Of a stretch of 39,100 bases of DNA, positions 1-39,100 are shown piece after piece. The DNA comes from Paracoccaceae bacterium. GTDB lineage: Bacteria > Pseudomonadota > Alphaproteobacteria > Rhodobacterales > Rhodobacteraceae. The DNA lies in assembly GCA_028284705.1 (NCBI GenBank), contig JANQRE010000003.1:1-39100 (forward strand), written 5' to 3'. Made by a program: the position numbers and the translations under genes. Numbering within the stretch: position 1 is the first letter of the stretch; each line of letters begins with the position of its first letter. The notes beneath the pieces were generated by a model. The model saw nothing but the letters and a program-made list of their open reading frames with translations, did no database searches and had not been told where the DNA came from.

Positions 1-1
1 G

Positions 2-3000
2 GCGGCGGGTCTAAACACTGGCGGGCTCGTCACCGGCTATCGTGGCTCTCCGCTTGGCGCTGTCGATTTGCAACTGATGCGGGCCGAGAAATATCTGGCA
101 GAGGCCGATATCACCTTCCAACCGGGCCTCAACGAGGACCTTGCGGCCACGGCCCTTTGGGGCTCCCAGCAAGCCGAGTTGCGGGGCGAGGGGCGCTTCG
201 ATGGCGTCTTTGGCCTCTGGTATGGCAAAGGCCCCGGCGTCGACCGCTCCGGCGATGTGATGCGCCACGCCAATATGGCCGGATCCTCGCCCCATGGCGG
301 TGTGCTGATGGCGATGGGCGACGATCACACCGGCGAAAGTTCCACAACACTGCACCAGTCCGACTGGGCCATGGTCGATGCCTATATGCCGGTCCTGAGC
401 CCGGCAGGGGTGCAGGAAATCCTCGATTTCGGCCTCTATGGCTGGGCGCTGTCGCGCTATGCGGGCGTCTGGTGCGGTCTGAAACTGATGAAGGACACGG
501 TGGAGGCCACCGCCGTCGTTGACGGTCGTCCAGACCGGATGTCGTTTACATTGCCCGAGATGGAACTGCCCGAGGGTGGCTTGAATATCCGTCTGGCAGA
601 CACGCCGGTCGCGCAGGAAGCGCGGATGATTGACTGCAAGAGGTTCGCCGCGGAAGCCTTTGCAAAGGCAAACAAAATCGATGGCCGTAAACTCGGGAAA
701 GCCGGTGCAAAGATTGGCTTTGTCGCGGCAGGTAAGAACTGGCTCGATCTGGTTCATGCGCTATCCCTGCTGGGCATTGACGAGGACGCCGCCGAGCGGC
801 TTGAGATCACGACTTACAAGGTCGGCCAGGTCTGGCCGCTCGACATGGACAGTTTCCACGATTGGGCCGAGGGGCTCGATCTGATCGTTTGTGTCGAGGA
901 GAAACGCAAACTGATCGAGGTGCAGGCCAAAGAAGCGATCTTCGAGGATCGTCGCGGTCGGCGCATCTATGGCTGGCACAAGGGAGATTCCTGGGAACAC
1001 GGGCGCAGGTTGGAATTGTTCCCGACACGTTTTGCGCTCGATCCAATTGATATTGCAGAGAAACTCGGCACGATCCTGATTGAAGAGGGGCGCGGGACGG
1101 AGCGCATCAAGGCCGGTCTTGCGCAACTACAGGAGGCGCGCCGAGCCGACAATGCCGAAGAGATCGCCGCCCGCTTGCCCTATTTCTGTTCTGGCTGTCC
1201 CCATAACACATCCACCAAAGTTCCCGACGGCAGTCGCGCTTATGCCGGGATCGGCTGTCACTACATGGTGCAGTGGATGGACCGCGAGACGGTCGGGTTC
1301 ACCCATATGGGCGGCGAGGGCGCGAACTGGATTGGCGAGGCGCCGTTCTCCACCCGCGATCACGTGTTCCAGAACCTCGGCGATGGCACCTATAACCATT
1401 CCGGTGTGCAGGCGATCCGGGCCGCACTTCTGAACGACACCAACATCACCTACAAAATCCTCTACAACGACGCGGTGGCAATGACCGGCGGGCAGCCCAA
1501 TGATGGTGGCCTCGACGCGCCGCAGATCGTGGCGGAGTTGCGCGCCATGGGCGTGAAAGATGTGGTCGTGGTTTACGACGACAAGGAAGACGTGGATTTC
1601 AAGCGCTTCCCATCCGACGTTGAAAAACACGAGCGCAAGGACCTATTGCGTGTTCAGGAAAGGTTGAGCAAAACCAAAGGTGTAACAGCCATTGTTTACA
1701 TCCAGACTTGCGCGGCTGAGAAACGCCGTCGCCGCAAGCGCGGGCTCTTCCCGGACCCAGACAAACGGGTCTTCATCAATACGGATGTCTGCGAAGGCTG
1801 CGGCGATTGCGGCGTGCAATCGAACTGCGTCTCCATCGTCCCGGTCGAGACGGAACTGGGCCGCAAGCGGGCGATCGACCAATCCTCCTGCAACAAGGAT
1901 TTCTCCTGCGTGAACGGGTTCTGCCCCTCCTTCGTCACCATTGAAGGCGCAAAAATCCGCAAGGAGGCGACAAAAGAGTTGGAGATCGGCGAGTTGCCTG
2001 ATCCCGACCTGCCCGAAATCGACGGCACCTACAACGTGGTCATCACAGGGGTCGGCGGCACCGGCGTTGTGACCATCGGCGCGGTCATGGCCATGGCCGC
2101 CCATATCGACGGCAAGGGTGCGGGCATGATGGAAATGGCGGGCCTCGCTCAGAAGGGCGGCGCGGTGCATATCCACTGCCGCCTGGCCGAGAAACCCGAC
2201 GATATCTCCGCCATCCGGGTCGCCACAGGCGAGGCGGATGCACTGATTGGCGGCGATCTGGTCGTCTCCGCCGGGACAAAAACCCTTGGGCTGCTATCCC
2301 CGACACGCGCGGGAGCGGTGGTGAACAGTCACGAGATCATCACCGGCGATTTCACCCGCAACACTGAGTTCTCGCTACCCTCAGACCGCCTGACACTCGC
2401 TCTGCAATCGCGAATGGGCGAGCGTTTGCAGACCTTCGATGCCTCCGATCTGGCGAAAGCGGTCCTGGGTGACTCAATCTTCTCCAACATGATCATTTTC
2501 GGTGCCGCTTGGCAGCGCGGGCTGGTGCCATTGACCCTGGACGCGATCAAACAAGCCATCGAGTTGAACGGCGCTGCGCCTGAGAAGAATCAACGTGCCT
2601 TCGAGATCGGTCGCTGGGCCAGCCTGAACCTAGAGGATGTCGCACGCCTGACTGAGAACAAGGTGACCGAACTGCCCAAGTCTTTGAAATCAAAGATCGA
2701 TTTCCGTGCGGATCATCTGGCGAAATACCAGTCGCCACGTCTTGCCAAACGCTACCGCAAATTCGTTGAACAGTTCAGCGATGAACGTCTGCAGGAGGCG
2801 GTGGCGAAGGGCTATCACAAGCTTCTAGCCTATAAGGACGAATACGAAGTCGCGCGCCTGCATCTCGAAACCGAGGCCAAAGCGCGGACGGAATTCGATG
2901 GCGATCTGACGCTGACCTATCATCTCGCACCGCCGATCTTCTCCAAGGCAGGCGCAGATGGTCGGCCCGAGAAGAAGGAATATCGCGCGATGGCGCCGCG

Positions 3001-3298
3001 GCTGTTCCGCGTGTTGGCGAAAATGAAAAGCCTGCGCGGCACGCCGCTCGATCCCTTTGGCTATTCCGCGGAGAGACGTATGGAGCGACGCCTCATCAAG
3101 GAATATGAGCGCGATCTAAAGGGTCTCACCGATCCAGATCCGCAGGCGCTCGACGCAGTTGTCGCGCTGGCCGAATTGCCGCTTCAAATCAGAGGTTTTG
3201 GACCGGTGAAGGAAGACAACGCCAGGAAAGCGGCTCTGCGGCGGGAGGAGCTGAAAGCCGCGATTGCCAATCCGGCGCAGGCCAAAGCGGCGGAGTGA
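2..3298 (+). CDS. Indolepyruvate ferredoxin oxidoreductase, fused alpha/beta type (5' end outside window)
   Basis: Oxidatively decarboxylates aryl pyruvates from aromatic amino acid breakdown to acyl-CoA, using thiamine diphosphate and iron-sulfur clusters. The reading frame is open from base 2, where GLNTGGLVTGYRGSPLG matches the family N-terminus, so only a few tens of residues are missing; about 1,099 residues are visible. A thiamine-diphosphate region (GDGTYNHSG near base 1380) is followed by cysteine-rich ferredoxin-like segments (CEGCGDCG near 1791, then further Cys near 1890-1925). Next comes the gamma-type domain GVGGTGVV near 2050 and a long C-terminal domain. This is the single-polypeptide form in which the two archaeal subunits are joined, as is usual in proteobacteria. 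It ends head to head with the tusA-like gene, the two stops abutting at 3298/3299. No partner gene is visible upstream. Confidence 0.93.
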   Translation, partial: AAGLNTGGLVTGYRGSPLGAVDLQLMRAEKYLAEADITFQPGLNEDLAATALWGSQQAELRGEGRFDGVFGLWYGKGPGVDRSGDVMRHANMAGSSPHGGVLMAMGDDHTGESSTTLHQSDWAMVDAYMPVLSPAGVQEILDFGLYGWALSRYAGVWCGLKLMKDTVEATAVVDGRPDRMSFTLPEMELPEGGLNIRLADTPVAQEARMIDCKRFAAEAFAKANKIDGRKLGKAGAKIGFVAAGKNWLDLVHALSLLGIDEDAAERLEITTYKVGQVWPLDMDSFHDWAEGLDLIVCVEEKRKLIEVQAKEAIFEDRRGRRIYGWHKGDSWEHGRRLELFPTRFALDPIDIAEKLGTILIEEGRGTERIKAGLAQLQEARRADNAEEIAARLPYFCSGCPHNTSTKVPDGSRAYAGIGCHYMVQWMDRETVGFTHMGGEGANWIGEAPFSTRDHVFQNLGDGTYNHSGVQAIRAALLNDTNITYKILYNDAVAMTGGQPNDGGLDAPQIVAELRAMGVKDVVVVYDDKEDVDFKRFPSDVEKHERKDLLRVQERLSKTKGVTAIVYIQTCAAEKRRRRKRGLFPDPDKRVFINTDVCEGCGDCGVQSNCVSIVPVETELGRKRAIDQSSCNKDFSCVNGFCPSFVTIEGAKIRKEATKELEIGELPDPDLPEIDGTYNVVITGVGGTGVVTIGAVMAMAAHIDGKGAGMMEMAGLAQKGGAVHIHCRLAEKPDDISAIRVATGEADALIGGDLVVSAGTKTLGLLSPTRAGAVVNSHEIITGDFTRNTEFSLPSDRLTLALQSRMGERLQTFDASDLAKAVLGDSIFSNMIIFGAAWQRGLVPLTLDAIKQAIELNGAAPEKNQRAFEIGRWASLNLEDVARLTENKVTELPKSLKSKIDFRADHLAKYQSPRLAKRYRKFVEQFSDERLQEAVAKGYHKLLAYKDEYEVARLHLETEAKARTEFDGDLTLTYHLAPPIFSKAGADGRPEKKEYRAMAPRLFRVLAKMKSLRGTPLDPFGYSAERRMERRLIKEYERDLKGLTDPDPQALDAVVALAELPLQIRGFGPVKEDNARKAALRREELKAAIANPAQAKAAE

Positions 3299-3520
3299 TC
3301 AGACCTTCTCCACCGTGTACGCAACGTGAGTTTCAGCCTCGGTGGTCGAAACCAGCTTAATCCCGCTCTCCGCACAAAAATGCGGAACATCCACGAGAGC
3401 GGCAGGGTCATCGGCCAGAAGCGTGATCTGATCGCCCGCCGCCAAAGGCTTCAGCCGCTTGCGTAGCTTCAGCACGGGCAGGGGGCACAACAGGCCGATG
3501 GCGTCGATGGTCTCGCTCAT
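3299..3520 (-). CDS. TusA/SirA-family sulfur carrier protein
   Basis: A 73-residue protein of the TusA family, small persulfide carriers that pass sulfur for tRNA thiolation, molybdenum cofactor or sulfur oxidation. The signature CPLPVLK lies near the N-terminus with the sulfur-accepting cysteine at residue 12. I start it at MSETIDAIG (ATG at 3518-3520), which gives the usual family length; an in-frame extension of 7 residues upstream lacks family character. It stands alone, convergent with the oxidoreductase. The family also includes YeeD- and YedF-like members, so the exact sulfur-transfer partner cannot be named from sequence. Confidence 0.85.
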   Translation of the reverse strand: MSETIDAIGLLCPLPVLKLRKRLKPLAAGDQITLLADDPAALVDVPHFCAESGIKLVSTTEAETHVAYTVEKV

Positions 3521-3616
3521 GGGCCGTGATCTATGGGCCACGGGGGCCTATGTCCAGCAGGCTACGGACCTTACTTTCGCCCAAATCCGTGGATAGCTTT
3601 GCCAAAAGGTTAATCT

Positions 3617-4873
3617 GTGGCGCAACACATGGGCGATGAGCAGTCCAGAACGGTGAAACGGCGCCGGGTCTTCTACATTCCCGGCTATGATCCGATTCAT
3701 CCCCGTCGCTACCGAGAGCTCTACCGGAAAGAGAGCGCTAAACAGGCTGAAATCTCGAACTACACCATTGATCTCAAACCCAAGAAGGGCGACGGACCCT
3801 ATGGCTGGTCTGTGACGGCAAAGATCGATGGCGTCGAAACGGAAGCCGAGTTTGAGGTGCTTGTCTGGTCCGATATCGTGCGCGCCTCGATGTCGAACTC
3901 GATCCCCGCGACCTATCTGCAACTGGTCCGCACGGCCTGGACTTACATTGTCTCCGGCGCCCTCAGACGTCTCATGTGGCTGCGCAAAGGCCCGGTGATC
4001 GCAGCACTCTATCCCGTGGGCATGTTGCTTTTGCAACTGATCCTTGCGCTGATCGCGGCGCGTGTTCTGGGTGGCGGATTGAAGGGCGGTTTGGACGTGC
4101 TCCTGCCGTTTTTGCCCGGCTCGGTCACCTTGGGCCTGGGCTGGGCCGCGGCCGTGATCATTTTCGTCATGTTGCTCAGGTGGTTCAAAGCCAAGGACAA
4201 CAAGCTCTTCGCCTATTACCTGATGCATGACTACGCCTATTCCGCGCGCTATGGCGGGGCGAATCCACCGGAATTGGAAGCCCGGATGGAGGAGTTTGGC
4301 GCGCTGATTTCCGCGGCTCTCGCCACGGACGTGGATGAGGTTCTTGTGGTCGGGCATTCCTCGGGCGCGCATCTTGCGGTTACAATCCTGGCGGATCTGA
4401 TCCGTAAGGGCCGCGTGACTGAGGCCGGGCCCAAACTCAGCTTTCTGGCGCTCGGTCAGGTCGTTCCCATGGTCTCTTTTCTACCAAAAGCCAGAGAGTT
4501 ACGCGGCGATCTTCATTTCCTAGCAACCCGCGATGAGGTCACCTGGATCGACGTCACAGCCCCCGGCGATGGCTGCGCCTTTGCGCTTTGTGATCCCGTG
4601 GCCGTCTCCGGCGTCAAACCGGAAAACCAACGCTGGCCGCTCGTCTTCTCCGCCGCCTTCACACAATCGCTCAGCCCCGAACGCTGGCAGGAACTGCGCT
4701 GGCGGTTCTTTCGCCTGCATTTTCAGTATCTCTGCGCCTTTGATCGCCCGAAAGACTACGACTATTTCCAGATCACCGCAGGCCCCAAGACCCTGCGCGA
4801 CCGCTATGAAGGGCGACCTCCCTCCCGATCCCGGATTGACGAGCCTGCCTCGGGCTATACGGATATGGCATGA
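3617..4873 (+). CDS. Membrane-anchored alpha/beta hydrolase-like protein
   Basis: Unnamed protein of 418 residues from a GTG at 3617; an ATG at 3629 would shorten it by four. After a basic N-terminus and a strand reading RRVFYIPGYDP, typical of an alpha/beta hydrolase first strand, there are two hydrophobic segments (about residues 133-155 and 165-190) that should cross the inner membrane. A nucleophile-elbow motif GHSSG (Gly246-His-Ser248-Ser-Gly250) then follows. This combination suggests a serine esterase or lipase-like enzyme held at the membrane. Its stop overlaps the start of the P450 gene by 4 bases (ATGA), so the two are probably translated together and may act on the same lipophilic substrate. 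The substrate is unknown, and the catalytic acid and histidine are not securely placed. Confidence 0.75.
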   Translation: MAQHMGDEQSRTVKRRRVFYIPGYDPIHPRRYRELYRKESAKQAEISNYTIDLKPKKGDGPYGWSVTAKIDGVETEAEFEVLVWSDIVRASMSNSIPATYLQLVRTAWTYIVSGALRRLMWLRKGPVIAALYPVGMLLLQLILALIAARVLGGGLKGGLDVLLPFLPGSVTLGLGWAAAVIIFVMLLRWFKAKDNKLFAYYLMHDYAYSARYGGANPPELEARMEEFGALISAALATDVDEVLVVGHSSGAHLAVTILADLIRKGRVTEAGPKLSFLALGQVVPMVSFLPKARELRGDLHFLATRDEVTWIDVTAPGDGCAFALCDPVAVSGVKPENQRWPLVFSAAFTQSLSPERWQELRWRFFRLHFQYLCAFDRPKDYDYFQITAGPKTLRDRYEGRPPSRSRIDEPASGYTDMA

Positions 4874-6231
4874 CATTGCCTCCGAAACCGCCCGCGCGGC
4901 CTGAAAAAGTCTCGTTCCTGCGCTATCTGCGGCTCTTCCGGCAGGACATCCTCTCTGCACAACCGGCAAAGCTCTATCGCGCCTGGATGGCCGAATACCG
5001 CACGCCGTTTTTCACGAGCTACATGATCAATCAACCGGAGCTGATCCGGACCGTACTGAACGAGCGGCCCGACGATTTCCCGAAATCCGACCGCATCGGG
5101 GAGGGGCTGCGCCCGCTTCTCGGAAACTCGGTCTTTCTGACCAATGGCGAGGTCTGGAAACGGCAGCGGCGGATCATCGACCCGGCCTTCGAGGGCGGAC
5201 GCCTGCGCGACACCTTTCCAGCAATGCTGGCCGCGGCGGAGGCCTCGGTGGAACGTCTCAAGGCACAGCTCGGCGACGAACCGGTTGAAATCGAACAGGA
5301 AACCAGCTTTGCCGCTGCGGATGTGATCTTTCGCACGCTCTTCTCGATTCCCATCGAGGACAAGATTGCGACGAAAGTGTTCTACGAATTCCGCGACTAT
5401 CAGCGCACCCAACCGATCCTGAACCTCGGCGCGATGGTGCCGCTGCCCCGCTGGATGCCGCGTCTCTTTCGACGGCGCACGAAAGAAACGGCCCGTTCGA
5501 TCCGGGCGCTGATCACCGAACTTACGTCCAATCGCATGGCGGCGATTGAGGGCGGCACGGCGCCGGACGATCTGGCCACCAAAATCATGACCACAGCCGA
5601 CCCCGAAACCGGCGAGACCTTCACGACAGAAGAGATGGTCGATCAGGTGGCGATCTTCTTCCTAGCGGGTCATGAGACCTCCGCCTCGGCATTGGCCTGG
5701 ACGCTTTACCTCATCGCGCTGTTCCCGGAGTGGCAGGAGAAGCTGGCAGCCGAGGCCGAAGATGCGCTGCAGGGAGAGATCGATTTCGGTATCATGTCGA
5801 AGCTAAAAATCAGCCGCGACATTTTCCGCGAGGCGCTCCGCCTCTATCCGCCGGTGCCGATGATGGTGCGCGAGACGACCTGCCCGGAAAACTTCCGCGA
5901 GCGCGACATCAAGACCGGGGCGCAGGTGGTCATCTCACCCTGGCATCTGCACCGCCAGAACCGGCTTTGGGATGATCCTGACGGCTTTGACCCCGCACGC
6001 TGGGCGACGGAAAACGGAAAATCCTGCATGCGCGACGCCTATATCCCGTTTTCAAGCGGGGCGCGGGTCTGCACGGGCGCAGGGTTTGCGATGGTAGAAG
6101 GGCCGCTGCTTCTGTCGATGCTGGCCAGGGCGTTCCGGTTCTCGCCGGACCCAACGCGCGCACCCGTCCCGGTGGCGCATCTGACGGTTCGCTCGAAAGA
6201 TGGGATCTGGTTGAAGATGGAACGCCGTTAG
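4870..6231 (+). CDS. Cytochrome P450
   Basis: Heme-thiolate monooxygenase of 453 residues, a full family length. The I-helix oxygen-activation motif AGHET is at residues 266-270. The ExxR pair of the K-helix is Glu321/Arg324 (EALR). The heme loop FSSGARVCTG places the proximal cysteine at residue 401. There is no signal peptide or N-terminal membrane anchor, so it should be a soluble bacterial enzyme needing ferredoxin and reductase partners; none is encoded nearby. The ATG at 4870 overlaps the stop of the membrane hydrolase by 4 bases. The substrate cannot be predicted; hydroxylation of a fatty acid, terpene or similar lipid is only a guess from the hydrolase neighbour. Confidence 0.95.
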   Translation: MTLPPKPPARPEKVSFLRYLRLFRQDILSAQPAKLYRAWMAEYRTPFFTSYMINQPELIRTVLNERPDDFPKSDRIGEGLRPLLGNSVFLTNGEVWKRQRRIIDPAFEGGRLRDTFPAMLAAAEASVERLKAQLGDEPVEIEQETSFAAADVIFRTLFSIPIEDKIATKVFYEFRDYQRTQPILNLGAMVPLPRWMPRLFRRRTKETARSIRALITELTSNRMAAIEGGTAPDDLATKIMTTADPETGETFTTEEMVDQVAIFFLAGHETSASALAWTLYLIALFPEWQEKLAAEAEDALQGEIDFGIMSKLKISRDIFREALRLYPPVPMMVRETTCPENFRERDIKTGAQVVISPWHLHRQNRLWDDPDGFDPARWATENGKSCMRDAYIPFSSGARVCTGAGFAMVEGPLLLSMLARAFRFSPDPTRAPVPVAHLTVRSKDGIWLKMERR

Positions 6232-6237
6232 AGGCGC

Positions 6238-6501
6238 TTAGCCTGCGCGCGAAAGTTGCGGCTGAGAAGTCTGCTCGAGATTCGCTTTCACCTGATCGCG
6301 ATAGTATTTCAAGACGAACAGGCGGATCGTAGAGGCAAGACCGGCATCGCCCACGCGGGTCGCATCGATCTCTGCGGCGAGACGATTGATCGGCTTGTTG
6401 CGGATCGCAGCGATCTCACAGAAGGAGGCCCAAAACTCGTCCTCCAGCGAGACGCTGGTGCGATGGCCGTTCAGTGTCAATGAGCGCTTCTTTGGACGCA
6501 T
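6238..6501 (-). CDS. Ribbon-helix-helix domain protein
   Basis: An 87-residue protein of the alphaproteobacterial ribbon-helix-helix family (RHH_4 type). Residues about 4-20 (RSLTLNGHRTSVSLEDEF) fit the DNA-contacting strand and first helix. The helix pair after it ends in an NRLAAEID segment characteristic of the family. It presumably binds DNA as a dimer; targets are unknown. It is the third gene of the fumC-DUF4169-RHH order common in Rhodobacterales. It is separated from DUF4169 by about 144 AT-richer bases, which could carry its own promoter. It lies 6 bases past the P450 stop, convergent with it. Confidence 0.8.
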   Translation of the reverse strand: MRPKKRSLTLNGHRTSVSLEDEFWASFCEIAAIRNKPINRLAAEIDATRVGDAGLASTIRLFVLKYYRDQVKANLEQTSQPQLSRAG

Positions 6502-6645
6502 AAAATGTCTCCCTCACAAATTCACTTGCCCCTGTTGCAGCCCCTCCGCTGCGGTTTGTTAGGGCATTACTATCGAGGTGGTATTTTTAATTATCGGGGA
6601 AAAATCACTTCGAGTTGTCATGAAAATGACATACCGGGGAAGAGC

Positions 6646-6819
6646 TCACCGGTCCAGTTTATGACTGTCGAGAATTTTTTCGCGTTGCTTTTTTGCTTGG
6701 GCGTCTGCGCGCCTCTGCTCTTTGGTCCGGCCAAAGCGCACGGCGTTCTCATCCGCGCGCTTTTTGGCCTGCTCTTTTGCGCGCGATTTCCGCGCTTTGT
6801 TCAAGTTTATAAGGCTCAT
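6646..6819 (-). CDS. DUF4169 family small basic protein
   Basis: A 57-residue protein that starts [20 protein letters not shown] and ends ILDSHKLDR. It is highly charged, Lys/Arg/Gln/Ala-rich and likely one long helix, matching DUF4169, a family of unknown function found mainly next to fumC in alphaproteobacteria. Its ATG overlaps the fumC stop (ATGA at 6816-6819), so translation is probably coupled to fumarase. I see no catalytic motif. The basic composition could suit RNA, ribosome or nucleic-acid binding, but that is only inference. Confidence 0.85.
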
Positions 6820-8207
6820 TTGGGCCCGATCATCAATTCGGGCCGCACGACGCGATCAAAGGTTTCTTCGTCGACGAAGCCCAGATTGATCGCTTCTTCG
6901 CGCAAAGTCGTGCCATTCTTATGCGCGGTCTTCGCAACTGACGTTGCGTTATCGTAGCCGATTTCCGGCGCCAAAGCGGTCACGAGCATCAGCGATTCCC
7001 GCATCAGTTTCTCGATCCGATCCGTGTTGGCTTGAATGCCGGAGACGCAATTGTCTGTGAAGGCCACACAGGCATCGCCGATCAGCTGCATCGATTGCAG
7101 CACGTTATAGGCCATCATCGGTTTGTAGACGTTGAGCTCGAAATGGCCCTGGCTTCCGGCCATGCCCACGGCGGCGTCATTGCCGAACACATGGGCGCAA
7201 ACCTGCGTCATCGCCTCGCATTGGGTGGGGTTCACCTTGCCCGGCATGATGGAGGAGCCGGGTTCGTTTTCCGGCAGCATCAACTCGCCGAGCCCGCAAC
7301 GGGGACCGGAACCGAGCAGGCGGATATCGTTGGCGATCTTGAAGAGCGAGGCGGCGACGGTTTTGGTGGCCCCCGACATCTCGACCATGGCGTCATGGGC
7401 GGCCAAAGCTTCGAATTTGTTCGGAGCCGTCACGAAGGGCAGGCCAGTGATCTCGGCCATATTCGCTGCGACCGTGGCGCCCCAACCATCCGGCGTGTTG
7501 AGGCCGGTGCCGACCGCCGTGCCACCTTGCGCCAGCTCGTAAATCCGACCCAGGGCGTCCTTCACGCGCTGAATGCCCATGGCGACCTGATGGGCGTAGC
7601 CCGAAAACTCCTGTGAGAGCGTCAAAGGCGTGGCGTCCATCGTATGGGTGCGCCCGATTTTGATGATGCCATCGAATTCCGCAACCTTGGCTTGCAACGC
7701 CGCATGCAGTTTCTCCAATCCCGGGATCAACACATCATGCGCGGTCATTGCGGTTGCGATATGCATCGCTGTCGGGAAGGTGTCGTTCGACGATTGGCCC
7801 ATATTGCAGTGATCGTTCGGATGCACCGGGCTTTTCGACCCGATCTCCCCGCCCAAGATTTCAATCGCGCGATTGGCGATCACCTCATTGGCGTTCATGT
7901 TCGACTGCGTGCCGGAGCCCGTCTGCCAGACCACCAGCGGGAAGTTATCGTCGAGCTTGCCCTCAACCACTTCGCCCGCCGCCTCGATGATCGCGTCAGC
8001 CAGGTCCGCCGCCAGTTTGCCATTGGCCTTATTGGCCTGCGCGCAGGCCTTCTTGATCACACCCAATGCACGCACGATCGCGACCGGTTGTTTCTCCCAG
8101 CCGATCGGGAAGTTCAAAATCGAGCGCTGCGTCTGGGCCCCCCAGTATTTGTCGGCGGGAACCTCAAGCGGGCCAAAGCTGTCGGTCTCGGTGCGGGTGG
8201 CGGTCAT
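6816..8207 (-). CDS. fumC: Class II fumarate hydratase
   Basis: Iron-independent fumarase that interconverts fumarate and malate in the TCA cycle; cytosolic homotetramer of 463 residues. The superfamily signature [11 protein letters not shown], which carries the catalytic serine loop, is present, as are the family blocks [26 protein letters not shown] and [10 protein letters not shown] start it at [17 protein letters not shown] (ATG 8205-8207), which matches the family start and has AGGAG about 10 bases upstream (8217-8221); an upstream in-frame ATG at 8291 would add 28 unrelated residues. It is the first gene of fumC-DUF4169-RHH. A plausible promoter lies at 8238-8266. Confidence 0.97.
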
Positions 8208-8237
8208 GGGGCGATGCTCCTGAAAATCGTTTGCCCC

Positions 8238-8266
8238 GTCATACGAAGAGGCGGGCGCGAAGACAA
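8238..8266 (-). promoter_or_regulatory. Candidate sigma-70 promoter of fumC
   Basis: Read on the minus strand, TTGTCT (8266-8261) and TATGAC (8243-8238) are separated by 17 bases and lie about 30 bases upstream of the fumC start. Each hexamer matches the consensus at 4 of 6 positions, so this is a reasonable but unproven promoter. Confidence 0.35.
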
Positions 8267-8403
8267 TCGCACCCGCCCATGTTTGCGCCAACGCTGGCTT
8301 TCAGCCCCAACACGTCATGCGTCGGTGTTCGCGTTCGGCCCGAAAGGGGCGAGGCAGCGAACGCCGACCCTTATAGGGCTGAAATGCCACCAGCCTTGCG
8401 TGA

Positions 8404-8874
8404 TCAGGCCGCGCGCGCAATCACCACGCCGTCCTCCAGATAGGCCTTGTTGCCGTCCAGAAGCTTGCCGAGCAGCTTGCGGAACTGTGGCTTCATCATC
8501 GGCACCATCAGACGGCCCAGAAGTCCGAATTTCGGCGTGAACTCCATGGTCATCGAGATTTCCGATTTGTTCGGTCCAAGTTCCTTGAACTTGAACGTGG
8601 CTTCCGCGCGTTTCAAAGGCAGCGTGCCGTTGTAGATATCGATCTTCAGCTCCTTCATCGGTGTGTAGCCGATGATGCGCTCCTGAATGTGGTTCTTGCC
8701 GTCATTGAGATCGCATTGCCGGGTCGCGCCGAGGCCTGTGTCGCCGTTCTCTTCGATCAGGAAAGAGCGGTTCAGGTTCGGGTTGAACTTGTCGATATTG
8801 CCGTAATCATCCCAGCTCTCCCAAACGTCTTTGAGCGGGGCGTTGATGGTGCGAATTACCGTGACTGTGGCCAT
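8404..8874 (-). CDS. SRPBCC family (START-like) protein
   Basis: A 156-residue protein of the SRPBCC/polyketide-cyclase fold, a helix-grip barrel with a hydrophobic ligand pocket. The opening ATVTVIRTINAPLKDVWESW with FNPNL soon after is the standard family entry strand and helix. There is no signal peptide and no catalytic signature, so it may bind a lipophilic ligand rather than catalyse a reaction. It follows the hydrolase gene by only 14 bases and has a strong ribosome site (GAGGAGA) just before its ATG, so the two form an operon. The ligand may be the substrate or product of the hydrolase. Confidence 0.8.
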   Translation of the reverse strand: MATVTVIRTINAPLKDVWESWDDYGNIDKFNPNLNRSFLIEENGDTGLGATRQCDLNDGKNHIQERIIGYTPMKELKIDIYNGTLPLKRAEATFKFKELGPNKSEISMTMEFTPKFGLLGRLMVPMMKPQFRKLLGKLLDGNKAYLEDGVVIARAA

Positions 8875-8888
8875 GTATTGTCTCCTCG

Positions 8889-9845
8889 TCAGTGGGTTTT
8901 GAGCCAGCGGGCCAAGGCCATGCCGATCTCGGTGGGGTAGTCTTCCTGAAGGAAATGCGCGCCGGGCCCCAGATGCGCGGTCTCAAGGTTGGACAGGCGT
9001 TCCTTTAGCCAATCGGCAGCTTGCGGCGGGATCAGAGCGCCCGGTTCGACCGTGAGCATCAGCTTGGGGATGTCTGAGGCCAGGAACCACTCGGAATAGG
9101 CGCGGATCGTGTCGGCGACTTCTTTGGGTTTGTCAGCAAAGGGCACTTGCCGGGGCCAGGCCAGCAGTGGGGCGCGGGATTCAGGCGTCGGGTAGGGCGC
9201 CTTGTAGGCGGCCATCACGTCGTCTGTGAGTGGTGTTGCCACGCCGGCCTGACGCAGGACCACCTCAAGGAACATGTTCTCCTCAAGGATCATCTTCTCG
9301 CCAACGCCGGGCGTCTGCCACGCTTTGAAAAGGTCGCCAAATTCTCCGAAGGCTTCGTAACTTGGGGCCGGCATCACCGGCGGCAGGATTGCCTCCATGA
9401 AGGCGATAGCGGAGACACGGTCGGGGTTCTGCATGGCCCAATCGAATCCAAGCGCCGAGCCCCAATCATGGATCACCAACACGACATCCTGCAGGTCGAG
9501 ACTGTCCAGCAGCCCATGCAGATGCGCGGCATGATCTGCATAGGAATAGGCAATGTCAGGCTTCGCGCTGTCCCCCATCCCGATCAAATCTGGCGCGATT
9601 ATGCGATGGCTGTCAGCCGCGTGAGGCAGGATGTTGCGCCAGAGATAGGAGGAGGTCGGGTTGCCATGCAGAAACACCACCGGGCGCCCCGAACCCGTGT
9701 CCACATAGGCCATCTCGGAGCCCAGGATCGTGGCGGTCTTTTTGTCGTAGGGAAAGTCATGCGCCGCGGAGAAGACTTGCAACGGGGCTGCAAGCGTAAT
9801 CGCGGACGCGGCGAGCGTGGTGCGGATGAGATCGCGTCGGTTCAT
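8889..9845 (-). CDS. Tat-exported haloalkane dehalogenase-like alpha/beta hydrolase
   Basis: The 318-residue protein starts MNRRDLIRTTLAAS, a twin-arginine signal that should send the folded enzyme to the periplasm, with cleavage near residues 26-30. The mature part follows the haloalkane dehalogenase subfamily II plan: HGNPTSS with Asn62 and Trp128 as halide-holding residues, nucleophile Asp127 in HDWGS, catalytic acid Glu151 in FMEAI, and His297 in GAHFLQED. These enzymes replace a halogen on an alkyl carbon with hydroxyl; Renilla-luciferase-like relatives share the same residues, so activity is not guaranteed. I start at ATG 9845, which puts the RR motif at the N-terminus; an in-frame start at 9875 would bury it. 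It is co-transcribed with the SRPBCC gene and divergent from the LysR gene. Confidence 0.88.
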   Translation of the reverse strand: MNRRDLIRTTLAASAITLAAPLQVFSAAHDFPYDKKTATILGSEMAYVDTGSGRPVVFLHGNPTSSYLWRNILPHAADSHRIIAPDLIGMGDSAKPDIAYSYADHAAHLHGLLDSLDLQDVVLVIHDWGSALGFDWAMQNPDRVSAIAFMEAILPPVMPAPSYEAFGEFGDLFKAWQTPGVGEKMILEENMFLEVVLRQAGVATPLTDDVMAAYKAPYPTPESRAPLLAWPRQVPFADKPKEVADTIRAYSEWFLASDIPKLMLTVEPGALIPPQAADWLKERLSNLETAHLGPGAHFLQEDYPTEIGMALARWLKTH

Positions 9846-9973
9846 GGTGTGGCTCCTTGTCGGGGTGCTCGGCAAGGTAAGTGGAGTGCAGACGTTCCAG
9901 AACCGACGAAGACGTGACAGAGTGGTGCGAATCTGAAACAGTCACATTTTCGTGGGCCAGATATGAGACAGCC

Positions 9974-10873
9974 ATGACACATGAATTGGATTGGAGCGGC
10001 TTGCCGTTCTTTCTCGCCGTTGCGCGTTCGGGCAGCCTGCGCGCCGCCGCCGAGATGACGGGTGCGACCCATGCGACGGTGAACCGACGTCTGCAGGCGC
10101 TGGAGACGGCCTATGGTGTGCGTCTCTTTGATCGCACACGGTCGGGTTTGAGCCTGACCGACGCAGGCGAAGAGCTTTTGCCACAAGCCGAGGCGGCAGA
10201 AACCGTGATCGTGGGCGCCCGGCGCAAGGTGGAGGGGCTCGACCAAGAGGCCTCCGGTCGCGTGCATCTGAGCGTGCCGCCCTTCATGGCCTATGAGTTT
10301 CTCGCCGAACCTTTAGCCCGTTTCGCCAAGCGGCACCCCCGGATCGATCTGCGCCTCACCGTGACCAACCGCATTCAAGACCTCAACCGGGCGGAGGCGG
10401 ATGTGTCGATGCGCGTGGCTTTCGAGGTGGATGAGGATGTCGTGGGTCGCAAAGTCGCGCAATTTGCGACCGCGACCTATGCCAGTCAGGCTTATCTCGA
10501 CGAACACCTGCCCAATGCCGGTCCGTTGGGCGAAGGTCTGCACTGGATCGGCTGGGGAGAGCGGAAACGCATCCCCGATTGGATGCGTGCCTCAGCCTTC
10601 CCGAAGGCAGAGAAACGTCACTGGGTGCGTGACGGGATCATGCAGACAGAACTGGTGCGGGCAGGGCTCGGCATGGCCAATCTGCCGGTCTATGTGGAGC
10701 AGCTATATCCAGAATTGCAGCGCGTGCCCGGCTGTAAGGTGGAGCTCGGTCGCCACATCTGGCTGCTCCTGCATTCCGACCTGCGCCGCACACGTCGGAT
10801 CAGGTTGCTTGTGGATTTTCTTGCCGAAGAGATGAAAGCCCTGCGCCCGGTTTTCCTGGGGCCACTGGCCTGA
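9974..10873 (+). CDS. LysR-family transcriptional regulator
   Basis: A 299-residue regulator from ATG 9974 (MTHELDWSGLPFFLAVARSG). Residues about 3-62 form the LysR winged helix-turn-helix, including SLRAAAEMTGATHATVNRRL and LFDRTRSGLSLTDAG. The rest is a periplasmic-binding-protein-like effector domain. It is of the short-effector GcvA/DsdC-like style, as far as this can be judged by eye. It is divergent from the dehalogenase-like operon across 128 bases, the classic arrangement for a LysR protein controlling the neighbouring operon and itself; the inducer may be that enzyme's substrate. An upstream in-frame ATG at 9881 is rejected because it lies outside the family alignment. Its stop abuts the sspB stop. 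Confidence 0.9.
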   Translation: MTHELDWSGLPFFLAVARSGSLRAAAEMTGATHATVNRRLQALETAYGVRLFDRTRSGLSLTDAGEELLPQAEAAETVIVGARRKVEGLDQEASGRVHLSVPPFMAYEFLAEPLARFAKRHPRIDLRLTVTNRIQDLNRAEADVSMRVAFEVDEDVVGRKVAQFATATYASQAYLDEHLPNAGPLGEGLHWIGWGERKRIPDWMRASAFPKAEKRHWVRDGIMQTELVRAGLGMANLPVYVEQLYPELQRVPGCKVELGRHIWLLLHSDLRRTRRIRLLVDFLAEEMKALRPVFLGPLA

Positions 10874-11404
10874 CTATTTGCGGAACTGATCAAGGCTGAC
10901 GACATCCGCCGCCTTCTTCTCGCTCTGTGCCGCGGGCTCGTCGTCATCGGAATTCACCGCCTCGCTGAGCGCCGCTTCGATGTCGCGCAAATCCTGATCA
11001 TCGGAGACGCCGATCTCAGGAATTTCGACGATATCGGCATCCTCGTCATCATCCTGCGTCTCAAACCGCAGACCGAATTCAACGGATGGATCGACAAAGG
11101 TGCGGATCGCATGGAACGGGATCGACAAAGGTTCCGGATTGTCGCCGAAATTCAGCGTGATACGGAACCCGTCGGGACCGACAATCAGGTCCTCGAACCA
11201 GTGTTGGATGACCACCGTCATCTCAGATGGGTAGCGGTCAAACAGCCAATCGGCCATCTCCACATCGGGGTGTGTTGTGTCGAAGGTGACGAAGAAATGG
11301 TGCTCTCCCGGCAGGCCGTTTTCGGAGACATCCGTCAGCACTTCGGCAATCAATCCCCGCATCGCGCGGTGCATGAGATTGCCGTAGTTGATGCTGTCGG
11401 ACAT
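10874..11404 (-). CDS. sspB: SspB-type ClpXP adaptor
   Basis: A 176-residue alphaproteobacterial SspB, which binds the tmRNA-encoded degradation tag and hands tagged proteins to the ClpXP protease. The N-terminal substrate-binding domain covers about residues 1-120 (MSDSINYGNLMHRAMRGLIAE, then FVTFDTTHPDV and a later ITLNFGD segment). It is followed by a long acidic linker (QDDDEDADIVEI). The conserved C-terminal tail ADVVSLDQFRK is the ClpX-docking motif. The start ATG at 11402-11404 matches family length; the much longer open frame upstream is a shadow of chrA. The tmRNA gene that makes the tag is also in this window, about 7 kb away. Confidence 0.92.
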   Translation of the reverse strand: MSDSINYGNLMHRAMRGLIAEVLTDVSENGLPGEHHFFVTFDTTHPDVEMADWLFDRYPSEMTVVIQHWFEDLIVGPDGFRITLNFGDNPEPLSIPFHAIRTFVDPSVEFGLRFETQDDDEDADIVEIPEIGVSDDQDLRDIEAALSEAVNSDDDEPAAQSEKKAADVVSLDQFRK

Positions 11405-11469
11405 GCAAGGGCACCTAAATGTTCGGACGTGTTCCCACCATAAAAGATTCGCTCGGGATGGAAAGGGTC

Positions 11470-12720
11470 TCAGCCCAGATAAGCGGCGATCAGCGAGAGC
11501 GCGGCGGAGATTGCCAAAACGATAAGCAGGTCGAGATGCCGTCGCAGCAGCAGGTAGCCCGCGACCACAGCAATTCCGACGGCAATCGGGTTGACCGAGG
11601 ACCAGACCGGCCATGTCATGCCGAAGGGTCCGAGCGTGGTTTGCGCGTCGAAAAACACATGGATCGCAAACCAGAGCGAGAGGTTGAGGATGACCCCGAC
11701 GACCGCTGCCGTGATGCCGGACAATGCGCCGGACAGGGCCGGGCGACCTGAGAGCCAATCGATGTAGGGCGCGCCTGCGAAGATCCACAAGAAACATGGC
11801 GCGAAGGTCATCCAGAGCGTGACGAGGCCTGCGAGAATGGCCAGCGCAATGCCACCCTCGCGATAGCCCGCGAGGATGCCGACAAACTCGGTGACGAGGA
11901 TCAGCGGTCCCGGTGTTGTCTCCGCCAATCCAAGCGCATCCATCATTTCCGGTGTGGTGATCCACCCGAAATCCTGCACCACGGTTTGGGTCATATAGGC
12001 CAGTACCGCATAGGCCCCGCCAAATGTGACCACGGCGAGTTTGGAGAAGAATGTGGCCAGCGGCGCGAGGAAGTCCGGGTCGGCCAGCCAGAGCAGGGCG
12101 AGCGGGGCCAACCAGATGGCGCCCCAGAGAAGGATAGTGCCAAAGACGGACCGGTGGGCGGGCAGCGCATGGGAGACGCCCGGATCGGTTGGTCGCAGGA
12201 GCGTCGCCCCGATGATCCCGGCGACCAGCACGATCAACGGGAACGGCACGCCGATCCCATAGATCGCCACAAAGGATGCCCCGGCCAAACCCCAGGCGAT
12301 GCTCGATTTCAGCGCCCGCTTCGAGACCTTCAGAAGCGCCTCGATGACAATCACCACCACCGCCGCTTTCACACCCAGAAACAGCGCCTGCACGACAGGC
12401 ACATCGCCGAGCCACGCATAGATCAGCGCCAGCGCCAGGATCACCGCCGCTCCGGGCAGCACAAAAAGCAGCCCCGCGATCAGCCCACCCACAACGCCCT
12501 GCAACCGCCACCCGGCATAGGTCGCCAATTGCATCGCCTCAGGCCCGGGCAGAAGCATGCAGAAGCTGAGCGCGCGCAGGAACTGCTCCTCCGTGAGCCA
12601 GGGCCTCTGATCGACAAGTTCGCGCTGCATCAGGGCGATCTGTGCGGCAGGGCCTCCGAAGGACAGAACCCCGATGCGCCCGAAGACGGCGATCAGATCG
12701 GACCGGGTCGGCGTACTCAT
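11470..12720 (-). CDS. chrA: Chromate transporter ChrA, long two-domain form
   Basis: A 416-residue CHR-superfamily membrane protein that exports chromate from the cytoplasm by proton-coupled transport. It shows the internal duplication of the long-chain form. The first half carries FGGPAAQIALMQRE and LPGPEAMQLATYAGW. The second carries the counterparts FGGAYAVLAYM and TTPGPLILVTEFVG. Around ten hydrophobic segments are visible. The start ATG overlaps the stop of the upstream chrB-like gene (12717-12720), so the two are coupled. Substrate specificity within the family (chromate versus sulfate) is inferred from that neighbour. Confidence 0.93.
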   Translation of the reverse strand: MSTPTRSDLIAVFGRIGVLSFGGPAAQIALMQRELVDQRPWLTEEQFLRALSFCMLLPGPEAMQLATYAGWRLQGVVGGLIAGLLFVLPGAAVILALALIYAWLGDVPVVQALFLGVKAAVVVIVIEALLKVSKRALKSSIAWGLAGASFVAIYGIGVPFPLIVLVAGIIGATLLRPTDPGVSHALPAHRSVFGTILLWGAIWLAPLALLWLADPDFLAPLATFFSKLAVVTFGGAYAVLAYMTQTVVQDFGWITTPEMMDALGLAETTPGPLILVTEFVGILAGYREGGIALAILAGLVTLWMTFAPCFLWIFAGAPYIDWLSGRPALSGALSGITAAVVGVILNLSLWFAIHVFFDAQTTLGPFGMTWPVWSSVNPIAVGIAVVAGYLLLRRHLDLLIVLAISAALSLIAAYLG

Positions 12721-13511
12721 GCCGCAGTCGCGGGCCAGTCATGCCCCTCATCCTGGCCGTCGCGGGCCCAACGGTAGAGCGCGTCATAAAGTGTCATACC
12801 GTGTTCGAGCTGCTCCAGATCATCCTTCCACGCGCGCGACAACCCGACCGACAGGGCCAGCAGACCGGCGGCTTGCGGGGCGAGGTCATGGGCATTGGTA
12901 TCCGCGGCCCGAATGACCTTGGCCATGGTTTGTAACGGTTCTGTATCGAGGTGAAACCGCGCGAGCATCGTGTCGAAGGTGCAGTTGTCGCCTTGGTGCG
13001 ACCAGTCGCCTCCCGGCATATCGAACGCGGTTCCGCCGAATTTCTGGGCAACCTCATCGACATCGTCGGGCGGGACGAAAAGAAACCTGGCCATCGGGTC
13101 CACGAACCGCCGGATTAGCCAGGGACAGGCGATGCGGTCGATCTTTGGCCTGTGGCGTGTGACCCAAAGGCTGCCCGGGATCGCATCGACCGGGACGAGG
13201 GGCAGGCCCGCATCTCGCCATGCGAAATTGCCCCCTTCGAGGGCTTCGGCCTCAATACCTTCTGAGCGCAGCAGGGCAGCGGCGCCATGGCTGAGTTTCT
13301 TGCCTTTCTGGCAGATGATGACCGTGCGATGGCCGCGCAGATCGTCGAGCAGGTTGAGGATGCGATCATGCGGATGACGTCGGGCGGTCGGGATCAGCCG
13401 TGGGTCGTCCTCGAAATCGGCATCGATACAGACATCGATCAAGATTGGCGCGGCGGGCGCGCCAATGAGACGCATCAGGTTTTTGGGAGAGATCGTGTTG
13501 AAGCCGGGCAT
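12717..13511 (-). CDS. Chromate resistance protein ChrB-like, with N-terminal rhodanese domain
   Basis: A 264-residue two-domain protein. Residues about 1-105 resemble a rhodanese fold, with LIDVCIDADF and a candidate active-site loop IICQKGKK (Cys67). From about residue 112 the ChrB C-terminal domain follows (LWVTRHRPKIDRIACPWLIRRFVDP is its recognisable start), then HQGDNCTFDTML. ChrB proteins regulate or support ChrA-mediated chromate resistance. In this variant the usual N-terminal domain is replaced by rhodanese, so a role in reducing or sensing oxyanions through persulfide chemistry is possible. It overlaps chrA by 4 bases and comes first in the operon. Confidence 0.87.
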   Translation of the reverse strand: MPGFNTISPKNLMRLIGAPAAPILIDVCIDADFEDDPRLIPTARRHPHDRILNLLDDLRGHRTVIICQKGKKLSHGAAALLRSEGIEAEALEGGNFAWRDAGLPLVPVDAIPGSLWVTRHRPKIDRIACPWLIRRFVDPMARFLFVPPDDVDEVAQKFGGTAFDMPGGDWSHQGDNCTFDTMLARFHLDTEPLQTMAKVIRAADTNAHDLAPQAAGLLALSVGLSRAWKDDLEQLEHGMTLYDALYRWARDGQDEGHDWPATAA

Positions 13512-13619
13512 ATGAGTGCACCCCTATGAACAGGTTGAAGGGATGCGAGACTTGGGCCGAAACCTCACGGGGTGTTCGCGGACCCCATGGCCGCAGGTGA
13601 GCGCATTCCGGCGTGCCGG

Positions 13620-14411
13620 TCAAGCCCGATAGAGAGTGGGAAACCAGTCCTCGCGCAGCCGCTGGCCTTGGGTCATCTCGTGACCGGGGAAGGGCGGGGA
13701 GGTGCGCCCGGGCCGCTCCACGTAGCGCGCATCATCGCCCACAAGCCGCAGGGAAAAGGCGCGACGGCGCGATGTCGTCTCATTGCCGCGCGCGCCATGG
13801 AGGATGCGAAAATCGAAGGCCACCGCGTCGCCAGGCTCCATCTCGTATTCGACGATGTCCATGCGCTCGGCATCCGGGTCGGGCACGGGTATGTAGGCGT
13901 CTGTGTCGGGGTAGAAGTCCTCCTCCGAGAGCCAGCGGGTCGGCAGCACCGGTTTTGGCCATTTGTGCGATCCAGTGACACAGCGCAGGGAGGCTTCGCG
14001 CACCGGGTCGAGCGGCACCCAGAAGCTGAGCGTTTGTTCACCCTCTACGAAGTAATACGGGCTGTCCTGGTGCCATGGCGTGGGTTTCGATGTGCCCGGT
14101 TCCTTCACCAGCACATGGTCGTGAAAAAGCTGCGCCGTCTTTGATCGCATCAGTGTCGCGCCGGCCTCCGCGATCCCACTTTCGCGGATTACCTGCTCAA
14201 ACTCCGGAATGCGTTGCCAGTTGCAATAATCGTCGAAAAACCGCCCGGCCTCACCTTCCTTGAGGTTCTCGGCCGCATAGGGGCCGGGTTCGCCCATGTT
14301 GCGTTCGACGCCGGCACGCAGGGTCTCAACATGATCGGCCAGGAGCCCTCTCACCAGCACGACGCCGTCGCGGGCGTAGGTCTCAACCATGTCTGGTGTG
14401 ATATCGGTCAT
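13620..14411 (-). CDS. Phytanoyl-CoA dioxygenase (PhyH) family protein
   Basis: A 263-residue member of the non-heme Fe(II)/2-oxoglutarate-dependent PhyH family. The iron-binding facial triad is visible as His114-x-Asp116 in WHQD and His205 in ILHGA; a following arginine pair (near 216-218) is suitably placed to hold 2-oxoglutarate. Family members hydroxylate unactivated carbons, from phytanoyl-CoA to ectoine and secondary metabolites, so the substrate is open. Its ATG sits directly after the stop of the monooxygenase-like gene (14411/14412), making it the third gene of a NIPSNAP-ABM-PhyH operon probably under the ArsR regulator. Confidence 0.88.
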   Translation of the reverse strand: MTDITPDMVETYARDGVVLVRGLLADHVETLRAGVERNMGEPGPYAAENLKEGEAGRFFDDYCNWQRIPEFEQVIRESGIAEAGATLMRSKTAQLFHDHVLVKEPGTSKPTPWHQDSPYYFVEGEQTLSFWVPLDPVREASLRCVTGSHKWPKPVLPTRWLSEEDFYPDTDAYIPVPDPDAERMDIVEYEMEPGDAVAFDFRILHGARGNETTSRRRAFSLRLVGDDARYVERPGRTSPPFPGHEMTQGQRLREDWFPTLYRA

Positions 14412-14780
14412 TCAACTCTCATGCAGATAGGGGCACCCGTGGGCGATATTGCTGTCCTCTGGCGCTTGATCGCGCCGCTCGTTCAGCCCGTAATCGCGCA
14501 TCACCGAGGCGATCCGCAAGCGGTATCCGTCAAAGAGCCCGCTGCGCCCGGCCTGCTGCGCCGCGCGATGTTCCGCAAGCTTGCGCCAGTTTGCCAGGGC
14601 CGTCTCGTCTCGGAAGAAGGAGAGGGAGAGGAGCTTGTTTGGATCGGTAAGTGATTGAAATCGCTCGACGGAAAGAAACCCGTCCACTTCTTCCAGAAGC
14701 GGTTTCAGTTGTGCGGCAATGTCGAGATAGGCGTTCTTATGCCCCTCAGCCGGTAAAACTTCGAAAATGACGGCGATCAT
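14412..14780 (-). CDS. Antibiotic biosynthesis monooxygenase (ABM) domain protein
   Basis: A 122-residue ABM-fold protein. The start IAVIFEVLPAEGHKNAYLDIA and the core VDGFLSVERFQSL, LLSLSFFRDETALANW are the usual ferredoxin-like alpha/beta strands of this cofactor-free fold. Members include quinone-forming monooxygenases and heme-degrading enzymes, but many have no known activity. The C-terminal 30 residues extend beyond the basic domain. It overlaps the NIPSNAP gene by 4 bases and is contiguous with the PhyH gene, so all three should be one transcript. Confidence 0.85.
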   Translation of the reverse strand: MIAVIFEVLPAEGHKNAYLDIAAQLKPLLEEVDGFLSVERFQSLTDPNKLLSLSFFRDETALANWRKLAEHRAAQQAGRSGLFDGYRLRIASVMRDYGLNERRDQAPEDSNIAHGCPYLHES

Positions 14781-15100
14781 GCAGGGTCTCCATGTGGCGC
14801 GGAGGCCAGCTTTAGAAAGGTGCGGTCCTCGCGCAAGATGAATTTCTCCTTCATGGCAAACTCATAGTTCTCTCGCCCCAAAGGATCGGCTGCAAGACGG
14901 GCGCGGTAGGCCTCATACTCGGCGAGGGAGGGGATGTTGTAGATGCCATAGGCCAGTGTCGAAGAGCCTTCATGTGGGGCGAAATAGCCGATCAGATCGG
15001 CGCCGCAGCGGGGAATTGCGGTGCCCCAATTCCGTGCATATGCACAAAAATTAGGCAATTGAGTGGGGTCGATGTGGTATTTTATGATGCAGGTTAGCAT
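14777..15100 (-). CDS. NIPSNAP family protein
   Basis: A 107-residue protein of the NIPSNAP family, dimeric alpha/beta barrels related to ABM proteins; function in bacteria is unclear. The start MLTCIIKYHIDPTQLPNFCAY and the FILREDRTFLKLA strand are family-like. It has a good ribosome site (GGAGG about 6 bases upstream) and is the first gene of the operon that continues with ABM and PhyH. The 115 bases between it and the ArsR gene carry both operator copies. I do not see a convincing promoter for it by eye. Confidence 0.82.
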   Translation of the reverse strand: MLTCIIKYHIDPTQLPNFCAYARNWGTAIPRCGADLIGYFAPHEGSSTLAYGIYNIPSLAEYEAYRARLAADPLGRENYEFAMKEKFILREDRTFLKLASAPHGDPA

Positions 15101-15147
15101 GTCGTCCTCCGATGATGTCAGGTCGATCTAGCAAGTTAAGCGACGTT

Positions 15148-15173
15148 AATGGTTCGATCAGCATCGAACCATT
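15148..15173. promoter_or_regulatory. Operator copy 1 of the ArsR-family regulator
   Basis: A perfect inverted repeat with 11-base arms (AATGGTTCGAT and its complement) around the 4-base centre CAGC. It lies between the divergent NIPSNAP and arsR genes, just upstream of the arsR -35 box. The same half-site recurs in copy 2, 45 bases away centre to centre, which supports a binding site rather than a chance palindrome. Confidence 0.75.
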
Positions 15174-15179
15174 CCTGCC

Positions 15180-15209
15180 TCGACAAGCAGTCCATAGTTC
15201 GTCTACGAT
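15180..15209 (+). promoter_or_regulatory. Candidate arsR promoter giving a leaderless transcript
   Basis: TCGACA (15180-15185, 5 of 6 consensus) and TACGAT (15204-15209, 4 of 6) are 18 bases apart. Transcription would begin 6-7 bases past the -10 box, at or beside the A of the arsR ATG (15216). No ribosome-binding site fits before that ATG. The -10 box and start lie inside operator copy 2, so bound regulator would block polymerase. Confidence 0.5.
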
Positions 15210-15217
15210 CGAACCAT
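15194..15217. promoter_or_regulatory. Operator copy 2, overlapping the arsR start
   Basis: Same geometry as copy 1 (10-base half-sites, 4-base centre). The right half ATCGAACCAT is identical to copy 1, and the left half ATAGTTCGTC is degenerate. It covers the putative -10 box and runs into the arsR start codon, consistent with autorepression. Confidence 0.6.
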
Positions 15218-15890
15218 GAAGGAAGGTCCGAACATCTCACAGATCGCCATGCTGATCGGCGACCCGGGGCGCGCGAACATGCTTGCAGCCCTGATGAGCG
15301 GAAAAGCCCTGACGGCCACGGAACTGGCGTCGGAGGCCGGGATCACCAAACAGACGGCTTCGTCCCACATCGCAAAGCTGAGGGACGGTGGGTTGGTTGA
15401 GATCGAGGCGCAGGGGCGGCACCGTTATGTGCGCCTCGCCGATGATGAGGTGGCCGCGACGCTGGAGGCGCTGATGGGATTGGCGGCGTCGAAAGGCCAG
15501 CTGAGGACTCGCACCGGTCCGAAGGACCCCGAGCTACGCAAGGCGCGGGTCTGCTACAATCATTTGGCCGGTGAGGAGGGTGTCAGGCTCTATGAGGGGC
15601 TGATCCGCAATGGATATTTGCAGCTCGGAGAACAAGGCGTTGACCTGACCGAGGGGGGAGAGGCGTTGATCGAACGGCTCGGCATCCAGATTAAGGGCGC
15701 CGCAAAGACACCGATGTGCCGCGAGTGCCTCGACTGGTCGCAACGCCGCTCTCACCTCGCGGGACGGTTGGGACGTTCGATCCTTGACCATCTTTATGCG
15801 AAGGGTTGGGCCATGCGCGTGCCCGACACCCGCATCGTGAGGTTCACGGCGCTAGGGGGTGCGGCCTTTGTGAAAGCCTTCGAACTGTAG
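15216..15890 (+). CDS. ArsR-family winged-helix regulator
   Basis: A 224-residue regulator. Residues about 8-85 form the ArsR winged helix (PGRANMLAALMSG, TATELASEAGITKQTASSHI, LVEIEAQGRHRYVRL). The C-terminal half carries the conserved subfamily blocks ARVCYNHLAGE and CRECLDWSQRR. Cysteines at the latter two blocks could sense metal, thiols or oxidants, but no classical ArsR metal site is evident. The start at MKEGPNIS fits family alignments I recall, despite lacking a ribosome site (see the leaderless promoter). It probably represses itself and the divergent NIPSNAP-ABM-PhyH operon through the two operator copies. Confidence 0.88.
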   Translation: MKEGPNISQIAMLIGDPGRANMLAALMSGKALTATELASEAGITKQTASSHIAKLRDGGLVEIEAQGRHRYVRLADDEVAATLEALMGLAASKGQLRTRTGPKDPELRKARVCYNHLAGEEGVRLYEGLIRNGYLQLGEQGVDLTEGGEALIERLGIQIKGAAKTPMCRECLDWSQRRSHLAGRLGRSILDHLYAKGWAMRVPDTRIVRFTALGGAAFVKAFEL

Positions 15891-15911
15891 AGCACCGATC
15901 GCCAGAAATCT

Positions 15912-15941
15912 TTGACAGAAAGGTGTCACGACACCTACAGT
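15912..15941 (+). promoter_or_regulatory. Candidate promoter with a palindrome in its spacer
   Basis: A consensus -35 box TTGACA (15912-15917) and TACAGT (15936-15941) are 18 bases apart. The spacer holds AGGTGTC-AC-GACACCT (15921-15936), a perfect 7-base inverted repeat that touches the -10 box. This is a typical layout for a repressor- or MerR-controlled promoter. It should drive the large membrane-protein gene; the cognate regulator is not identified. Confidence 0.5.
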
Positions 15942-16002
15942 CAAGCTATTGGTACTCCACGTTTTTCTGCCGGGGATTCATTTGATAAGCGTTCAATCCG
16001 TG

Positions 16003-18105
16003 ATGAGCTGGCTGATCAGCCTCCTGCGTGCGCTCCCATCAGCTTTGGCGGACAACGTGTCCGGAGTGGCGCTGATCACCCTTCTGCCCTTCATGTTTTC
16101 GGGCATCGTTTTTGAACCGTTTTTCCCCTCGGCCCTGGAGGCCTTGGTCAATCGCGCACCTGCGGTTTTCACGCCTCCCTTCGCGCTGCTTATGGTGGCG
16201 ATCTGTATCGCAACACTGGTCTTTTCCCGCAACTTCCGCTTCGCGATGTGTGTGCTCTCCGCCCTTATTCTGGCGGCGCTGTCGATCACCTATACCTATC
16301 AAAGCCATGAGCTTCTTGCGGCGTATTCACTTCAAGAGCTTTGGAAAACCCTCTGGATTCTCTATACTTTCACCGGATTTCTGACCTGCATCGTCATTGT
16401 CCGTGAGCCGACAGTGTCGACCATGTTGTTCCGCGGTATTCTCTTTGTGCTGGTCGTCGATCTGGCCACCTGGCTGATCTTCGGCAACGCGCTGCTGAGC
16501 CCGTTTTTCATCGGCTATTTCCCGTCCCATTTCAGCGTTGTCTTCGTGCTGATGATTTTGATGTTCATCCGCACCATCGTAAAATTCTTTCAGGAAAACA
16601 CGCCAGCCCGCGAACAGGTGGCGGAATTCGACGAAGGTTATCTGAAGGCGGTGCGCAAGCGCACGCTGAAGCTCTGGTGGCCAATGCCGTTGCTGTTTCT
16701 CGTCTTCACAGGGATCTACCAATATGTCGGGGATCGGTATCTGCACCGACCCTTGATCCTCTATTTCGACAATTACGAGGCGGTGATAAATTCCGGGCGC
16801 CTGCCGGATGCGCCGGACCTGCGCGACCGCTGCGCCAACCCGGTTGTGCCCCAAGAGGCTGGCGAGATCACTCTTCCCTGTACCGTGGAGGCAGCGGCCA
16901 AGGATCTGACCGCACGTCTGGCGGATCGAAATATCCGCAGCGTGCGCGGGGGGATCGATGCGCAAGTGAACGCCCTCGGCGATAATAACGAGGCGATCAT
17001 CGCCGCCGTTGAGGATCAGATGCCGCGGCGCTTTCCCGGTACAGAGATTACCGAGACCTGTTATCTCCTGAACGTCGGCACCTGCATCCAGAATGGTATC
17101 AAATCGATGATCAACGGCGCCTATCGCTCGGCGCGCGACGGGATGATCGATGATCTGGAGCGCGATCTGGCAAGTGTCGACAAGAGCGCCACCAACTCTG
17201 CCGAGCAGATGAAGCAGAAATACACGGACCGGATGAACGCCTTCGCGGGTCGCACGGAACAGGCGATTGGGTACACCGCGACTGGCATTCGCTTTGCGGG
17301 TTTTCTCGCCTTGGCCTACGGACTTTTGATCCTGGCGAAATCCTACATGATCGTCTTTGCCCGGGTGTTTTTTGCCCGAGTGGCCACCTCTCCAGCGCGC
17401 GAAGCGGTGGGCGCGTCGGAGCGAGCGCGGCGCGGCCAGATCAATGTGCATGGCAGCCAGCTGACGTTGAATGAGAACGGCCAAGGCGGGCGGTTCTATG
17501 TCGCGTTTCGAGCCTGCGGGAACAATGTCGTGGATCGTCGCCGTCTGCCGCAGCCGTCACATCTGATGATCAAGCGGCTGTTTTCGCGGAATCTGGCGAT
17601 GTGCTTGGTGGATTTTGATGCCGAGGAAAGTGTGCCGACCAGTGACATCATCGTCGATCCACCCGCACAGATCACCGAGTGGAAACTGCGCGACGACGAT
17701 GTGGTCTATCTCGATTTCTCCAACGTCATCGCCTTTCAGGATAGCTGCACACTGGGGCGCAGCATCTCGCTGTCTATCGGTGCGCTGATCTTCGGGCGGG
17801 CGATTTATCACTCGGTCTCGGGGCCTGGCTCGATATTCCTGCGCACCGATAGCGATGCGCTGACCGGCTCGATGAAAGGGGCTGACAACGTCATGCAGGC
17901 CTCGAGCCTCGTGGCGTGGCGGCAGAACACCGATTTCCACGTCGTGGCCTCGCTGACGGTGTCCGACACGTTCTTTTCCGGCTTTTCCGTGCGCAAGGCG
18001 GACGAGAAAGCCAATACGGTGGTCTATGACACCAGCCAGGGGCGGCGCGTTGGGGCAGGGCAGGGCATTTTGCGGCTGACGCGTGCGTTTCTGTTGCCGT
18101 TCTGA
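16003..18105 (+). CDS. Large multi-pass membrane protein with AIM24-like C-terminal domain
   Basis: I do not recognise a named family for the whole protein (about 700 residues from ATG 16003). Roughly the first 200 residues hold several hydrophobic helices. A further segment near LLFLVFTGIYQYVG precedes an extracytoplasmic stretch with paired cysteines and an amphipathic region (SARDGMIDDLERDLASVDKS), and one more membrane helix follows near residue 440. The final 200 or so residues are beta-rich. SGPGSIFLRTDSDA there resembles the AIM24/TIGR00266 fold, a loose similarity. Start choice is uncertain: TTG codons at 15949 and 15982 are in frame, and no strong ribosome site marks any of them. A well-formed promoter with an internal palindrome lies upstream. 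It converges on the tmRNA gene. Confidence 0.6.
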   Translation: MSWLISLLRALPSALADNVSGVALITLLPFMFSGIVFEPFFPSALEALVNRAPAVFTPPFALLMVAICIATLVFSRNFRFAMCVLSALILAALSITYTYQSHELLAAYSLQELWKTLWILYTFTGFLTCIVIVREPTVSTMLFRGILFVLVVDLATWLIFGNALLSPFFIGYFPSHFSVVFVLMILMFIRTIVKFFQENTPAREQVAEFDEGYLKAVRKRTLKLWWPMPLLFLVFTGIYQYVGDRYLHRPLILYFDNYEAVINSGRLPDAPDLRDRCANPVVPQEAGEITLPCTVEAAAKDLTARLADRNIRSVRGGIDAQVNALGDNNEAIIAAVEDQMPRRFPGTEITETCYLLNVGTCIQNGIKSMINGAYRSARDGMIDDLERDLASVDKSATNSAEQMKQKYTDRMNAFAGRTEQAIGYTATGIRFAGFLALAYGLLILAKSYMIVFARVFFARVATSPAREAVGASERARRGQINVHGSQLTLNENGQGGRFYVAFRACGNNVVDRRRLPQPSHLMIKRLFSRNLAMCLVDFDAEESVPTSDIIVDPPAQITEWKLRDDDVVYLDFSNVIAFQDSCTLGRSISLSIGALIFGRAIYHSVSGPGSIFLRTDSDALTGSMKGADNVMQASSLVAWRQNTDFHVVASLTVSDTFFSGFSVRKADEKANTVVYDTSQGRRVGAGQGILRLTRAFLLPF

Positions 18106-18120
18106 GAAGGAGAAGGTGCT

Positions 18121-18426
18121 GGCTTCTGTTGCCAGGTGCCAGCGAACCCCGCACTAGGCTGCAAGGCCTAGAGACTTAAGATTTCGGTCTTTCGCACTGC
18201 TTAAGCAGCGAGAGCAACCGGAGCTTTGTTGTCGTTTGCAACTAGCTTAAGTGAACCGATAACGGTGGTATCTCACCGGGACAAAGCTAACCCCTTTAGA
18301 CGTTCGTCGATCCTATTTCGACCCCGTGATCCCCAAACGAAGGATGGTGGTGGAGTCGCCGGGTACCGCCCCCGGGTCCGATCCGCTTATTACGAGCGCG
18401 TTTATGTCCATAGTCCCCGAAGGAAC
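18121..18426 (-). ncRNA. ssrA: tmRNA, two-piece (circularly permuted) alphaproteobacterial type
   Basis: Rescues stalled ribosomes and tags their products for proteolysis. On the minus strand the acceptor piece comes first. It has a T-stem CCGGG/CCCGG around a 7-base loop, then CGACTCC and ACCA ending at 18348. A 22-base intervening segment follows, then the coding piece, which begins GGGGTCG at 18325. GGGGTCG pairs fully with CGACTCC, including the G3-U70 wobble recognised by alanyl-tRNA synthetase. The tag frame at 18239-18201 encodes ANDNKAPVALAA and a stop, inside helix-rich sequence. A hairpin CTAGGC/GCCTAG lies at 18154-18171. The 5' end is set by the promoter at 18433-18460; the 3' end near 18121 is approximate. 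It occupies most of the 478-base gap between its neighbours. Confidence 0.93.
18201..18239 (-). other. tmRNA tag reading frame
   Basis: Twelve codons plus TAA, with resume codon GCA at 18239-18237, encode ANDNKAPVALAA. The first alanine joins the one carried on the tRNA-like end. The terminal LAA is the ClpX recognition signal and the AND-N start fits binding by SspB, whose gene is at 10874-11404. Confidence 0.93.
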
Positions 18427-18432
18427 GCCTCA

Positions 18433-18460
18433 AATATAGGCATGCGGGGAGGTGGCGCAA
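18433..18460 (-). promoter_or_regulatory. Promoter of the tmRNA gene
   Basis: On the minus strand TTGCGC (18460-18455) and TATATT (18438-18433) are 16 bases apart. Transcription would start near 18426, just ahead of the acceptor piece with its GTTCC-TTCG-GGGAC hairpin. Position and quality both fit a strong stable-RNA promoter. Confidence 0.65.
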
Positions 18461-18470
18461 GATGTTCCCC

Positions 18471-18502
18471 GCGAAATGACCAAGGAATCCTTGCCATTTC
18501 GC
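18471..18502. promoter_or_regulatory. Long imperfect dyad between ssrA and the VWA-Hint gene
   Basis: Nested inverted repeats: outer arms GCGAAATG / CATTTCGC and inner arms CAAGGA / TCCTTG around a single A. Only the AC and C linkers between the arms break symmetry. It lies 45-75 bases upstream of the tmRNA start and about 80 bases upstream of the plus-strand VWA gene. It could be a bidirectional protein-binding site or a transcribed hairpin in the VWA leader. Confidence 0.45.
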
Positions 18503-18583
18503 CGCAGGTCTGACTAACTGCCTAGCTGCGATTATGCGCTGCATTAGCGGCGTATTTGGAAACAATCCGGGGGATATTTCGCT

Positions 18584-20140
18584 ATGAGTTCCACAGGCGA
18601 GACACAGACGCTCAGCGCCAGTGATACCATTGGCGGGCTCGACGTCGCCCTGACCGCGGAATTGCCAACCTTCGCGACCGAAGAGTTCATGGTGACCGCG
18701 GATATCACCCAAAGTGAGCTTAGCCAGGACATCAATGTGGCTCTGGTGCTCGATACTTCGGGCTCCACGGGTGGCAACTCAGGCTCGGATGTCGATGGCG
18801 ATGGCGACAACGACACATTCCTCGAAGCACAGCAATTCGCGGCCAAGGCGCTGTTTCAACAGCTCCTGGATGCTGGCTACAATCCTGAAGATGTGACCGT
18901 GACGTTGATCGAATATAACGGGTCGGCCTCCACGGTGGGCAATTTCACGCTGTCTGACCAAAGCGCCTTCGACGATGCGGTTGATGACCTCGATGACGGT
19001 GGTTTCACCAATTTCGACGACGCGCTGGACGAAGTGATTGACCAATGGGCCGCGACGACGACCGATGGCAATGCGGATGACAGCCCGGAAAGCGAAGTGA
19101 CGGCGAATGACAGCAACTTCGTGCTGTTCCTCTCTGACGGATTTCCCAACCAGGGCGGGACGAATTTCGCGGATGAAGTTGCGACGCTCGAGAACGACTA
19201 CAACGCGTCGATCACGGCGATCGGTGTCGGTGCCAATTCCAGCCTGACCCAGTTGAACAATCTGGATAACACAGGCGGCGCGGAACAAGTGACCGATGCC
19301 AGCCAGTTGGCCGATATCATTGGTGCACCGCCACCGCTGCCGGAACTGCAGCAGGTTGAGATTGTCGTGGATGGCGAAGTGCTTGCGGTCTTCCCGCCGA
19401 GCGCACTGATCGAGACACCCTTTGGCTACCGCCTCGATTGCGAGACGATCACCGGCTACGACTACCAGCTTGGTGAAGACCTGGAGGTCGAAGTGCGTGC
19501 GGTGTTTGAGCCGGGTGGCGATATCCTGACCGTTGGCACCATTCAGATCCCGCAAGTGCCGTGCTTCGTGCTCGGCACACTGATCCTCACACCGCTGGGC
19601 TATGTGCCGATTGAGAGCCTGAAGATCGGGTCACGTGTCGTGACGCGGGACCATGGCACGCAAGTTGTGCGCTGGATTGGCCAATCGACGATTTCCTCCG
19701 AGATGCTGAACGCGCATCCCGAACTGCGCCCGGTGAAAATTGCCAAAGGCGCATTGGGCGACGGTGCCCCGCTGCAAGACCTCTACGTGTCTCGCCAGCA
19801 TCGCATTCTGGTGCGCGACTGGCGGGCGGAGGTGATGTTCGGTGCGGAAGAGGGCGTGTTGAGCCCTGCCGCCTCGCTGATCAATGACAAGACGATTGTC
19901 ACCGATCATGCCTCAGATGAGGTCACCTATGTGCATGTCGCCTTCGACAATCACGAAGTGCTCTATGCAGATGGGGTCGAGGCGGAAAGCTTCCACCCGG
20001 CCTCGGAGATGGTGGCTGGCATGACGCCAGCGCAACGCGCAGAACTTCTGGCGATTTTCCCGGAACTGGAACTGCCGATGTCGCGGGCGTTTGAATCCGC
20101 CCGGATCGAGTTGAAAATGCGCGAGGGTGGGGTCCTTTAG
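18584..20140 (+). CDS. VWA domain protein with C-terminal Hint domain
   Basis: A 518-residue acidic protein, probably secreted. The von Willebrand A domain (about residues 45-250) has a complete MIDAS start, Asp57-Thr-Ser59-Gly-Ser61, and a later LFLSDG. A calcium-loop-like insert DVDGDGDND (69-77) sits after the MIDAS. From Cys327 (CFVLGTLI) a Hint_2 domain of hedgehog/intein type follows, with RTV-like strand SRVVTRDHG, SRQHRILV, and NHEVLYADGVEAESFHP near the end. Hint_2 modules are abundant in Rhodobacterales extracellular proteins and are thought to self-process at the N-terminal cysteine. There is no Sec signal; type I secretion is likely but its genes are not here. The start ATG follows a GGGGGA ribosome site. 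Confidence 0.88.
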   Translation: MSSTGETQTLSASDTIGGLDVALTAELPTFATEEFMVTADITQSELSQDINVALVLDTSGSTGGNSGSDVDGDGDNDTFLEAQQFAAKALFQQLLDAGYNPEDVTVTLIEYNGSASTVGNFTLSDQSAFDDAVDDLDDGGFTNFDDALDEVIDQWAATTTDGNADDSPESEVTANDSNFVLFLSDGFPNQGGTNFADEVATLENDYNASITAIGVGANSSLTQLNNLDNTGGAEQVTDASQLADIIGAPPPLPELQQVEIVVDGEVLAVFPPSALIETPFGYRLDCETITGYDYQLGEDLEVEVRAVFEPGGDILTVGTIQIPQVPCFVLGTLILTPLGYVPIESLKIGSRVVTRDHGTQVVRWIGQSTISSEMLNAHPELRPVKIAKGALGDGAPLQDLYVSRQHRILVRDWRAEVMFGAEEGVLSPAASLINDKTIVTDHASDEVTYVHVAFDNHEVLYADGVEAESFHPASEMVAGMTPAQRAELLAIFPELELPMSRAFESARIELKMREGGVL

Positions 20141-20153
20141 GGCCCCCCTCCGC

Positions 20154-20828
20154 TCACACCACCCAAAGCTTGTCGTAAAGCACGATCAGAAGCGGCACCG
20201 GCAGGACCGCGATCAGGGTCGTGAGCAGGAATTTCCCCGGCGAAAACAGACGGCTGAGCCCTGCTGTTAAAGCAATTCCCCCACCGCCGCCGATCACCAC
20301 ATTGCCCGGCAGGTTCATTGCAAGCGCCAGCGCCACGTAACGATATCGAATGACCGTCGGCAGGCCCGGCACGTGCAGGATCTTTCTCAACGCCCGCGCG
20401 CGACCGGCTGGTGGCAGGGTTTCAAAGCGTGCGCTGAGCTCTGCAGCTCGGGTCAACCCGACCCAGGCCAATGCCCGTGCAATGACGGCTTCGGGCACCA
20501 AACGGCCAATGGCGAAGGCGAGACAGAGGCTCAGCACGGTCGCGAGATAGACCAGCGGGGCCAGTTCCGCGCCGCCGAGTGTCAGAAGGATCATGCCGAT
20601 CTCTGCACCCGGCACGAAAGGGACAGCCAGCAGCATGATATAAAGAACCAGTGCCAGCGCGATCATGAGATTCATCGTTCCGGGATCGATCGGCTCAGAC
20701 GGTGCGAGGCGCTCCAGCAAGGGAGCGATGAGCGCATTGCCAAGTAGCACAAGGCCCGCAATGACGAGCGCACTCACAACCAGGCGCAGCCAAATCGGCG
20801 CGCGCGTTACCCTTTCCTGGACTGACAT
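20154..20828 (-). CDS. VTT/DedA-like integral membrane protein
   Basis: A 224-residue protein with about five hydrophobic segments. A buried loop FVPGAEIGMILLTLGG and a second, LPGNVVIGGGGGIAL, resemble the paired re-entrant glycine/proline loops of the VTT (DedA/TVP38) family, whose members move lipids across membranes. The match is by eye only, so the family call is tentative. It converges with the VWA-Hint gene (13 bases apart) and lies downstream of the binding-protein gene, beyond a hairpin terminator, so it is probably transcribed separately. Confidence 0.6.
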   Translation of the reverse strand: MSVQERVTRAPIWLRLVVSALVIAGLVLLGNALIAPLLERLAPSEPIDPGTMNLMIALALVLYIMLLAVPFVPGAEIGMILLTLGGAELAPLVYLATVLSLCLAFAIGRLVPEAVIARALAWVGLTRAAELSARFETLPPAGRARALRKILHVPGLPTVIRYRYVALALAMNLPGNVVIGGGGGIALTAGLSRLFSPGKFLLTTLIAVLPVPLLIVLYDKLWVV

Positions 20829-20891
20829 GCGGCGATGCTTTCAGCCCCGGGGCAGTGGCGCAAGAGGATTGCGCTTTTGTGATCGCAAGTG

Positions 20892-20923
20892 AAAGGGCCG
20901 CCCCGGCGCCAGGACGGCCCTTT
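20892..20923 (-). terminator. Hairpin terminator after the binding-protein gene
   Basis: Nine-base perfect stem AAAGGGCCG / CGGCCCTTT with a 14-base GC-rich loop, 24 bases past the stop of the minus-strand binding-protein gene. The stem ends in CCCTTT, but there is little further T tract, so termination strength is uncertain. Confidence 0.6.
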
Positions 20924-20947
20924 GTCGATTGACCCTGTGAAGAGGGA

Positions 20948-21997
20948 TCAGAACCCGGCTTTGATCCGCTCGAACTCCTTGATCATCATCTCGCGCAGGG
21001 CGTTGTCCATGGGAAGCTGCGCCAGTTGTGGGGCGGAGATGTCGTTGAGGCCGACGCCCGTCAGCGTCTCCTCCCCAAAGCCCTGCATCGCCGCAGTGTT
21101 GGAGTGGCCATAGCCCCATTCATTGACGATGTAATCGGCCGTTTCCTGGCTGAGGAAGCTTTGGATGAAATCATGCGCTTTGTCTTCGGAGCCCGGGCCA
21201 TCCACGAGGTTTACATAACCGCAGAACCAGCTGGAGGAGCCTTCCTTGGCCTCCCGCTCGAAGGCGATGTTGAACCCATCTGATTGCATCTGCACCGGCG
21301 TTTCGTTCCAGGACCAAGCGACAAGCACCTCGCCGGTGGCCATCAGCTGTGCGAGTTCGGCCCCATCGGCCCAATAGGCGCGGTTGTTGGCATGGGCCTG
21401 GCGCATCCAGTCGGAGGCAGCCTTGAAGTCCTCCTCGGTGGCCTTGGTCCAGTCGGACACACCGGTGGCGAGATAGGCCAGCGCATAGGCGTCATCCACG
21501 TTGTCGGGCAGCGAGATGCGACCGGCCATTTGCGGATCGACGAAGATGTCGAGCGAGGCGACCTGATCCTCGGTGATCTTGTCAGCGTTGTAGGCAATCC
21601 CGGTCATGCCCAGATCGGCGGGGATGAAATAGACCGCGCCGTCGCGCACGAAGATCGGGTCATTTTTATAGATATCCGCGACCGTTTCGTAGGACGGGAT
21701 TTTCGAGATGTCCCAGGGCTCGATCAGCCCGGCCTGATACCACTTATCGACAGATTGAGAACAGGGGTGGGCGACATCCGCTTTGAAGCCGGAGCGCAGC
21801 TTCTGGAACGCCTCTTCCTCTTCCCCGAAGAAGGCGTAGGTCGGGCCTTGCCCATGCTTTTCGGCATATTTGATGAAGAAGCCCTCTTCCTCGTAGCCGG
21901 ACCAGTCAAAGACCAAGAGTTCGGAATCCTGAGCCGTGGCGGTTGTGGCGAGCGCAGCAAGAGCCGCCGTGCCGAAAAGGCGCGTGAAATTGTTCAT
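20948..21997 (-). CDS. ABC transporter substrate-binding protein, spermidine/putrescine (PotD/PotF) type
   Basis: A 349-residue periplasmic binding protein of the polyamine family. A Sec signal peptide (MNNFTRLFGTAALAALATTA) ends near Ala-Gln at 21-23. The mature protein begins with LLVFDWSGYEEEGF, the typical first strand, followed by DVAHPCSQSVDKWYQAGLIEPWD, FIPADLGMTGIAYN and VAWSWNETP. The family binds putrescine, spermidine or related amines. No permease or ATPase genes flank it, so it is an orphan subunit here and would need components encoded elsewhere. A ribosome site GGGAG precedes the ATG. The GntR gene is 83 bases upstream on the same strand. Confidence 0.9.
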   Translation of the reverse strand: MNNFTRLFGTAALAALATTATAQDSELLVFDWSGYEEEGFFIKYAEKHGQGPTYAFFGEEEEAFQKLRSGFKADVAHPCSQSVDKWYQAGLIEPWDISKIPSYETVADIYKNDPIFVRDGAVYFIPADLGMTGIAYNADKITEDQVASLDIFVDPQMAGRISLPDNVDDAYALAYLATGVSDWTKATEEDFKAASDWMRQAHANNRAYWADGAELAQLMATGEVLVAWSWNETPVQMQSDGFNIAFEREAKEGSSSWFCGYVNLVDGPGSEDKAHDFIQSFLSQETADYIVNEWGYGHSNTAAMQGFGEETLTGVGLNDISAPQLAQLPMDNALREMMIKEFERIKAGF

Positions 21998-22080
21998 GAG
22001 TGTCTCCCAGGCAGTAGTGTTCTTCCGTGTTCCAACGCGAAAGGCTAGGGCAGGTTGCCCGTTCCGACAAGCGAATTTGC

Positions 22081-22809
22081 TTAAGTCCGGGCGCGGGCGG
22101 CCATCACATCTTCCGCAAGCTGAAGCGTATAGCGTTCCAAGGCGCTGAGTTGCGTTTCGCAGGCAGGTGCATCCCGCGTCTCAAGCGCATCGGCGATAGC
22201 GGTGTGCAGGCGAATGATCTCTTCGCGGGACCGCGCGGTGAAGGTGATCATGTTCATGAGCGGCTGCATCGCCTCGACGGCGCCGGCGAGTTGGTAGGCG
22301 AGCACCGGGTTGCCCGCCGCATCGACGAGCGCGCGGTGGAAGGTGACGTCGGAGGCGCAGAATGCCTCGTCACTGAGGCCCGGCTGACCCTGACGGTGAA
22401 TCTCGGCGCGCATGGTGGCGAGGTGATCGGGTTCGCGCCGCTCTGTGGAAAGAGGCGCACAGGCGCGCTCCATCGCGTAGCGGGCTTCACAGGCGGTCGC
22501 GAAGCTGACGGCATTCATACTGAGAAGCAGCGTCGAGGTTGTGATCTGCTGGCCATAGGCGTCTTCGAACCGCAGGCGGTTCACGAAAGCGCCACCCGTT
22601 GCGCCGCGTTGCGTGCGAATGAGCGATTGCGCGGCGAGGCGTTTTAGGGCTTCGCGCACGGTGGGGCGGGAGACGTCGAATTGCTCGGCAAGCTCTGCCT
22701 CGGAGGGCAGCCGTTCATCCACAATCAATTCGCCCGAAATAATCGCGTCACGGATCGCCGTTGCGATTTGTGCCGAGAGGTCGGTCGATTTCTGCGCTTT
22801 TGTCTTCAT
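22081..22809 (-). CDS. GntR-family regulator, FadR/FCD subfamily
   Basis: A 242-residue repressor type. The winged helix (about residues 12-78) has the GntR signature LPSEAELAEQFDVSRPTVREAL. The C-terminal FCD helical domain follows, with FHRALVDAAGNP and RLHTAIADAL supplying histidines usual for metal-assisted effector binding. It is divergent from the DUF2182-dmdA-acuI operon, and the 73-base gap holds a perfect FadR-type operator. It therefore probably represses that operon and itself; the effector may be a DMSP catabolite such as acryloyl-CoA, which is inference. A GntR gene beside dmdA is a pattern I recall from other roseobacters. Confidence 0.9.
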   Translation of the reverse strand: MKTKAQKSTDLSAQIATAIRDAIISGELIVDERLPSEAELAEQFDVSRPTVREALKRLAAQSLIRTQRGATGGAFVNRLRFEDAYGQQITTSTLLLSMNAVSFATACEARYAMERACAPLSTERREPDHLATMRAEIHRQGQPGLSDEAFCASDVTFHRALVDAAGNPVLAYQLAGAVEAMQPLMNMITFTARSREEIIRLHTAIADALETRDAPACETQLSALERYTLQLAEDVMAARART

Positions 22810-22818
22810 CCCCGTGCC

Positions 22819-22843
22819 TTTTTAATTGTCAGACAATTAAAAA
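22819..22843. promoter_or_regulatory. Operator for the GntR regulator
   Basis: A 25-base perfect palindrome: 12-base arms (TTTTTAATTGTC and its complement) around a central A. Its core TTGTCAGACAA matches the FadR-subfamily consensus TNGTNNNACNA exactly. It begins 10 bases upstream of the GntR start and 40 bases before the DUF2182 start, so it can control both directions. Confidence 0.85.
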
Positions 22844-22882
22844 CCTGACATTCCGAATACACTATCTGAGTCGGAGAAACCA

Positions 22883-23692
22883 GTGTCTGGCCTCATAAGA
22901 TCTGCGCTTTGGCTGAGCTTTTTCGCCGCGATATTAGCGGCTTGGTGGGTCATGTTCTCCATGGCGCGCATGATGGGGCTGGACTGGATCGGCCGTCCAC
23001 AAGCGATGATGCCGATGGAGGGCATGTCATCGGAAATGTCGGGCATGTCAGGCGGCATGGACGGGATGATGGAGATGACCACATTCCCCGTCCTGTTCCC
23101 GATGTGGGCGATCATGATGGCGGCGATGATGCTGCCGACCATGGTGCCGACCTTGCGCTCTTATGAAGACCTGATGGTCAGCGCGAACGGGACACGCGCC
23201 GGATGGGTCGGGGTTCTCTTGGGCTATTTCGTGGTCTGGGTGGCCTTTGCGGCGCTGATCACCGTGGCGCAGATGGGGCTGCTGGCCTCCGGTCTCATCG
23301 ACATGATGGGCATCTCGACGACGCTCTGGTTCGCGGCCGCTCTGCTGATCGTCGTCGGCGCCTTCCAGTTCACCCGTACCAAGGAGATTTGTCACGGCGT
23401 CTGTCATTCGCCGATGACCTATTTTCTCGGCCATTGGCGCACCGGGTTTGCCGGTGGTGTCCGCATGGGGCTGGGGCTTGGCGCGTTCTGCGTGGGCTGT
23501 TGCTGGGGGTTCATGGCGCTGGGCTTTGTCGGCGGGGTGATGAGCCTCTTGTGGATGGGGCTCGCAACCCTCTTTATGGTGATCGAGAAATTGCCGCAGA
23601 TCGGGCATTATGTGACAAAACCGGCCGGGGTCCTGCTGATCCTCGCCGGTATGGGCGTGGCGGGCTATGCCGTGCTTGGGACGGGAGGATAA
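22883..23692 (+). CDS. DUF2182 family membrane protein with methionine-rich loop
   Basis: A 269-residue inner-membrane protein, annotated in the family as a predicted metal-binding membrane protein. About seven hydrophobic segments are visible. Between the first two lies a loop (residues 42-65) with 10 methionines in 24 residues (MMPMEGMSSEMSGMSGGMDG onward), a composition known from copper-handling proteins. Later features are HGVCH and FCVGCCWGF in or near membrane helices. GTG start at 22883 with CGGAG ahead. First gene of the operon leading to dmdA; only one base separates it from the DUF1326 gene. Function is unproven; metal trafficking is the simplest reading. Confidence 0.85.
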   Translation: MSGLIRSALWLSFFAAILAAWWVMFSMARMMGLDWIGRPQAMMPMEGMSSEMSGMSGGMDGMMEMTTFPVLFPMWAIMMAAMMLPTMVPTLRSYEDLMVSANGTRAGWVGVLLGYFVVWVAFAALITVAQMGLLASGLIDMMGISTTLWFAAALLIVVGAFQFTRTKEICHGVCHSPMTYFLGHWRTGFAGGVRMGLGLGAFCVGCCWGFMALGFVGGVMSLLWMGLATLFMVIEKLPQIGHYVTKPAGVLLILAGMGVAGYAVLGTGG

Positions 23693-23693
23693 G

Positions 23694-24392
23694 ATGGCGA
23701 AGAAAGCGAAACAGCCGTCAGATCGTCTGCAGGTGATGCAGAAGATCGACGCGCGGATGAACCCGACGCGCAGGCGCAAGGAACCCACGAATTGGGAGAT
23801 CAGGGGGGAGCTGTTTCTCAACTGCTCCTGCACCGTCTTTTGTCCCTGCGTCGTGTCGCTCGGCGCGCACCCACCGACCGAGGGGCATTGCCATGCCTGG
23901 ATGGCTGTGGCCATCGATGAGGGGCATTTCGAAGGCGAGTCCCTTGCGGGTCTCAATATCGGACTGCTGGTCGATATCCCCGGACGCATGGGAGAGGGCG
24001 ACTGGAAGGTCGCGGCTTATGTCGACGAACGTGCAACGCAGAAGGCCTATAACGGCATTCTGAAAATCTTCTCGGGCGCGGCGGGGGGCACGACCGGTCT
24101 CTTCACCATGTTGGTCTCGACCATCATCGGCGCCGAGCGCGCGCCTGTGGAGATTGTGCGGGAGGGCAAGACGCGCTCGATCAATATCGGACGCAAGATT
24201 CAAGGCGAGATTGAACTCTTGTCCGGCAAGGACCCGGACCATCCGGTGATGGTTTCGAACTCCAAATACTGGATGGGACCGGACATCATTGCCGCTGTGG
24301 GCAAGAAATCCCGCGTGCGCGATTACGGGCGGGTCTGGGATTTCGGTGGCAAGAGCGCGGAGGTCTGCCCCATTGAGTGGTCCGGCCCATGA
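23694..24392 (+). CDS. DUF1326 family protein
   Basis: A 232-residue protein of DUF1326, a family without known function. Its signature is a cysteine cluster NCSCTVFCPC early in the domain (about residues 48-57), followed by GHCHAW. These Cys and His residues look suited to binding a metal or cluster. No signal peptide is seen; the basic N-terminal 35 residues (KKAKQPSDR, RRRKEP) are not part of the domain. The start ATG at 23694 follows GGGAGGATAAG, an excellent ribosome site. It pairs with DUF2182 upstream and overlaps the DinB-like gene by 4 bases. Confidence 0.87.
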   Translation: MAKKAKQPSDRLQVMQKIDARMNPTRRRKEPTNWEIRGELFLNCSCTVFCPCVVSLGAHPPTEGHCHAWMAVAIDEGHFEGESLAGLNIGLLVDIPGRMGEGDWKVAAYVDERATQKAYNGILKIFSGAAGGTTGLFTMLVSTIIGAERAPVEIVREGKTRSINIGRKIQGEIELLSGKDPDHPVMVSNSKYWMGPDIIAAVGKKSRVRDYGRVWDFGGKSAEVCPIEWSGP

Positions 24393-24892
24393 TCACAGCC
24401 GAATACTGCCAGACCATGGCGCGCTATAATGCGTGGCAAAACAGGAGCATGCGTGAGAGTTTTAAAGCTCTTGGGATGAAGGAATTGGAGAAGGATCGCG
24501 GCGCGTTCTTTGGCTCGATGTGGGCGACGGCAAACCATCTTCTCTGGGGTGATCAGATCTGGACGGCGCGCTTTGATGGTGGGCATGGACCGGATGGCGG
24601 GATCACGGACAGCACCAAGCTGCATGATGATCTGCAGTTGTTTCTGGATGATCGGCTGCGCACCGATGAGCGGATCATCCGGTGGGCCAATAAGGTGAAC
24701 CATATCGATCTGGTGGGGCCGATGAGCTGGTATTCGGGTGCAATGAAAAAGACGATGACCAAGCCGAAAGCGCTCTGCGTCATGCAGCTTTTTAACCATC
24801 AGACCCATCACCGAGGTCAAATCCACGCGATGCTGACGGCGGCGGGCGCCAAGCCCGACGATACCGATCTGCCGTTCATGCCGGAGGCCTGA
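24389..24892 (+). CDS. DinB family protein
   Basis: A 167-residue four-helix-bundle protein of the DinB/YfiT group, which includes thiol-dependent metalloenzymes and damage-inducible proteins. The probable metal ligands are His in ATANHLLWGD (first helix pair) and the two His of NHQTHHRGQ near residue 135-143. The start MITAEYC (ATG 24389) overlaps the DUF1326 stop. Only three bases separate it from dmdA, so it is embedded in the DMSP operon. A role in thiol transfer would be chemically consistent with methanethiol release from DMSP demethylation, but this is speculation. Confidence 0.85.
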   Translation: MITAEYCQTMARYNAWQNRSMRESFKALGMKELEKDRGAFFGSMWATANHLLWGDQIWTARFDGGHGPDGGITDSTKLHDDLQLFLDDRLRTDERIIRWANKVNHIDLVGPMSWYSGAMKKTMTKPKALCVMQLFNHQTHHRGQIHAMLTAAGAKPDDTDLPFMPEA

Positions 24893-24895
24893 GAC

Positions 24896-25996
24896 ATGGC
24901 GACCATCGCGCCGTCGCGCCGGGTCCGGCGCACGCCGTTCTCCGAAGGGGTCGAAGCCGCTGGAGCCAAAAGCTACACGGTCTATAACCGGATGCTTTTG
25001 CCGACCGTGTTCCGCTCGGTGGAGGAGGATTACCACCACCTGAAATCGGCCGTGCAGGTCTGGGATGTCGCGGTCGAGCGGCAGGTGGAGTTGCGTGGCC
25101 CTGATGCGGGGCGGCTGATGCAGATGCTCACTCCACGTGATCTGCGGGGCATGCTGCCGGGCATGTGTTATTACCTGCCCACGGTCGATGGCACGGGCGG
25201 TATGCTGAACGACCCGGTGGCACTGATGCTGGCCGAAGATCGCTACTGGATTTCCATTGCCGACAGCGATTTACTCCTTTGGGTCAAAGGCTTGGCGCAT
25301 GCTCTTTACTTGGATGTGATTGTCGAGGAGCCGGATGTGTCGCCGCTGGCGATCCAGGGGCCCAAGGCGGACGAACTGGCGGCACGCGTGTTCGGAGATG
25401 CGGTAAAAGAGCTGCGGTTCTTCCGCTATGGCTATTTCGACTTTCAAGGGCACCAGATGCTTGTGGCGCGCTCGGGCTATTCGAAGCAGGGCGGGTTTGA
25501 GGTCTATGTCGAGGGGTCCGAGAAGGGCATGCCTTTGTGGAATGCGCTGATGGAGGCGGGGCGTGATCTGGATGTGCATGCCGGTTGCCCGAACCTGATT
25601 GAACGGATTGAGGGCGGCTTGCTGAGCTACGGCAATGACATGACCCGCGATAACACGCCCCATGAATGCGGGTTGGGGAGGTTCTGTTCGACCCAGACGG
25701 CGATTGGGTGTGTGGGACGCGATGCGCTGTTGCGCGTGGCGACGGAGGGGCCCGTCAAGCAAATCCGCGCCATCGCCATCGAGGGTGACATTCCGCCCTG
25801 CGACCGGCTTTGGTGGGGCTATGGGGGTGACAAACTGGTGGCGCAGGTGACCTCCGCCGCCTGGTCGCCGGACTTCAATACGAATGTTGCCATCGGTATG
25901 GTGCGCATGACCCATTGGGAGCCCGGAACCGAGTTGCGGATTGAGACCCAGGACGGTCCACGTAAGGCCATCGTTCAAGAAAAATTCTGGATTTAG
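24896..25996 (+). CDS. dmdA: Dimethylsulfoniopropionate demethylase
   Basis: Transfers a methyl group from DMSP to tetrahydrofolate, giving methylmercaptopropionate, the first step of the demethylation pathway in marine bacteria. The 366-residue protein belongs to the glycine-cleavage T-protein fold. It matches roseobacter DmdA closely in recalled blocks: RRVRRTPFSEGVEAAG at the start, YTVYNRMLLPTVF, VQVWDVAVERQVE, SGYSKQGGFEVYVEGSE and SYGNDMTRDNTPHECGLG. It is the fourth gene of its operon, with acuI 12 bases later. GcvT-family relatives look similar, but the acuI neighbour and the N-terminus favour DmdA. No dmdB, dmdC or dmdD is in the window, so later steps are encoded elsewhere. Confidence 0.88.
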   Translation: MATIAPSRRVRRTPFSEGVEAAGAKSYTVYNRMLLPTVFRSVEEDYHHLKSAVQVWDVAVERQVELRGPDAGRLMQMLTPRDLRGMLPGMCYYLPTVDGTGGMLNDPVALMLAEDRYWISIADSDLLLWVKGLAHALYLDVIVEEPDVSPLAIQGPKADELAARVFGDAVKELRFFRYGYFDFQGHQMLVARSGYSKQGGFEVYVEGSEKGMPLWNALMEAGRDLDVHAGCPNLIERIEGGLLSYGNDMTRDNTPHECGLGRFCSTQTAIGCVGRDALLRVATEGPVKQIRAIAIEGDIPPCDRLWWGYGGDKLVAQVTSAAWSPDFNTNVAIGMVRMTHWEPGTELRIETQDGPRKAIVQEKFWI

Positions 25997-26008
25997 AGGA
26001 GCTTAAAG

Positions 26009-26992
26009 ATGTTCAACGCACTTGTCGTTCGCAAGGAAGGTGACGAGAAGCCCTCCGCTTCGGTCGAAGAAATCTCTGAGGATCAACTGCCTGAGGGTAA
26101 CGTGACGGTGGCCGTGGAATACTCCACCGTGAACTACAAAGACGGGCTGTGTATTGGACCGGGAGGCGGGCTGGTGCGCAACTACCCGCATGTGCCGGGT
26201 ATTGATTTTGCAGGCACGGTCGAGAGTTCGGATGACGACCGCTACACGCCCGGCGACAAGGTTGTGCTGACCGGCTGGCGGGTTGGGGAAGTGCATTGGG
26301 GCGGCTATTCGCAGAAAGCGCGCGTGAAAGCCGATTGGCTGGTGCCGCTGCCCGATGGACTCGACACCCGGCAGGCGATGGCCGTGGGCACCGCTGGGTT
26401 CACCGCGATGCTGGCGGTGATGGCGCTGGAGGATCATGGGATCAAGGACGGTCCGGTGCTGGTGACGGGCGCTGCCGGGGGCGTGGGGTCCGTGGCGACG
26501 GCGATCCTCGCGAAGCTCGGCCATGAGGTGGCCGGTGTCACCGGGCGGCCTGAGACGGCGGATTATCTGAAGGACCTCGGTGCCACGCAAATCGTGGCCC
26601 GCGAAGAGATCAATGAAACGACGAAACGGCCTTTGGAAGCAGAGACGTGGGGCGGCTGCGTCGATGCCGTGGGCGGCGACATGCTGGCGCGGGTGTTGGG
26701 GCAGATGAAATACGGTGCATCGGTTTCTGCGGTTGGTCTCGCGGGCGGGGCAGGCCTGCCGGCGACGGTCATTCCGTTTCTTCTACGGGGAGTGAACCTG
26801 CTGGGCATCGACAGCGTCATGCAACCCTATGAAAACCGCGTGCGGGCCTGGGAGCGGATTGCGAAAGGCCTGCCGATGGACAAGCTGGAGGCGATGATCC
26901 AGCCCGCAACGCTTGGTGATCTGCCCGGGTTGGGGCGCGATATTCTGAATGGTCAGGTCAAGGGCCGCGTCGTCGTTGATGTGAACGCCTGA
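26009..26992 (+). CDS. acuI: Acryloyl-CoA reductase (NADPH), AcuI/YhdH family
   Basis: A 327-residue medium-chain dehydrogenase/reductase that converts acryloyl-CoA to propionyl-CoA, which detoxifies acrylate formed from DMSP. Family blocks are VNYKDGLCI, PGIDFAGTVE, the NADP-binding loop TGAAGGVGSVA, LGATQIVAREE and LLGIDSV. No zinc ligands of alcohol dehydrogenases are present, as expected. It directly follows dmdA (12 bases, ribosome site GAGGAG at 25996-26001), an arrangement known from Ruegeria, so demethylation and acrylate handling are transcribed together. Confidence 0.93.
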   Translation: MFNALVVRKEGDEKPSASVEEISEDQLPEGNVTVAVEYSTVNYKDGLCIGPGGGLVRNYPHVPGIDFAGTVESSDDDRYTPGDKVVLTGWRVGEVHWGGYSQKARVKADWLVPLPDGLDTRQAMAVGTAGFTAMLAVMALEDHGIKDGPVLVTGAAGGVGSVATAILAKLGHEVAGVTGRPETADYLKDLGATQIVAREEINETTKRPLEAETWGGCVDAVGGDMLARVLGQMKYGASVSAVGLAGGAGLPATVIPFLLRGVNLLGIDSVMQPYENRVRAWERIAKGLPMDKLEAMIQPATLGDLPGLGRDILNGQVKGRVVVDVNA

Positions 26993-27053
26993 CGCGCAGT
27001 TGGTGACATAGGGGAACTCGGCTATGCATTGGGCGTCCATATAGGAGGCCCCA

Positions 27054-27274
27054 ATGTCAGACCCTTATGCCGCGCTCGCCGCGCAGGATGACGCGCTTCA
27101 GGAACGCATCGCTGACGCCATGGAAGCGCGGTGCCTCGAGCCCTCGCAGAAGAGGGGGTCCTGTTCCCTGAGACGGCCGCCGCGATGAAGGCGGAGGCGA
27201 AGGCACGGGTCAAAGCGGATAGCTTTTTCGGGTTCATGTCCTATGTGAGCCAGATTGCGACCAAACCCGGATAG
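27054..27274 (+). pseudogene. Internally deleted, frameshifted methyltransferase remnant
   Basis: A strong ribosome site (AGGAGG, 5 bases before the ATG at 27054) precedes MSDPYAALAAQDDALQERIA, which resembles the N-terminus of class I SAM-dependent methyltransferases. The frame then stops at 27188 after 44 codons. A -1 frame relation near the CCC run at about 27140 leads into VLFPETAAAMKAEAKARVKA and DSFFGFMSYVSQIATKPG, stop 27272-27274, which reads like the end of the same family. The middle, including the SAM motif, is missing. I infer an internal deletion of perhaps 200 codons in an old gene behind dmdA-acuI. The family assignment is from memory of family ends and is moderate at best. A sequencing error could explain the frameshift but not the missing core. 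Confidence 0.5.
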
Positions 27275-27380
27275 GATTTGAGCACTCGGCAAAAGGCGGG
27301 ACCGGCAAAAGGTCAAGTGCGATCAAGCGCGGTTGGAGGGCTTCGTGCCATGAAAGCCCAGTGACCCTTTGGAGACCCCC

Positions 27381-28202
27381 ATGGCCCTTCTGGACAAAGT
27401 GATCTGGCAGATCGAGGCGCATCTGGATGAGGATTTGACCCTGCACATCCTCTCAGACCGCTGCGCCGCAAGCCCCGAACACATGGCCCGTGTCTTTCGA
27501 CAAGGTGCGGGCCTGTCGATCATGGCCTATATCCGGGCGCGACGGTTGTCGGAAGCGGCCAAGCGCATCGCAGCGCAGGAGGCTGACATCCTGACGATTG
27601 CCCTGGAGGCGGGCTATGGCTCTCACGAGGCGTTCACCCGCGCTTTTGCGAACTATCTGGGCGTGCTGCCCAGCACGGTGCGCAAGGCGCGGTCCACTGA
27701 CACACTTTCGCTGATGGAGCCTTTAGAGATGAAAAAAGATATGATTGTAGAGATCGACCCGCCCGAAATCCGCGAACGCGACGGGTTTCGCGTGGTGGGC
27801 ATGAGTCTCAGGAGCAATGTGGAGAACACCGCAGCGATCCCGCCGCTTTGGCAGGAATTTACCCAGAAAGAGGCGGATGTGCCGGGCGCGAAGCTTGGGA
27901 CCGCCTATGGCGTCTGCCACAGCGCCGATGAGGCCGGGAACTTCACCTATATGGCGGCGATTGAAGCTACGGGAGATATGGAAGGCATGGAGGTTGTGAA
28001 GATTCCAGGCGGCAAATACGCCGTATTCACCCATCGCGGTCATATCTCGGACTTCCCGAAGATGGTCTACACCGTCTGGAACAAGGGACTGCCGGATGCC
28101 GGGCTGGAGCCGACGATGGAGCCGGATTTCGAGCTTTATGATGACCGGTTTGATCCCAAAACCGGGCGCGGCGAGGTGGAACTCTGGATTCCGATTAGCT
28201 GA
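27381..28202 (+). CDS. AraC-family regulator with GyrI-like effector domain
   Basis: A 273-residue protein. Residues about 5-100 carry the double helix-turn-helix of AraC/XylS proteins (LHILSDRCAASPEHMARVFRQ and TIALEAGYGSHEAFTRAF). Residues 120-273 form a GyrI-like small-molecule-binding domain (VVGMSLRSN, YGVCHS, KIPGGKYAVFTHRG, ELWIPIS). Such fusions (Rob-like) usually respond to amphipathic or toxic compounds. Start ATG 27381 sits behind TTTGGAG; an in-frame ATG four codons earlier is less well placed. A bidirectional terminator follows. Its targets are unknown; the adjacent BCCT transporter is a candidate. Confidence 0.9.
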   Translation: MALLDKVIWQIEAHLDEDLTLHILSDRCAASPEHMARVFRQGAGLSIMAYIRARRLSEAAKRIAAQEADILTIALEAGYGSHEAFTRAFANYLGVLPSTVRKARSTDTLSLMEPLEMKKDMIVEIDPPEIRERDGFRVVGMSLRSNVENTAAIPPLWQEFTQKEADVPGAKLGTAYGVCHSADEAGNFTYMAAIEATGDMEGMEVVKIPGGKYAVFTHRGHISDFPKMVYTVWNKGLPDAGLEPTMEPDFELYDDRFDPKTGRGEVELWIPIS

Positions 28203-28219
28203 GTGCAGGCAAATAAGAA

Positions 28220-28245
28220 AAAGGCGCGCCGTCAAGCGCGCCTTT
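28220..28245. terminator. Bidirectional intrinsic terminator
   Basis: Ten-base perfect stem AAAGGCGCGC / GCGCGCCTTT with loop CGTCAA, followed by TTTCTCTTT on the plus strand and, on the minus strand, a run of five T. It lies between the convergent AraC and BCCT genes and can end both transcripts. Confidence 0.9.
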
Positions 28246-28265
28246 CTCTTTGTTTCGGGTCGGAT

Positions 28266-30086
28266 TTACTCGGCAGGCGCACCAGCACTGGCATGCTTGT
28301 CGCGCAATCCGTCGCGATAGAGCGCTTTGGTCAATGCGACCATCATCAGGCCCATCACCATCGTGAAGGGCAGGGCGCCGATGATCATCGCATTTCGGAG
28401 CGCATCCATCGGATTGTTCTCACCCGCCGCGACAATCAGCGTTCCGATCACAGCCGTGAGGATCAGGCCCCAGATGATCTTGTGCTTGTTGCCGGTCTGA
28501 GCGTCGCCGCCGGACATGATCGTGTTCATCACGAGGATGCCGGAATCAGCCGAGGTGACCAGGAAGGTCATGATCAGCACGACGCACATGATGGTTAGTG
28601 CCGAGAGCAGCCCGCCTTCGATCATCTGGCCCAGGGTCACGAAGAGCTTCGCGGTGTTCGACGCGCCGGTGATGGCGCCATTGGCACCGCCGGTGAGCTC
28701 CAGATCAATTGCCGTGCCGCCAAGGATGGTCATCCAGGCGAAACAGACGAGGGCGGGTGCGAAGACGCAGCCGACGATGAACTCACGGACCGAACGGCCT
28801 TTGGAGATGCGCGCCAGGAACAGCCCCACGAAGGGTGAGAACGCGATCCACCAGGCCCAGTAGAAGGTGGTCCAACCGGCTTGCCAGCCGAAGAGGCGAC
28901 CTTGGCTGCCGGCTTCATAGACCGCCGCAAGGGTTTCCGGCGGCAACGTCGCAGCCTCGCCTTCAAGCCCCGAGACGAAGCCATCAAACGACCCCCATGC
29001 GTTTTGCGCGCCCTTCAGGCTGTCGGCCAGAGGTTGCGCATCCGCGGGTAGGGCCGCGGCAAAGGCAGCGGCATCCTGCGGTCCATAGGCCTCGAAGCTC
29101 AGGGCAAGGAAGTTCAGGATGTAGTCCACCATCGCCGTGCCATAGGTCGTCATCGCGAAGAGGAACGAGCCGAAGATCACGAAGGTCAGAAGCAGGATCA
29201 GCGACAGGACCAGATTGAGGTTGGAGAGGTATTTCACCCCACGTCCCACACCAGAGACCGCCGAGATGATCGACAGACCCATGATCACCACGAGACCGGC
29301 GATCAGGCCGACTTTGCCTGGGGCAGGCGCGGCGCCTTCTTCGGTGGTCATCATCCACTCCATGCCGGTGATCGCGTAGACCCCGTCAATGAACTGGCTG
29401 ACGCCGTAACCGATGGTCACAGAGACGCCGAGGATCGTGGCGACAACGCCGAGAACGTCCACGACGTGACCCAGAAAACCGTTGAGCAATTTGCCGAAGA
29501 GCGGCGTCAGCGCAGACCGGATCGTCAGTGGCATTTCGCGGGTGTAGGCATAGTAGGCAAGGCTGAGGCCGGTGATCACGTAGATCGCCCAGGCGTGGAA
29601 GCCGTAATGCAGGAAGGTGTAGCGATAGGCCGATTGTAGCGCTTCCTCTGTGTTGCCTGTGACGTCTCCCGCCACAACAACCGGGTTCGATCCCCAGAGG
29701 CCGATGGGTTCTGCGGTCGCAAAGACCATGAGGCCCACGCCGAGACCGGCACCGAACATCATGGAAAACCAGGAGAAATTGGAAAACTCCGGCTTCTCGC
29801 CCGGCACGCCCATGACGCGCTTGCCGGTTGGCAGGATTGCGACGGCGGCTAGGAAGAAAAAGAACAGGCCGACAATGATGATGTAGAATGTGTTGAAGCT
29901 TTCGAGCAGCCGGAAGTTCCAACTTCCAAGCGTGGAGTTGGCGTTGCCCGGCCAGATCAGGGCCCAGAGCACGAGGCCGACCATGATCGATTTTGAGATG
30001 AGCGCGATGGGAAGGCTGTTGCCTTCATAAAATCCCGAGGGCGCTTTCGCGATCTCAAGATCCGTAAACGGGTCTTTTGGTGCCAT
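28266..30086 (-). CDS. BCCT family transporter (betaine/carnitine/choline/DMSP-type)
   Basis: A 606-residue secondary transporter for quaternary ammonium or sulfonium compounds, with about 12 membrane helices. The family hallmark TTFYWAWWIAFSPFVG (helix 8, tryptophan box) is followed by ARISKGRSVREF. In the helix-4 substrate box HYGFHAWAIY the position that is Trp in BetP is Tyr, while the other two aromatic residues are kept. A longer loop than in the second BCCT of this window lies before helix 8. Start MAPKDPFTDLE (ATG 30086) is preferred over an in-frame ATG at 30239, whose extra 51 residues are not hydrophobic. Its closeness to dmdA-acuI suggests DMSP or glycine betaine as substrate, by inference. 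Confidence 0.92.
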   Translation of the reverse strand: MAPKDPFTDLEIAKAPSGFYEGNSLPIALISKSIMVGLVLWALIWPGNANSTLGSWNFRLLESFNTFYIIIVGLFFFFLAAVAILPTGKRVMGVPGEKPEFSNFSWFSMMFGAGLGVGLMVFATAEPIGLWGSNPVVVAGDVTGNTEEALQSAYRYTFLHYGFHAWAIYVITGLSLAYYAYTREMPLTIRSALTPLFGKLLNGFLGHVVDVLGVVATILGVSVTIGYGVSQFIDGVYAITGMEWMMTTEEGAAPAPGKVGLIAGLVVIMGLSIISAVSGVGRGVKYLSNLNLVLSLILLLTFVIFGSFLFAMTTYGTAMVDYILNFLALSFEAYGPQDAAAFAAALPADAQPLADSLKGAQNAWGSFDGFVSGLEGEAATLPPETLAAVYEAGSQGRLFGWQAGWTTFYWAWWIAFSPFVGLFLARISKGRSVREFIVGCVFAPALVCFAWMTILGGTAIDLELTGGANGAITGASNTAKLFVTLGQMIEGGLLSALTIMCVVLIMTFLVTSADSGILVMNTIMSGGDAQTGNKHKIIWGLILTAVIGTLIVAAGENNPMDALRNAMIIGALPFTMVMGLMMVALTKALYRDGLRDKHASAGAPAE

Positions 30087-30556
30087 AATGTATCCCTGTT
30101 GCTTATTGGCTTTTGGACGACCGAGTTTGCTCGGTTCTGTCTTTGAACGACCCGCGGGTTTCGGCTTTGCGCCGAACCACATATGCGGGCGGATCATTGT
30201 CGCGCAGCCTAGTGAAATGTGGATGCGTGATCGGTCCAAAAGCGACAGGTCGTGGCAGTTTTTGGACTGATTGGCGGAGAGTCGCCAAAGTGAATTTGGC
30301 CCTCAATGTGGAGCTTTTTGCTGCATTCCGGTTTGGAAATGTATTAAAAACAGTGTTTTAAGGCATGACATTCACGTAACGTGAAATTTCTACGATTTTT
30401 TTCTAGGAGAATTCTGATCTCGGTCGTAGCCTCGGAGGCGATGATTGCTCAGGGAGAGACGCAGTTCTCGCAATGCAGTCACGCAAGTCGTGGAGGGTGG
30501 GCCAGAGAAGCACGCCAGCAAAACATAAAACATTCTGACAGCGAGGAGCAAAAACT
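30087..30556. other. 470-base gap between divergent BCCT genes
   Basis: No convincing gene. The BCCT-proximal third carries two short hairpins, ACCGAG/CTCGGT (30120-30135) and TTCGGC/GCCGAA (30160-30176). The middle is AT-richer, with AAAACA-G-TGTTTT at 30347-30359 and the palindrome at 30371-30385. The second BCCT gene has a ribosome site GAGGAG shortly before its ATG. Such length suggests regulated transcription in both directions. Confidence 0.5.
30371..30385. promoter_or_regulatory. 15-base palindrome, candidate operator
   Basis: TTCACGT-A-ACGTGAA is a perfect 7-base inverted repeat about 170 bases upstream of the plus-strand BCCT gene and 285 bases upstream of the minus-strand one. It may be a site for a regulator of osmolyte or DMSP uptake; the regulator is unknown. 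Confidence 0.4.
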
Positions 30557-32158
30557 ATGCCGTCATCTGACGCGCCACCAGAGGTGGCCCCCGGGACAAT
30601 GGAGTTCGAAACGGACTTCGAACTGGGTCAGGACAATATCCGGCCCATGGGGCTGGACATCCACAACCCCGTTTTCGTGATTTCTTCAGTTGTGATTTTT
30701 GGTTTTGTGCTCATCGCTTTGGCCAATCAGGAGGCCTCGGCAGAGTTTTTTGGCTGGTTGCGCCCTTGGCTGACCAGCACCTTTGACTGGTTCCTGGTTC
30801 TGTCGGTGGATGCGATTACGCTATTTTGTATCGCATTGATCTTCCTACCTGTGGGTTCGGTCAGGATCGGCGGCAAGGACGCCAAGCCGGACTATTCCTA
30901 TCCCGGCTGGATCGCGATGATGTTCGCCGCGGGCATCGGCATTGGCCTGTTGTTCTTCGGCGTGCTTGAGCCGGTCTATTACAACTTCTCTGAAGGCGGG
31001 AATGCGCGGCCTCTGAATGTCGATATCACCCAACCGGGCAACGAATATGTCGGCGTCGTGGGCACCATTCACCATTGGGGTCTTGAGGGCTGGGCCGTCT
31101 ACGCGGCGGTCGGTCTGTCGCTGGCGATTTTCTGCTACAACCTCGGACTTCCCCTGACGCTCCGCTCTGCGTTCTTCCCGCTTCTGGGCGAGCGTGTCTG
31201 GGGCTGGTGGGGCCACTTGATCGACACATTGGCCGTTTTCGCGACGCTCTTTGGTCTGACGACCTCGCTTGGACTGGGTGCGCAACAGATTGCGGCTGGT
31301 CTGAACGAGATATTCGGCATCGAGCCATCGAATACGGTCACCGTGCTTCTGATCATCGGCATCACCCTGATTGCCCTTGGGTCCGTACTGCTTGGCATGG
31401 ATAAGGGCGTGAAGCGGCTCTCCGAGATCAACATGGTCATGGCCGTTTGCCTGTTCCTCTTTGTAATCTTCGTCACCGGCGTTGGCGCTGCCATCAGCCG
31501 CTACTTTAACGTGATGGTGGATTACATCGTGATGTTGCCGGCGCTCTCGAACCCGTTCGGGCGAGAGGACCTGAGCTACTTCCACGGTTGGACGACCTTC
31601 TACTGGGCCTGGTGGATTGCGTGGTCACCCTTTGTGGGCATGTTCATCGCGCGCATCTCCAAGGGTCGCACGGTGCGGGAGTTCGTGATCTGCGCGCTTC
31701 TGGCTCCGACGGCGGTCTGTGCACTCTGGATGTCGACCTTTGGCGGCGCCGCTATCGACATGCTGAACGCGGGCAGTGCCGAAGGCGTTCGGGCCACAGT
31801 GATCGACAGCTATGCGCCGGAAGGAGCTTTGTTCGGCTTCCTCAAAGAGCTTCCGCTCTACGGCCTTATCGCACCGATCTCGCTGGTCCTGATCGTGATC
31901 TTCTTTGTCACGTCATCGGACTCGGGCAGCCTCGTGATCGACACGATCACGGCGGGCGGCAAGATGGACGCACCCGTGGTTCAGCGCATCTTCTGGTGCA
32001 CGCTGGAAGGTCTGGTGGCCATTGCGCTACTTCTGGGCGGCGGATTGGCGGCGTTGCAAGGGGCGGCGGTATCGACGGGTATCCCGTTCACGCTCGTTGT
32101 CCTCGTGATGTGCTACTGCCTGTGGCTCGCGCTGAGGTCAGAGCGCGCCAAGCTCTGA
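30557..32158 (+). CDS. Second BCCT family transporter
   Basis: A 533-residue paralogue of the BCCT transporter on the other side of the gap. Helix 4 keeps the classical aromatic box HHWGLEGWAVY (Trp-Trp-Tyr, as in BetP), and helix 8 has TTFYWAWWIAWSPFVG and ARISKGRTVREF. The N-terminus has an acidic cytoplasmic tail of about 35 residues and the C-terminal tail is short, so osmotic sensing of the BetP kind is unlikely. Its substrate box differs from the first copy, so the two probably take different compounds. A strong terminator follows. Confidence 0.92.
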   Translation: MPSSDAPPEVAPGTMEFETDFELGQDNIRPMGLDIHNPVFVISSVVIFGFVLIALANQEASAEFFGWLRPWLTSTFDWFLVLSVDAITLFCIALIFLPVGSVRIGGKDAKPDYSYPGWIAMMFAAGIGIGLLFFGVLEPVYYNFSEGGNARPLNVDITQPGNEYVGVVGTIHHWGLEGWAVYAAVGLSLAIFCYNLGLPLTLRSAFFPLLGERVWGWWGHLIDTLAVFATLFGLTTSLGLGAQQIAAGLNEIFGIEPSNTVTVLLIIGITLIALGSVLLGMDKGVKRLSEINMVMAVCLFLFVIFVTGVGAAISRYFNVMVDYIVMLPALSNPFGREDLSYFHGWTTFYWAWWIAWSPFVGMFIARISKGRTVREFVICALLAPTAVCALWMSTFGGAAIDMLNAGSAEGVRATVIDSYAPEGALFGFLKELPLYGLIAPISLVLIVIFFVTSSDSGSLVIDTITAGGKMDAPVVQRIFWCTLEGLVAIALLLGGGLAALQGAAVSTGIPFTLVVLVMCYCLWLALRSERAKL

Positions 32159-32180
32159 ACAGCATCCCAAAATGTTTGAG

Positions 32181-32210
32181 AAGCCCCGGCCTTTGTGCCG
32201 GGGCTTTTCT
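32181..32210 (+). terminator. Intrinsic terminator after the second BCCT gene
   Basis: Ten-base perfect stem AAGCCCCGGC / GCCGGGGCTT with loop CTTTGT, followed by a T-rich tract (TTCTTTG), 22 bases past the BCCT stop. Confidence 0.93.
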
Positions 32211-32276
32211 TTGCGTTGAGCTTGACCGGCCGATGCCGGCGCTAGATCACGTCCTGTAAAGAAGAACGAGCAGGGC

Positions 32277-33683
32277 ATGAACGCACCGATCATCTACTGG
32301 TTTCGCCGCGATTTCCGGCTGTCCGATCATCCCGGACTGGCCGCGGCTGCCGAGACCGGACGACCGGTGATCCCGGTGTTCATTCATGACGAGATCGTCG
32401 AGACCTATGGGGCCTGTCCGAAATGGCGGCTCGGCCTCGCTGTTAAAAATTTTAAAGAGGAATTGTTAAGGGTTGGGTCCGATTTGGTCCTGCGGCGTGG
32501 GCCCGCGCTGGACGTCTTGCGGGCCCTGGTGGCCGAGACAGGCGCGGAAGCTGTACATTGGACCCGCGCCTATGATCCGGATGCGATCAGGCGCGATACC
32601 GCCGTAAAATCAGGGCTTAAGGCGGATGGGATCGAGGCGACCTCCCATGCGGGCCATCTGTTGTTCGAACCCTGGACCGTCGAGACAAAGACCGGCGGGT
32701 TCTTCAAAGTTTTCACGCCGATGTGGAACTCCGTGCGCGGTCGCGATGTGCCCGAGCCCGCTCCTGCTTTAAAATTTTTGGAGCCGCCGGAGGTTTGGCC
32801 GGCCAGTGATCACCTCGATGACTGGCAGATGGGAGCCGAGATGCGGCGCGGGGCCGATGTGGTCGCACAGCATGTGCGCGTGGGCGAAGAGAAGGCGCAG
32901 GACCGGCTTGCGCTCTTCATGCGCGATATCGTCGGAGAGTACGACAGGACGCGCGATCTGCCCGCTATCGACGGCACCTCACGCCTGTCCGAAAACCTCA
33001 CCTACGGCGAGATTGGTCCGCGCAGCTGCTGGCACGCCGGACGGCGGACGATGGAAGAGGGCAAGCCGGGCGCGGAGACCTTCCTGAAAGAGCTGGTCTG
33101 GCGCGAATTTGCCTATCATCTGGTCTATCACACGCCCCAGATCACGACCGCCAATTGGCGATCGGAATGGGATGCCTTCCCTTGGAACGAGGAAGAAACG
33201 CCGGAGGTTCTGGCCTGGAAACAGGGGCGCACCGGCGTTGAATTCGTCGATGCGGCGATGCGAGAGATGTATGTGACCGGCACGATGCATAATCGCGGGC
33301 GCATGATCGTGGCCTCCTACCTCACCAAACATCTGATGACCCATTGGAGGGTTGGACTGAAATGGTTTGAGGATTGCCTGACCGATTGGGATCCGGCCTC
33401 GAACGCGATGGGTTGGCAGTGGTCGGCGGGTTCAGGGCCCGATGCGACACCCTATTTCCGGATTTTCAACCCGGACACACAGATCGAGAAATTCGACAGG
33501 GAGGGCGCGTATCGCGCCCGCTGGCTGGCGGAGTCTTACTCCAACCCGTCCGAGACGGCGCTTTCCTATTTCGATGCGATCCCGAAAAGCTGGAATATGT
33601 CGCCATCTGACCCCTATCCAAAACCCGTCGTGGGGCTCTCCGAGGGCCGTGAACGGGCGCTGGCAGCCTATAAAGCGCGTTGA
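32277..33683 (+). CDS. phrB: Deoxyribodipyrimidine photolyase
   Basis: Uses blue light and FADH- to split cyclobutane pyrimidine dimers. The 468-residue protein has the N-terminal antenna domain (IIYWFRRDFRLSDHPGLAAA) and the FAD domain. The FAD domain shows WREFAYHLVYH, GRTGVEFVDAAMRE, MHNRGRMIVASYLTKHL and DWDPASNAMGWQW, which together form the class I signature and FAD pocket. Start ATG 32277. A solitary gene between a terminator and the cfa-like gene. A cryptochrome-like function cannot be excluded, but the conserved residues fit a repair enzyme. Confidence 0.94.
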   Translation: MNAPIIYWFRRDFRLSDHPGLAAAAETGRPVIPVFIHDEIVETYGACPKWRLGLAVKNFKEELLRVGSDLVLRRGPALDVLRALVAETGAEAVHWTRAYDPDAIRRDTAVKSGLKADGIEATSHAGHLLFEPWTVETKTGGFFKVFTPMWNSVRGRDVPEPAPALKFLEPPEVWPASDHLDDWQMGAEMRRGADVVAQHVRVGEEKAQDRLALFMRDIVGEYDRTRDLPAIDGTSRLSENLTYGEIGPRSCWHAGRRTMEEGKPGAETFLKELVWREFAYHLVYHTPQITTANWRSEWDAFPWNEEETPEVLAWKQGRTGVEFVDAAMREMYVTGTMHNRGRMIVASYLTKHLMTHWRVGLKWFEDCLTDWDPASNAMGWQWSAGSGPDATPYFRIFNPDTQIEKFDREGAYRARWLAESYSNPSETALSYFDAIPKSWNMSPSDPYPKPVVGLSEGRERALAAYKAR

Positions 33684-33769
33684 CGCCCAAACAAACTGAT
33701 CCGCAATTTTTCTTGTGCGTATCAAAGGCATAAGGGTAGGCTATCGCTGGGAATACGAAAGGCTGGGGC

Positions 33770-34981
33770 GTGGACATACTGACATCGACCGAGGAGCAGA
33801 CCGATCTGCCGCGCTATTTCGCGCAAGCTTTCGCCACGGCTCAGAAGCTGAAATATGGCCGCCTGGACATGAAGCTCGAGGACGGGCGCGACTTTCGCGT
33901 TGAGGGGGCGGAACCCGGTCCGGTTGCAGAATTCACGGTCCACAACGATGAGCTATTTGCGCGGCTGATCCGCGAGGGCGATCTGGGGTTTTGTGACGCT
34001 TATCTCGATGGCTGGTGGTCGACGCCGGATCTTCAGGCCTTCATGGACCTGATCCATGCCGATAACGGGGATGTCTATGACGGCTATCCCGGCATGGGGC
34101 TGGTGCGCGCCTATGAAAAGTTGCGCTTCTGGATGCAGACCAATTCCAAACGGCAGGCCAAAAAGAACATCTCCTATCACTACGATCTGGGGAATGATTT
34201 CTATGCGCTGTGGCTCGATGATACCATGACCTACAGCTCGGCCTACTTTAAGACCGGGCAGGAAAGCCTTGAAAAGGCTCAGGAACAGAAATACGCGAGC
34301 CTGATCGATGAGATGGGGGCACAGCCCGGCGATCATGTGCTTGAGATCGGCTGTGGCTGGGGTGGCTTCGCGGAATATGCTGCCAAAGAACGTGGGTTGA
34401 AGGTCACCGGGCTCACAATCAGTCAGGAGCAACATGATTTTGCGGTGGCGCGCATGGAGAAAGCGGGCCTCAGCGACAAGGTTGAGATCAAGATGCAGGA
34501 TTATCGCGACGAGACCGGAACCTATGACGGGATCGCCTCGATCGAGATGTTTGAAGCGGTAGGTGAGAAATATTGGGGCACCTATTTCAGCACGGTGCGC
34601 GACCGCCTGAAACCGGGCAAACACGCAACCCTGCAGATCATCACCGTCGATGATGATCGTTGGGATATCTACAAGCGCGGCGTTGATTTCATTCAGAAAT
34701 ACATCTTTCCGGGGGGCATGCTGCCATCCCCCTCAGCGCTGCGGTCCGAGATCGGCAAGGCGGGGCTGATCTTCAAGGATTCCATTGAATTCGGCCAGAG
34801 CTACAGCCAGACGCTGCGCCGCTGGCATGCCGATTTCAACGAGAAATGGGACGATGTCGCCAAGCTCGGCTTCGATCAGCGCTTCCGCAATATGTGGAAT
34901 TTTTACCTCACGTCCTGCGCCTCCACATTCTGGAGTGGAAATTGTGACGTGACCCAGATTACAATGACCCGACCAGAATAG
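33770..34981 (+). CDS. Cyclopropane-fatty-acyl-phospholipid synthase family methyltransferase
   Basis: A 403-residue SAM-dependent enzyme that adds a methylene across double bonds of membrane lipid acyl chains. The SAM-binding motif VLEIGCGWGGFAEYAA and the family blocks ISYHYDLGNDFY, MTYSSAYF, IASIEMFEAVGEKYW and YIFPGGMLPS are present. The N-terminal 100 residues are the usual lipid-binding domain. Start is a GTG at 33770 after AGGCTGGGG. It follows phrB by 86 bases in the same direction, a pairing often seen in photolyase-cfa loci linked to light or membrane stress. A related C-methyltransferase role is possible. Confidence 0.9.
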   Translation: MDILTSTEEQTDLPRYFAQAFATAQKLKYGRLDMKLEDGRDFRVEGAEPGPVAEFTVHNDELFARLIREGDLGFCDAYLDGWWSTPDLQAFMDLIHADNGDVYDGYPGMGLVRAYEKLRFWMQTNSKRQAKKNISYHYDLGNDFYALWLDDTMTYSSAYFKTGQESLEKAQEQKYASLIDEMGAQPGDHVLEIGCGWGGFAEYAAKERGLKVTGLTISQEQHDFAVARMEKAGLSDKVEIKMQDYRDETGTYDGIASIEMFEAVGEKYWGTYFSTVRDRLKPGKHATLQIITVDDDRWDIYKRGVDFIQKYIFPGGMLPSPSALRSEIGKAGLIFKDSIEFGQSYSQTLRRWHADFNEKWDDVAKLGFDQRFRNMWNFYLTSCASTFWSGNCDVTQITMTRPE

Positions 34982-34982
34982 G

Positions 34983-35019
34983 GGCCGAAAAACGGCCTCA
35001 CGAGCAGTGATAAGAGGCC
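34983..35019 (+). promoter_or_regulatory. Two mutually exclusive hairpins over the trgA ribosome site
   Basis: Hairpin A is GGCCG-AAAAA-CGGCC (34983-34997). Hairpin B pairs GGCCTC (34994-34999) with GAGGCC (35014-35019), which includes the trgA ribosome site AAGAGG (35012-35017). They share bases 34994-34997, so only one can form. This could be a simple RNA switch or a chance of GC-rich sequence. Confidence 0.3.
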
Positions 35020-35023
35020 TGAA

Positions 35024-35464
35024 ATGCCCACAGCCGCAAAACTCATTGCCGCCCTTGTGCTGGCGATCACCGGCGCGTTGACCGCAACCGCCGTCATTCC
35101 ACTTTTGCCTGAAGGCCAGCCAATCAAGTGGCTCTACCAGGTGAGCATCGCTGTGCCCATCATCGCCGGCTGGCGCGTCGTCGGTCGTTTGATTGGCAAA
35201 GGCTATCGATTGAGCATCAATGTCGGCCTTTATGCCACTGTGGTTGCTGCATTTTTCACGGTTCTTACTTTCGCGATTGCGGAGATGCTGAAACGCTCCA
35301 CTCGCAAGCAATATGACGGTCCGATGGATGCGGTCGTGAACCTGTTTGGTGTCGTGCTGGAATACGGCATTTTGCTCTTCAACCCGGGTCCTGGCCTTTA
35401 TTTGCTGGTCTGTGCCGTGATCCTTGGCCCCTTGGCTGAGTTCGGACATCGCAGGTGGGGATGA
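35024..35464 (+). CDS. trgA: TrgA family membrane protein
   Basis: A 146-residue integral membrane protein with four hydrophobic segments (IAALVLAITGALTATAVIPLL, QVSIAVPIIAGW, YATVVAAFFTVLTFAIAE, VLEYGILLFN and later). Start MPTAAKLIAA is the family's usual one. TrgA was linked genetically to tellurite resistance in Rhodobacter sphaeroides together with TrgB and CysK, and the same three genes lie in that order here. The biochemical role is unknown. Its stop overlaps the trgB start (ATGA at 35461-35464). Confidence 0.85.
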   Translation: MPTAAKLIAALVLAITGALTATAVIPLLPEGQPIKWLYQVSIAVPIIAGWRVVGRLIGKGYRLSINVGLYATVVAAFFTVLTFAIAEMLKRSTRKQYDGPMDAVVNLFGVVLEYGILLFNPGPGLYLLVCAVILGPLAEFGHRRWG

Positions 35465-36615
35465 GCGCGGACGACGTCTCCCTTTTCGTTTTTGGAACAC
35501 TCCGCGATGCTGTTTTGCGCCGCGCGGTCATCGGTCGCGACGTTGAAGCCCAGCCGGCAGTACTGAAACATGCACGTGTGGCCCTTGTGCCCGAGGGGCA
35601 TCTGCCGCTTTTGGTGGAAGCGCAAGACGCCGAGGCCGAAGGGCTGCTGTTGACGGGGCTTGGCCCGAAGGATGTGGCACGGCTCGACTACTATGAGGCG
35701 ATTTACCATTATTGGCTGGACCGCGTGCAGGTGGAGACGGTCGATGGGCAGCAGGTCGCCACGCAAACCTATCGTGCCCCAGAAGGGATTTACGAGGTCG
35801 CCGATCAGGATTGGTCGTTGCGGGACTGGCAGGACGATCTGGGCGACGTGATCCGCGCTGCCGCGCTTGAGATCATGCGTATGCAGACACGCTATACCCC
35901 GCCCGAGGTGGCGGATCGCATGGGCGTGATCCGCACCCGGGCGCAGGCGCGCGTGAATGCGCAAACCCGTGCAAGGCCGTCCGACTTGCGCTCGGGATTT
36001 ACGGAAGATGATGTCGAAGTGATCAAACAAGACATTGTTTATTCAAACTTTTTTGCCTTCGAAGAGATCAGCTTAAAACATCCCCGTTTCGCGGGCGGGA
36101 TGAGCGATGTGATCGACCGCGGGGTCTTGATGGCGGCGGATGCCGTGACGGTGCTGCCCTATGATCCCAAACGCGACCGGGTGCTTCTCATTGAGCAATT
36201 CCGGACGCCGATGTTCCTGCGCGGCGACCCGAAACCCTGGGCGCTTGAGGCGATTGCCGGGCGCCTCGATCCCGGTGAGACGCCAGAACGCACCGCCCGC
36301 CGCGAAGCCTTTGAGGAGGCAGGCGTGGAGATCGGCGCGCTGCATGTCGTGGGCGAGTACTATTCGAACACCGGCTCGAACTCGGAATATGTCTATTCCT
36401 TCGTTGCGGAATGCGACCTGCCGGATGACATCGCGGGCGTCGGCGGGTTGCAGACCGAGCACGAGGATATTCGCTCCCTCATCCTGCCCTACGCGGCGCT
36501 AGAAGAGGCGATACGGACGGGTGAAATCAACACCGGACCGCTGCTGACGGCAGCTCTTTGGTTACGGGTCGAACGCGACCGATTGCGCGCCGAGATCACA
36601 CCCTCAAACGGTTGA
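35461..36615 (+). CDS. trgB: TrgB: gamma-glutamylcyclotransferase-like domain fused to a Nudix hydrolase
   Basis: A 384-residue two-domain protein. The N-terminal part (LFVFGTLRDAVLRRAVIG, then LLLTGLGPKDVARLDYYE) resembles the gamma-glutamylcyclotransferase/AIG2 fold. The C-terminal part is an ADP-ribose pyrophosphatase-like Nudix domain, whose box GRLDPGETPERTARREAFEE is complete from Gly267. The fusion is the TrgB architecture of Rhodobacter tellurite resistance. The link between glutathione-type chemistry, nucleotide sanitation and cysteine synthesis next door suggests thiol or oxidative stress defence, by inference. Translationally coupled to trgA. A GTG two codons upstream is an alternative start. 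Confidence 0.9.
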   Translation: MSADDVSLFVFGTLRDAVLRRAVIGRDVEAQPAVLKHARVALVPEGHLPLLVEAQDAEAEGLLLTGLGPKDVARLDYYEAIYHYWLDRVQVETVDGQQVATQTYRAPEGIYEVADQDWSLRDWQDDLGDVIRAAALEIMRMQTRYTPPEVADRMGVIRTRAQARVNAQTRARPSDLRSGFTEDDVEVIKQDIVYSNFFAFEEISLKHPRFAGGMSDVIDRGVLMAADAVTVLPYDPKRDRVLLIEQFRTPMFLRGDPKPWALEAIAGRLDPGETPERTARREAFEEAGVEIGALHVVGEYYSNTGSNSEYVYSFVAECDLPDDIAGVGGLQTEHEDIRSLILPYAALEEAIRTGEINTGPLLTAALWLRVERDRLRAEITPSNG

Positions 36616-36672
36616 GTTCCCCTGCGCTGACGCGTACACCTCAGGGACGCGATTGTCAGGGACCTGCGCATC

Positions 36673-37713
36673 ATGAAGATCACCAAAAACCTCGCTGACC
36701 TGGTCGGCAACACACCGCTTGTGCGCCTCAAAGGTGCAAGCGACGCGACGGGCTGCGAGATCCTCGGCAAGGCGGAGTTCATGAACCCCGGCCAGTCGGT
36801 GAAAGACCGCCCCGCGCTGTCGATCATCCAGGACGCGGTCGCCTCTGGTGCGCTGAAACCGGGTGGTACGATTGTCGAAGGGACAGCGGGCAATACCGGC
36901 ATCGGACTATCGCTTGTGGGCGCGTCCATGGGGTTCAAATCGGTGATCGTGATCCCCGACACACAAAGCCAGGAAAAGAAGGATATGCTGCGGCTGGCGG
37001 GGGCCGAACTCGTTGAAGTTCCAGCAAAACCCTACCGCAACCCGAACAATTTCGTGCATTACTCGGAGCGCTTGGCGAAAGCGCTGAACGAGACGCTGCC
37101 CAATGGCGTGATCTGGGCAAACCAGTTCGACAATGTGGCCAATCGCAAGGCGCATCTGGAGACCACCGGCCCCGAAATCTGGGATCAGACCGGCGGCAAG
37201 GTGGATGGCTTTATCTGTGCGGTGGGCTCAGGCGGCACGCTGGCCGGTGTGGCCATGGCGCTGCAGCCCAAAGGCGTGAAGATCGGCATTGCCGACCCCG
37301 ATGGCGCCGGGCTTTTCAGCTATTACACCTCCGGCGAGATCGCGATGGAGGGCTCGTCGATGGCCGAAGGGATCGGTCAGGTGCGGATCACCAAAAACCT
37401 CGAAGGGCTGGTGCCGGATTTCGCCTACAATATCTCCGACGCGGAAGCCTTGCCTTACGTGTTTGAACTTCTGACCGAAGAGGGGCTCTGCATGGGGCTC
37501 TCGACGGGGATCAATGTCGCGGGTGCCGTGCGCATGGCCAAGGATATGGGGCCGGGGCACACCATCGTCACGATCCTGTGTGACTACGGCACGCGCTATC
37601 AGGCGAAGCTCTGGAACCCGGGCTTCCTGCGTGAAAAGGGTCTGCCCGCGCCGGATTGGCTTGATGCTGAGCGCCCGGACTTGCCAGTTATGTTTGAAGA
37701 CGTAAGTGAATAG
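36673..37713 (+). CDS. cysK: Cysteine synthase A (O-acetylserine sulfhydrylase)
   Basis: A 346-residue pyridoxal-phosphate enzyme that makes cysteine from O-acetylserine and sulfide. The PLP lysine is Lys44 in NPGQSVKDRPA; the phosphate and substrate loops EGTAGNTGIG and AVGSGGTLAGVA follow. It is a little longer than the E. coli enzyme, as in the alphaproteobacterial subgroup. It lies 57 bases past trgB, reproducing the trgA-trgB-cysK order; extra cysteine would support tellurite or oxidant resistance. Confidence 0.93.
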   Translation: MKITKNLADLVGNTPLVRLKGASDATGCEILGKAEFMNPGQSVKDRPALSIIQDAVASGALKPGGTIVEGTAGNTGIGLSLVGASMGFKSVIVIPDTQSQEKKDMLRLAGAELVEVPAKPYRNPNNFVHYSERLAKALNETLPNGVIWANQFDNVANRKAHLETTGPEIWDQTGGKVDGFICAVGSGGTLAGVAMALQPKGVKIGIADPDGAGLFSYYTSGEIAMEGSSMAEGIGQVRITKNLEGLVPDFAYNISDAEALPYVFELLTEEGLCMGLSTGINVAGAVRMAKDMGPGHTIVTILCDYGTRYQAKLWNPGFLREKGLPAPDWLDAERPDLPVMFEDVSE

Positions 37714-37722
37714 TTCCGAGAC

Positions 37723-39100
37723 ATGATGATTTACGTGCGGTTTTTCCTTCTGATCCTGGGGCTGGCTTTTGCCAGTGCCATGCCTGCGCTGTCGCAGGAT
37801 GCAACCGCACAGCTTGTCGATGCCACTGGCACGCCGCTTTATGACGATTGGGACACGATCGCGACCCGGGCGCAGGAGGTGATCGATACGGATCGCGCCT
37901 CTGACCAGGCGCTGGATACGCTGCGGCGGCAATTGGTCGACTGGCGCACGGTGTTTGAACGACGGCAATCCGTGAATTCAGCGCAAATTCAGACGGTTCG
38001 CAGTCAGATCGAAGCACTTGGAGCCCGGCCTGAAGAGGGCGTGGAGGAAGCGCCGGAGATTGCCGCGCGCCGCGCCGACCTCAATGAACAGTTGCTGGAG
38101 TTGCAGGCACCGGGCTTGCGCGCCGAAGAGGCGTTTACGCAAGCCAATGGCCTCATTTCACAGCTTGATGGGGTGATCCGCACCCGACAATCCGACCGGC
38201 GCCTGCGTCTTGATCCGACACCTTTGAACCCGGTGAACTGGCCGAAAGGCCTTGCCGTGCTGTCGCAGATCGGAACGACAGTTCAGGCCGAGTTCGACCG
38301 CAACTACGAGTCCGAAGCGCAACAAAAAGAGCTGCGAGACAACCTGCCGCTGGTCATTATTCTGATCATCGTTGGCCTTGTGCTGGTCACGCGTGGCGGG
38401 GCCTGGGTCGAGCACTTCATCCGGAAAGCGCGCGAGGGGCGGGAGGAGATGCGCGCGGTCTTCCGCGTCGCGACCTTCCTGGGCTCGATGCTGGCGCTCG
38501 GGCTTCCGGTCCTCGGCATCATTCTGATCATTCAAGCCGCCGATCTGAGCGGTATGACGGGTGTGACCGGCGATCAGCTTCTGATCGTTTTGTCGCTCAC
38601 CATCGTCACCATTGCCGTGGCGCGCTGGCTCTCCGTCCAGGTTTTCCCCGCGATTGAGCTGAAGAACCCGCTCCTGAGCGTCACCCGCCTGCAAGCGCGC
38701 GAGGCGCGGTTCTATTCCGTCGCCATGGGCGTTGTCCTGTCGCTGAGCGGTGGGATCGCGCTTTTGTCGACGGAAAGTCTGGTGCTGCGTCAGTCGCTTG
38801 ATTTGACGGCGCAGGCGGTGCTGCAATTCCCGCTCATCGTGATCGCGGGCATTTTCCTGTTCCGCCTCGGACAGATCCTCGTCGCCGCAAGCAAAGCCCG
38901 CGCGCGGGAGCTTGAAGCCGCGGCGGCGGCAACGGACGGCCCGGGGCCCTCTGAGGAAGCGCCCGCGCGGCTGATCCTGACCTTCCTCGGTCGCGCGTCC
39001 TATGTGGTGGGGATCGTCAGCCCGATCCTGGCGGGAATTGGATATATCGCGGCGGGCGCGGAACTTGTCTTTTCCACCATCCTGACCCTCGCGCTCTTTG
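37723..39100 (+). CDS. DUF3772 / MscS-family mechanosensitive channel (3' end outside window)
   Basis: The visible 459 codons start MMIYVRFFLLILGLAFASA, a Sec signal peptide ending near ALSQ. An extracytoplasmic, coiled-coil-prone domain follows (about residues 30-200, e.g. EEAPEIAARRADLNEQLLEL), which corresponds to DUF3772. At least five membrane helices come next (LPLVIILIIVGLVLV, ATFLGSMLALGLPVLGIILII, and so on). The MscS pore domain should follow beyond base 39100. These channels relieve osmotic shock. An ATG at 37726 is an equal start choice. It follows cysK by 9 bases. Confidence 0.85.
   Translation, partial: MMIYVRFFLLILGLAFASAMPALSQDATAQLVDATGTPLYDDWDTIATRAQEVIDTDRASDQALDTLRRQLVDWRTVFERRQSVNSAQIQTVRSQIEALGARPEEGVEEAPEIAARRADLNEQLLELQAPGLRAEEAFTQANGLISQLDGVIRTRQSDRRLRLDPTPLNPVNWPKGLAVLSQIGTTVQAEFDRNYESEAQQKELRDNLPLVIILIIVGLVLVTRGGAWVEHFIRKAREGREEMRAVFRVATFLGSMLALGLPVLGIILIIQAADLSGMTGVTGDQLLIVLSLTIVTIAVARWLSVQVFPAIELKNPLLSVTRLQAREARFYSVAMGVVLSLSGGIALLSTESLVLRQSLDLTAQAVLQFPLIVIAGIFLFRLGQILVAASKARARELEAAAAATDGPGPSEEAPARLILTFLGRASYVVGIVSPILAGIGYIAAGAELVFSTILTLALF

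Follow-up and report, generated by a model that had tools for sequence, protein, structure and literature searches.

What are three little-studied genes doing in front of a DMSP demethylase gene? The gene dmdA codes for the enzyme that begins the breakdown of DMSP, a sulfur compound from algae, and marks the point at which the sulfur of DMSP either stays in cells or leaves as DMS. In the stretch analysed here (the window: 39,100 nucleotides of contig JANQRE010000003.1 of a marine Paracoccaceae bacterium, assembly GCA_028284705.1), dmdA is preceded by genes for a PpoB2/DUF2182 membrane protein, a DUF1326 protein and a DinB-family protein, and is followed by acuI. We asked whether these genes form one set, whether they belong to dmdA and what they could contribute to the use of DMSP.

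The demethylase operon and its proteins

The row PpoB2-DUF1326-DinB-dmdA-acuI is read in one direction with spacings of 1, -4, 3 and 12 bases, and a divergent GntR gene lies in front of it (Table 1). Coordinates and family searches confirmed the gene positions and spacings given in a preliminary description of the locus, which had also proposed one operon headed by GntR; short conserved gaps and a conserved operator fit that proposal, and the whole row would be made as a single transcript. Consensus scans of positions 22750-27400 returned 0 promoter-like and three terminator-like sites, compared with 1.4 and 3.2 in shuffled sequences.

Table 1. Features of the dmdA locus in the window
Feature	Position	Strand	Remarks
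GntR/FCD-family regulator	22081..22809	-	PF00392 and PF07729 above cut-off; divergent from the operon
Operator, perfect 25-base palindrome TTTTTAATTGTC-A-GACAATTAAAAA	22819..22843	.	Between GntR and PpoB2; core AATTGTCAGACAATT at 22824-22838
PpoB2/DUF2182 membrane protein, Met-rich	22883..23692	+	GTG start; PF09948, 198.6 bits (cut-off 28.7)
DUF1326 protein, C-x-C-x3-C-P-C motif	23694..24392	+	PF07040, 175.4 bits (cut-off 25)
DinB-family protein, conserved His triad	24389..24892	+	PF05163, 72.6 bits (cut-off 23)
dmdA, DMSP demethylase	24896..25996	+	NF009133 (NCBIfam equivalog), 656.8 bits (cut-off 410)
acuI, acryloyl-CoA reductase family (AcuI/YhdH)	26009..26992	+	TIGR02823, 443.5 bits (cut-off 297.25)

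By its equivalog match the fourth gene of the row is that of the DMSP demethylase DmdA, and THF-dependent demethylation is predicted for its product. The closest chain among solved structures is 3tfh (352.8 bits), the nearest relative (93%) comes from an uncultured Litoreibacter, to which genus the window genome is close, and the runner-up within the window genome has 28% identity. The AcuI protein scores 418.5 bits against NF051456, the NCBIfam equivalog for AcuI, below the cut-off of 440; this cut-off is reached in few Rhodobacteraceae genomes (27 of 199, among the matches listed).

The genes before dmdA had been described as coding for three uncharacterised proteins, a label that fails for one of them: DUF2182 is now Pfam's 'PpoB2, copper chaperone' and is not wholly uncharacterised. 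Across 43 aligned rows, PpoB2 has the invariant residues M74, M78, M82, M83, C170, C174, C203, C206, C207, M211, M220, M225 and M232. It is predicted to be mostly helical (structure model pLDDT 87.5), and neither a sequence search of the PDB nor a fold search with the model at E<=0.001 returned a match. The DUF1326 protein, whose family (PF07040) has a single copy in the window genome, gave matches at E>=0.05 only in a sequence search of the PDB; its predicted fold is that of enzymes and may be acetoacetate decarboxylase-like, the structural rows being 7-12% identical. Its C-x-C-x3-C-P-C motif is invariant as well. No DUF1326 relative was confirmed in the viral contigs searched. The invariant Met and Cys residues of PpoB2 are compatible with Cu(I) binding, and copper may be the metal that PpoB2 and DUF1326 handle. 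A metal or thiol role, as had been suggested for the three proteins, fits these Cys and Met residues and the PpoB2 family.

Distribution of the locus and co-variation of PpoB2 with DUF1326

We surveyed the dmdA loci of the best 80 of 203 dmdA matches, using at each junction the start codon that gave the smallest gap, a choice that favours short gaps. Gene families were counted in 199 Rhodobacteraceae genomes drawn evenly, about one per genus; the Fisher tests given here ignore kinship. PpoB2 and DUF1326 precede dmdA with short gaps in 65 of the 80 loci, and one further locus, ended by a contig edge, has DUF1326 only. Among the 199 genomes, DmdA above the cut-off is present in 87, DUF1326 in 105 and PpoB2 in 109; DmdA and DUF1326 occur together in 73, DmdA only in 14, DUF1326 only in 32 and neither in 80 (Fisher 2e-15 across genera, kinship ignored). 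DUF1326 adjoins DmdA (same strand, <2.5 kb) in 68 of the 87 DmdA-bearing genomes, which makes the locus with PpoB2 and DUF1326 the commonest dmdA-locus form in the sample. The preliminary description, which had called for a survey of co-occurrence with dmdA, had treated the three genes as an extra on a GntR-dmdA-acuI core in one strain; the survey found the co-occurrence, and the genes are not a strain oddity, because DUF1326 adjoins DmdA in so many genera. GntR-dmdA-acuI without an insert does exist (L160, L163, L168), as does a form with DinB only (L164). In a class-level sample, DUF1326 was found in 33 of 241 genomes, four of the 33 in Rhodobacteraceae.

PpoB2 and DUF1326 are one co-varying unit. 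PpoB2 is present in all 105 DUF1326-bearing genomes, and 121 of 124 DUF1326 copies lie within 1 kb of a PpoB2. Over 65 rows, the protein distances of the two correlate with r 0.83, compared with 0.25-0.37 against DmdA or AcuI, and the partial r is 0.81 once DmdA and AcuI distances are removed (Mantel p 0.001). Six Litoreibacter loci carry divergent PpoB2 and DUF1326 proteins (38-39% and 55-58%, respectively) beside DmdA and AcuI that are 84-90% identical to those of the window; it thus seems that both members of the pair were swapped as a unit, at the same site, within Litoreibacter. Mismatched types also occur: in L040, L066, L079 and L086 PpoB2 is of the divergent type but DUF1326 is closer to that of the window, and L075 is the reverse. 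DinB stands apart, being present in 54 of the 65 pair-bearing dmdA loci and also in loci without the pair (L060, L087, L164), so that the three genes do not make up the single trio first supposed. Its junction with dmdA measures <=30 bases in 49 of 57 cases (smallest-gap start codons), and its His triad is largely kept (H50 in 68, H137 in 65 and H141 in 65 of 69 rows). A second pair lineage has its genes in the order DUF1326-PpoB2 and is not located near GntR, dmdA or acuI; among ten proteins typed, no shared neighbour hints at its function.

Nor is the set specific to dmdA. For the 32 DUF1326-bearing genomes lacking dmdA, 21 loci with the window type of pair were fetched, 10 genomes having the other lineage only and G190, at a contig edge, being left out. 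The pair is retained beside acuI in 18 of the 21: acuI is next on the same strand in 16 and divergent across GntR in two. Of the other three loci, two are cut off by the contig end and the third lacks acuI. Broken pieces of dmdA persist between the pair and acuI in L121, a distant DmdA-like stretch (41%) adjoins the pair in L136, and L171 has dmdA with a remnant of DUF1326; both dmdA and DUF1326 thus seem to have been lost in places from a common arrangement. Several dmdA-less pair loci share fumC, SspB and chromate-transporter genes upstream and cysteine-desulfurase-like, photolyase and CFA synthase genes downstream; the downstream surroundings common to several loci also include TrgA and cysteine synthase. 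These common chromosomal surroundings point to descent from one old locus.

The GntR operator and SBP56 genes

In 63 of 77 loci, a copy of the operator core AATTGTCNGACAATT that differs at no more than 3 positions adjoins GntR; 12 further loci have four mismatches and two have six, compared with 0 of 77 random pieces at <=3 mismatches. Loci without the pair or without dmdA have it too, so the operator goes with GntR. The window genome holds one exact core site, that of the dmdA operon, and one single-mismatch site (G000:C26:64439-64453), which lies 48 bases before an SBP56 gene. Across the 199 genomes, the pattern AWWTGTCNGACAWWT has 115 sites in 81 genomes and the reversed pattern 13. The placement of these sites rests on the 75 of the 115 forward sites that were listed: 35 lie before the pair, at least two before a pair-less dmdA, at least three before acuI and at least three before SBP56 (G000, G106 and G108), the last three counts being minima as these targets were first picked by eye. 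A rough estimate puts the number expected before SBP56 at about 0.001. The link in the window genome is post hoc, having been noticed first; independent cases come from G106 and G108, which represent two other genera. For the remaining 32 listed sites, 20 places were inspected. Three are at GntR-acuI loci (L288, L294, L295) and two before acyl-CoA synthetases (L279, L284); two more pattern sites are at a GntR-ligase-dmdA locus (G221), and some of the other listed sites are surely due to chance. In a position-weight scan of 66 SBP56 places, three had a strong operator and one more had a weak one; the 66 are a subset of the places found and include a cut gene (L180) with a misplaced upstream stretch, and the random control, drawn partly from operator-holding loci, is too strict. 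The link between operator and SBP56 is recurrent, not general.

That the pair belongs to a DMSP/acrylate regulon defined by GntR and its operator is well supported. GntR probably acts by repression, and the signal may be acrylate or its CoA ester; in Ruegeria pomeroyi, acrylate is an inducer of dmdA-acuI (PMC3338564).

The SBP56 protein of the window genome matches PF05694 with 571.3 bits (cut-off 34). On reading its sequence no N-terminal signal sequence is apparent, SCO1/senC or mauG are not recognisable beside its gene, and neither of the next two ORFs has a Pfam match; for want of such a signal and such neighbours, we do not call it a periplasmic MtoX. To our knowledge, no member of its clade has a demonstrated activity. 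On plasmid pMaD9 of Marinovum algicola DG 898 (CP010864.1), as in the window, GntR, PpoB2, DUF1326, DmdA and an AcuI-like protein stand together, but the row runs PpoB2-DUF1326-acyl-CoA synthetase-DmdA-AcuI-like-SBP56-membrane protein and has no DinB. Its pair belongs to the divergent type, DUF1326 having 59.5% identity; its SBP56 shares 90% and its membrane protein 58% identity with the counterparts in the window genome. Elsewhere, SBP56 follows dmdA by about 70 bases (G103), is separated by 0.8-3.2 kb from a GntR that shares 78-83% identity with that of the window (L183, L184, L219), or stands in a row with a ferredoxin-like protein and a downstream PpoB2 (G156). A strong SBP56 is absent from 29 of the 73 genomes with both DmdA and DUF1326. 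Within DmdA-bearing genomes its association with DUF1326 is not significant (44/73 vs 5/14, p 0.14), and in genomes lacking DmdA it is found in 8/32 DUF1326 carriers vs 5/80 others (p 0.009), both tests ignoring kinship.

Readings of the pair and related systems

Our preferred reading, a tentative one, is that PpoB2 and DUF1326 are a Cu(I)-handling unit within a GntR-controlled DMSP/acrylate operon and serve a cuproenzyme, likely of the SBP56 family. DMSP would relieve GntR by way of acrylate or its CoA ester, and dmdA, acuI and the pair would then be made together. Demethylation would lead on to methanethiol, which binds Cu(I) strongly; the pair, handling Cu(I) at the inner membrane as one functional unit, would keep copper available and deliver it to a co-controlled cuproenzyme, or might instead protect copper from methanethiol. 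DinB would be an optional metal/thiol helper. The most likely client would be the SBP56-family protein, with the same operator before its gene in the window genome; the SBP56-family methanethiol oxidase of Hyphomicrobium is reported to be copper-dependent (PMC5739008). Methanethiol as the reason for the pair and SBP56 as its client are what we infer from these links. Several observations weigh against copper and methanethiol: the pair stays with acuI after loss of dmdA, the modelled DUF1326 fold appears enzyme-like, strong SBP56 is missing from many pair-bearing genomes, strong operators stand at so few SBP56 places, and the window genome has nine two-mismatch operator-like sites vs six for the reversed pattern.

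The chief competing explanation, which we consider doubtful, places the pair on the acrylate side. Here the pair, with or without DinB, would serve the acrylate/acryloyl-CoA branch, DUF1326 being an enzyme or metal-dependent protein that has an acetoacetate-decarboxylase-like fold and acts on a reactive acyl intermediate, PpoB2 its metal or membrane partner and dmdA a guest in a GntR-acuI operon. Yet an AcuI-family match is found in at least 188 of the 199 genomes, far more widely than DUF1326, so acuI does not need DUF1326; cupin DMSP lyases (PF16867, >=100 bits) are no more frequent in dmdA-less DUF1326 carriers (8/32) than in the other dmdA-less genomes (20/80); and the fold comparison stands on rows of the low identity given above. 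It is rather unlikely that the pair is general copper housekeeping, placed in the operon by history and with no direct role in DMSP use. The shared chromosomal surroundings would allow an inherited linkage, and the second pair lineage stands away from the operon genes, but in Litoreibacter a divergent pair replaced the resident one in place without any exchange of dmdA, acuI or the regulator, the pair and dmdA are together on plasmids of two genera (two of five dmdA plasmids found; the Phaeobacter dmdA plasmid examined has no pair), and DUF1326 co-occurs with DmdA across genera. A dedicated accessory of the DmdA enzyme, acting in folding, cofactor or substrate supply, would suit three genes placed directly before dmdA with small gaps, the DinB-dmdA junctions among them; nevertheless, DUF1326 is absent from 14 of 87 DmdA-bearing genomes and occurs without DmdA above the cut-off in 32, and we regard this explanation as very improbable.

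Extended to the family, the copper reading becomes a broader claim, possible but hardly probable as a whole: in most DMSP-demethylating Rhodobacteraceae, the demethylase operon would include two proteins dedicated to copper delivery, which in some members would be regulated together with an SBP56-type methanethiol oxidase. Both the flux through marine DMSP demethylation and the release of methanethiol would then be copper-dependent. DUF1326 would be the copper partner, with an acetoacetate-decarboxylase-like fold, and PpoB2 would have a membrane fold without a solved relative. If this is true, the supply of copper could be tested as a factor that governs what becomes of DMSP sulfur, and a role could be given to two widespread families that have had little or none. 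In the model strain Ruegeria pomeroyi, GntR presumably stands before SPO1913 without the pair, and this pair-less form could explain why the pair has gone unstudied.

Known systems resemble parts of the locus. As in Ruegeria pomeroyi, dmdA directly precedes acuI; there the two genes (SPO1913 and SPO1914) are induced by DMSP and acrylate, and the main text of the paper describing them makes no mention of a DUF, hypothetical protein or transcriptional regulator. The PpoB1-PpoB2 system of Marinomonas mediterranea likewise has a PF09948-type membrane protein, there in an operon with its client enzyme; the window operon has no tyrosinase, its client is a proposed one, and the consulted part of that account mentions no DUF1326 partner (PMC2855505). 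In the mtoX-SCO1/senC-mauG operon, too, an SBP56-family gene is tied to a copper-chaperone gene as part of DMSP sulfur flow (PMC5739008), whereas the SBP56 gene of the window genome is on another contig, shares only the operator, and differs in the signal sequence and neighbours noted above. The families are known, and their combination and regulation appear to be undescribed within the literature searched; in the parts of the open literature consulted, no description of a role for the pair in the use of DMSP was found. The pMaD9 record annotates the pair as '(transmembrane) protein involved in DMSP breakdown', so its annotators had noticed the link between the pair and DMSP.

dmdA rows on plasmids and in Litoreibacter

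A single row on plasmid pMaD9 of Marinovum algicola (CP010864.1, 4393-12597) holds GntR / PpoB2–DUF1326–acyl-CoA synthetase–DmdA–AcuI-like–SBP56–membrane protein. The dmdA row of Phaeobacter inhibens pPGA1_262 is of another type, comprising acyl-CoA dehydrogenase, dmdD, an AMP-binding protein and dmdA, and both the PpoB2–DUF1326 pair and acuI are absent from it. In Litoreibacter (loci L016–L020 and L061), judging from sequence, a divergent PpoB2–DUF1326 pair appears to have taken the place of the original, with dmdA and acuI retained. At locus L185 (genome G081, contig C5; 3531-7777), genes for two FAD oxidoreductases, along with a partial match to PpoB2, come after that of a DmdA-like protein that scores below cut-off.

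SBP56 genes and their neighbours

In the genome of the window, the gene after that of SBP56, a protein on which no signal sequence was apparent by inspection, encodes a membrane protein of 222 residues that has no match in Pfam (both genes within contig C26, 62312-64391; locus L187, 6313-8392). The 33 ORFs resembling this membrane protein form one cluster and adjoin SBP56 genes of the same type. In genome G156 (locus L179, 4644-7242), SBP56, a 2Fe-2S ferredoxin-like protein and a PpoB2 paralogue form a same-strand row.

Other genes in the window

The two BCCT transporters following the operon may take up DMSP or betaine.

Further features of the window
Feature	Position	Strand	Remarks
BCCT transporter	28266-30239	-	Shortly downstream of operon; divergent from second BCCT gene
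BCCT transporter	30557-32158	+	Shortly downstream of operon; divergent from first BCCT gene
Protein with VWA domain and C-terminal Hint_2 domain	18584-20140
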